Below, in pieces: positions 1 to 37,693 of a stretch of DNA of 37,693 nt; positions within the stretch are counted from its first letter, which is position 1; every line of letters starts with the position of its first letter. The translations under genes were made by a program, and so were the position numbers. The notes under the pieces are model-generated. The model ran no database searches. It worked only from the letters and a program-made list of their open reading frames with translations, and was not told where the DNA came from. The stretch comes from Methylobacteriaceae bacterium (GTDB taxonomy: Bacteria > Pseudomonadota > Alphaproteobacteria > Rhizobiales > Beijerinckiaceae), in contig JAFAVH010000352.1 in NCBI GenBank assembly GCA_019242655.1, forward strand, positions 1-37,693. The letters run 5' to 3'.

Positions 1-50
1 CCTGGGGCGTTCTGCAGACGCTTACAAATGCGATGAAGCTGTTCCAGTAA
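1..50 (+). CDS. 3' end of an unidentified upstream gene (partial)
   Basis: An open frame enters from the left edge and ends at the TAA at 48-50. Its last residues read WGVLQTLTNAMKLFQ. A clear intrinsic terminator begins 27 bases later, which supports a real gene end here. Fifteen residues are too few to assign a family. Confidence 0.45.
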   Translation, partial: WGVLQTLTNAMKLFQ

Positions 51-76
51 GTCGAGGAGCGGCGCTCTCAAAACAC

Positions 77-106
77 AAATGCCCGGCACAAGCCGGGCAT
101 TTTCGT
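77..106 (+). terminator. Rho-independent terminator
   Basis: A perfect stem pairs 77-87 (AAATGCCCGGC) with 92-102, leaving a four-base ACAA loop at 88-91. The 3' arm runs into TTTT and further T-rich sequence. It closes the transcript of the gene ending at 50, so the epimerase that begins at 152 probably starts its own transcript. Confidence 0.85.
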
Positions 107-151
107 TTTCGAGGCTCGAGCAAAAGCCGGGCTTGCGCGCAAGGTGAGCGG

Positions 152-1159
152 ATGAACGTCAGGACAGCCGGACAATTCAACGGCGCGCCCGTCCACGAAA
201 TCGAGCTCGCCAATTCCGCGGGTGCGAAAATCCGCGTGCTCACCTGGGGTGCGGTCGTACGCGATTTCGTGCTGCCGACCGGACGACATATCGTGCTCGG
301 CTTCGACAGCTTTGATCCCTACCCGATACATTCCCGCAGCTTTGGCGCGATCATCGGCCGCTTCGCAAATCGCATTGCCGATGCCTGCTTTTCGCTCGAC
401 GGACACACGTATGAGCTCACCCGCAATGACGGCGGCATCCATCACCTGCATGGCGGCGCCGGCGCGTTCGGCAAGCGGGTGTGGTCGCTCACGGATGCGA
501 GCGCGACCCACGTTACCCTCGCCCTCGACTCGCAAGACGGCGATTCCGGTTATCCCGGCACGATGCAGGCAACCTGCACATACACACTCACCGATTTCGC
601 CACGCTGAAAATCGAGCTGAGTGCGACCACCGACCGCGCGACGATCGTCAATCTCACGCATCACGGTTATTTCAATCTGGCGGGACAGGGCAACGTCGGC
701 GCGCACAAACTCTGGCTCAACGCCAGCTTCTATACGCCTGTAGGCCCCGACAGCATCCCGACCGGCGAGATTTGTCCGGTGCAGGGAACGGCTTGCGATT
801 TCACGGGGGTGCGCGACATAGGTTCAAGCGATATCGACATCAATTTCGTCTTAAATCGTCCGCTTGCCAGCGAGCGTGTTCATCCTCTTACTCATGCCGC
901 CACCCTGCATGCGCCCGATGACGCGCTCAGGATGGAGGTCTGGACCAGCGAACCGGGACTGCAGGTCTACAACGGCTTCAAGCTCGATGTGGACGTTCCC
1001 GGCATCAACGGTGAAAGGTACAAAGCGCGCTCCGGAATTGCGCTCGAGACGCAGCGCTTTCCAAACAGCCCGAACGTGCCGCATTTTTCCAAATGCACAT
1101 TGCGCGAAGACGAGATTTACCGGCAACACACGGAATACCGCGTCCGGGCCCACGCGTGA
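152..1159 (+). CDS. galM: Aldose 1-epimerase (galactose mutarotase family)
   Basis: This 335-residue cytoplasmic enzyme would interconvert the alpha and beta anomers of an aldose. Family landmarks in order are the early NRIADA segment, the HHLHGG motif in the first third, and LTHHGYFNL mid-protein, which aligns with the usual LTNHSYFNL containing the catalytic His. The length is normal for GalM. The ATG at 152 is preceded by AAGGTGAG at ribosome-binding distance. It heads a plus-strand run of nine genes and suggests that the downstream pathway handles a sugar or sugar derivative. The sugar cannot be told from sequence; GalM relatives acting on other hexoses are possible. Confidence 0.88.
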   Translation: MNVRTAGQFNGAPVHEIELANSAGAKIRVLTWGAVVRDFVLPTGRHIVLGFDSFDPYPIHSRSFGAIIGRFANRIADACFSLDGHTYELTRNDGGIHHLHGGAGAFGKRVWSLTDASATHVTLALDSQDGDSGYPGTMQATCTYTLTDFATLKIELSATTDRATIVNLTHHGYFNLAGQGNVGAHKLWLNASFYTPVGPDSIPTGEICPVQGTACDFTGVRDIGSSDIDINFVLNRPLASERVHPLTHAATLHAPDDALRMEVWTSEPGLQVYNGFKLDVDVPGINGERYKARSGIALETQRFPNSPNVPHFSKCTLREDEIYRQHTEYRVRAHA

Positions 1160-1197
1160 TGTTGACCGCGCCGGAGCCCCGCACTTAACTGGCGCCT

Positions 1198-2364
1198 ATG
1201 TCCGACATCAAGCTGCCAACGGCAGATCGCCGCGTCGTGTCCTACCGGACGCGTGCGCCTCGCGATTGGACGAAAGCAAATGGCGGCCCGCGCAACCGCA
1301 TCTTTTTTTCCGCCGCGCATGTCGTTTCCGATCCGCTGGCGGATGCGGATCCCTGGCGCTCCACCGCGCTTGATTGGGACGCGACGATCGCCTACCGGCG
1401 CTATCTCTGGTCGCTCGGCCTTGGCGTCGCGGAAGCGATGGACACGGCGCAGCGCGGCATGGGCCTCGATTGGCCGACGGCGCTGGAGCTCATCCGGCGC
1501 TCGGTCGCAGCCGCGCGCGACATTCCCGGCGCTCTCATATTTTCCGGCGCAGGCACCGATCATCTCCCGCTCTCGCCTGATGTGACGCTTGACGACGTGA
1601 TCCGCGCCTATGAGGAGCAGGTCGACGCAATCGAATCCGTGGGGGGCCGCATCATCTTGATGGCAAGCCGAGCCCTCGTCGCAGCCGCCAAAACGCCCGA
1701 TGATTATGCGCTCGTGTACGGCCGCATTCTGGGCGCCGTGAGGGAGCCGGTGATCATTCATTGGCTTGGCGAGATGTTCGATCCCGCCCTTGCCGGCTAT
1801 TGGGGCGCGCCCGAGCATCCCGCTGCAATGGATATTTGCCTCGGCATCCTCGCCGAGCACGCCGACAAGATCGATGGCATCAAGATTTCGCTTCTCGACA
1901 AAGACAAGGAAATCGCAATGCGCCGGCGCTTGCCCGCCGGCATGCGCATGTATACGGGCGACGATTTCAACTATCCCGAACTTATCGCCGGCGACGAGGA
2001 CGGGCATTCGGATGCCCTTCTCGGCATTTTCGACGCTATCGCGCCGGCGGCATCGGCAGCGCTCGCTGCACTCGGACGCGGCAGCATCAACGAATATCAC
2101 GACATTCTCGCGCCGACAGTTCCGCTGTCGCGTCACATTTTCAAAGCGCCGACGCAGTTTTATAAAACCGGCATCGTGTTCCTTGCCTATCTCAACGGCC
2201 ACCAAGGCCATTTCAGGATGCTCGGCGGACAGGAGAGTGCACGCTCGATCCCGCACCTCGCAGAGATTTTCCGCCTCGCCGATCAGGCCGGAATTCTGCT
2301 CGATCCTGACCTGGCGACGTCGCGCATGCGCGGTATTCTGCAGGTCGCGGGCATCGACGTCTGA
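1198..2364 (+). CDS. DUF993 family protein (dihydrodipicolinate synthase-like TIM barrel)
   Basis: This 388-residue protein matches the DUF993 group, annotated as a DapA-superfamily protein of unknown reaction. Characteristic segments are LDWDATIAYRRYLWSLGLG near residues 60-80, AMDTAQRGMGLDWP just after, and DGIKISLLDKDKE near 225. The last places a Lys where a Schiff-base lysine would sit in DapA-type aldolases and lyases; this is inference. It lies 38 bases after galM and 21 before the flavin oxidoreductase, so it is probably co-transcribed with them. It is likely an aldolase or dehydratase on a keto-acid or sugar-acid intermediate. The exact reaction is unknown. Confidence 0.8.
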   Translation: MSDIKLPTADRRVVSYRTRAPRDWTKANGGPRNRIFFSAAHVVSDPLADADPWRSTALDWDATIAYRRYLWSLGLGVAEAMDTAQRGMGLDWPTALELIRRSVAAARDIPGALIFSGAGTDHLPLSPDVTLDDVIRAYEEQVDAIESVGGRIILMASRALVAAAKTPDDYALVYGRILGAVREPVIIHWLGEMFDPALAGYWGAPEHPAAMDICLGILAEHADKIDGIKISLLDKDKEIAMRRRLPAGMRMYTGDDFNYPELIAGDEDGHSDALLGIFDAIAPAASAALAALGRGSINEYHDILAPTVPLSRHIFKAPTQFYKTGIVFLAYLNGHQGHFRMLGGQESARSIPHLAEIFRLADQAGILLDPDLATSRMRGILQVAGIDV

Positions 2365-2385
2365 CAAAGTCTCGAGGGAGCGGAG

Positions 2386-3861
2386 ATGAAGTTCGGCGAA
2401 TACCCAAAAGTTCCCTCGCTCGGCGGCGTCGCGGGACTGCGAACGCATCTCGCCTCGCTCGGTATCGACATGCCCTGCGACGACATCGTCGCGCATGGCC
2501 CTGACTCGCCACTCGGCTCTTCCTTTAAATTCGAAGACATGACTATCGGCAACCGCATCGGCATCCTCCCGATGGAGGGTTGGGACGGACAGACCGATGG
2601 CCGGCCGAGCGAAAACACGTTCCGGCGCTGGCGCCGCTTCGGCGAAAGCGGCGCCAAGCTGATTTGGGGATGTGAAGCCGTTGCCGTGCGAGCCGACGGC
2701 CGTGCCAATCCGCGCCAGCTCTATCTCGCCGATCACACGCAGTCTGACATGGCGGAGCTGCGCGAAGAGCTCGTGCGAGTACACAAGAACGCGTTCGGCA
2801 GCGATCACGGTCTTGTTGTCGGCCTGCAGCTCACCCATTCCGGCCGGTTCTGCAAGCCGAACGACAATCGCAAGTTCGAGTCACAGATCGCCTACCGGCA
2901 TCCGATCCTTGATCGCAAGTTCGGTTACCCCGAAGACCGTCCGATCATGTCGGACGATGAGATCAAGCGGCTGATCGACGATTTCGTCCGCTCCGCGAAG
3001 CAGGTGCAGGACTGCGGCTACGATTTTGTCGACGTCAAGCATTGTCACGGCTATCTCGCCCATGAGCTCCTCAGCGCGTTCACGCGACCTGGCCCTTACG
3101 GCGGCTCACTCGAAAATCGCACGCGCTTCTTGCGTGAGATCGTCGATGGCATTCGCGCGGAGGCGCCCGGCCTTCGCATCGGCGTGCGGCTCAGCGCCGT
3201 CGATCTCGTGCCGTTCAAGCCCGCCCTGGCGCAATCGACGCCCGGCGCGCTCGGCCCGGGCATCTCGGAGGATGTCACAAAGCTTCTACCCTACAGATAC
3301 GCGTTCGGCGTCGATGAGAACAATCCCGTCGAGTTCAATCTTACCGAACCGAAAGCGTTGTTCGAGATCATGCGCAGCATAGGCGTGCGCTTGGTGAACG
3401 TCGTGGCCGGCAGTCCCTACTATAATCCGCATGTGAGCCGCCCGGCGAGCTATCCGCCGTCCGACGGATATCACCCGCCGGAAGACCCGCTTGTCGGCGT
3501 GATGCGCCAGATCGACGTCACGCGCGCGTTGAAGGAGAGCTTCCCGGATTTCTGCATCATGTCGTCCGGGTTCACCTATTTGCAGGAATTCCTGCCGAAC
3601 GTCGCGCAAGCCGTCATTCATCAGGGCTGGTCGGATGTGATCGGCATCGGCCGCATGGTGCTTGCCTATCCCGAAATGCCGCGTGACGTGCTGGAAGGAC
3701 GTGGCTTGCAGAAGAAGCGCCTCTGCCGCACGTTCAGCGATTGCACGACGGCGCCGCGCAACGACCTCGTCTCGGGCTGTTATCCGCTCGACCCCTTCTA
3801 CAAGAAGTCCGATGAATTCAAGGCGCTCGCCGCGATCAAGAAGCCCGCGAAGATCGCCTGA
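2386..3861 (+). CDS. Old Yellow Enzyme-family NADH:flavin oxidoreductase
   Basis: This 491-residue FMN-binding TIM-barrel oxidoreductase should reduce an activated C=C bond or oxidise a related substrate. Visible landmarks are ILPMEGWDGQTDGRPSENT near residue 60, VGLQLTHSGRF near 145, YDFVDVKHCHGYLAHELLS near 210, the RPGPYGGSLENRTRF strand-loop typical of OYEs, and the phosphate-binding region DVIGIGRMVLAYPE near 425. The C-terminus adds a Cys-containing tail (CRTFSDC, then SGCYPLDPFYK) and lacks the FAD/NAD domains of 2,4-dienoyl-CoA reductases. It is therefore longer than simple OYEs (about 360) but shorter than the 670-residue class. The ATG follows a strong GAGGGAG-type ribosome binding site. 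Confidence 0.85.
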   Translation: MKFGEYPKVPSLGGVAGLRTHLASLGIDMPCDDIVAHGPDSPLGSSFKFEDMTIGNRIGILPMEGWDGQTDGRPSENTFRRWRRFGESGAKLIWGCEAVAVRADGRANPRQLYLADHTQSDMAELREELVRVHKNAFGSDHGLVVGLQLTHSGRFCKPNDNRKFESQIAYRHPILDRKFGYPEDRPIMSDDEIKRLIDDFVRSAKQVQDCGYDFVDVKHCHGYLAHELLSAFTRPGPYGGSLENRTRFLREIVDGIRAEAPGLRIGVRLSAVDLVPFKPALAQSTPGALGPGISEDVTKLLPYRYAFGVDENNPVEFNLTEPKALFEIMRSIGVRLVNVVAGSPYYNPHVSRPASYPPSDGYHPPEDPLVGVMRQIDVTRALKESFPDFCIMSSGFTYLQEFLPNVAQAVIHQGWSDVIGIGRMVLAYPEMPRDVLEGRGLQKKRLCRTFSDCTTAPRNDLVSGCYPLDPFYKKSDEFKALAAIKKPAKIA

Positions 3862-3888
3862 ATGTTGCCGCATACGGCCGCGGCGCTG

Positions 3889-3916
3889 TTGACGCGAACG
3901 CGCTAGATTGTACGCT
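3889..3916 (+). promoter_or_regulatory. Possible sigma-70-type promoter before the TTT cassette
   Basis: TTGACG at 3889-3894 is separated by 16 bases from TACGCT at 3911-3916, in the 115-base gap before the binding-protein gene that starts at 3977. The -10 match is weak (three of six), so this is only a candidate. Confidence 0.3.
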
Positions 3917-3976
3917 GCCAAAATCGGTGAGATCGGCGGAAAGCCGGCGCAGCGCCGCACCGCTTCGGGAGGAATT

Positions 3977-4978
3977 ATGAAGGGTTCATACCGCCTTCTC
4001 GCATTCGCTGCGATTTTCTGCGGCGGCGCCGGCATCGCGCAAGCGCAATGGGCGCCTTCGCGGCCGATCAATCTCATCGTGCCATGGGCGGCAGGCGGTT
4101 CGACGGATCAGGCAACGCGCGTTGCTGCGGCGGAACTCGAGGATATTCTCAAGCAGAAAATCGTTATCGTCAATCAGCCGGGCGCATCGGGCTCGATCGG
4201 GACGCGCAGCGCGCTCGATGCCGCGAAAGACGGTTATACCTGGACCGCGGGTGCGGCGCAGGATCTTGGAACGTATCAGACGCTCGGGATGCTGAATACG
4301 AGCATCAAGGATTGGCATCTCTATTTGACCGTCGCCAATGTCGAAGTGCTTAGCGTCGGCGCAAACCGTCCGTTCAAGACGGCCAAGGACATTATCGATG
4401 CGATGAAAGAAAAACCCGGCCAAATTTCTGTGGCAACAGCCGGTGTGCAGTCATCCGGCCACAGCGCAATGGAGCGCATCGCGCAGGCGGCCGGGATCAC
4501 GTACAAAAACGTCACCTATGACGGCGGCGCACCATCGGTCGTCGCGACCGTCTCCGGCGAGACGCAAGCGACGACGCAGCTCGCGGTCGAGCAAACGGAG
4601 ATGATCCTCGGCAAGCGGCTGCGTCCGCTCGCGGTGATCGGCGACAAGCCGCTGCAGATCGAAGGCTACGGCACGATCGAGCCGCTCACCAATATCTTAC
4701 CCAACCTCAAATCGCCGGTGAATTATTTCGGCATTTTCGTGCCGCCGGGTGTCCCGGATGAAGTAACCAAAACGCTTGATAAGATCTGGTCGGAAAAGAT
4801 GCCGCAAGATGCCGCCTTGAAGCAATATGCGACAAAGCGCGGTGCGCTGTTCAGTCCGATGGCGGGAGAGGACGCGCAGAAAGCCGTCATGCCGGCGGTG
4901 CGGGCAAATGCGTGGCAGCAATTCAATTCCGGCAAGGCGAAAGTGTCTCCGGACACGCTCGGCATCTCGAAGCCCTGA
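3977..4978 (+). CDS. tctC: TTT transporter periplasmic binding protein (Bug/TctC family)
   Basis: This 333-residue secreted protein captures the substrate for the TctAB membrane complex encoded next. It opens with an n-region (MKGSYR), a hydrophobic stretch and an AQA cleavage site near residue 23, followed by RPINLIVPWAAGGSTDQATR, the classic Bug-family start of the mature protein. The ATG at 3977 has GGGAGG just upstream. A longer frame back to 3908 begins only with TTG and would bury the signal peptide. Bug proteins bind carboxylated small molecules (citrate, dicarboxylates, aromatic acids, some amides), so the ligand is probably a carboxylate. The two membrane partners follow directly. 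Confidence 0.9.
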   Translation: MKGSYRLLAFAAIFCGGAGIAQAQWAPSRPINLIVPWAAGGSTDQATRVAAAELEDILKQKIVIVNQPGASGSIGTRSALDAAKDGYTWTAGAAQDLGTYQTLGMLNTSIKDWHLYLTVANVEVLSVGANRPFKTAKDIIDAMKEKPGQISVATAGVQSSGHSAMERIAQAAGITYKNVTYDGGAPSVVATVSGETQATTQLAVEQTEMILGKRLRPLAVIGDKPLQIEGYGTIEPLTNILPNLKSPVNYFGIFVPPGVPDEVTKTLDKIWSEKMPQDAALKQYATKRGALFSPMAGEDAQKAVMPAVRANAWQQFNSGKAKVSPDTLGISKP

Positions 4979-5001
4979 CGAGATGCAGGAATCCTAACGA
5001 G

Positions 5002-5550
5002 ATGGACGAGCGCCCGCTCGCCGCACCGACAAACGCGCCGCATGGCGAAAGCATTGGGACAAGCCCCCGCGACGATGTCGCCGGTGGGCTTCTCTGGATG
5101 CTCCTTGGAATCGTGATCCTCGCCGCCTGCTGGCGCATGGACCGGCTCGAGGCGCAGGACATCAATCCCTACACGATTCCCGGGCTGGTCCCCGGCCTGC
5201 TCGGACTCGGCATGATTTTCTTCGCCGCATGGATGCTTGCGCGCGGATGGCGCAACGGCGGCTTTCACGCAGTTCCGTACATCGTCGATGAACGCCGCGT
5301 TGCCTATGGACGGCTCGCTTTGGCGCTCGCGCTGTGCATCGGCTATGCCGTCGGGCTGCTTGGACGCATGCCGTTCTGGCTTGCGGCATCGCTGTTTGTG
5401 TCGGTCAGCATTTTCGCTCTGCGCTTTACGGAGCTCCGGGCAAAAGCGCAGCTCGTCCGCGGTGCTGTGGTAGCGGTTGCAATCGGCATCGGTTCCGGCG
5501 CACTGGTCACATTCGTTTTCGAGAAACTGTTTCTCGTGCGGCTTCCCTAG
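5002..5550 (+). CDS. tctB: TTT transporter small membrane subunit (TctB family)
   Basis: This 182-residue protein has about four hydrophobic membrane segments: residues near 30-45 (GGLLWMLLGIVILAACW), near 60-80 around PGLVPGLLGLGMIFF, near 105-140, and a final one ending in the C-terminal FEKLFLVRLP. The PGLVPGLLG segment is typical of TctB. It would pair with TctA to form the secondary carrier fed by the binding protein. The ATG at 5002 gives the normal family length; an upstream in-frame start at 4912 would overlap the preceding gene and add an unlikely hydrophilic extension. It lies 11 bases before tctA. Confidence 0.85.
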   Translation: MDERPLAAPTNAPHGESIGTSPRDDVAGGLLWMLLGIVILAACWRMDRLEAQDINPYTIPGLVPGLLGLGMIFFAAWMLARGWRNGGFHAVPYIVDERRVAYGRLALALALCIGYAVGLLGRMPFWLAASLFVSVSIFALRFTELRAKAQLVRGAVVAVAIGIGSGALVTFVFEKLFLVRLP

Positions 5551-5561
5551 AGATATTCGCG

Positions 5562-7103
5562 ATGCAAGGCATCGAGATGCTGGGGAAAGCTTACCTCAGC
5601 TTCTTCAATCATTGGTCGGTGCTCTTTGCGCTCGCGGGATCGCTCACCGGCATCCTTGTCGGTTGTCTGCCGGGTTTGTCCGCGACGCTCTGTATCGCGC
5701 TGCTCACGACATTGACGCTCAAATTGCCGGCGAATGACGCAATCCTCATTCTGATCTCATCTTACGTCGGCACCTTGTACGGTGGTTCGCGCTCGGCGAT
5801 TTTGCTCAATATTCCCGGAACAGCGGCGAACGCGGCATCCTGTGCCGACGGGCACGCTCTGGCGTTGCGCGGCGAAGCTGGGCGCGCGATCGGCATCGCA
5901 ACGTCAGGCGCATTTTGCGGCACTTTGTTCGGCGTTCTCTGCCTTGCCGCGTTCACGCCGCTCCTTGCGGAAGTTGCGCTCTCCTTCGGCGCCTTCGAGT
6001 TCTTCTGGCTGGCTTTGTTCGGCGTCGTCATTTCAGGAAGTCTGGTCGGCGATGATCCGCTGAAAGGCTGGCTGGTCGGCCTGCTCGGATTGTTCGTCGC
6101 GCAGATCGGGCAGGAGGGACTCTATGCCTTCGACCGCTTCACTTTCGGCTGGTCCGAGCTATCCGGCGGTATCGGCCTCATTCCCGCGCTGATCGGTGCG
6201 TTCGGTTTTGCGGAAGTTCTGACCAATCTCGCCGAGCGGCGTGAGAAGCAGCTGGTCACGTTAAAGGATTCGACGCTGCCGCGCTTCCGCGAGGTGGCGC
6301 AATATTGGCGCACCGTGCTTCGCTCTGGCGCAATCGGCGTACTTACCGGTCTTTTGCCGGGCGTCGGCGAAGATTCCGGCGCGTGGATGTCCTACGCCGC
6401 GGCAAAAGCGACGAGCAAGGAGCGCCAGCAATTCGGCAAGGGCTCGATCGACGGCTTGATGGCGGCCGAGACCGGCGACATGTCGTCAATTCCCGGTCAC
6501 ATCATTCCGGCGTTGGCGCTCGGCATTCCGGGCTCGGCGCCATCGGCTGTGCTTATGGCGGCAATGATCATCCACGGCATCCAGCCCGGGCCGATGCTGA
6601 TGATCGAGCATCCGCAATTCGTCTACGACGTTGTGGCGATGACCTCGTTCGCGACAATCAGCATCCTCATCTTCGGCTTGTTTCTGGTACGGCCGCTCTT
6701 GCTCGTCCTCAGGATCAAGCGCGCGATTCTGATGCCGATCATCTTCCTCCTGGCGTCTGTCGGCGCTTTCGCCAGCGCCTCGCGTCTGTTTGATGTGTAT
6801 GTCATGCTCGTGGTCGGCATCGGCGCTTTCTTTCTGCGCCAGCGCGGCTATCAGATGGCGCCTTTCGTGCTCGGCCTCGTTCTTGGCCATCTGCTCGACA
6901 AAAGCTTGCGCCGCGGGCTGGTTCTGTCTGACGGCAGCATCTCGCCGTTTTTCACGCGGCCGATTTGTACGGCATTCGCATTGGTGACGCTCTGCACGAT
7001 GCTCATGTACATTCCGAGCGTCAACGTCGCGGTCAGGCGGTGGATGGCGACCGGCACGCAGAGCGTGCGGTCGTTTCTGCGCATACGCGACAAGCAGGCC
7101 TGA
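5562..7103 (+). CDS. tctA: TTT transporter large membrane subunit (TctA family)
   Basis: This 513-residue polytopic inner-membrane protein forms the translocation path of the tripartite transporter, presumably driven by an ion gradient. Family signatures are the early GILVGCLPGLSATLCIALL segment, SSYVGTLYGGSRSAILLNIPGTAANAAS (substrate-region glycines and prolines) and, in the second half, GLLPGVGEDSGAWMSYAAAK and IPALALGIPGSAPSAVLMAAM, an internal duplication of the first motif as expected for TctA. The start at 5562 (MQGIEML) places the first membrane helix correctly; ATG 5577 is an alternative. An upstream in-frame extension to 5334 overlaps tctB and is rejected. Confidence 0.9.
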   Translation: MQGIEMLGKAYLSFFNHWSVLFALAGSLTGILVGCLPGLSATLCIALLTTLTLKLPANDAILILISSYVGTLYGGSRSAILLNIPGTAANAASCADGHALALRGEAGRAIGIATSGAFCGTLFGVLCLAAFTPLLAEVALSFGAFEFFWLALFGVVISGSLVGDDPLKGWLVGLLGLFVAQIGQEGLYAFDRFTFGWSELSGGIGLIPALIGAFGFAEVLTNLAERREKQLVTLKDSTLPRFREVAQYWRTVLRSGAIGVLTGLLPGVGEDSGAWMSYAAAKATSKERQQFGKGSIDGLMAAETGDMSSIPGHIIPALALGIPGSAPSAVLMAAMIIHGIQPGPMLMIEHPQFVYDVVAMTSFATISILIFGLFLVRPLLLVLRIKRAILMPIIFLLASVGAFASASRLFDVYVMLVVGIGAFFLRQRGYQMAPFVLGLVLGHLLDKSLRRGLVLSDGSISPFFTRPICTAFALVTLCTMLMYIPSVNVAVRRWMATGTQSVRSFLRIRDKQA

Positions 7104-7136
7104 TTTGTCGCATGTCCCGCTATTCGGAGTTTTCAC

Positions 7137-8309
7137 GTGAAGAAGGTCAGAGTAGGCCTCATCGGCAGCGGCTTCGTCGCCGAGCTGCATATGCATGCGT
7201 ATCGCCGTGTCTACAGCGTCGATGTAGATGTAGTCAGCGTCGTCTCCCGCGGAGACCATGTCGCCGATTTTGCCCGGAAATTTGGCATTCCGCAGACGAG
7301 CCGGAACTGGCGCGATCTGCTCAATGACGGGACGATCGACGTCATCGATCTCTGCACGCCGCCCGCGCTGCATGCCGAGATGGTGGTCGCATGCATGCAT
7401 GCAGGCAAGCATGTGATCTGCGAGAAGCCATTCACCGGCTATTTTGGCCGGCCCGGCGACGCAACGCCGATCGGACGCGAGGTCACGAAAGCGCTGATGT
7501 TCGAGCGCGTGATGGAAGAGATGGAGCGCACCCGCACAGCGATCCGCGCCAGCGGCGGACTGTTTCTCTATGCCGAAGACTGGGTCTATGCGCCTGCCGT
7601 AACGAAGATTGCGGAAATCGTACGCGAGACCCGCGACAAGATCCTGTTCATGAAGGCCGAGGAGAGCCACAGTGGCTCGCATGCGCCGCACGCCGCGGAA
7701 TGGGAGATGACCGGCGGCGGCGCGCTCATTCGTCAAGGCTGCCATCCGCTGTCAGCCTGCCTCTACCTCAAGCAGGTCGAGGCCGCGGCGCGCGGCGAAA
7801 ACATCCGTGTCGCCGATGTCACCTGCGACGTCGGCAATCTGACGGCTGCCCTCGGCGACGACGAGCGCCGCTACATTCAGGCCCGCCCGAACGACGTCGA
7901 GGATTGGGGCGTCCTCAACATGACGTTCTCCGACGGAACCAAGGCGACGATCTTTGCCGGCGACATGATCGTCGGCGGTGTCCGCAATCTCGTCGAGACA
8001 TATACGAGCGGTGGCGCTCTCTTCGCCAACATCGCGCCGAACAATCACATGCTCAGCTATCAGACCGATGAGTCGAAGCTCAAGGGCGTCTACATCACCG
8101 AAAAAGTCGATCGCAAGACAGGCTGGCAGTTCATCTGCCTAGAGGAAGAGTGGACCCGCGGCTACATCCAGGAGATTCAGGATTTCATGGAGTGCGTCGC
8201 TTTCGGCCGCGAGCCGCGTTCAGGCCTCGATCTCGCCTTCGAGGCGATCCGCGTTCAATATGCCGGCTACTGGGCCGCCGACGAGGGGCGCCGCGTCGTG
8301 CTCGGTTAA
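7137..8309 (+). CDS. Gfo/Idh/MocA-family oxidoreductase
   Basis: This 390-residue NAD(P)-dependent dehydrogenase probably oxidises a polyol or sugar derivative. The N-terminal Rossmann fold reads VGLIGSGFVAELH (residues 5-17). The family's catalytic lysine lies in CEKPFTGYFG near residue 98, and the C-terminal alpha/beta dimerisation domain follows. The start is GTG at 7137, which leaves the short MKKVRVGLIG lead expected in the family. It lies 33 bases after tctA and probably belongs to the same operon. It pairs naturally with the aldose epimerase and DUF993 protein in a sugar or sugar-acid pathway. The substrate is unknown. Confidence 0.87.
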   Translation: MKKVRVGLIGSGFVAELHMHAYRRVYSVDVDVVSVVSRGDHVADFARKFGIPQTSRNWRDLLNDGTIDVIDLCTPPALHAEMVVACMHAGKHVICEKPFTGYFGRPGDATPIGREVTKALMFERVMEEMERTRTAIRASGGLFLYAEDWVYAPAVTKIAEIVRETRDKILFMKAEESHSGSHAPHAAEWEMTGGGALIRQGCHPLSACLYLKQVEAAARGENIRVADVTCDVGNLTAALGDDERRYIQARPNDVEDWGVLNMTFSDGTKATIFAGDMIVGGVRNLVETYTSGGALFANIAPNNHMLSYQTDESKLKGVYITEKVDRKTGWQFICLEEEWTRGYIQEIQDFMECVAFGREPRSGLDLAFEAIRVQYAGYWAADEGRRVVLG

Positions 8310-8358
8310 ACGAGATGATCGAAGAGGAGCCAGCCCCGTTGCAGCAGGAATTCTGGTC

Positions 8359-9651
8359 ATGAGTGCGCCGCCCGCCATTCCCAATCTTCAGATCGAGCCA
8401 CAGCGCTTGTGGGATTCGCTGATGGAAACGGCGAAGATCGGCGCGACGTCCAAAGGCGGCATCAAGCGGCTGACCTTGTCGGATGAAGACAAGCGCGTCC
8501 GCGACTGGTTTCGCGATGCGTGCGAGGCGCTCGGCTGCACGATCGGCATCGACGAAGTCGGCAACATGTTTGCGACCCGCGCGGGGCGCCTCGATCTGCC
8601 GCCGATCTGCATCGGTTCGCATCTCGATACGCAACCGAGCGGCGGCAAATTCGACGGCGTGCTCGGCGTGCTCGCTGGCCTGGAAGTGCTGCGCACGTTG
8701 CACGCTGGCGATTATCAGACGAATGCGCCGATCATGCTGGTCAACTGGACCAACGAGGAGGGCTCGCGCTTCTCTCCTGCCATGCTGGCGTCCGGAGTCT
8801 TCGCCGGCGTGTTTACGTCCGAATACGCGTTCACGCGGGAGGACCGCGAAGGCCGTCGCTTCGGCGACGAACTCGACCGCATCGGCTATCGCGGCGGCGA
8901 GAAAGCCGGTGCGCGAGAGATCGGCGCGATGTTCGAGCTGCATATCGAACAGGGGCCAATCCTCGAAGCCGAAGGCAAGATGATCGGCGTCGTCACCGGG
9001 GTGCAGGGCATCCGCTGGTTCGAGGTGACGGTCACCGGCCAGGATGCGCATACCGGCGCAACGCCGATGCGCCTACGTAAGAACGCACTGCTCGGCGCGG
9101 CACGCATCGTCGAAGCGGTCGACGCGATCGCATTGGCGCATGCCCCGAACGCGGTCGGCACGGTCGGACTGCTCGAGAATCGGCCGAATTCGCGCAATGT
9201 GGTCCCGGGCGAGGTTTTCTTCTGCGTCGATTTCCGGCATCCCGACGATGCCGTTCTCGAGCGCATGGAGACGGACTTCCGCGCCGCCTTGCTACGTATT
9301 CTGGAGCCGCTGAAACTCGCGTTCGAAGAAAAACGCATCTGGAACTCGCCGGCGGTCAAATTCGCTCCGGAGCTAATCGAATGCGTCGAAGCCGGTGCGC
9401 GGAAATGCGGATATGCATCACGCAGAATGGTCTCAGGCGCGGGGCACGACGCAGCTTACATCGCACGCATTGCGCCGACGACGATGGTTTTCGTTCCCTG
9501 CGCGGGCGGACTGAGCCACAATGAATTGGAATCGACGAGTTTCGAGGAATGCGGCGCGGGCGCGCAGGTCCTGCTCGAAGCGGTCCTCGAATACGACAAA
9601 AGATTTGCGGACGAGCCTAATAGGGCGGCCGACGGCAGGCGCCGACATTAA
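8359..9651 (+). CDS. M20-family Zn hydrolase, N-carbamoyl-L-amino acid hydrolase / allantoate amidohydrolase type
   Basis: This 430-residue metallohydrolase would cleave an N-carbamoyl or ureido bond. Metal-site motifs are GSHLDTQPSGGKFDG (His88, Asp99), NEEGSRFSP (Glu133-Glu134), LHIEQGPILE in the middle, and GLSHNELE near the C-terminus supplying the last His. The central dimerisation domain contains the QDAHTGATPM loop. The ATG at 8359 follows CAGGA at normal spacing; an earlier in-frame ATG at 8260 overlaps the dehydrogenase gene. HyuC, AllC and beta-ureidopropionase are not separable by eye. Its position in a carbohydrate and carboxylate cluster hints that the pathway substrate carries a ureido or amide nitrogen. 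Confidence 0.85.
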   Translation: MSAPPAIPNLQIEPQRLWDSLMETAKIGATSKGGIKRLTLSDEDKRVRDWFRDACEALGCTIGIDEVGNMFATRAGRLDLPPICIGSHLDTQPSGGKFDGVLGVLAGLEVLRTLHAGDYQTNAPIMLVNWTNEEGSRFSPAMLASGVFAGVFTSEYAFTREDREGRRFGDELDRIGYRGGEKAGAREIGAMFELHIEQGPILEAEGKMIGVVTGVQGIRWFEVTVTGQDAHTGATPMRLRKNALLGAARIVEAVDAIALAHAPNAVGTVGLLENRPNSRNVVPGEVFFCVDFRHPDDAVLERMETDFRAALLRILEPLKLAFEEKRIWNSPAVKFAPELIECVEAGARKCGYASRRMVSGAGHDAAYIARIAPTTMVFVPCAGGLSHNELESTSFEECGAGAQVLLEAVLEYDKRFADEPNRAADGRRRH

Positions 9652-9674
9652 CACGAAGCAACATGAAGGGCGAA

Positions 9675-10571
9675 ATGAAGGTTGCTGTGATGGGGGCGGG
9701 CGCCGTCGGCTGCTATTACGGCGCCATGCTGGCGCGGGCCGGCCATGAGGTCTGCCTGATCGGGCGGCCCCAGCATGTCGAGGCGATAAACGCGCGCGGC
9801 CTGATCCTCGAGACCGCCCGCTTTACCGAGACGCTGCGGGTCGGCGCGAGCACGGGAGCATCCGGCGTGTCGGGCGCAGATCTCATCCTGTTCTGCGTCA
9901 AATCAAACGACACGCTCGCTGCCGGCGAGGATATGACGCCGCACTTGAAGCGGGACGCGAGCATTCTCAGCCTGCAAAACGGCGTCGACAATGCCGAGCG
10001 TTTGCAAGCATTGCTGAAAATGCCCGTCATGCCGGTTGCCGTCTATGTTGCCACTGACATGCCGGCGCCGGGACATGTGCGTCACCATGGGCGCGGCGAG
10101 CTCGTCATCGGCCCGAACGCCGCAAGCGCACGGATCGCCGCCTGCTTTGCCGATGCTGGCATCCCCGCAGAGGTGTCGGAGAAAGTCACAGGCGCACTGT
10201 GGGCCAAGCTGATCGTCAATTGCTCCTACAACGCGCTCTCCGCAATCGCACAGCTGCCCTACGGACGGCTGGTAAAAGTGGAAGGTGTCGTCGAGATCAT
10301 GAACGACGTTATCGCTGAATGCGTCGAAGTCGCAGCTCGCCTCGGCGTTCTACTGCCGGCAGATACGATCGAAACGGTGCTCGGGATCGCCGGTTCCATG
10401 CCGAACCAATATTCGTCAACGGCGCAGGATCTCGCCCGCGGCAAGCGGACCGAGATCGATCATCTCAACGGATACGTCGTACGAAAGGCACGCGAGATCG
10501 GGATCGCGGCGCCGGCGAACCGGGCGCTTCTCGTTGCGATCAAGCTCCTCGAGAGCAGAACGCCAAATTAG
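9675..10571 (+). CDS. Ketopantoate reductase-like 2-dehydropantoate 2-reductase (ApbA/PanE family)
   Basis: This 298-residue NADPH-dependent 2-keto-acid reductase has the nucleotide-binding start MKVAVMGAGAVGCYYGAML, then FCVKSNDT, LQNGVDN and, in the helical C-terminal domain, AKLIVNCSYNALSAI, which carries the catalytic Lys and substrate Asn of PanE. I chose the ATG at 9675 because AAGGG lies just before it and the Rossmann motif then starts the protein; ATG 9663 is possible and adds MKGE. As the last gene of the plus-strand run, it is more likely a pathway dehydrogenase on a branched or hydroxylated keto acid than a biosynthetic PanE, but this is inference. Confidence 0.82.
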   Translation: MKVAVMGAGAVGCYYGAMLARAGHEVCLIGRPQHVEAINARGLILETARFTETLRVGASTGASGVSGADLILFCVKSNDTLAAGEDMTPHLKRDASILSLQNGVDNAERLQALLKMPVMPVAVYVATDMPAPGHVRHHGRGELVIGPNAASARIAACFADAGIPAEVSEKVTGALWAKLIVNCSYNALSAIAQLPYGRLVKVEGVVEIMNDVIAECVEVAARLGVLLPADTIETVLGIAGSMPNQYSSTAQDLARGKRTEIDHLNGYVVRKAREIGIAAPANRALLVAIKLLESRTPN

Positions 10572-10598
10572 CCGGCTTTCGCTTTGCCTGGCGCGAGA

Positions 10599-11342
10599 TC
10601 ACGAACAAGAATGGTCCAACAAAAACTCGCCGTGGCCTTTGCCCATGGCGCCGGGCGTATATTGATCGGCGAGAACGTAGAAGCCAGTGCCAAGTCTCGG
10701 CACCACGACCAAAGTCATGTCCTCCATTTGCCCGGGCGAGACTTGCAGAAGAGTCGCTGCGGCCTTGAAAAGATTAGTCTGGCTGAGGTCGGCCGAATCG
10801 AGCAGCATGGCCCAGTAATACCGTCCGCGAAGCGCAAATTGCAGGCGAGACCATTTGTCAGGCCGGATCGTTGAATCATGCATGCGCAGCTGCTGCGCAT
10901 AACGGCGCTGCAAGCAGTCGACGTGGATGTGCAGTTGATCCTGGCTCCGGCCGGGGCGCGAATTGACGGCTAGGCCAATGTCTGCATCCTTGAGCGGGCG
11001 CTCCGCCGCATCGATCACATATTTTCGCGCACCCCATGCATCCTGGAAATAATTTGGTGGGTCCGGAGACTGAAGCTCAGGATCTTCGATCCCCGTGATC
11101 CTTGCTGTCGGGGAGACGACGACATGTGTTTTGGCAAGCGGTGCGCGTATGGTCGCAAAGCCGCGTGTACGACCCCGATCGGTATTTACGTTGAGACAAG
11201 GAAAGGACCCGCCGGTCAGCTCGTGATTTGTGACGCAGACCTGAACCACGTTCCACAATAGGCCCCGTTCAGCCGCAAGCACCGTTCCCATCGCTGCGAG
11301 GAGCACAATGGCGGAAATCAAAACTGAATTTCTGAGCCTCAT
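10599..11342 (-). CDS. cdh: CDP-diacylglycerol diphosphatase (Cdh family, HIT-like)
   Basis: This 247-residue protein should hydrolyse CDP-diacylglycerol to CMP and phosphatidate at the inner membrane or in the periplasm. The N-terminus is a signal peptide or anchor (MRLRNSVLISAIVLLAAMG, with a possible cleavage after VLAA near residue 24). The core signature is SRPGRSQDQLHIHVDCLQ (residues 128-145), where His138 and His140 resemble the HIT-type H-x-H triad of this family. Length agrees with E. coli Cdh (about 250). It converges on the preceding gene with 27 bases between stops and looks like a single-gene unit. Confidence 0.88.
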   Translation of the reverse strand: MRLRNSVLISAIVLLAAMGTVLAAERGLLWNVVQVCVTNHELTGGSFPCLNVNTDRGRTRGFATIRAPLAKTHVVVSPTARITGIEDPELQSPDPPNYFQDAWGARKYVIDAAERPLKDADIGLAVNSRPGRSQDQLHIHVDCLQRRYAQQLRMHDSTIRPDKWSRLQFALRGRYYWAMLLDSADLSQTNLFKAAATLLQVSPGQMEDMTLVVVPRLGTGFYVLADQYTPGAMGKGHGEFLLDHSCS

Positions 11343-11536
11343 TGGACCCTAGGCGCCGGCGGCATCTGCGCCCGCGCCGGCAGAAAGCTCCGGATAGTGA
11401 GCAGAGCCGCTTCCGGAGGGGGCATTGATGCACCAGAAGAGTTGAAGCCAAATCAAGGCCAGGAGCGCCGTGCGGAGCTCAAGGCGCGTGAGAGTTGCCC
11501 TTGCGCGCATCGCTGTGCAAGCTGAGCTATGGGCGG

Positions 11537-12808
11537 ATGCACCGCAGAGTTACCGCGGCTTCGACGGCGATCTCGACTTCGGGCGCGAAATTGGCCCGAG
11601 ATAACGCGCGCGATCATTTGACCACCGAAAGCCCCCCTGCCGAAATCGTGCCCACGCGTACGACATTTCTGCTGCTGCCGCTGGCCTTCGTCAATTTCGC
11701 TGTCGGCGCGGGCGCCTTCCTCGTCATCGGAATGCTGTCGCCGCTCGCGCAATCGTTGTCGATGAGCAAGGTGCAGGCCGCATGGGTGATGAGCGCTTAT
11801 GCGCTCGGCTATGCCCTTACCTCGCCGGTGCTCATTGCGCTGACCGGCGCACTACAACGGCGGACCGTCATTCTCGGCGGCATTGTAATTTTTGTCGCGG
11901 CGAGCCTGTTGTCGGCAATCGCACCGACACCGGGTTGGCTTTACGCGGCGCGGATTCTGGCGGCAATCGGCGCCGGCATGATTACGCCGGTGGCGGCCGC
12001 AATCGCGGTCGCAACAAGCACGGAGGCGACACGCGGTCAGGCGCTGTCCTTCGTATTCGCGGGCATGACGATCGCGCAGGTGGTCGGTGTGCCGGGCGGC
12101 GCTTTCATCGGCTACACTTTCGGGCCGTCCGCGGCATTCGTCACCGCCGCGATCTTGTGTGCGCTTGTCTTCGTCTGGATTGCTGCCGCTGTCCCGCGGC
12201 GGGTGCAGTTTCAGCCGCAATCCCTCACGACGCTTGCCGGCACCATTCTCAGTCCGCGCCATCTCGTCGCTGTCCTATTGACGGTGACGATCGCGACGGC
12301 CGGTTATCTCGGCGCTACCTTCATGGGGCCGCTCGCCGAAGTCCGGCTCGGCATGGGGCGCGACGGCGTTGCGCTGATGCTCGCGGCCGGCGGCGCCGGC
12401 GCATTCGTCGGCAACATTATCGCCGGACGGCTGACGGACCGGCTCGGCGCAAGCCGTGCGCTCCTCTTGTTCCTGATCGGGCAGGCTGTGCTCCTGCCGG
12501 CTTTCACGATGATTCCCTACGGACTTGCACTCGGCCTTGCCTTGAGCTTCTGCTGGAATTTTGCCGGTTGGGGATTCACCGTTCCGCAACAGATGCGGCT
12601 CATGGAGCTCGACAAGGAGACGCAAGGCGTGATGCTTGCGCTCAACGCCGCGGGCATTTATCTCGGCACCGGCCTTGGCTCGGCGATCGCCGGCGTCGTG
12701 TACGAACGTTGGGGCATCGAGTCGACTGGTGTCGTTGGCGGCGCTATCACCGTTCTGGCGATCTTGCATTTGCTCTTTTCGGATTGGCTGGCCAATCGTC
12801 GGACCTAG
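11537..12808 (+). CDS. MFS transporter (DHA1-type drug or metabolite efflux)
   Basis: This protein of about 423 residues has twelve predicted membrane helices and belongs to the DHA1 group (AraJ/YdhP-like sugar efflux or drug exporters). Visible landmarks are the first helix LLPLAFVNFAVGAGAFLVIGML, the loop between helices 2 and 3 (TGALQRRTVILGG), motif-C-like GMTIAQVVGVPGGAFIGYTFG in helix 5, and AGRLTDRLGASRALL between helices 8 and 9. The start is uncertain: ATG 11537 gives a hydrophilic lead of about 40 residues, while a TTG at 11618 would give a more usual short N-terminus but lacks a good ribosome binding site. Substrate unknown. Confidence 0.82.
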   Translation: MHRRVTAASTAISTSGAKLARDNARDHLTTESPPAEIVPTRTTFLLLPLAFVNFAVGAGAFLVIGMLSPLAQSLSMSKVQAAWVMSAYALGYALTSPVLIALTGALQRRTVILGGIVIFVAASLLSAIAPTPGWLYAARILAAIGAGMITPVAAAIAVATSTEATRGQALSFVFAGMTIAQVVGVPGGAFIGYTFGPSAAFVTAAILCALVFVWIAAAVPRRVQFQPQSLTTLAGTILSPRHLVAVLLTVTIATAGYLGATFMGPLAEVRLGMGRDGVALMLAAGGAGAFVGNIIAGRLTDRLGASRALLLFLIGQAVLLPAFTMIPYGLALGLALSFCWNFAGWGFTVPQQMRLMELDKETQGVMLALNAAGIYLGTGLGSAIAGVVYERWGIESTGVVGGAITVLAILHLLFSDWLANRRT

Positions 12809-12981
12809 CGCGCAGGTGCCGATTGTTCCGTCAAACCGCGGGCATATGATGAGGGCGGTCCGTTACGCCCGGCTGCAACTCAGTTAGGCGCGCGAGGCAT
12901 ACCGGCCATCGATCTCATCGTATAAGGTAAAGATCAGTTCGCCACCCCCGATTGCGTCCGCAACAATTCTGGAGATTGCCA

Positions 12982-13857
12982 ATGGCCGACTCGTCCGAAT
13001 ACACGCCGCCGAAAGTCTGGACCTGGAATAAAGCGAACGGCGGCCGGTTCGCAAACATCAATCGGCCGATCGCCGGTGCCACACACGACAAGGCACTTCC
13101 GATCGGGAAGCACCCGCTGCAGCTCTACTCGCTGGCGACGCCGAATGGCCAGAAGGTCACGATCATGCTCGAGGAATTGCTCGCGGCCGGGCACAAAGGT
13201 GCGGAGTATGACGCGTGGCTCATTCGGATCGGCGATGGCGATCAATTCGGCAGCGGTTTTGTCGAGGTCAATCCAAATTCCAAGATACCGGCGCTCATGG
13301 ACCGCAGCGGGCCGAAACCGATCCGGGTGTTCGAGTCCGGCGCCATTCTCGTTTATCTCGCCGAGAAGTTCGGCGCCTTCCTGCCGAAGGAAGCGGGCGC
13401 GCGGGCCGAATGTCTGTCGTGGCTGTTCTGGCAGATGGGGAGCGGCCCATATCTCGGCGGCGGCTTCGGGCATTTCTACGCCTATGCGCCGATCAAGATC
13501 GAATATGCGATCGATCGTTTTGCGATGGAGGTGAAGCGTCAGCTCGACGTGCTCGAACGGCGTCTTGCTGAAAACGTCTATGTCGCCGGCGCCGAATATA
13601 CGATCGCCGATATGGCGATCTGGCCGTGGTACGGCGGTCTTGCCAAAGGCGTCCTCTACGAAGCGGGCGAGTTCCTGCAGGTGCAAGACTACAAGAATGT
13701 GCAGCGCTGGGCCAAGGCAGTCGGCGAGCGTCCCGCGGTGAAGCGCGGCCGCATGGTTAATCGGATCAATGGCGATCCCTCAAGCCAGTTGCACGAGCGT
13801 CACGATGCGGGCGATTTCGAAACGAAAACGCAGGATAAACTTGCACCCGCGAATTAA
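12982..13857 (+). CDS. yghU: Glutathione-dependent disulfide-bond oxidoreductase (YghU-type glutathione transferase)
   Basis: This 291-residue protein is closely similar to E. coli YghU. The long N-terminal extension YTPPKVWTWNKANGG and NRPIAGATHDKALP is specific to this group. The thioredoxin-like domain begins QLYSLATPNGQKVTIMLEE and contains the glutathione-contacting NPNSKIPAL and FESGAILVYLAEKFG motifs. The helical domain includes VAGAEYTIADMAIWPW. Family members bind two glutathiones per subunit and reduce disulfides and organic hydroperoxides. The ATG at 12982 has TGGAG at good spacing, and the protein then begins like its relatives. It appears to be monocistronic. Confidence 0.92.
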   Translation: MADSSEYTPPKVWTWNKANGGRFANINRPIAGATHDKALPIGKHPLQLYSLATPNGQKVTIMLEELLAAGHKGAEYDAWLIRIGDGDQFGSGFVEVNPNSKIPALMDRSGPKPIRVFESGAILVYLAEKFGAFLPKEAGARAECLSWLFWQMGSGPYLGGGFGHFYAYAPIKIEYAIDRFAMEVKRQLDVLERRLAENVYVAGAEYTIADMAIWPWYGGLAKGVLYEAGEFLQVQDYKNVQRWAKAVGERPAVKRGRMVNRINGDPSSQLHERHDAGDFETKTQDKLAPAN

Positions 13858-13973
13858 CGCGGAACCTCCGACGAAACACTTGCTCGCCTGGCATGTGACG
13901 CGCGCATCGCGGCTGCGGTAAAAGCATTCTTCCGGACAATATCTCAAGCGAGCTGCTTCGCTGAGCCGGGCAG

Positions 13974-13998
13974 TGCTTTGCCGGTTTCGGGCAAAGCA
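13974..13998. other. Nine-base-pair stem-loop in the gap before the lipase gene
   Basis: TGCTTTGCC at 13974-13982 is the exact reverse complement of 13990-13998, with a seven-base loop. No T-run follows, so it is not a standard intrinsic terminator. It sits between the glutathione transferase stop and the lipase start and could be an mRNA 3'-end structure. Confidence 0.4.
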
Positions 13999-14081
13999 TC
14001 GTCGGCATTGACGCGCGCAGCATATCGGCTCACCTTTCGCGCATTCGGCGATGCGACGCCAAGATGCAGGAGGGGCTACGC

Positions 14082-15011
14082 ATGTCCATCCTCACGAAAC
14101 TTCCGGCAGAGACCTACGATCGGGAGGCCTTTGCGGGGTTCGTCCCGCAGCGCGATTTTTTGCTGCCAAATGCGAAAGCGCTGATGTGGCTGTCGCAGCT
14201 CGCCTTTGAGACGGATGAAGTTGAAAAGGTTGCGACGCTACTCGACCGGTTTGGCCTTTCACTCGTGCAAAATGGTGTTGTATCGACACAAGCAAACTCG
14301 CCGCTGCCGATCGCCAGGACGGAAGCGGTCGTTGCTGAAGGCCGCGACGCCGCGTTTCTCGCTTTTGCCGGTACAGATCCGTTGGTCGCGGCGAATTGGG
14401 CGACGGATTTCGATATCCGTCCCAACGCCGACACAACGGAAGGCTTTACGCTTGCTCTTGGACCGGCGATCCCGAAGATCGTACAATTGCTTCGGCCAGG
14501 CGTGCCTGTCTTTGTGACCGGTCACAGTCTCGGCGGCGCATTGGCGGCGGTAGCCGCGCTCCAGCTTGCCAAAGCGGGTGTCACTATCGCCGCCGTTTAC
14601 ACGTTTGGCATGCAGCGTCCCGGCGACGAGCAATTCAAATCCGATTACGATGCTCTACTCGGAATGACCACGTATCGCCTTGTTCACGGGGACGATGTCG
14701 TGCCGAGCGTGCCTCCCTCCTCTTTCCACTTTCGCCATGTGGGGCGCCTGTTGCACACGAACCGTGGCGTTCATTTCGACAAGACGAACTTGCGCGCAGA
14801 TACAAGTTCCGACGCGCCGCCCTTCGGCGGTGTCGCCGCGAATTTTTTCAAGGACTTTGCCGCCCCTTTCAGCGGCGGTGTCGCCGAACTACTGAACGAT
14901 CCCGGGCCGCTATTGCCGGGACGTCCGGAAAAGGTCAAAATAATAATCCGCTTGCTTCCGCAATTCATCAGAGATCATCTTCAAGATAGCTACATTGCCG
15001 CGCTCGCCTGA
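14082..15011 (+). CDS. Class 3 lipase-like alpha/beta hydrolase
   Basis: This 309-residue protein carries the Lipase_3 signature VTGHSLGGALAAVAALQLA, with nucleophile Ser149 in GHSLGG. Upstream, FLAFAGTDP (95-100) corresponds to the oxyanion-hole strand (usually FRGT), and VHGDDVVPSVPP (about 201-212) supplies the likely catalytic Asp205. The catalytic His may be H225 or H231, downstream in the RLLHTNRGVHF segment. No signal peptide is evident, so it may act in the cytoplasm or leave by another route. The ATG at 14082 has a near-perfect AGGAGG eight bases upstream; the earlier ATG at 14064 lies ahead of that ribosome binding site. The substrate is unknown. Confidence 0.8.
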   Translation: MSILTKLPAETYDREAFAGFVPQRDFLLPNAKALMWLSQLAFETDEVEKVATLLDRFGLSLVQNGVVSTQANSPLPIARTEAVVAEGRDAAFLAFAGTDPLVAANWATDFDIRPNADTTEGFTLALGPAIPKIVQLLRPGVPVFVTGHSLGGALAAVAALQLAKAGVTIAAVYTFGMQRPGDEQFKSDYDALLGMTTYRLVHGDDVVPSVPPSSFHFRHVGRLLHTNRGVHFDKTNLRADTSSDAPPFGGVAANFFKDFAAPFSGGVAELLNDPGPLLPGRPEKVKIIIRLLPQFIRDHLQDSYIAALA

Positions 15012-15110
15012 CTTCACCCGCTCGCAGCCCGGGTGCAGAATGTGATTTGATCGATCGTTGTTTGGCGCGACGCAAAACGCCTCGGCCACGCGGCAACGAC
15101 AGGAGCGGAA

Positions 15111-16157
15111 ATGTCAAACGTGATCAACGACGATCGCCGGCATTTTCTCGGCCGGGCGGCCCTTGCCTTCGCGGCAACGCAACTCACAATGGCCACCGCC
15201 AAGGCGCAAACAGTCAATCAAAATCCCTCGAACGCCGGCGCATTCAAAGTGGGGGCGAATACGTCGTTCGCGTCGCTGAAGCAGATCGATGCCGGGCTTC
15301 TCAACGTCGGCTATGCGGACGCGGGCCCGGCAGATGGTCAGCCTATCATTTTGCTACATGGTTGGCCGTACGATATCTACAGCTTTGTCGATGTCGCGCC
15401 TCTGCTTACCGCGAGGGGGTACCGCGTCATCGTCCCGTTCCTGCGCGGGTATGGCTCGACGCATTTTCTTTCGGATACAACGATCCGCAATGGCCAGCCT
15501 GCGGCCATCGCTCTCGACATCGTCGCATTTATGGACGCGCTCAAAATCGAGAGGGCGACGCTTGCGGGGTTTGACTGGGGCGCGCGGACTGCAAACATTA
15601 TCGCGGCGCTTTGGCCGGAGCGCTGCAAGGCAATGGTATCAGTAAGCGGCTATCTCATCGGCAATCAGGAAACGGGCAAGATGCCGCTGCCACCTAAGGC
15701 GGAACTGCAATGGTGGTATCAATTCGCCACCGATCGCGGCCGGGTTGGTTACGAACGATATCGGCGCGAGTTCTCCAAGCTGATTTGGCGACTTGCCTCG
15801 CCGAAATGGAATTTCGACGACGCTACGTTTGAGCGCAGCGCGAAAGCATTCGACAATGCCGATCATGTTGCGATTGTCATTCACAACTATCGCTGGCGGC
15901 TTGCACTGGCTGATGGCGAATCGCGATATGACGATGTGGAAAAACGGCTTGCCCAAAGCCCGACCATCAGCGTGCCGACCATCACCATGGAAGGCGATGC
16001 CAATGGCGCTCCGCATCCCGAACCGGCCGCCTACGCCAAGATGTTCTCCGGCAAATATTCGCATCGGAATGTCATTGGCGGCATTGGCCACAATCTTCCG
16101 CAGGAGGCTCCGCAAGCGTTTGCCGAAGCGGTTCACGACGTCATGACCGCAAGCTAA
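15111..16157 (+). CDS. Tat-exported alpha/beta hydrolase (epoxide hydrolase / haloalkane dehalogenase-like)
   Basis: This 348-residue hydrolase has an N-terminal Tat-type signal (RRHFLG at residues 9-14, a hydrophobic run, likely cleavage after TAKA near residue 32). The mature domain has HGWP at 83-86 (oxyanion region) and GFDWGA at 153-158. In that nucleophile elbow, Asp155 rather than Ser is the nucleophile, as in epoxide hydrolases and dehalogenases. The catalytic His is in GGIGHNLPQE near the C-terminus. The ATG follows CAGGAGCG. It lies 100 bases after the lipase and 23 before a small secreted protein, so the latter is probably co-transcribed. The substrate is not determinable. Confidence 0.85.
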   Translation: MSNVINDDRRHFLGRAALAFAATQLTMATAKAQTVNQNPSNAGAFKVGANTSFASLKQIDAGLLNVGYADAGPADGQPIILLHGWPYDIYSFVDVAPLLTARGYRVIVPFLRGYGSTHFLSDTTIRNGQPAAIALDIVAFMDALKIERATLAGFDWGARTANIIAALWPERCKAMVSVSGYLIGNQETGKMPLPPKAELQWWYQFATDRGRVGYERYRREFSKLIWRLASPKWNFDDATFERSAKAFDNADHVAIVIHNYRWRLALADGESRYDDVEKRLAQSPTISVPTITMEGDANGAPHPEPAAYAKMFSGKYSHRNVIGGIGHNLPQEAPQAFAEAVHDVMTAS

Positions 16158-16180
16158 TCGAAGACGACAGGAGACCTGTC

Positions 16181-16483
16181 ATGAGGATGCGACGTGTTCT
16201 CACGACGTTCAGTGCTCGCCGGAAGAAAAAAGCCGCAATCGTCTGTCTTGGCGTTGCATTGCTTGAGATTGCATTTGCAGGATCAGTTGAGAGCCGTGCG
16301 TCACGCCTTAGCACTCGCGCCACTAACGGCGGCTACCCCTCACAAATCTACACCGGCCAGCCGATTGTTCACGATGGCCAGCCTTACGGATTGCGCAGCG
16401 GGGGTGAAGGGCCGCTGAATGCAAGCGGAAGCTACGGCGCTATGCTCGAGGGGCGAAATCCCGTCGGCAGCACTGGCTTCTAA
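16181..16483 (+). CDS. Small secreted or membrane-anchored protein of unknown function
   Basis: This 100-residue protein has a strongly basic N-terminus (RRKKKAA near residue 15), a hydrophobic segment near residues 18-33 that could be a signal peptide or anchor, and a Gly/Ser/Tyr-rich, low-complexity tail. An AGGAG ribosome binding site lies immediately upstream of the ATG, and the gene follows the alpha/beta hydrolase by 23 bases, so co-expression is likely. I recognise no family. Glycine-rich short exported proteins of this kind are common in Rhizobiales. Confidence 0.6.
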   Translation: MRMRRVLTTFSARRKKKAAIVCLGVALLEIAFAGSVESRASRLSTRATNGGYPSQIYTGQPIVHDGQPYGLRSGGEGPLNASGSYGAMLEGRNPVGSTGF

Positions 16484-16692
16484 GTTATGGCAAGCCGCGC
16501 ACGTGTTTCCCGGCGCGTCTTTCTCGCTCTCCGCCCCAGGCTCGCAGATTTTCTTTGCCGGTCCAGCGGAACGCGCCGCGGATCAATGCCGGCCGCTTCC
16601 GTCCTGCAATAGCCGACAGCCTTAACGATAGCCTCTCATCGCCAAAAACTCCGGTTGTGGAACGGTGAAATATCTGGCAACGGAAGCGCTCG

Positions 16693-18033
16693 ATGCCAAT
16701 CACCAGCCGATTTGTGGTCCGTTCTTCGATCGGACTGCTTGCCGTCGGATTCCTGACGCTCCTCGGCATTGTCGGCACGACCATTTGGCTGAACGAGCGC
16801 GCGCAATTCTATTTCAACGAAGCGATCACGGCGCGTGACGCCCGGGGCGCGGCGGTCGAGATGCGTGATGCGCTGCGAACCGCGGAGTCGAGCCAGCGCG
16901 GATACATTCTGACCGGAAACGAGATTTATCTCGCGCCCTACGATAGCGCGAGGGCTCAGGCTCAGCGGCACCTGGAGTCGCTCAACCGGTATTTTGCCAC
17001 AGATACGGAACGGCGCCCGATGCTTCGTCGGCTGACGACAATTGTCGCCGAGAAGACCGCCGAGATGGACCAATCGATTGCGCTCAAAAGCGACCAAAAG
17101 AACGAGGAGGCGTTGGCGCAGCTTCGCAGCAATCGCGGCAAGGCTCTGATGGATGAGGCCAACGTTTTTCTCTACGGATTGATCCTGTCCGCGGAAGAGC
17201 GGCTGACCGCCGGTGTCAACGAGCAGCGGGCCAATGCTGCGATGCTTCGATGGATTTCGATCATCGGCGCGTTCGTGATCGTTCTCGTCGTCGGCGGCGT
17301 AACGGTCACGGTCGTGCGATACGCACGCGAAATCGCGCAGGCACGCGATGAGGTGCGCTTGCTCAATATCAGCCTCGAGGAGCGGGTGAAGCAGCGTACG
17401 GCGGAACTCTCCCGCGCCCGCGACAGGGCGGAAGTCCTGCTTGCCGAGGTCAATCACCGCGTCGCCAACAGCCTCGCCCTCGTCGCATCGCTGGTCAAGC
17501 TGCAGTCGAACGCGGTCAAGGACGAAGCCGCGAAAAATGTGCTCGCGGAGACCGAGGGGCGCATCTACGCGGTTTCGCTCATCCACAAGCGGCTTTATTC
17601 TTCGGGCGACGTGCGCTTCGTTGCGCTCGATGAGTATCTGCCGAGCTTGCTGCAACATCTCGAGACATCGATGCGCGCCGAGGGTCATGGAGCGGCGCTG
17701 AGCTACGAGATCGAACCGCTGACACTGCGCACGGATGCCAGCATCAATCTCGGTGTTGTCGTCACCGAATGGGTCACCAACGCCTTCAAGTATGCCTATC
17801 CGGACCGCCCCGGCGAGGTGCGCGTCCGCCTGTCCGGCCAGCCCGACGGTCGCGCCGAGCTTGTTGTCGAGGATGACGGTGTTGGCCGAAGCGCCGACCC
17901 GGCAATCAAGGGCACGGGGCTTGGGACGCGGATCGTGAATGCGATGGCCAAGACCATGGCGGCGGAAATCCGCTATCTCGCGCGGCAACCTGGAACGGCA
18001 GCCCGCCTCGTGTTTTCATTGCCCTCGGACTGA
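16693..18033 (+). CDS. CHASE3-domain HisKA_2 histidine kinase
   Basis: This 446-residue sensor kinase has a membrane helix at about 10-33 and a periplasmic CHASE3-like helical sensor from about 35 to 185 that includes SSQRGYILTGNEIYL, typical of CHASE3. A second helix lies at about 187-208 and a coiled linker at 212-245. The HisKA_2 dimerisation segment LLAEVNHRVANSLALVASL has His255 as phospho-acceptor. The HATPase has its N-box at TEWVTNAFKYA (359-366), G1 at VEDDGVG (392-398) and G2 at GTGLGTRIV. HisKA_2 kinases are the type that often feed PhyR in the alphaproteobacterial general stress response. A ligand-binding protein gene follows 63 bases downstream. Confidence 0.88.
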   Translation: MPITSRFVVRSSIGLLAVGFLTLLGIVGTTIWLNERAQFYFNEAITARDARGAAVEMRDALRTAESSQRGYILTGNEIYLAPYDSARAQAQRHLESLNRYFATDTERRPMLRRLTTIVAEKTAEMDQSIALKSDQKNEEALAQLRSNRGKALMDEANVFLYGLILSAEERLTAGVNEQRANAAMLRWISIIGAFVIVLVVGGVTVTVVRYAREIAQARDEVRLLNISLEERVKQRTAELSRARDRAEVLLAEVNHRVANSLALVASLVKLQSNAVKDEAAKNVLAETEGRIYAVSLIHKRLYSSGDVRFVALDEYLPSLLQHLETSMRAEGHGAALSYEIEPLTLRTDASINLGVVVTEWVTNAFKYAYPDRPGEVRVRLSGQPDGRAELVVEDDGVGRSADPAIKGTGLGTRIVNAMAKTMAAEIRYLARQPGTAARLVFSLPSD

Positions 18034-18096
18034 CAAGGCGGGATCAACCAGCTGAGACGAGAAGAGCGCACCAAGGCCAGTCGAACCAGAGCAGGC

Positions 18097-19215
18097 ATGG
18101 CTGCTCTGCTGCTGGCCGCCTGCCTCTCCGTTGCGCCGACCATTGCGAGCGTCGCTGAAGACGGACCGCCCGGCATCGTCGCGCCGAAAATATTGCCGCC
18201 GTTCGATGAAGCTGCTGCAACGTGTGCCGCTCCGCCAGGCCTGCGGAAAGTGTTGGCATTCGCGCAAGACAATGAGCGCGAATTCATGCAGGGCGTCGGG
18301 CGCGGATTGGCGGCGGCGGCGCGAGACCGCGGACTTGCCTACGAAGTATCGCTCGCCGCAAACGATCCGCGGAAGATGATCGAGCAGGTGCAAGCGATGC
18401 TCACTGCGAAAACGGGCGCGGTCGTTGCCGCACCTGTCGATCCGCCCTCGCTCAGCCGCAGCCTGCAGCAATTGATCTGGGCAGGCGCCTTTGTCGGCAC
18501 GGTGGTGCCGCCGCCCGCCATCACGCTGTTGAACGCGCCGCAATATCTGACCGGAAAAGCGCTTGGCGATGCGGCGGCGACCTACATTCGCACGCACCTC
18601 AAAGGCAAAGCCAAGGTCGTGCTGCTGACGCACGACAGTCTGCAGTTCCTCGCCCCGCGCTTCGTCGCCATGCGCGATTCCCTGAGGGACATGTCCGGCG
18701 TCACGATCGTCGCCGACATTTCGCCGGCGATGGTGAACAAGGCGGGCGGCCTTGCCATGATGCGCACGATCCTCCTCGCGCAGCCGAACGTCGATGTCGT
18801 GCTCGGCGCCGATACGGTGGTGCTCGGCGCACTCGCGGCGCTGCGCGAGGCGGGCAAGGCGCGCGACGATCAGTTCCTCGGCGGCATTGACGGAGAGCCC
18901 GAAGCCGTCGAGGAAATAAAAAAGCATGGCCCCTACAAGGCCAGTATCAGCCTAGCCTCGCCGGTGTTCGGCTATGCGCTCGGCCAGAACGGCGCCGATT
19001 GGCTTGACGGAAAAAGCGTTCCGCAGGCGATGGATATTCTACCGAAAGCGCTGACGGCCGAGAACATCGCTCAGTACGAAGCCGATCTCGCCGATCCCGC
19101 AGCTGTTTATCGCGATCCGGCACGCCGCGCTTCTTATCTCAAGATGTATGGCAACATCTGCTTCGATACGCGCGACAATTACCTGAATTTTCCGTGGTCG
19201 TCGGAGCGGAAGTGA
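18097..19215 (+). CDS. Sugar-type periplasmic binding protein (Peripla_BP_4-like), possible lipoprotein
   Basis: This 372-residue protein resembles the ribose/galactose class of solute-binding proteins: an FAQDNEREFMQGVGRGLAAAARDRG lead helix, VVAAPVDPPSLSRSLQQLIWAG, a hinge region around VVLLTHDSLQFLAPRF, and LGGIDGEPEAVEEIKKHG near 265. The N-terminus contains LLAAC, a plausible lipobox, but as read from ATG 18097 there are no positive residues before the hydrophobic core. The frame is open back to 18034 just after the kinase stop, and a CTG at 18052 would add the basic lead LRREERTKASR. No ABC permease or ATPase adjoins it, so a sensory role with the upstream kinase is more likely than transport. 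Confidence 0.75.
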   Translation: MAALLLAACLSVAPTIASVAEDGPPGIVAPKILPPFDEAAATCAAPPGLRKVLAFAQDNEREFMQGVGRGLAAAARDRGLAYEVSLAANDPRKMIEQVQAMLTAKTGAVVAAPVDPPSLSRSLQQLIWAGAFVGTVVPPPAITLLNAPQYLTGKALGDAAATYIRTHLKGKAKVVLLTHDSLQFLAPRFVAMRDSLRDMSGVTIVADISPAMVNKAGGLAMMRTILLAQPNVDVVLGADTVVLGALAALREAGKARDDQFLGGIDGEPEAVEEIKKHGPYKASISLASPVFGYALGQNGADWLDGKSVPQAMDILPKALTAENIAQYEADLADPAAVYRDPARRASYLKMYGNICFDTRDNYLNFPWSSERK

Positions 19216-19351
19216 CGCGTTCAACCGTACGGGATCGGCCAAAACGCGTGCCTGCAGGCGCCAAAGCTTGGCTCACGCATTCGCCGACTCGAATGTGCCT
19301 TATTGATCGGATAGTCCTCGGCGAGTGGCATAGGCACCCTCGAGGAACGGC

Positions 19352-19675
19352 ATGAAAGCTCTCACGGCGCTAATGATAGTCGCCGCCACATCGTCAGTGG
19401 CGGTCGCGCAGACACCGTCCCCCGAAGTCGATGCTTGCAAGGCGAGCGGATTGATCGCCTTGAAGCAAAGGTCCTCCGATGTAAAAAACGTGGAAATCGA
19501 TCTCGACAGCGCAACGATCATCAAGGCCGACACGAAGATCGAAAGCACCCCGGTCAAAACCGTGATATTGGGTGAGGCCTACATAGAGCGGAAGAAGGGA
19601 GATAAGCCGCAGACCTTTGTCTGTATCCTCGGAGAAAAGGGAAAGGTTCTGCTGACACTCTTCTCCAATCAATGA
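19352..19675 (+). CDS. Small exported protein of unknown function
   Basis: This 107-residue protein has a clear signal peptide (MKALTALMIVAATSSVAVAQ, likely cut after AVA near residue 19) and a short mature domain ending in YIERKKGDKPQTFVCILGEK, with two cysteines (near residues 29 and 91) that could pair in the periplasm. GAGGAA precedes the ATG at good distance. Similar small proteins are frequent in Bradyrhizobium relatives without known function. It converges on the response-regulator gene with only five bases between stops. Confidence 0.7.
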   Translation: MKALTALMIVAATSSVAVAQTPSPEVDACKASGLIALKQRSSDVKNVEIDLDSATIIKADTKIESTPVKTVILGEAYIERKKGDKPQTFVCILGEKGKVLLTLFSNQ

Positions 19676-19680
19676 TCGAA

Positions 19681-20055
19681 TCACGCGCTGTGTAGCCGCG
19701 AGGCGATAAACCGCTTCACTTCGTCCGGCCGCCAGGGCTTTGCCACGAACTTGGCTTTGCCGGGAAGCGCGGACACGGGAGGCGGCGCTCCCCCTGACGT
19801 GACCAGAATTCCGATCCATGGCCAACGACGGCTGACAATGCGTGCGAGTTCGGCACCGTCCGTTTCGCTCGCCATCATCAGATCGGTGAAAATCACCGCG
19901 ACGTGTTCCGCGTGGTCCTGAAGCGCTCTCAGAGCTTCATTGCGGCTGGTCGCGACTTCGCAGGTGCAACCAAGCTCTTCCTCGATCAGTATAATTGCGA
20001 CAGCGCGCACGAGCGGCTCGTCTTCGACAATGAGCACGTTATTGCGCCTTTGCAT
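19681..20055 (-). CDS. Single-domain response regulator (CheY-like receiver)
   Basis: This 124-residue protein is a lone receiver domain. The acidic pocket is EDE (residues 11-13), the phospho-acceptor is Asp58 in VIFTDLMM, the switch Thr/Ser is in LVTSGG (about 85-89), and the invariant Lys106 is in FVAKPW. No output domain is present, so it must act by protein interaction or as a phosphate sink. It lies 24 bases downstream of the NepR-like gene on the same strand and probably shares its transcript. Stand-alone receivers modulate general-stress kinases in several Alphaproteobacteria, which fits the HisKA_2 kinase nearby; this link is inference. Confidence 0.88.
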   Translation of the reverse strand: MQRRNNVLIVEDEPLVRAVAIILIEEELGCTCEVATSRNEALRALQDHAEHVAVIFTDLMMASETDGAELARIVSRRWPWIGILVTSGGAPPPVSALPGKAKFVAKPWRPDEVKRFIASRLHSA

Positions 20056-20079
20056 GCTAAGGCCAGCAAATCGATTCAG

Positions 20080-20268
20080 TCAGCCGCGTTTTTCCTGCCG
20101 GAATTCACGCAGCAGCGTCGAAAGCCTTTCCGACGGATAATCCTGCGGTTCATAGATAGCTCTCAGACCAGCCTTGATGCCGTCTGTCGGCTTTGCGTGA
20201 TGCACCTCGCCTTTCATGGCGGGTCCCCGGGATAGGGCGTCGACTGGACGGCGGCGGCGCTGGATCAT
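20080..20268 (-). CDS. NepR-like small protein (candidate anti-sigma factor)
   Basis: This 62-residue reading begins MIQRRRR and ends LLREFRQEKRG. Residues 29-56 read DGIKAGLRAIYE, then YPSERLSTLLREF. They resemble the two NepR helices (G-x-GLR-x-x-Y, then P-x-x-L-x-x-LL), with a linker about two residues shorter. NepR proteins hold EcfG sigma factors inactive until phosphorylated PhyR removes them. The frame is open upstream for another 117 codons, but the ATG at 20268 fits best: an EcfG-like promoter ends about 30 bases before it and a GAG element sits at ribosome-binding distance. No EcfG or PhyR gene is in the window. The family call rests on eye alignment only. Confidence 0.5.
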   Translation of the reverse strand: MIQRRRRPVDALSRGPAMKGEVHHAKPTDGIKAGLRAIYEPQDYPSERLSTLLREFRQEKRG

Positions 20269-20299
20269 GGCAATCTCGTTCAAATTCTGCGCGGTGTAA

Positions 20300-20325
20300 A
20301 ACTGCCTGCCCGGAGGGAACGTTCC
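20300..20325 (-). promoter_or_regulatory. EcfG (general stress sigma)-type promoter
   Basis: Read on the minus strand, GGAAC (20325-20321) is followed after 18 bases by GTT (20302-20300), that is GGAAC-N19-TT. Known alphaproteobacterial EcfG/RpoE2 promoters follow GGAAC-N18/19-TT. The predicted transcript start near 20292 leaves a leader of about 25 bases before ATG 20268. The -35 is half of a perfect 12-base palindrome, GGGAACGTTCCC, at 20315-20326. Confidence 0.55.
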
Positions 20326-20359
20326 CACGGCCAAGCTACGCTGGACTTCTAAATTCCGT

Positions 20360-20387
20360 TTGTTCTGCACCCGTGTTGATTGATAAT
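20360..20387 (+). promoter_or_regulatory. Possible sigma-70-type promoter of the cupin gene
   Basis: TTGTTC at 20360-20365, a 16-base spacer and GATAAT at 20382-20387 lie about 40 bases before the cupin start. The match is moderate and the spacer slightly short. Confidence 0.3.
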
Positions 20388-20428
20388 GGCGGCTCGCTTT
20401 CGCTTTCACAAGCAAGAGATCAGCCACC

Positions 20429-20932
20429 ATGCCAACGCCAATAGCGCTCACGCGAGCGATGGGAATCGAACCGCAATTTGCCGCTGCAGGCTTGGCTGGA
20501 TTTGTCGCGCTTGCTGTGTCTTTGTTCGCTGCAGAGACTTGGCATCGCGATGCGCTCGGCGACCTCTTGAAAGCGCCGATCTGCATGGCCAACCAAAGCG
20601 CCGCTGACGCGCGCGTCACGCCGCTCGGCTCCTATGCACTGCCGAACGTTCCCGGCAAGCGGGTGACGATCGTGCGCGTTGAATATGGGCCGGGCGGCTT
20701 CACACCACCTCATCGTCATTCGGGCTCGGTCACTGCAACGATCACCAAGGGCGTCATCCGCTCGCAGCTCGACGGCGGCCCCGTGCAGGATTTCAAGCCT
20801 GGCGAGACGTTCTTCGAGCCGCCGGGCAGCATCCATCGCGTGTCGGCGAATGCCAGCACTACAGAGCCTGCGGAGCTGCTGGCCGTGTTCGTTGCCGACG
20901 AGGGCGCACCACTCACAATCTTGTTGGAGTGA
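20429..20932 (+). CDS. Exported or anchored cupin-domain protein
   Basis: This 167-residue protein has an N-terminal hydrophobic segment (about 17-34, GLAGFVALAVSLFAA) acting as signal or anchor, followed by one cupin barrel. Cupin motif 1 reads PPHRHSGSVTATITKG; it keeps the two His but has no Glu at the usual third ligand position. Motif 2 reads GETFFEPPGSIHRVSAN with its His intact. The protein may bind a metal through three His and could be an isomerase, a dioxygenase-like enzyme or a sensor; no specific function can be given. It is divergent from the NepR-like operon and converges on the SDR gene. Confidence 0.75.
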   Translation: MPTPIALTRAMGIEPQFAAAGLAGFVALAVSLFAAETWHRDALGDLLKAPICMANQSAADARVTPLGSYALPNVPGKRVTIVRVEYGPGGFTPPHRHSGSVTATITKGVIRSQLDGGPVQDFKPGETFFEPPGSIHRVSANASTTEPAELLAVFVADEGAPLTILLE

Positions 20933-20944
20933 GAGACGCGCCGA

Positions 20945-21835
20945 CTATCGCTCACCCCGTTTGGATCCAGCGGGCGTAAAAGCGGAGAGCGGGGTCGGAT
21001 CTCGGCTCGGTGCCGGCGGTATCCGCCCATCGACGTCGGTAAAGCCGTATTCGACGGCTAGCTCGGAGACGAGAAGCGTCTGCCCGGACTTTGCGAGCAC
21101 GTGCGGGTCCATGGCGAGCGCCGCCACCGCCCGGCCGGTGAACAATGGCGTCTCGCCTCGTTCTTGTATCATCTTCGCGAGCGCGGGCGGCACCCGGTCC
21201 GGCTGTGCGGCAAGCTTTTCGCTCTTGATGAATCCGGGCCAAAGCGAGACGGACGCGATGCCGAACGGCTTCAATTCGTGCGCCATGTCGCGCGCCAAGC
21301 GGTCCACGCCGGCCTTCTGCACGCCAAAGGCGACGTTGAATGTGTAGCGGACCCCGCCTCCGGACGACGTGTTGACGATGAGGCCGCGGCCCTGGTCGAT
21401 CATCAGCGGCACAGCGTGCTGCGATGCGATGAAATGGGAGCGAAGACCGACGCTGTGCAGCATGTCCCATACTGAAGACGGCATTTGCCAGAAAGGCGTG
21501 TTGACCGGCATGACCTGCGGTGCGGCGAACACGTTATTAACGAGGACGTCGAGCCTGTCGAAATCGGCCTCGATCTTGGCGAAGAGCTGTTTGATTTCCT
21601 CGTCGTTGCCGTGATCGCATTCGACTCCCATCCCGCGCCCGCCGGCAGCAGAAATCTCCTCTATCGTCTCCTCAAGCGATCCCGGCCAAATCGAATCTCC
21701 GCTTTTCCGCGTTCGCGCGGTGACAATGATTGTCGCGCCCTTTTCAGCTAGTCCGAGCGCGACACCCTTGCCAACGCCGCGGCTGCCGCCGGTGACGAGC
21801 GCCACGCAATCCCGCAATGACGTTGCAGAGATCAT
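20945..21835 (-). CDS. DHRS1-like short-chain dehydrogenase/reductase with Phe at the catalytic Tyr position
   Basis: This 296-residue SDR has TGGSRGVG at 15-22 (cofactor site), NNVFAAP from Asn100 in place of NNAG, and the likely catalytic Ser157 in NTSSGG. The segment YTFNVAFGVQKAG aligns with the animal DHRS1 segment containing YGVGK, where Tyr and Lys are catalytic; here the Tyr position is Phe170, while Lys174 is kept. The later SLWPGFIKSEKL and YGFTDVDGR also match the DHRS1 group. The start at 21835 follows a GA-rich ribosome binding site (GAGGGAGGGGAGG); a frame extending to 21937 runs through the operator. It is divergent from the Rieske oxygenase and probably co-regulated with it. 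Confidence 0.85.
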   Translation of the reverse strand: MISATSLRDCVALVTGGSRGVGKGVALGLAEKGATIIVTARTRKSGDSIWPGSLEETIEEISAAGGRGMGVECDHGNDEEIKQLFAKIEADFDRLDVLVNNVFAAPQVMPVNTPFWQMPSSVWDMLHSVGLRSHFIASQHAVPLMIDQGRGLIVNTSSGGGVRYTFNVAFGVQKAGVDRLARDMAHELKPFGIASVSLWPGFIKSEKLAAQPDRVPPALAKMIQERGETPLFTGRAVAALAMDPHVLAKSGQTLLVSELAVEYGFTDVDGRIPPAPSRDPTPLSAFTPAGSKRGER

Positions 21836-21892
21836 CCTCCCCTCCCTCGTCGACCTTTCAAGACAAACGTCAAGCTGATCCGCACGCAAATT

Positions 21893-21910
21893 TATCTTGC
21901 TAGGAAGATA
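21893..21910. promoter_or_regulatory. Inverted-repeat operator between SDR and Rieske oxygenase genes (candidate MarR site)
   Basis: TATCTT (21893-21898) and AAGATA (21905-21910) are perfect inverted arms around GCTAGG. The segment CTTGCTAGGAAGATA at 21896-21910 matches 13 of 15 bases with a site at 25593-25607 before the binding-protein gene. It lies midway in the 122-base divergent gap, suited to control both directions. The regulator is probably the MarR protein encoded at 24803-25444. Confidence 0.6.
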
Positions 21911-21957
21911 TATGCGGTGTATCGATCCGAGGGTCAACCAAGGATGGGGGTGGTGCG

Positions 21958-23181
21958 ATGGTCACAAAGGCAGAGAACGAACTTCTGTCCCGCGTAACCG
22001 GCGACGCTCCGATGGGCAAAATGTTGCGCCAGCATTACTGGTTGCCTGCCGTCCTGTCCGTGCGCGTCAAATATGGACAAGCGCCGACGAAGGTGCGGCT
22101 GTTTGGCGAGAACTTTATCGCCTTCCGCGGCGAGGACGGGAAGGTCGGCTTCATGGAGGAAGCCTGCCCGCATCGTGGAGCGTCACTTGCTTTGGGCCGC
22201 GTCGAAGGTTGCGCGGTTCAATGCTTGTTTCATGGATGGAAGATTTCATCCGACGGGCACGTCGTCGATGTTCCAAACGAGCCGAACCGGCCGGCGGAAT
22301 TTGCGAAGACCGTCAAGGTACGCGCCTACCCTTCCCGCGAAGGCGCCGGCATCATCTGGGTCTGGCTCGGAGAGGGAGAGGCGCCGCCGTGCCCCGACTT
22401 CGAATGGATGGATTTGCCGCCGGAGCAGGTTTACTCTGCCGGCATCGAACTGAACGCCAATTGGCTGCAAGGCGTGGAAGCGACGATCGATTCGTCGCAT
22501 GTCGCGCTGCTTCACACGAGCTGGACGACAACATCCGCCACCGATTTCGGGGCGACGCGCGAGAACACGGCCGTAAACTACGAGTTCGAGAAGAAGCCCT
22601 ACGGTTTTCGCGCGGCGGCGCTACGTGCGGCGCCCGACGGCTCCTGTGTGGCGCGCGTCACCGAGTTCGTCATGCCGTACTATGGCTTGATCCCGCCGAT
22701 CTTCACCGGTCCGAAACAGGATCGCATCGCCATCATCGCCGTGCCGATCGACGACGAGAACCTTATCCAGTGGTACATCTACTACAATCCGGAGAAGCCG
22801 GTTGACTCGATGAAGCGAACGCAGCGCGCCAATCAATGGCCGATGGCCGGCGGACTGCCAGGCGATCGGTCGAATAATTGGGGCCAGAACCGCGACGTGA
22901 TGGGCGCCGGCAACAATTCCGGCTTCTTCGAAATCGTCATCGAGGATTTCGTCGTCATGGTCAGCATGGGTCCGATCGTCGACCGAAGCAAAGAGTACCT
23001 TTGCTCGAGCGATCAGGCCATCATCCGCGTGCGGCGGATGCTCTTGGAAGAGGTGAAGGCGTTCATGGCGGGCAAGGCGCCAAAAAGCGCGCAAACGCCT
23101 GCGATGTCTTACCAGGGCGTGCGCGCCGTTGGCGGCCGGTTGCCGTCGACCTCAGACGATTGGCGACAGATCGCGGCTTAG
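21958..23181 (+). CDS. Rieske aromatic-ring-hydroxylating oxygenase, large subunit (phthalate 4,5-dioxygenase-like)
   Basis: This 407-residue oxygenase would insert oxygen into an aromatic or related substrate using electrons from the Rieske ferredoxin. The Rieske cluster ligands are C70-P-H72 and C89-x2-H92. The mononuclear iron site follows in NWLQGVEATIDSSHVALLH, with Asp178, His181 and His186. The opening AENELLSRVTGDAPMGKMLR is typical of phthalate- and vanillate-type single-subunit (alpha-only) oxygenases, and no beta-subunit gene is present. GGGGGTGG precedes the ATG at 21958. Substrates of this group include phthalates, vanillate, phenoxybenzoates and other aromatic acids; which one applies is unknown. 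Confidence 0.9.
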   Translation: MVTKAENELLSRVTGDAPMGKMLRQHYWLPAVLSVRVKYGQAPTKVRLFGENFIAFRGEDGKVGFMEEACPHRGASLALGRVEGCAVQCLFHGWKISSDGHVVDVPNEPNRPAEFAKTVKVRAYPSREGAGIIWVWLGEGEAPPCPDFEWMDLPPEQVYSAGIELNANWLQGVEATIDSSHVALLHTSWTTTSATDFGATRENTAVNYEFEKKPYGFRAAALRAAPDGSCVARVTEFVMPYYGLIPPIFTGPKQDRIAIIAVPIDDENLIQWYIYYNPEKPVDSMKRTQRANQWPMAGGLPGDRSNNWGQNRDVMGAGNNSGFFEIVIEDFVVMVSMGPIVDRSKEYLCSSDQAIIRVRRMLLEEVKAFMAGKAPKSAQTPAMSYQGVRAVGGRLPSTSDDWRQIAA

Positions 23182-23238
23182 CGAAACAGTCGCGCAAGAG
23201 CTCTGCCGTTCTCGCACGGCGCCGGGAGTAAAGGCACC

Positions 23239-23562
23239 ATGCCAGATTGGACGCACGTTTGCGCCGCTTCGAAAGTAGAGGAAGGCGAACCGTTCGGCGT
23301 CAAGCTGACGGAGGAGCTTCGCATCGCCGTATACCGTGTCGATGACGCGATCTACGCCACGAACGATGTCTGTCCGCATGCCTTCGCTCTTTTGTCGACG
23401 GGCTTTCTGGATGGTCATCAGATCGAATGCCCGCTTCATGGAGCAATATTCGATGTGAGGACGGGCAAGTGCCATGTTGCCACCTACGACGATGTCCGCG
23501 CCTACAAAGCCGAGGTCCGCGACGGTGACGTCTTCGTCGACCTGGACTCAACGTCGTCTTGA
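23239..23562 (+). CDS. Rieske [2Fe-2S] ferredoxin
   Basis: This 107-residue electron carrier has cluster ligands C45-P-H47 and C64-x2-H67 in NDVCPHAFALLS and ECPLHGAIFD. It resembles the ferredoxins of multicomponent dioxygenases (BphF/NdoA/HcaC type). It would pass electrons from the reductase encoded next to the oxygenase encoded before. Its stop overlaps the TTG start of the reductase by four bases (TTGA), so the two are translationally coupled. Confidence 0.92.
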   Translation: MPDWTHVCAASKVEEGEPFGVKLTEELRIAVYRVDDAIYATNDVCPHAFALLSTGFLDGHQIECPLHGAIFDVRTGKCHVATYDDVRAYKAEVRDGDVFVDLDSTSS

Positions 23563-24806
23563 GTGGACTTGTCGTTATCGGCGGCTCCTACGCCGGGTTG
23601 ACAACGGCATCCGCGGCGCGCGAGTCAGGTTATCTCGAGCCGATCACGATCATCGGCAATGAAGCGCATCTCCCTTATCAAAGACCTCCATTGTCGAAAG
23701 CGTTTCTGTTGGGCGATGCCGACGAGCAGAGCCTGCTGATCCGCGCCGCGCGTTTCTTCGTGGACCAGAATATTGATGTTCGGCTTGGCACGTCCGTGAC
23801 TGGAGTCGACCGCCGAGCCAAACGCGTCGAATTGTCGGACGGACGATCTCTCACCTACGACGCACTGGCCTTTAGCACGGGATCGAGAGCGCGGCGCCTC
23901 GACATTCCCGGTGCGACTCTTTCCGGTATTTGCTATCTCCGCTCGCTCGGCGACGCCGTGGAATTGCGCGATCGCTTGGCAGCCGCAAAGGACGTCGTCG
24001 TTATCGGCGGCGGCTTCATCGGATTGGAGGTAGCGGCCTCGGCACGCCACCTCGGCAAGACCGTGACGGTGATCGAAAGCGCGGCGCGCCTTCTGGAGCG
24101 GGCGGTGACGCCGCTGATAGCAGACTACCTTTTGCGGGAGCACCAGGCAAAAGGCGTTCGCGTCCATTTCGACGAAACGGTGCGGGAATTCGCCGGTGAC
24201 GGAGTAAAGGTTTCATCGGTCATTCTGCGAAGCAACGAACGGATTGCAGCCGATCTTGTTCTGATCGGGATCGGCGGACTACCGAACGATGACGTCGCGC
24301 GCGCCGCCGGGCTCACCTGTACAAATGGCATTGTCGTCGACGACTTCGGACGCAGCCGCGACGACGCGTGCATTTCTGCCGCCGGCGACTGCGCAAACCA
24401 TCACAGCGGATTTGCGCGCGGCTGGATCCGGCTCGAATCCGTTCAGAACGCGCAGGATCAGGCGCGCATTACGGGCTCGACGATCGCCGGGCAGGAGCGG
24501 CCCTATAACAGCGTGCCTTTGTTCTGGTCGGACCAATACGATACGAAACTTCAGATGGTCGGCTTTTCCAAAGGACATGATCGCTTCGCGATGCGCGGTC
24601 GTCCCGACGATGGTCAGTTCTCGGTCTTCTACTACCGGACCGGGGAGCTCATCGCCGTCGACAGTGTCAACAGACCTGCCGACCAGCTGATTGCGAAACG
24701 CCTGCTCGCGGCGGGACTTTCTCCTGGCATCGATCAGGTCGGCGATATGTCGTTCGACTTCAAAACGTTCCTGAAGCGAGGCATCGAGAAAAGCGCTGCG
24801 CGCTAG
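23559..24806 (+). CDS. NAD(P)H-dependent FAD ferredoxin reductase
   Basis: This 415-residue flavoprotein is of the glutathione-reductase-like ferredoxin reductase type (BphG/HcaD/putidaredoxin reductase). The FAD Rossmann motif VVIGGSYAGLTTA is at residues 5-17, the PPLSKAFLLG segment near 45, the NAD-binding VVIGGGFIGLEVAASAR near 148, and the second FAD contact ISAAGDCAN near 272. The C-terminal domain contains FWSDQYDTKLQMVG, as usual in the family. The start is an in-frame TTG overlapping the ferredoxin stop. It completes a three-component oxygenase system. Its TAG stop overlaps the convergent MarR stop. Confidence 0.9.
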   Translation: MSGLVVIGGSYAGLTTASAARESGYLEPITIIGNEAHLPYQRPPLSKAFLLGDADEQSLLIRAARFFVDQNIDVRLGTSVTGVDRRAKRVELSDGRSLTYDALAFSTGSRARRLDIPGATLSGICYLRSLGDAVELRDRLAAAKDVVVIGGGFIGLEVAASARHLGKTVTVIESAARLLERAVTPLIADYLLREHQAKGVRVHFDETVREFAGDGVKVSSVILRSNERIAADLVLIGIGGLPNDDVARAAGLTCTNGIVVDDFGRSRDDACISAAGDCANHHSGFARGWIRLESVQNAQDQARITGSTIAGQERPYNSVPLFWSDQYDTKLQMVGFSKGHDRFAMRGRPDDGQFSVFYYRTGELIAVDSVNRPADQLIAKRLLAAGLSPGIDQVGDMSFDFKTFLKRGIEKSAAR

Positions 24807-25444
24807 CGACCCGTCCGCCGTCGCGGGCGCAGAAGCTTGGCCGGCCGCGCGCCCGTCACGGCCGAACCCGTTGCCCGCGTTTTCCGCTGTCCGTGCTTCG
24901 CCAAAGCCGAGACGTTGAGCAGTTTACGAAAGCCGCGATCCATGACCGCAATTTCGTTCTGCGTCAGGCCACTTTCCAGCAAGACGTGCTTCGTGATCCG
25001 CGCAATCTCCGCAATGCCGCGGTCGGCGACGCTGAGACCCGAACCGGTCAGTCGTACAAGTTCGGACCGCCCGTCATCGCTTGCCGAGGTTCGGACGATC
25101 AAACCGGCGTCCTGCAATTTCGCGACGCGTTTGGTCATCGCCCCGGATGTGACGAGGAGGGTTCGAAACAGATCGGTCGGACGAAGTTCATAAGGCTTGC
25201 CCGCGCGGCGCAATGCGAGAAGAACCAGAAGCTCGCCCGTGTGGATGCCGATCGCTTTAGAGATTGCCTTCACGCGCGCCTCGTGAAGCTGGTTCGCCCG
25301 TTCCATGCGCAGGAGAGTGCAGGCCATTCGCAAGTCGAGGTCGGGACGCTCTGCGAGCCAGGCGGACTCTATGTCGTCGTAAAGCCTCTCGGGCCGCAAT
25401 CGCTTCGCCGGCACGATGGTTTTCCGTCCTGCTCGCTTTGCCAT
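24803..25444 (-). CDS. MarR-family transcriptional regulator
   Basis: This 213-residue protein has a winged-helix core: LHEARVKAISKAIGIHTGELLVLLALRRAG, then the recognition region LFRTLLVTSGAMTKRVAKLQDAGLI, then the wing RTSASDDGRSELVRLTGSG. These are in MarR order, flanked by basic tails (KRAGRKTIVPAKRLRPERL at the N-terminus and an Arg-rich C-terminus). MarR proteins of catabolic clusters usually repress until they bind the substrate or an intermediate. The start at 25444 is preceded by GGGACAGAG; an upstream frame to 25501 is less likely. It probably controls the oxygenase genes and the divergent binding-protein gene through the shared inverted repeat. Confidence 0.87.
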   Translation of the reverse strand: MAKRAGRKTIVPAKRLRPERLYDDIESAWLAERPDLDLRMACTLLRMERANQLHEARVKAISKAIGIHTGELLVLLALRRAGKPYELRPTDLFRTLLVTSGAMTKRVAKLQDAGLIVRTSASDDGRSELVRLTGSGLSVADRGIAEIARITKHVLLESGLTQNEIAVMDRGFRKLLNVSALAKHGQRKTRATGSAVTGARPAKLLRPRRRTGR

Positions 25445-25580
25445 CTCTGTCCCGCTTACACCGCCCTTTGTTGGCGCTCTAATCGCCGCTCGATCGAGCA
25501 ATTAGCACCGGTCGGTCCAGAGAAACTAGCGCCGACGGGAATTTTTACACCGGTTCCCCGGCGCCGAACAAAAAGAACCG

Positions 25581-25609
25581 TTGACTAGAAAGCTTCCAAG
25601 GAAGATAAA
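25581..25609 (+). promoter_or_regulatory. Sigma-70 promoter with embedded MarR-type operator
   Basis: TTGACT at 25581-25586, a 17-base spacer and GATAAA at 25604-25609 form a strong promoter. The spacer contains CTTCCAAGGAAG (25593-25604), an inverted repeat nearly identical to the site before the oxygenase gene. A repressor bound there would block RNA polymerase. The predicted transcript start, near 25616, supports translation from the GTG at 25635. Confidence 0.65.
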
Positions 25610-25634
25610 TGTGCACAATCTGAGGGGGCGGAAA

Positions 25635-26839
25635 GTGGCGCACTGGCGATGTAATGTAGCTCTGGGCCTGCTCCTCGTAGGCGCGTTTGTCGGCGGGTCG
25701 ATGTATCGCCCGTGCGAGCCGCAGATGATGAGATCGTGCTTGGGCAGACCATGCCGTATAGCGGACCTGCGTCTGTGCTCAGCGCCATCGGCAAGGTGCA
25801 GAGCCGCTACTTTCAGATGCTCAACGATCAGGGCGGGATCAACGGCCGCAAGATCAATCTGATTTCGCTCGATGATGGATACAGTCCGCCCAAGGCAGTC
25901 GAGCAGACGCGGCGTCTTGTCGAGAGCGACAAGGTCGTTGCGATGTTCGCAAGTATGGGAACGGCACAGAACACCGCGGTGCAGAAATACCTGAACGCGA
26001 AGAAGATACCACAGCTCTTCGTGTTCTCGGCGAGCGACCGCTTCGCCGATCCGAAGGCGTATCCTTACAGCATCTCCGGAATGACACTCTATACGACCGA
26101 GGCCGCGATTTATGCCGGTATCGTCGCTAAGCTCGTGCCGCAAGCCCGCGTTGCGGCACTTTATCAAAACGACGATTATGGACGCGAATATCTCAAGGGC
26201 TTCCGGGAGCAACTTGCAAAGCTCGATCCGCAAGCTTCGATCGTCTCCGCGCTGCCATACGAGGTGACGTCGCCGTCGATCGAATCGCAAGTTATTACGC
26301 TCGCGGCGACGAGCGCGAACGTCTTTCTGGATGCATCCGGTGGAAAATTCACCACGCAAGCGATCAGGAAAGCAGGACAGATCGGCTGGAAGCCGCTCCA
26401 CTTCCTGCCGATCGGCAGCAACTTTGTCGCAACGATTCTAAAACCGGCGGGACTGGAATATGCGACAGGATTGATCACCGCGACGCCGACCAAGACTGTC
26501 GGCGATCCTGAATGGGCCGACGATCCCGGTTATTTGGAGTGGCTTGCGTTCATGAAGAAATATTACCCGGAAGGTGACATCCAGGATCAGCTGAATTTCA
26601 CCGGTTGGACCGTCGCTGTTCTAATGAAAAAAGTTATTGAGGCGTGCGGCACCGACGTTTCGTCGGAGAATCTGCTGAAGCAGGCGACAAACCTTCGCTC
26701 GGTCGTATTACCCGGATTGCTTCCTGGCTACACTGTTAGTACGTCTCCGGAGGATTATCGGATCGTAAAATCGCTCCGGCCGCAGCGCTTCGATGGAACG
26801 CGGTATGTTCCGATGCTCGACTCCCAATCGCTTCAATAG
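25635..26839 (+). CDS. LivK-type ABC substrate-binding protein, apparent frameshift after the signal peptide
   Basis: The mature part (frame of 25712-26839) is a Peripla_BP_6 solute-binding protein: EIVLGQTMPYSGPASVLSA, NDQGGINGRKINLISLDDGYSPPKAVEQTR, then ALYQNDDYGREYLKGFREQ. This group binds amino acids or aromatic acids. In that frame the only early start is GTG 25712, which gives no signal peptide. In another frame, GTG 25635 has a strong GAGGGG ribosome binding site and encodes MAHWRCNVALGLLLVGAFVG, a signal peptide. One extra C in the CCC run at 25709-25711 would join the frames and create an RAA-DD cleavage site. So either one base is missing (mutation or sequencing error) or the protein lacks its signal. 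No permease or ATPase genes adjoin it. Confidence 0.75.
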
Positions 26840-26869
26840 AGTATGGATGCCAAGCGGTACGCAGCCGAT

Positions 26870-28495
26870 TTAAGTGTCAGGGATTATGGTAGCCTCTGTC
26901 GCCGAAACCGCCCCGCCGAGACCGAAGGCGGAGTCAAATAGCAGTTTCGTATAGGGGTGCTGAGGCGCCGCAATCAATTGAACAGCCCCACCTTCCTCCA
27001 TGATGACGCCGCGCTGCATCACGGCGATCCGATCGCTGATCTGTGCTGCCACGCGAAGGTCGTGTGTGATGAACAGCATTCCAATTTCGAGATCGTGCTG
27101 CAAATCCTGCAGCAATGTCAGAACCTGCGCCTGCACGGATACGTCCAGCGCTGACACGGCCTCGTCGGCAATGAGAAGAGTTGGATCAAGCGTCAGCGCG
27201 CGCGCTATGCATATCCTCTGACGCTGTCCGCCGGAGAACTGGTGGGGATAGCGGGTCATTGCTTCAGGCGGAATACCGACCCGTTCCAGGAGGCGGCCCG
27301 CGCGCTTGCGCGCATCCGTTCGCCCGATGCCGCGATTGCGCAATCCCTCGACGAGCGAGCGCCCGACTGTCCATCGTGGATCGAGCGAACGATTGGGGTC
27401 TTGGAAGACGATCTGGACCTCGTCAGACCGCTTCTCATCGTTTGTCGATCCGACGACAATGCGCCCGCTCGTTAGCTGTACCAGGCCCGCGATGCAGCGC
27501 GCGACCGTGGACTTGCCGGAGCCCGACTCGCCGACAAGCGCTACCGTCTCGCCGCGGCGTACGTTCAGGCTGACATCGCGAACGGCTGTGATTGTGCGTG
27601 TTGTGCGAAAAAGTCCGCCCGAAGTGTAGGTCTTGGACAAACGTTCGACCTGGAGCAGGTTTGCGCCCGGAGGCTGCCGCGTGCGCCGACGATGCGACAG
27701 CCCGGGAATGGCGGCGAGAAGCGCCTGCGTGTACGGATGGCGTGGATTTGCAAGCACATCGGCGGCGCGTCCTTCTTCGACCAGTTTGCCTTGCTGCATC
27801 ACGACAACACGGTCGGCAATCTCAGAGACCAGACTGAGGTCGTGCGTGACGAACAGCACGCCCGCGTTCGATCGCCGCTGAAGCGAACGGATGAGCGCGA
27901 TGATTTGCGCTTGCGTGGTGACGTCGAGTGCGGTCGTCGGCTCGTCTGCGATCAGCAGCGCGGGTTCGAGCGCAAGAGCCATCGCTATCATCACGCGCTG
28001 GCGCTGCCCGCCCGACAGTTCGTGCGGATAGCGGCCGATCAAGTGCCCCGGCTCCGGCAAATTGACGAGCGTCATCAACTGGAGAGCGCGCGTGCGGCGC
28101 TCGCCTTTCCCCATCGCGGTATGGACTCGGAACGGCTCCTCGATCTGCCGGCCGACGGTCATGGTCGGCGAAAGCGCCGTTGCGGGCTCCTGGAAAATCA
28201 TGGCGAGCCGATTGCCGCGCAGCCGCCGCATGGCGCGTTCGGATTTGCGCAGCAAATCTTCGCCGCCGAATGCGACCGTGCCGGACACGGACCGTAAGCC
28301 CCGCGAGAGGAGGCGCATAATTGAAAAGGCAGTGACAGACTTTCCCGATCCGGATTCTCCAACGATGCAAACAATCTCACCGGCAGCAACGGAGAAGCTA
28401 ACATCCTCAACGGCATGACGCCGGTCGGCATTCGGCGGCAGCGCAATCGTCAGCCCGGTTATGCGCAGAACGGGTTCGCCTCCTTCAGGCCTCAT
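26870..28495 (-). CDS. Peptide/nickel-type ABC transporter, fused double ATP-binding protein
   Basis: This 541-residue protein contains two complete ABC domains in tandem, equivalent to DppD plus DppF in one chain. Domain 1 has Walker A GESGSGKS at 46-53, signature LSGGQRQR and Walker [13 protein letters not shown]. Domain 2 repeats [17 protein letters not shown] and [12 protein letters not shown], where the usual Pro after the Glu is Val. It powers import through the two permeases encoded upstream. The ATG at 28495 overlaps the DppC-like stop by 11 bases; an earlier ATG at 28534 also lies inside the permease gene but has no better ribosome site. It is the last gene of the minus-strand operon. 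Confidence 0.88.
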
Positions 28496-29363
28496 GAATG
28501 GACGCGCGCGGATCGAGCAAGTCGCGGAGACCATCGCCGAAGAGATTGATCGCCAACACGGCGATCGACAGCGTCATGCCGGGAAAGAGAATGATCCACG
28601 GCGCGACACGGAACAGGATTCGCCCGTCCGCCATGATATTTCCCCAAGTGGGCACGTCGGGCGGCAAGCCGCAGCCGAGAAAACTCAGTGTCGCCTCGAG
28701 AAGCATCGCACTTGCGGCAATATGCGTCGTGAGCACTGCGAGCGGCGCCACGACACCCGGCAGCATGTGACCGAGGACGATACGCCAGCGCGGTGAGCCC
28801 AACACAAACGCTGCTTCGACGAACGGCTCTTCGCGCAGCGACAGCACAATTCCGCGCACCAGGCGCGCGACGCGCGGCATCTCGTTGACGCCGAGCGCAA
28901 GAACGACGGTTGTAATGGAAGGACTCGCGACGGAGATCGCCGCGATTGCGATAAGGATGCCTGGGACGGCCATGATCGCATCGAGACAACGCATGATAAT
29001 ACCGTCAACGCCGCGCACGGCCCCGGCGATCAGACCGAGCACGACGCCAAGGGCGGCGCTCAGGCCGGCAACCGCGAGGCCGACCGCCAGCGATGCGGAG
29101 GTGCCGAAGACAATGCGCGAAAAGACGTCGCGTCCAAGCCGGTCGGTGCCGAACCAATACTCGGCGGATGGCGGTCGCAGCCTGGCGCGCGTAGCGATGG
29201 CCTGCGGATCGATTGGTGCGATTACATGCGCGAACAAGATCACGATCCCGAATAGGACGAGAATTGCGCCGCCGGCGTAAAGAGCGCCGTGACGGCGCCA
29301 GCGATTAACACGGCCCCCGGTTGGCGTTGACGGCAGCGGTGCTTCGAGGCTCCCAGCGTTCAA
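28485..29363 (-). CDS. Peptide/nickel-type ABC transporter permease (DppC family)
   Basis: This 292-residue membrane protein has a cytoplasmic N-terminus, a first helix (GALYAGGAILVLFGIVILFA), the DppC-type periplasmic loop RPPSAEYWFGTDRLGRDVFS, then about five more helices. The ABC-contacting EAA-like loop is around EEPFVEAAFVLGSPRWRIVLGH. It forms the channel with the DppB-like subunit. Its ATG overlaps the DppB-like stop in an ATGA arrangement, so translation is coupled. Confidence 0.9.
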   Translation of the reverse strand: MNAGSLEAPLPSTPTGGRVNRWRRHGALYAGGAILVLFGIVILFAHVIAPIDPQAIATRARLRPPSAEYWFGTDRLGRDVFSRIVFGTSASLAVGLAVAGLSAALGVVLGLIAGAVRGVDGIIMRCLDAIMAVPGILIAIAAISVASPSITTVVLALGVNEMPRVARLVRGIVLSLREEPFVEAAFVLGSPRWRIVLGHMLPGVVAPLAVLTTHIAASAMLLEATLSFLGCGLPPDVPTWGNIMADGRILFRVAPWIILFPGMTLSIAVLAINLFGDGLRDLLDPRASIHEA

Positions 29364-30298
29364 GAGCGTATCCGAGGGTCGAGCGCCGCATAGGCCACGT
29401 CGATGGCGAGGTTGATGACGACATAAGTCAGTGAAAAGAGAAGGATGACTGCCTGGATAACCGGATAGTCGCGCGCGAGAACGGCCTCGATCGTAAGCCG
29501 GCCGATGCCAGGCAGGTTAAACACCGTTTCCGTCACCACGACTCCGGTCAGCACGATGCCGATGCCGACCGCGATGATCGTGACGATCGGCACCGCCGCG
29601 TTGCGCAGCGCATACAGCGTGAACACGCGCACTTCGGTAGCGCCGAGCGCACGAGCGGTGCGCACAAAGTCCTGTCCGAGCACCTCGATCACGCTTGCGC
29701 GCGTAATGCGTGCGATGAGAACGATGAAAACCGTGCTCATGGCGAGCGTAGGCGCAACGAGATGCAGCAGCCATTCTGCCGGATCGACCAGCATGGAAAT
29801 GTAACCCTGCGCAGGGAGCCAGCCGAGGCGGATCGAGAAGAGCCACACCAGGAGGTAACCGGCAACAAAGGTCGGCATGGAGAAACCACCGACGCAAAAC
29901 AGCGTGATCGCCCGGTCGAGGAGCCCTCCTTTGAAACGCGCCGCAAGCACGCCGAGCGGCACTGCGAGAAGAACGGACGTGACGGTCGTCGTGAGCGCCA
30001 AGGACAATGTCGCTTCAAGCCGCTCAGAGATCATCGCGGCGACGGGCTGGCGCGTGATCAGCGACGTGCCGAGATCGCCCTGCAGGAGATGCCCGAGCCA
30101 GAGGCCGAACTGCGTTGCCACGCTGCGGTCGAGACCGAGCGAGCGGCGCAGCGCTTCGATGCGTTCCGCGGTCGCGTTCTCGCCTGCAAGTTCCGCCGTC
30201 GGATCGCCCGACAGCCGCAGAAAGATGAATGTCGCAATGGCAAGAATGGCGACGATCGGTAACGCCGAGACGAGGCGGCGGGCGAGATAGGGGAGCAT
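29360..30298 (-). CDS. Peptide/nickel-type ABC transporter permease (DppB family)
   Basis: This 312-residue protein starts MLPYLARRLVSALPIVAILAI, the usual DppB lead, followed by the DPTAELAGENATAERIEALR periplasmic segment and about five further helices. The conserved loop GQDFVRTARALGATEVRVFT contacts the ATPase. Near the end, FNLPGIGRLTIEAVLARDYP is a DppB hallmark. An in-frame upstream extension to 30526 runs into the binding-protein gene and is rejected. It lies 65 bases after the binding protein. Confidence 0.9.
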   Translation of the reverse strand: MLPYLARRLVSALPIVAILAIATFIFLRLSGDPTAELAGENATAERIEALRRSLGLDRSVATQFGLWLGHLLQGDLGTSLITRQPVAAMISERLEATLSLALTTTVTSVLLAVPLGVLAARFKGGLLDRAITLFCVGGFSMPTFVAGYLLVWLFSIRLGWLPAQGYISMLVDPAEWLLHLVAPTLAMSTVFIVLIARITRASVIEVLGQDFVRTARALGATEVRVFTLYALRNAAVPIVTIIAVGIGIVLTGVVVTETVFNLPGIGRLTIEAVLARDYPVIQAVILLFSLTYVVINLAIDVAYAALDPRIRS

Positions 30299-30363
30299 CA
30301 ATCTTTCGAAATGTTCCACATCATCATGGCGGAGCGGGAAAGACGCCTTTGACGTTCGTGCGA

Positions 30364-31866
30364 TTAGGCGGCGAGTGACACGAACGTGCCAGTCGGGATG
30401 TAGATCGCTTGGTCGTAGTTTACACGTTGGATCTCGGCAGCGATCTCCTTGCGCTTCTCCATATCGGGTTCGCGCGCGAATTTGCTGCGCAGCGCTTCGA
30501 TCTCCGGCGAGGTCGGCCAGCCCCACGGCGCTTTTTGTCCGGCGCCGCTAAGCGTCGCGTTGACGATTGGATCGACAACGTCGGAGCCGGTCCAAGTCGA
30601 AAAGGCGATATTCCAACCACCCTGCTCGGGCGGCCCTTGGTTTAGGCGGCGACGTGTAAAAGTCTGAAAATCCATCGCCTGCGCCTCCACCTTGAACCCG
30701 GCCTCGCGGAGGAGGCGCGTCGCAACCTCGCTGATCGGCCCAATCGTCGCGCTGTTCGTCGCCATGAACTGCACGATCGACTTGCCGTCATAGCCCGCAT
30801 CTTTCAAGAGATCGCGGGCAATTGCGAAATCGATCTTCGGAACGCCGGCATCCGTTTCGTAAGGCGAGCCGCACGAATAGATCGATCGGCAAACCTTGTA
30901 GTATTTTGCGTCACCGACAAGCGCGCGCAGGAAATCCTCCTGTCGCATCGCATGTGCGACCGCACGGCGATAGCGCACATCGTTGAAGGGCGGCTGGAGG
31001 AAATTGAAGCGTACGAAACCAAGCTGCCCGATTTCGTTATAGACCATCACCTTGATCTTTGGATCGCTCTCGAGCAACGGGGCGAGGTCGTGCGGTAGCT
31101 CCTGGATTAGATCGATCTCGCCATTTGTCAGCGCGTTGACCGCCGTCATGCCGTCGCGGAACTCGATCCATTCGAGGACATCGACCTTCGGCACTTTCGC
31201 GCCGGTCGCCCATTCGCTCGGCTCAGAGCGTGGCACGTAGTTCGTGTTCTTGCGGAAGACGAGCTTCACCCCTGTTCCGGCCTCCTGGTCGAAGATGAAG
31301 GGACCCGACCCAACGAACTCCTTGATCGGCTCGCTGCTCGGCGTCCGTGCGATGCGCTCGGGCATGATGAAGGGTACGGATGAACCAACCTTGCCGAGCG
31401 AAGACAGCACAAGCTCGTACGGCTGCTGTAAGATCAGCCGAAACGTCTTGGCGTCGCCCGCAATCCATTCCTTGGTGAAGGACGCGAGCGTCTGGCCCAT
31501 CACATCGCGCTCGGCCCAACGCTTGATGGACGCAATGCAATCGGCCGCTGTCACCGGCGCACCATCATGGAACGCGAGACCGTCCCTGAGACGAAACGTG
31601 TAGGTGAGCCGGTCCGGACTCATCGACCAGCTCTCGACCATTTGCGGTCTGACCTGGAAGGATTTGTCGACCGCAAAGAGCGTTTCGTAGATGAGATACC
31701 CGAAGTCCCGTTCCGTGAAGCTCGTGGTGAAAATTGGATCGAGAATGCGCGGGATCGAGGTTTTCGCGACGCGCAGAACGCTTTCGGCTCGCGCCGGCTG
31801 CATGGCAGCGCTCATGATCGCTGCGGCGAACAGCGCGATAGTACCTAATCGAGAACGCTTCTTCAT
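30364..31866 (-). CDS. Family 5 extracellular solute-binding protein (DppA-type)
   Basis: This 500-residue periplasmic protein has a signal peptide (MKKRSRLGTIALFAAAIMSA, cleaved after ARA near residue 28) and the SBP_bac_5 fold. Landmarks are LDPIFTTSFTERDFGYLIYETL, PQMVESWSMSPDRLTYTFRL, GLAFHDGAPVTAADCIASIK, then PPFNDVRYRRAVAHAMRQ. AAGGA precedes the ATG at 31866; a longer frame to 31905 abuts the amidohydrolase stop. Family 5 proteins bind peptides, opines, nickel or small heterocycles. Coupling to amidohydrolases suggests the ligand is an N-containing compound that those enzymes then hydrolyse. Confidence 0.9.
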   Translation of the reverse strand: MKKRSRLGTIALFAAAIMSAAMQPARAESVLRVAKTSIPRILDPIFTTSFTERDFGYLIYETLFAVDKSFQVRPQMVESWSMSPDRLTYTFRLRDGLAFHDGAPVTAADCIASIKRWAERDVMGQTLASFTKEWIAGDAKTFRLILQQPYELVLSSLGKVGSSVPFIMPERIARTPSSEPIKEFVGSGPFIFDQEAGTGVKLVFRKNTNYVPRSEPSEWATGAKVPKVDVLEWIEFRDGMTAVNALTNGEIDLIQELPHDLAPLLESDPKIKVMVYNEIGQLGFVRFNFLQPPFNDVRYRRAVAHAMRQEDFLRALVGDAKYYKVCRSIYSCGSPYETDAGVPKIDFAIARDLLKDAGYDGKSIVQFMATNSATIGPISEVATRLLREAGFKVEAQAMDFQTFTRRRLNQGPPEQGGWNIAFSTWTGSDVVDPIVNATLSGAGQKAPWGWPTSPEIEALRSKFAREPDMEKRKEIAAEIQRVNYDQAIYIPTGTFVSLAA

Positions 31867-31905
31867 TTCGTGTCCTTGTCTCGTCCTTGCTTCTGGACTG
31901 GTCAA

Positions 31906-33381
31906 TCACCAGTCGGGATAGGTAACAGGAAAGACGTCGCGGATCGGCTTGCCGGACCAATGCCTGTCTGAGAATTGGTCGACGATCTGCTGGAAGGAGC
32001 GTTTTCCGCCCTCGATCAGTTCACGCTCGTCGTAGCGCGTCAGAACGCCGTCCTCCATGAGAACTTCGCCGTCGCAGATAACCGTCTCGATGAGATCGGG
32101 CGTCGCCAAATGCACGAGCGAACGGATCGGATCGTAGACGGGCCCGATCTGGAGATTGTCGAAATCCATGATGACGATATCGGCCTTCGCGCCAGCGGCT
32201 ATTCTGCCGATGTCTTCGCGGCGGAAGGCCTTTGCGCCACCAAGCGTCGCCGCCTCGAAGACGGCGCCGGCCGTACCAAGTTCGTTGCTCTTGCCCTGCA
32301 GCTTTTGGGTGAGCGCTCCGGTCCTCATCTCCTCGAGCATGTCGTGCGGCATCACGTCGGTGCCCATCGACATCGTAACGCCATGGGCCCGATAGCTGTC
32401 GAAGTGTTCCAGATTGTAGCCGCGGCGGAGGTAAGCGACAGGACAATAGGCGACGACTGAACCCGATCGACCAAGTTTCTCGAGATCGCTGGAGAATTCC
32501 CATGTCGTGGCGGAGTGGCCGGCGATGTAGACGGAATGCGCCAGGATAACATTGGGACCGAGCAGCCCCTCCTGCTCCATCAGATCGACGGGCGTGATTC
32601 CGTAACGCCGTACAGTCTCGTGGAACTCGAAGAGCTGCTCGCAAAAATGCGTCGTGAAGAGCACGTCGAGATCATCCGCGGCCTTCTTGGCGGTTTTCAT
32701 CAGCGGCACCGTCGCCAGCACGTAGTTGCGGACATTGATGAGGCCCTGCAGCCGTCCTTCGAAACGACCGTTATTATCCTGCACAAAGCGCACGGCCTTC
32801 TCGAGCTGCGTAAAACCGCGCTGCTCGTCCCACACTGGGTGCAGACGCCCATCTTCATCGAACCGATTCTCTGCGGACGTTGCTTGCGGCGCGAAATAGA
32901 CCCGCATGCCGCTTTCGTCAGCGGCTTCCATCATGACGCCGCTCACATCCGCGCTGCCGGCCCCGAACGAAAGAACGGTCGTGATGCCGTTGCGGATGAG
33001 TTGAGCAAATCCGAAACGAATCGACGCACGCGTATCAGCAGCCGCGACGAAAGGGCGATCGTCGCGCGGATTGTTCGGCGTGTAATTGAGGAAACCCGAT
33101 CGCATCACATCGCGCCGCCCTAGATCGAAAATCAGGCGCGAACCTTCATGCGCATTGACGTGAGCATGCGTGGACACAAAGCCCGGAATAACGAGTTTGC
33201 CCTTCGCGTCGATCGTGCGGTCTGCTGGTCCCTCATAGCCCGGTCCGACATGAACGATGTCTCGTCCTTCAAACACGACGACGCCATCGTTCAGGATGCG
33301 ATGGCCGCCGTCGCGATAGGCGATAATAGTTCCACCTGTGATCCTTGTCCGCATGCGCTGCGCGGTCTTGTCCGTGGTCAT
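31906..33381 (-). CDS. Metal-dependent amidohydrolase (ATZ/TRZ-like), paralogue 1
   Basis: This 491-residue enzyme belongs to the amidohydrolase superfamily branch that holds guanine deaminase-, AtzA/TrzN- and SsnA-like hydrolases. Metal ligands are His72 and His74 in STHAHVN, a His in FTTHFCEQLFE, a His in LAHSVYIAGHS and the Asp in SMGTDVMPHD. The C-terminus forms the usual beta-sandwich with GAKADIVIMDFDNLQIGPVYDP. Near VVAYCPVAYLRRGYN it keeps a CP motif found in AtzA relatives. It is a tandem duplicate of the next gene upstream, 52 bases away, and precedes the ABC importer genes in the same operon. The substrate is probably a C-N bond in a small heterocycle or amide. Confidence 0.87.
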   Translation of the reverse strand: MTTDKTAQRMRTRITGGTIIAYRDGGHRILNDGVVVFEGRDIVHVGPGYEGPADRTIDAKGKLVIPGFVSTHAHVNAHEGSRLIFDLGRRDVMRSGFLNYTPNNPRDDRPFVAAADTRASIRFGFAQLIRNGITTVLSFGAGSADVSGVMMEAADESGMRVYFAPQATSAENRFDEDGRLHPVWDEQRGFTQLEKAVRFVQDNNGRFEGRLQGLINVRNYVLATVPLMKTAKKAADDLDVLFTTHFCEQLFEFHETVRRYGITPVDLMEQEGLLGPNVILAHSVYIAGHSATTWEFSSDLEKLGRSGSVVAYCPVAYLRRGYNLEHFDSYRAHGVTMSMGTDVMPHDMLEEMRTGALTQKLQGKSNELGTAGAVFEAATLGGAKAFRREDIGRIAAGAKADIVIMDFDNLQIGPVYDPIRSLVHLATPDLIETVICDGEVLMEDGVLTRYDERELIEGGKRSFQQIVDQFSDRHWSGKPIRDVFPVTYPDW

Positions 33382-33433
33382 CTTCTTCGCCTAGCAACCG
33401 CAAGGATCGCGCCAAGTCTAAGCGGTGGCCGCA

Positions 33434-34894
33434 TCACCACGCCTCAAGCGAGAGGGGATATTCCGACTGCACCGGGCGCTTCGACCAGTGGCGTGCGGGA
33501 AACTCGTCGATCACTTTTTGGAACGAGCGTTTGCCGCCCTCGACGACGGCGGCCTCGTCATAATTGAGGAGCTCGCCGTCCTGCAGCAGCGTGACGCCGT
33601 CGCAGATGACGGTCTCAATCAGGTCGGGCGACGCGAAATGGACGAGGCTGCGGATCGGATCGTAGATCGGACCGATCTGCAGATTGTCGAAATCCATGAT
33701 GACGATGTCGGCCTTGGCGCCTGGTGCGAGCCGCCCGATGTCCTCGCGTCCGAACGCCTTCGCGCCGCCGAGCGTCGCCGCGTTGAAGAAATCGAGCGAT
33801 GTTCCGACCTCGTTGTTGCGAGCGATGAGCTTGCAGGCGAGAGCGCCGACGCGCATCTCTTCGATGATGTTGTGCGGGGCCACGTCGGTTCCAATCGACA
33901 TGGTCACGCCGGCTTGAAGGAAGCGGTCGAAGCCCTCGAAAGCATGACCGCGGCGCAGCATGACGAGGGGCGCATGCGCGACGGCGGCCTGGTGGCGGCC
34001 AAGAATCTCGATGTCGCTCGAAAACGTCCACGTCGTGTAGGAATGGCCCGCGATATAGATGCAATGACCGAGCAGCACGTTCGGCCCCAGCAAGCCTTCG
34101 CGGTCCATGAGCTGCACGGGTGTGAGGCCGTAGTCGCGCACCGTTCGGTGGAATTCGAAGAGCTGTTCGCAAAAATGCGTCGTCAGCACGAGGCCACGGC
34201 GATCGGCCATGGCTTTCGCGCGGCGCAGGAGATCGAGCGTCGCAAGCGCGTAATTGCGCACCACGGCGATCCCCTGAAAGCGCCCGTCGAACCGTTCGTG
34301 ATTCTCTTCGATGAAGGCTTCCTGGCGATCGAGCTCGGCGAGACCGTTGCTCTCGTCCCAGTGCTCGCGCATGCGGCCGTCGTCGTCGAAGTAATTCACC
34401 GCAGAATTGGCTTGCGGCGCATAGTAGACGCGAATGCCGCTCGCGCCCGCATGCTCGGCGAAGGCGCGAGCAGCCGCCGGCGATCCGCCGCCGAAGGCCA
34501 TGACCGTGGTGATGCCGTTGCGGATGAGTTGCGCGAACCCAAACCGGGTCGTTTCGTCCGGCAGAGAGGCCGCCACATAAGGCGGTCCATTGATGCCGTT
34601 GTTTGGCGTGTAATTGAGGAAACCCGATCGCATCACGTCGCGCCGGCCGACATCGGTGATGAGGCGCGTGCCTTCATGCACGTTCACATGCGCATGCGTG
34701 GACACGAATCCTGGAATGACGAGCTTGCCCGCGGCATCGATCGTGCGGTGTGCCACGCCGTCATAGTTCGGTCCGACATGGACGATGCGGTCGCCCTCGA
34801 AGACGAGCACTCCGTCTTCAAGCAGCCGGTGCGCCCCGTCGCGATAGGCGATGATCGTCCCGCCTTTGATTAGGCTTCGTTGAGGTTCAGCCAT
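33434..34894 (-). CDS. Metal-dependent amidohydrolase (ATZ/TRZ-like), paralogue 2
   Basis: This 486-residue protein is a close paralogue of its neighbour (about 60% identical by eye), with the same metal ligands: His67 and His69 in STHAHVN, then LTTHFCEQLFE, LGHCIYIAGHS and SIGTDVAPHN. It differs at the substrate loop, with VAHAPLVMLRRGHAF in place of VAYCPVAYLRRGYN, so the two copies may prefer different substrates. GGAG precedes the ATG at 34894 at good spacing; a frame to 35008 has no such site. A 32-base stretch at 34605-34636 is identical to 33077-33108 in the other copy. It is the first gene of the minus-strand operon. Confidence 0.87.
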   Translation of the reverse strand: MAEPQRSLIKGGTIIAYRDGAHRLLEDGVLVFEGDRIVHVGPNYDGVAHRTIDAAGKLVIPGFVSTHAHVNVHEGTRLITDVGRRDVMRSGFLNYTPNNGINGPPYVAASLPDETTRFGFAQLIRNGITTVMAFGGGSPAAARAFAEHAGASGIRVYYAPQANSAVNYFDDDGRMREHWDESNGLAELDRQEAFIEENHERFDGRFQGIAVVRNYALATLDLLRRAKAMADRRGLVLTTHFCEQLFEFHRTVRDYGLTPVQLMDREGLLGPNVLLGHCIYIAGHSYTTWTFSSDIEILGRHQAAVAHAPLVMLRRGHAFEGFDRFLQAGVTMSIGTDVAPHNIIEEMRVGALACKLIARNNEVGTSLDFFNAATLGGAKAFGREDIGRLAPGAKADIVIMDFDNLQIGPIYDPIRSLVHFASPDLIETVICDGVTLLQDGELLNYDEAAVVEGGKRSFQKVIDEFPARHWSKRPVQSEYPLSLEAW

Positions 34895-34953
34895 TTTCGC
34901 TCCGTCCGGGTTCTCGTAACGTGCCCAGTTCGCTGCGGGAATGCAACTTTGCC

Positions 34954-34974
34954 AAACTTGCATGCAAAATGCAT
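34954..34974. promoter_or_regulatory. GCATGCA-centred palindrome in the divergent amidohydrolase promoter region
   Basis: TTGCATGCAA at 34958-34967 is a perfect ten-base palindrome, followed by another ATGCAT at 34969-34974. AAACTTGCATGCA at 34954-34966 matches 36520-36532, before the binding-protein gene, at 12 of 13 bases. It lies between two divergent genes of one locus and is a candidate regulator site. Confidence 0.45.
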
Positions 34975-35036
34975 ATCCTGGCATCATCAGCGGCCGACAT
35001 GTCTGCATGCCAGCGTCGTGACGTGAGGGAAACAGG

Positions 35037-36485
35037 GTGAAGATCGAGGCCGAGTATCTTTATGCTGCGCCGGGACGTGCGCCGGGCGCGACCGGCATGG
35101 CCATCCACACCGACGGCGACACGATCGCGGCGATCGCGCCGGAGTTGGGCGGACATGGCCTGCTCGCGATGCCCGCTCTCGCCAACGCGCATGATCACTG
35201 CCGCGGGCTTCATCACATCGCGTTCGGCGCCAAAGACCAGAACTTCGAATTGTGGCGCGCAGCGCTTTATGCGCAGCCTCCGATCGATCCCTATCTTAAT
35301 GCTGCACTCGCCTTCGGCCGCCTCGCGCAAGCAGGCGTCGGTTCCGTCACGCATGTCTATTCGTCGACGCGCGTCGATCGTCTCGCCGACGATGCGGAGG
35401 CAATCGCACGCGCGGCGCGGGACGTGGGCATCCGTCTCGGCTTTGCGGTGCCGCTGCGGGACCGTCAAACGCTCGGCTACGGTAACGACGCGGACCTCCT
35501 AGCCCTGCACGACGAACGCGACCGCGCCGTCATCGGCGACACGTGGCTTCCGCCTTTCCCCGGACCGGATGTCTACATGCAGCTCGTTGCCGAGATTGCG
35601 CGTCGCATTGAAGGTCCGACGACAAGCGTTCATCTCGGCCCGAACAGCCCGCAGGCCTGTTCGGATGCGCTGCTCGAAACGGTCGCCGATATGTCCGCGC
35701 GCGAAGGACGCCGGATAACGACGCACCTTTTGGAAACCTCGCTCCAGCGCGAGTGGGCGGACGCGACCTACCCGCAGGGCTTCGTGCGCCATTTGTGCGA
35801 GCTCGGTATCATTTGCGAGCGCTTTACGGGCGCGCATGGCGTCTGGCTGAGGCCGGACGACATCGCGCTTCTGGCCGAGCGCAAGGCGCAGATTGCGGTC
35901 AACGTGAGTTCGAACCTACGCTTGCGATCGGGACTTGCGCCGGTCGCGCACTTCATCTCGGCGCAAATGCCGTTTTGCTTCGGCGTCGATTCCTTTGCTT
36001 TCGACGACGATGAGGATGCTTTGCGTGAGCTGCGCATCGCGCAGTGGATGTTCTCGCCGCACGACACGCGGGCGCCGCTCACCCCCGAGCTTTTGTTCCG
36101 CGGCTGGCACGAAAACGGCTACTACAGCGTCAACAATCGGTCGGGTTACGGGCGCCTTGAAGCCGGTGCTCCGGTTGACATTGTCGTGCTCGATTATGAG
36201 GCAATGGCCTTCGACGTCATCGAGGGCATGATCGATCCTCTCGACGTCGTCTTGACGCGGGCGACGGCGCGCCACGTCAAAAGTCTGCACGTTGCCGGCC
36301 GCGAGATCGTGCGCGACGGACGCGTTCTCGGCGTCGACCTTCCGGCGATCGAGCGAGAGGTCATCGCACAGAGCCGGGCCCACGCCGGCCACATGCGTCG
36401 CTTGCGGCCGGTGCTCGAGCGGTCGCAGCAGACATTGAAGTCGTTCTACCAGTCCGGAGGCCATCGATCCGGACGTGTCTCGTAG
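35037..36485 (+). CDS. Amidohydrolase-superfamily protein (third, distant paralogue)
   Basis: This 482-residue protein has the superfamily opening ALANAHDHCRGLHH (His52, His54), THLLETSLQREW (His), TGAHGVWL (His) and FGVDSFAFDDDEDALRE (Asp), consistent with a mononuclear metal site. The C-terminal beta segment is EAGAPVDIVVLDY. It is only distantly related to the two divergent paralogues. It starts with GTG at 35037 behind GAGGGAAACAGG. It probably hydrolyses a related C-N substrate or a later intermediate. The LivK-type binding-protein gene follows 68 bases later, from its own promoter. Confidence 0.85.
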   Translation: MKIEAEYLYAAPGRAPGATGMAIHTDGDTIAAIAPELGGHGLLAMPALANAHDHCRGLHHIAFGAKDQNFELWRAALYAQPPIDPYLNAALAFGRLAQAGVGSVTHVYSSTRVDRLADDAEAIARAARDVGIRLGFAVPLRDRQTLGYGNDADLLALHDERDRAVIGDTWLPPFPGPDVYMQLVAEIARRIEGPTTSVHLGPNSPQACSDALLETVADMSAREGRRITTHLLETSLQREWADATYPQGFVRHLCELGIICERFTGAHGVWLRPDDIALLAERKAQIAVNVSSNLRLRSGLAPVAHFISAQMPFCFGVDSFAFDDDEDALRELRIAQWMFSPHDTRAPLTPELLFRGWHENGYYSVNNRSGYGRLEAGAPVDIVVLDYEAMAFDVIEGMIDPLDVVLTRATARHVKSLHVAGREIVRDGRVLGVDLPAIEREVIAQSRAHAGHMRRLRPVLERSQQTLKSFYQSGGHRSGRVS

Positions 36486-36501
36486 CGGGCGCGTCTTGTT
36501 T

Positions 36502-36518
36502 TTGGCATACACATTGCT
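36502..36518 (+). promoter_or_regulatory. Sigma-54 (-24/-12) promoter
   Basis: TTGGCATACACATTGCT matches the consensus TGGCAY-N5-TTGCW. The GG at 36504-36505 and the GC at 36516-36517 are exactly 12 bases apart. The predicted transcript start lies near 36529, about 25 bases before the ATG at 36554. Such a promoter would need an enhancer-binding activator, and none is encoded in the window. Confidence 0.6.
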
Positions 36519-36519
36519 A

Positions 36520-36534
36520 AAACTCGCATGCATG
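36520..36534. promoter_or_regulatory. Second copy of the GCATGCA-centred motif
   Basis: AAACTCGCATGCATG lies directly after the sigma-54-type element and overlaps the predicted transcript start. It matches the motif at 34954-34966 at 12 of 13 positions. A protein bound here would be placed to repress; the function is inferred. Confidence 0.4.
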
Positions 36535-36553
36535 TTTTTTACGGAGCTGCAAG

Positions 36554-37693
36554 ATGAAAAACCGCTTTCGGCATGCGACCGCGCTTCTTGCGGCTTTCCC
36601 TCTCGCGCTCTGGTCGTTGGCCGGCGCAGCGGACACCATCCGGATTGGTGCGGTCTACCCGCTGACAGGGCCGGTCGCCGAGGACGGCGCCGTGGTGCTC
36701 AAGGGCGCGAAGCTTGCGGTGAAGCTCTTCAACGATGCGGGCGGCGTAAACGGCGACAAGGTGGAGCTTCTCGTAGAGGACGGCGCCTGCATTCCGGCGC
36801 AGTCGGTCGCCGGGGCTGAGAAGCTCGTCTCCAGCTCGAAGGTTGTCGGGCTTGCCGGCGCATTCTGCAGTTCGTCGACGGGCGCTGTCATGGACGTCGC
36901 TCAACGCTACAAGGTGCCGCTCGTCGCCGGCATCTCGACTGCCCCGAACCTCACCGAGCGCGGCAACAGGTACCTCTTCCGCATCCAGGCGACGTCGCAG
37001 ATGCTGGCCGACGCTTTCGCGCCGAGGATGATGGAACTTGCGCGCGGCAAGAAGGTCGCGTTCCTCGTCGTAAATGACGACTGGGGACGTTCGATCGCGA
37101 GCTATTACAAGACGTCGCTCGAACGGCAGGGTGCTACCGTCGTCAGCACGCAAATCTTCGACTCGACCGAGACCGACCTGTTTCCCTTCATCACGAACGT
37201 CAAGCGTGCCGAACCGGATGCGATCATGATGGCCGCGAATACGCAGAACGCGGTCACTTTGACCGAACAATTGCGTCAGATGGCGGTGAAGTCCGTTCTC
37301 TTCGCCGAGGGCTCGTTCACCGCGAAATCCTACTACGACGCAGTTGGCAAACAGGGCGACGGCATCGGCGGGCTCATGCCTTATGTTTCGAGCTACGACA
37401 CTCCCGTCAGCAAGGCTTTCGTCGAAACCTACAAGGCTGCCTACGGCGAGGTGCCCAACAACAATGCCGCCGGAGGATTCGAGGAGCTGAGCATCATCAC
37501 CAACGCCCTGAAAGCCGCGGGTCGCGCTGACCCGGAGGCGGTGCGTGACGCGATTGCGAAGAGCACGACTTCCGGTCCAGCCGGCGAGATCAAGTTCAAT
37601 GACAAAGGCCAGGGCTACGGATTCAGCGTGTTCCTGACGAAAAATGTAGACGCCAAACCGATCATCGCTGCAACCGCCCTGGTTCAGAAGCCG
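36554..37693 (+). CDS. LivK-type ABC substrate-binding protein (partial, runs off the window)
   Basis: The 380 codons read to the edge without a stop. The signal peptide (MKNRFRHATALLAAFPLALW, cut near AGAA-DT) precedes the mature start TIRIGAVYPLTGPVAEDGAV, then LFNDAGGVNGDKVELLVEDG, ISTAPNLTERGNRYLFRIQA and VVNDDWGRSIASYYKTSLE, all Peripla_BP_6 landmarks. GGAG precedes the ATG by seven bases. LivH/M/G/F-like transporter genes probably lie beyond the right edge. With the adjoining amidohydrolase, it likely brings in an amide- or amino-acid-like nitrogen source. It is not closely similar to the LivK-type gene at 25635. Confidence 0.9.
   Translation, partial: MKNRFRHATALLAAFPLALWSLAGAADTIRIGAVYPLTGPVAEDGAVVLKGAKLAVKLFNDAGGVNGDKVELLVEDGACIPAQSVAGAEKLVSSSKVVGLAGAFCSSSTGAVMDVAQRYKVPLVAGISTAPNLTERGNRYLFRIQATSQMLADAFAPRMMELARGKKVAFLVVNDDWGRSIASYYKTSLERQGATVVSTQIFDSTETDLFPFITNVKRAEPDAIMMAANTQNAVTLTEQLRQMAVKSVLFAEGSFTAKSYYDAVGKQGDGIGGLMPYVSSYDTPVSKAFVETYKAAYGEVPNNNAAGGFEELSIITNALKAAGRADPEAVRDAIAKSTTSGPAGEIKFNDKGQGYGFSVFLTKNVDAKPIIAATALVQKP

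Follow-up and report, generated by a model that had tools for sequence, protein, structure and literature searches.

The minus strand of the analysed window, i.e. the whole stretch of 37,693 nucleotides from a Methylobacteriaceae bacterium, may carry a two-gene unit in which a very diverged NepR-like protein is followed by a single-domain receiver and which is possibly switched by EcfG; we give this reading a probability of about 0.48. Relatives do have units of this type, both as tandem gene pairs and as fused proteins, and this NepR-receiver arrangement is real and apparently new to the literature. The original prediction of a NepR-like protein partnered with a lone receiver is partly supported: the proposed kind of module occurs in relatives, and the window locus is a possible instance of it. 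As an example of the module the window locus is weak; as a pointer to the arrangement in relatives it is useful.

Table 1 Features of the window and fusion loci in relatives
Feature	Position or loci	Strand or frame	Basis
Single-domain response regulator (receiver), AKPWRP end motif	19681-20055	minus	PF00072, motif positions
62-codon frame, candidate divergent NepR-like protein	20080-20268	minus	ORF reading, codon use, pattern
EcfG-type promoter-like site GGAAC-N17-AGTT, candidate only	20300-20325	minus	pattern match
CHASE3 / HisKA_2 histidine kinase, HRVAN (HRXXN) phospho-acceptor motif at residue 255	16693-18033	plus	profiles, motif
NepR-like-receiver fusions of genus g8	L124-L153, L155, L164-L168	one open frame	PF18557 + PF00072

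The receiver gene encodes a genuine single-domain response regulator. Its product matches PF00072 over residues 7-115 of 124 (5.6e-12, 46.3 bits), has no output domain, and on inspection of the motif positions retains an intact catalytic set consisting of the acidic pair, the FTD phospho-acceptor D58, the T/S residue and K106. The gap between the small frame and the receiver gene is 24 bases (20056-20079), as predicted. The histidine kinase on the plus strand scores 7.4e-25 for CHASE3 and 1.3e-21 for HisKA_2, and its C-terminal core reaches 122 bits against the PhyK model, under the model cut-off of 750. With its CHASE3-HisKA_2 architecture and HRVAN motif it belongs to the kinase type that feeds PhyR, and its neighbourhood alone makes it a possible input kinase for the receiver. 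The kinase gene is followed 63 bases later by a gene for a lone Peripla_BP_4 sugar-binding-type protein (16693-19215 together), a possible sensor pair. Elsewhere in the window, genes for a Rieske oxygenase, a Rieske ferredoxin and a ferredoxin reductase lie consecutively at 21958-24806, and a MarR-type regulator is encoded at 24803-25501 on the strand opposite to this gene row.

The predicted 62-residue frame was confirmed on the minus strand, where its product reads MIQRRRRPVDALSRGPAMKGEVHHAKPTDGIKAGLRAIYEPQDYPSERLSTLLREFRQEKRG (62 aa). There is no stop within its 62 codons, and its codon use (0.12 nats/codon) is coding-like and the same as that of the receiver gene. Because about 3 of some 137 other nearby non-genic frames also reach 0.12 nats/codon, codon use supports the frame as a gene only to a modest degree. 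An ATG at 20217, preceded by GGGGA, lies inside the frame and would give a 45-aa form; it is as good a start as the upstream ATG. The palindrome GGAACGTTCC was considered as a candidate operator.

The small frame contains a skeleton of L35-R36-x-x-Y39, P45 and L52-L53 with a leucine-rich second helix (residues 46-61). An AlphaFold single-sequence model placed helices at 27-38 and 46-61 with low confidence (pLDDT 65). In S. melonis NepR and NepR2, alanine mutants of the Leu and Tyr/Phe at equivalent spacing lost or weakened function (PMC6599016), and L35 and Y39 of the small frame are the residues at these tested positions. The near-invariant IG and PVPDR of NepR are missing, the alignment placing GI against IG and YPSERL against VPDRF, and a three-residue alignment gap leaves the linker three residues short. 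The pattern [LIVM][RKQA]xx[YF]..P..LL fits 41/41 profile-identified NepRs and 0 of ~3,060 other frames of 45-120 aa, taken from the fetched loci and from the window (every other frame of it), but these figures flatter the small frame because the pattern was composed after the frame had been seen. In a local-alignment test, which is fairer than the pattern, the small frame came 8th among 3,061 and tied with another frame in the window, and 2-3 of 500 shuffled versions of it aligned as well to the NepR set.

By contrast with the pattern, all NepR profiles were negative for the small frame. A PF18557 search (curated cut-off 25.7 bits) of the whole genome to which the window belongs left the frame unmatched at E<=10, hmmscan at E<=1 gave no NepR match, and neither Pfam nor NCBIfam found anything in it. 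Against a profile derived from 23 NepR sequences of related genomes the frame scored 0.3 bits, a value exceeded by 79/2000 shuffled versions, and a profile of receiver-linked NepR-like sequences was likewise negative. Nor was the frame found to be conserved: there was no convincing homologue in 60 relatives and none in 248 genomes of the family, the sole same-genus genome included, none among the 84,980 species covered by a seed scan, none in plasmids, and no match in a PDB sequence search. Hits obtained with the single sequence proved, once read, to be chance matches to unrelated frames, either rich in arginine or low in score; the best of them, L009, aligned only to the N-terminal stretch and had no adjoining receiver. 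Synteny within the same genus was limited to short patches, with no conserved locus. In total, of the resemblance originally proposed, the LRxxY...P...LL residues and the two predicted helices stand, while the expected NepR profile match and conservation among relatives failed to appear, two outcomes that the original prediction had named as refuting it. We put the odds that the small frame is truly NepR-like at about even.

Upstream of the small frame, GGAAC-N17-AGTT reads from 20325 to 20300 on the minus strand and is identical to the GGAAC-N19-TT element of the original prediction. The predicted transcript start, ~7 bases past the -10, falls near 20293 and gives a 25-base leader before the ATG, in agreement with the ~25 bases proposed. 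The site has one -10 mismatch (AGTT) to the EcfG consensus GGAAC-N16/17-CGTT. Chance alone would give 1.54 occurrences of GGAAC-N16/17-NGTT in the window, where 2 are present, a count that is not significant alone; from the window rate, a single upstream region of ~160 bases would have about a 0.3% chance of containing the pattern on the right strand. The genome's own nepR-ecfG operon is preceded by GGAAC-N16-AGTT, i.e. it also has an AGTT -10. The right location of the site and the -10 shared with the genome's own nepR are suggestive of EcfG control, no more. The standard nepR of this genome scores 51.7 bits with PF18557 and overlaps ecfG on another contig (C356, near 10300-11355). No sequence in the genome exceeded the cut-off of the phyR model; as the nepR contig breaks off next to that gene and assembly completeness is 93%, this result does not show that phyR is absent.

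Among 52 loci of homologues of the window receiver, 7 had a NepR(-like) gene within 1.5 kb, compared with ~0.05 expected by arithmetic from chance placement. In G060, a NepR scoring 34.4 bits, over the Pfam cut-off, ends ~30 bases before a lone receiver; this tandem pair (L109, 1105-1848, and L162) has the gene order of the window pair and almost equal spacing. On the Microvirga ossetica plasmid NZ_CP016620.1 (L154, 3938-4573), a 63-aa NepR-like protein is followed by a receiver frame that is truncated and lacks its N-terminal part. This pair is annotated merely as a hypothetical protein and a response regulator. The order is reversed in G008 and G170, where the receiver precedes the NepR-like gene, and in G032 and G206 the two genes face each other.

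In at least 53 of the 59 species sampled from genus g8, on a count of rows spanning almost the entire query, the receiver has a NepR-like domain joined in frame to its N terminus. The fused domains score ~20-22 bits with PF18557, under the cut-off, at E ~1e-4, and the proteins also match PF00072. The genus is probably Methylobacterium, because the fusion has a 58% full-length match in M. bullatum and because the nepR of G008 matches the same M. bullatum record at 98%. Among 348 genomes of the order, and at the threshold used, the fusion was confined to this genus. A fused NepR-like domain at L106 (G262, 1450-2019) scores only ~4 bits with the profile; this degraded copy shows that receiver-linked NepR domains can decay. 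A structure search with the fused protein returned receivers only, a result given no weight here because the NepR part of the protein is modelled at low confidence. Genomes of family f1, e.g. G226, G253, G255 and G262, have up to 8-11 matches each to the receiver-linked NepR(-like) profile. In the accessible parts of the open-licence literature, we found neither a fusion nor a pairing of NepR with a receiver described; the papers deal with paralogues of NepR, with EcfG proteins of Methylobacterium that have a NepR-like extension at the N terminus, and with lone receivers of the pathway.

In a receiver tree based on 110 alignment columns, one part with support 89/88 contained 18/20 NepR-linked receivers, and in the best tree the window receiver lay outside it. 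Its nearest relatives there, including those of the same genus, have no adjoining NepR. With gappy rows removed, forcing the window receiver into the linked clade cost 7 log units and was not rejected (AU p 0.195). Among the upstream frames of the receiver's closest homologues, inspected by eye and by pattern, none was NepR-like outside the linked clade.

These data bear on two other explanations of the window locus. The receiver could be an ordinary lone CheY-like phosphate shuttle from the large, fast-evolving alphaproteobacterial set, and the upstream frame a non-gene or an unrelated orphan small gene whose resemblance to NepR is a chance two-helix match. The uniformly negative NepR profiles, the lack of a homologue of the small frame in every genome searched, its modest codon bias, the chance-level frequency of the promoter-like pattern in the window and the nearest receivers in the tree without an adjoining NepR all fit such a match, yet the complete pattern is absent from the ~3,060 other small frames and the frame sits immediately before a lone receiver, with the same orientation and spacing as the genuine pair in G060. 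We consider this explanation a serious one, at somewhat short of even odds. Alternatively, the small frame could be the degraded, non-functional remnant of a former nepR paralogue beside a receiver recruited elsewhere. A remnant would account for motif residues kept after the profile signal has gone and for the deletion in the linker, and NepR-like partners visibly decay in relatives, as in the fused copy at L106; in Microvirga ossetica it is the receiver frame that has been truncated. Against a remnant, all 62 codons are open with coding-like codon use, and L35, R36 and Y39 are all retained; we regard it as very unlikely.

If the window does carry a diverged NepR-like protein and its receiver as a unit, active EcfG would cause the two genes to be transcribed. 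The NepR-like protein, through helix 1 with L35/Y39 and helix 2 after P45, would then bind either EcfG or the sigma-like domain of PhyR and so damp the general stress response, an effect that NepR2 and META2_0735 have elsewhere; for a NepR relative, such damping would be the likeliest role. An HRXXN-type kinase could phosphorylate the receiver, which in its phosphorylated form might control binding by the NepR-like protein or serve as a phosphate shuttle or sink like SdrG in Sphingomonas. Of all these steps, the partnership with the receiver is the least certain; we infer that the receiver may control the small protein because NepR-like domains are fused to, or in tandem with, receivers in relatives. 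More broadly, the window locus could be an orphan, fast-evolving member of an undescribed stress module in which a NepR-like domain, in tandem with or fused to a dedicated receiver, is run by that receiver instead of PhyR, and in which each such receiver gains direct access to EcfG or PhyR. We think it rather unlikely that the locus belongs to such a module.

In the textbook circuit, the receiver and the sigma mimic are joined in one protein, PhyR, and NepR plays a passive part. If a NepR-like domain were coupled directly to a receiver, phosphorylation would have a second, inverted route by which to command EcfG. Such coupling would also help to explain why several NepR paralogues, which in the one species tested do not bind EcfG, are found in many species of the family. 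The idea is directly testable, since most of the species sampled in one genus have the fusion.

Compared with NepR as defined by PF18557, the product of the small frame lacks a profile score as well as IG and PVPDR, has a shorter linker and is not encoded beside ecfG/phyR; it shares with NepR the small acidic-basic character, the two predicted helices with LRxxY in the first and P then LL in the second, and a candidate EcfG-like promoter site upstream. The NepR-like domains of the g8 fusions and the G060 pair also lie N-terminal to or upstream of a receiver, and these receivers end in PKPWR; however, those domains are detectable by profile (PF18557 ~20-34 bits), unlike that of the window, and the window receiver lies outside their clade in the best tree.

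EcfG-driven NepR paralogues act as negative feedback in Methylobacterium extorquens (PMC4814048) and Sphingomonas melonis (PMC6599016), where META2p0735 and NepR2, respectively, are EcfG-induced NepR-type proteins that bind PhyR (or EcfG). META2p0735 is one of three published NepR homologues of M. extorquens, the others being META1p1275 and META1p2700. The idea of a feedback module is sound as a type because this feedback is already published and because the modules exist in relatives. Sequence comparison was enough to identify NepR2 and MexAM1_META2p0735, which then underwent laboratory tests, and the available text of these papers describes no receiver partner; the proposed unit would resemble them in having an extra NepR-type protein, an EcfG-type promoter and a proposed PhyR-binding negative feedback (PMC6599016, PMC4814048). 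Similarly, the single-domain receivers SdrG and MrrA relay phosphate in the stress pathway (PMC6599016, PMC5964349). The window receiver, whose own role in that pathway would be hypothetical, resembles them in standing alone, in having all the catalytic residues and in coming from an organism that has HRXXN kinases.
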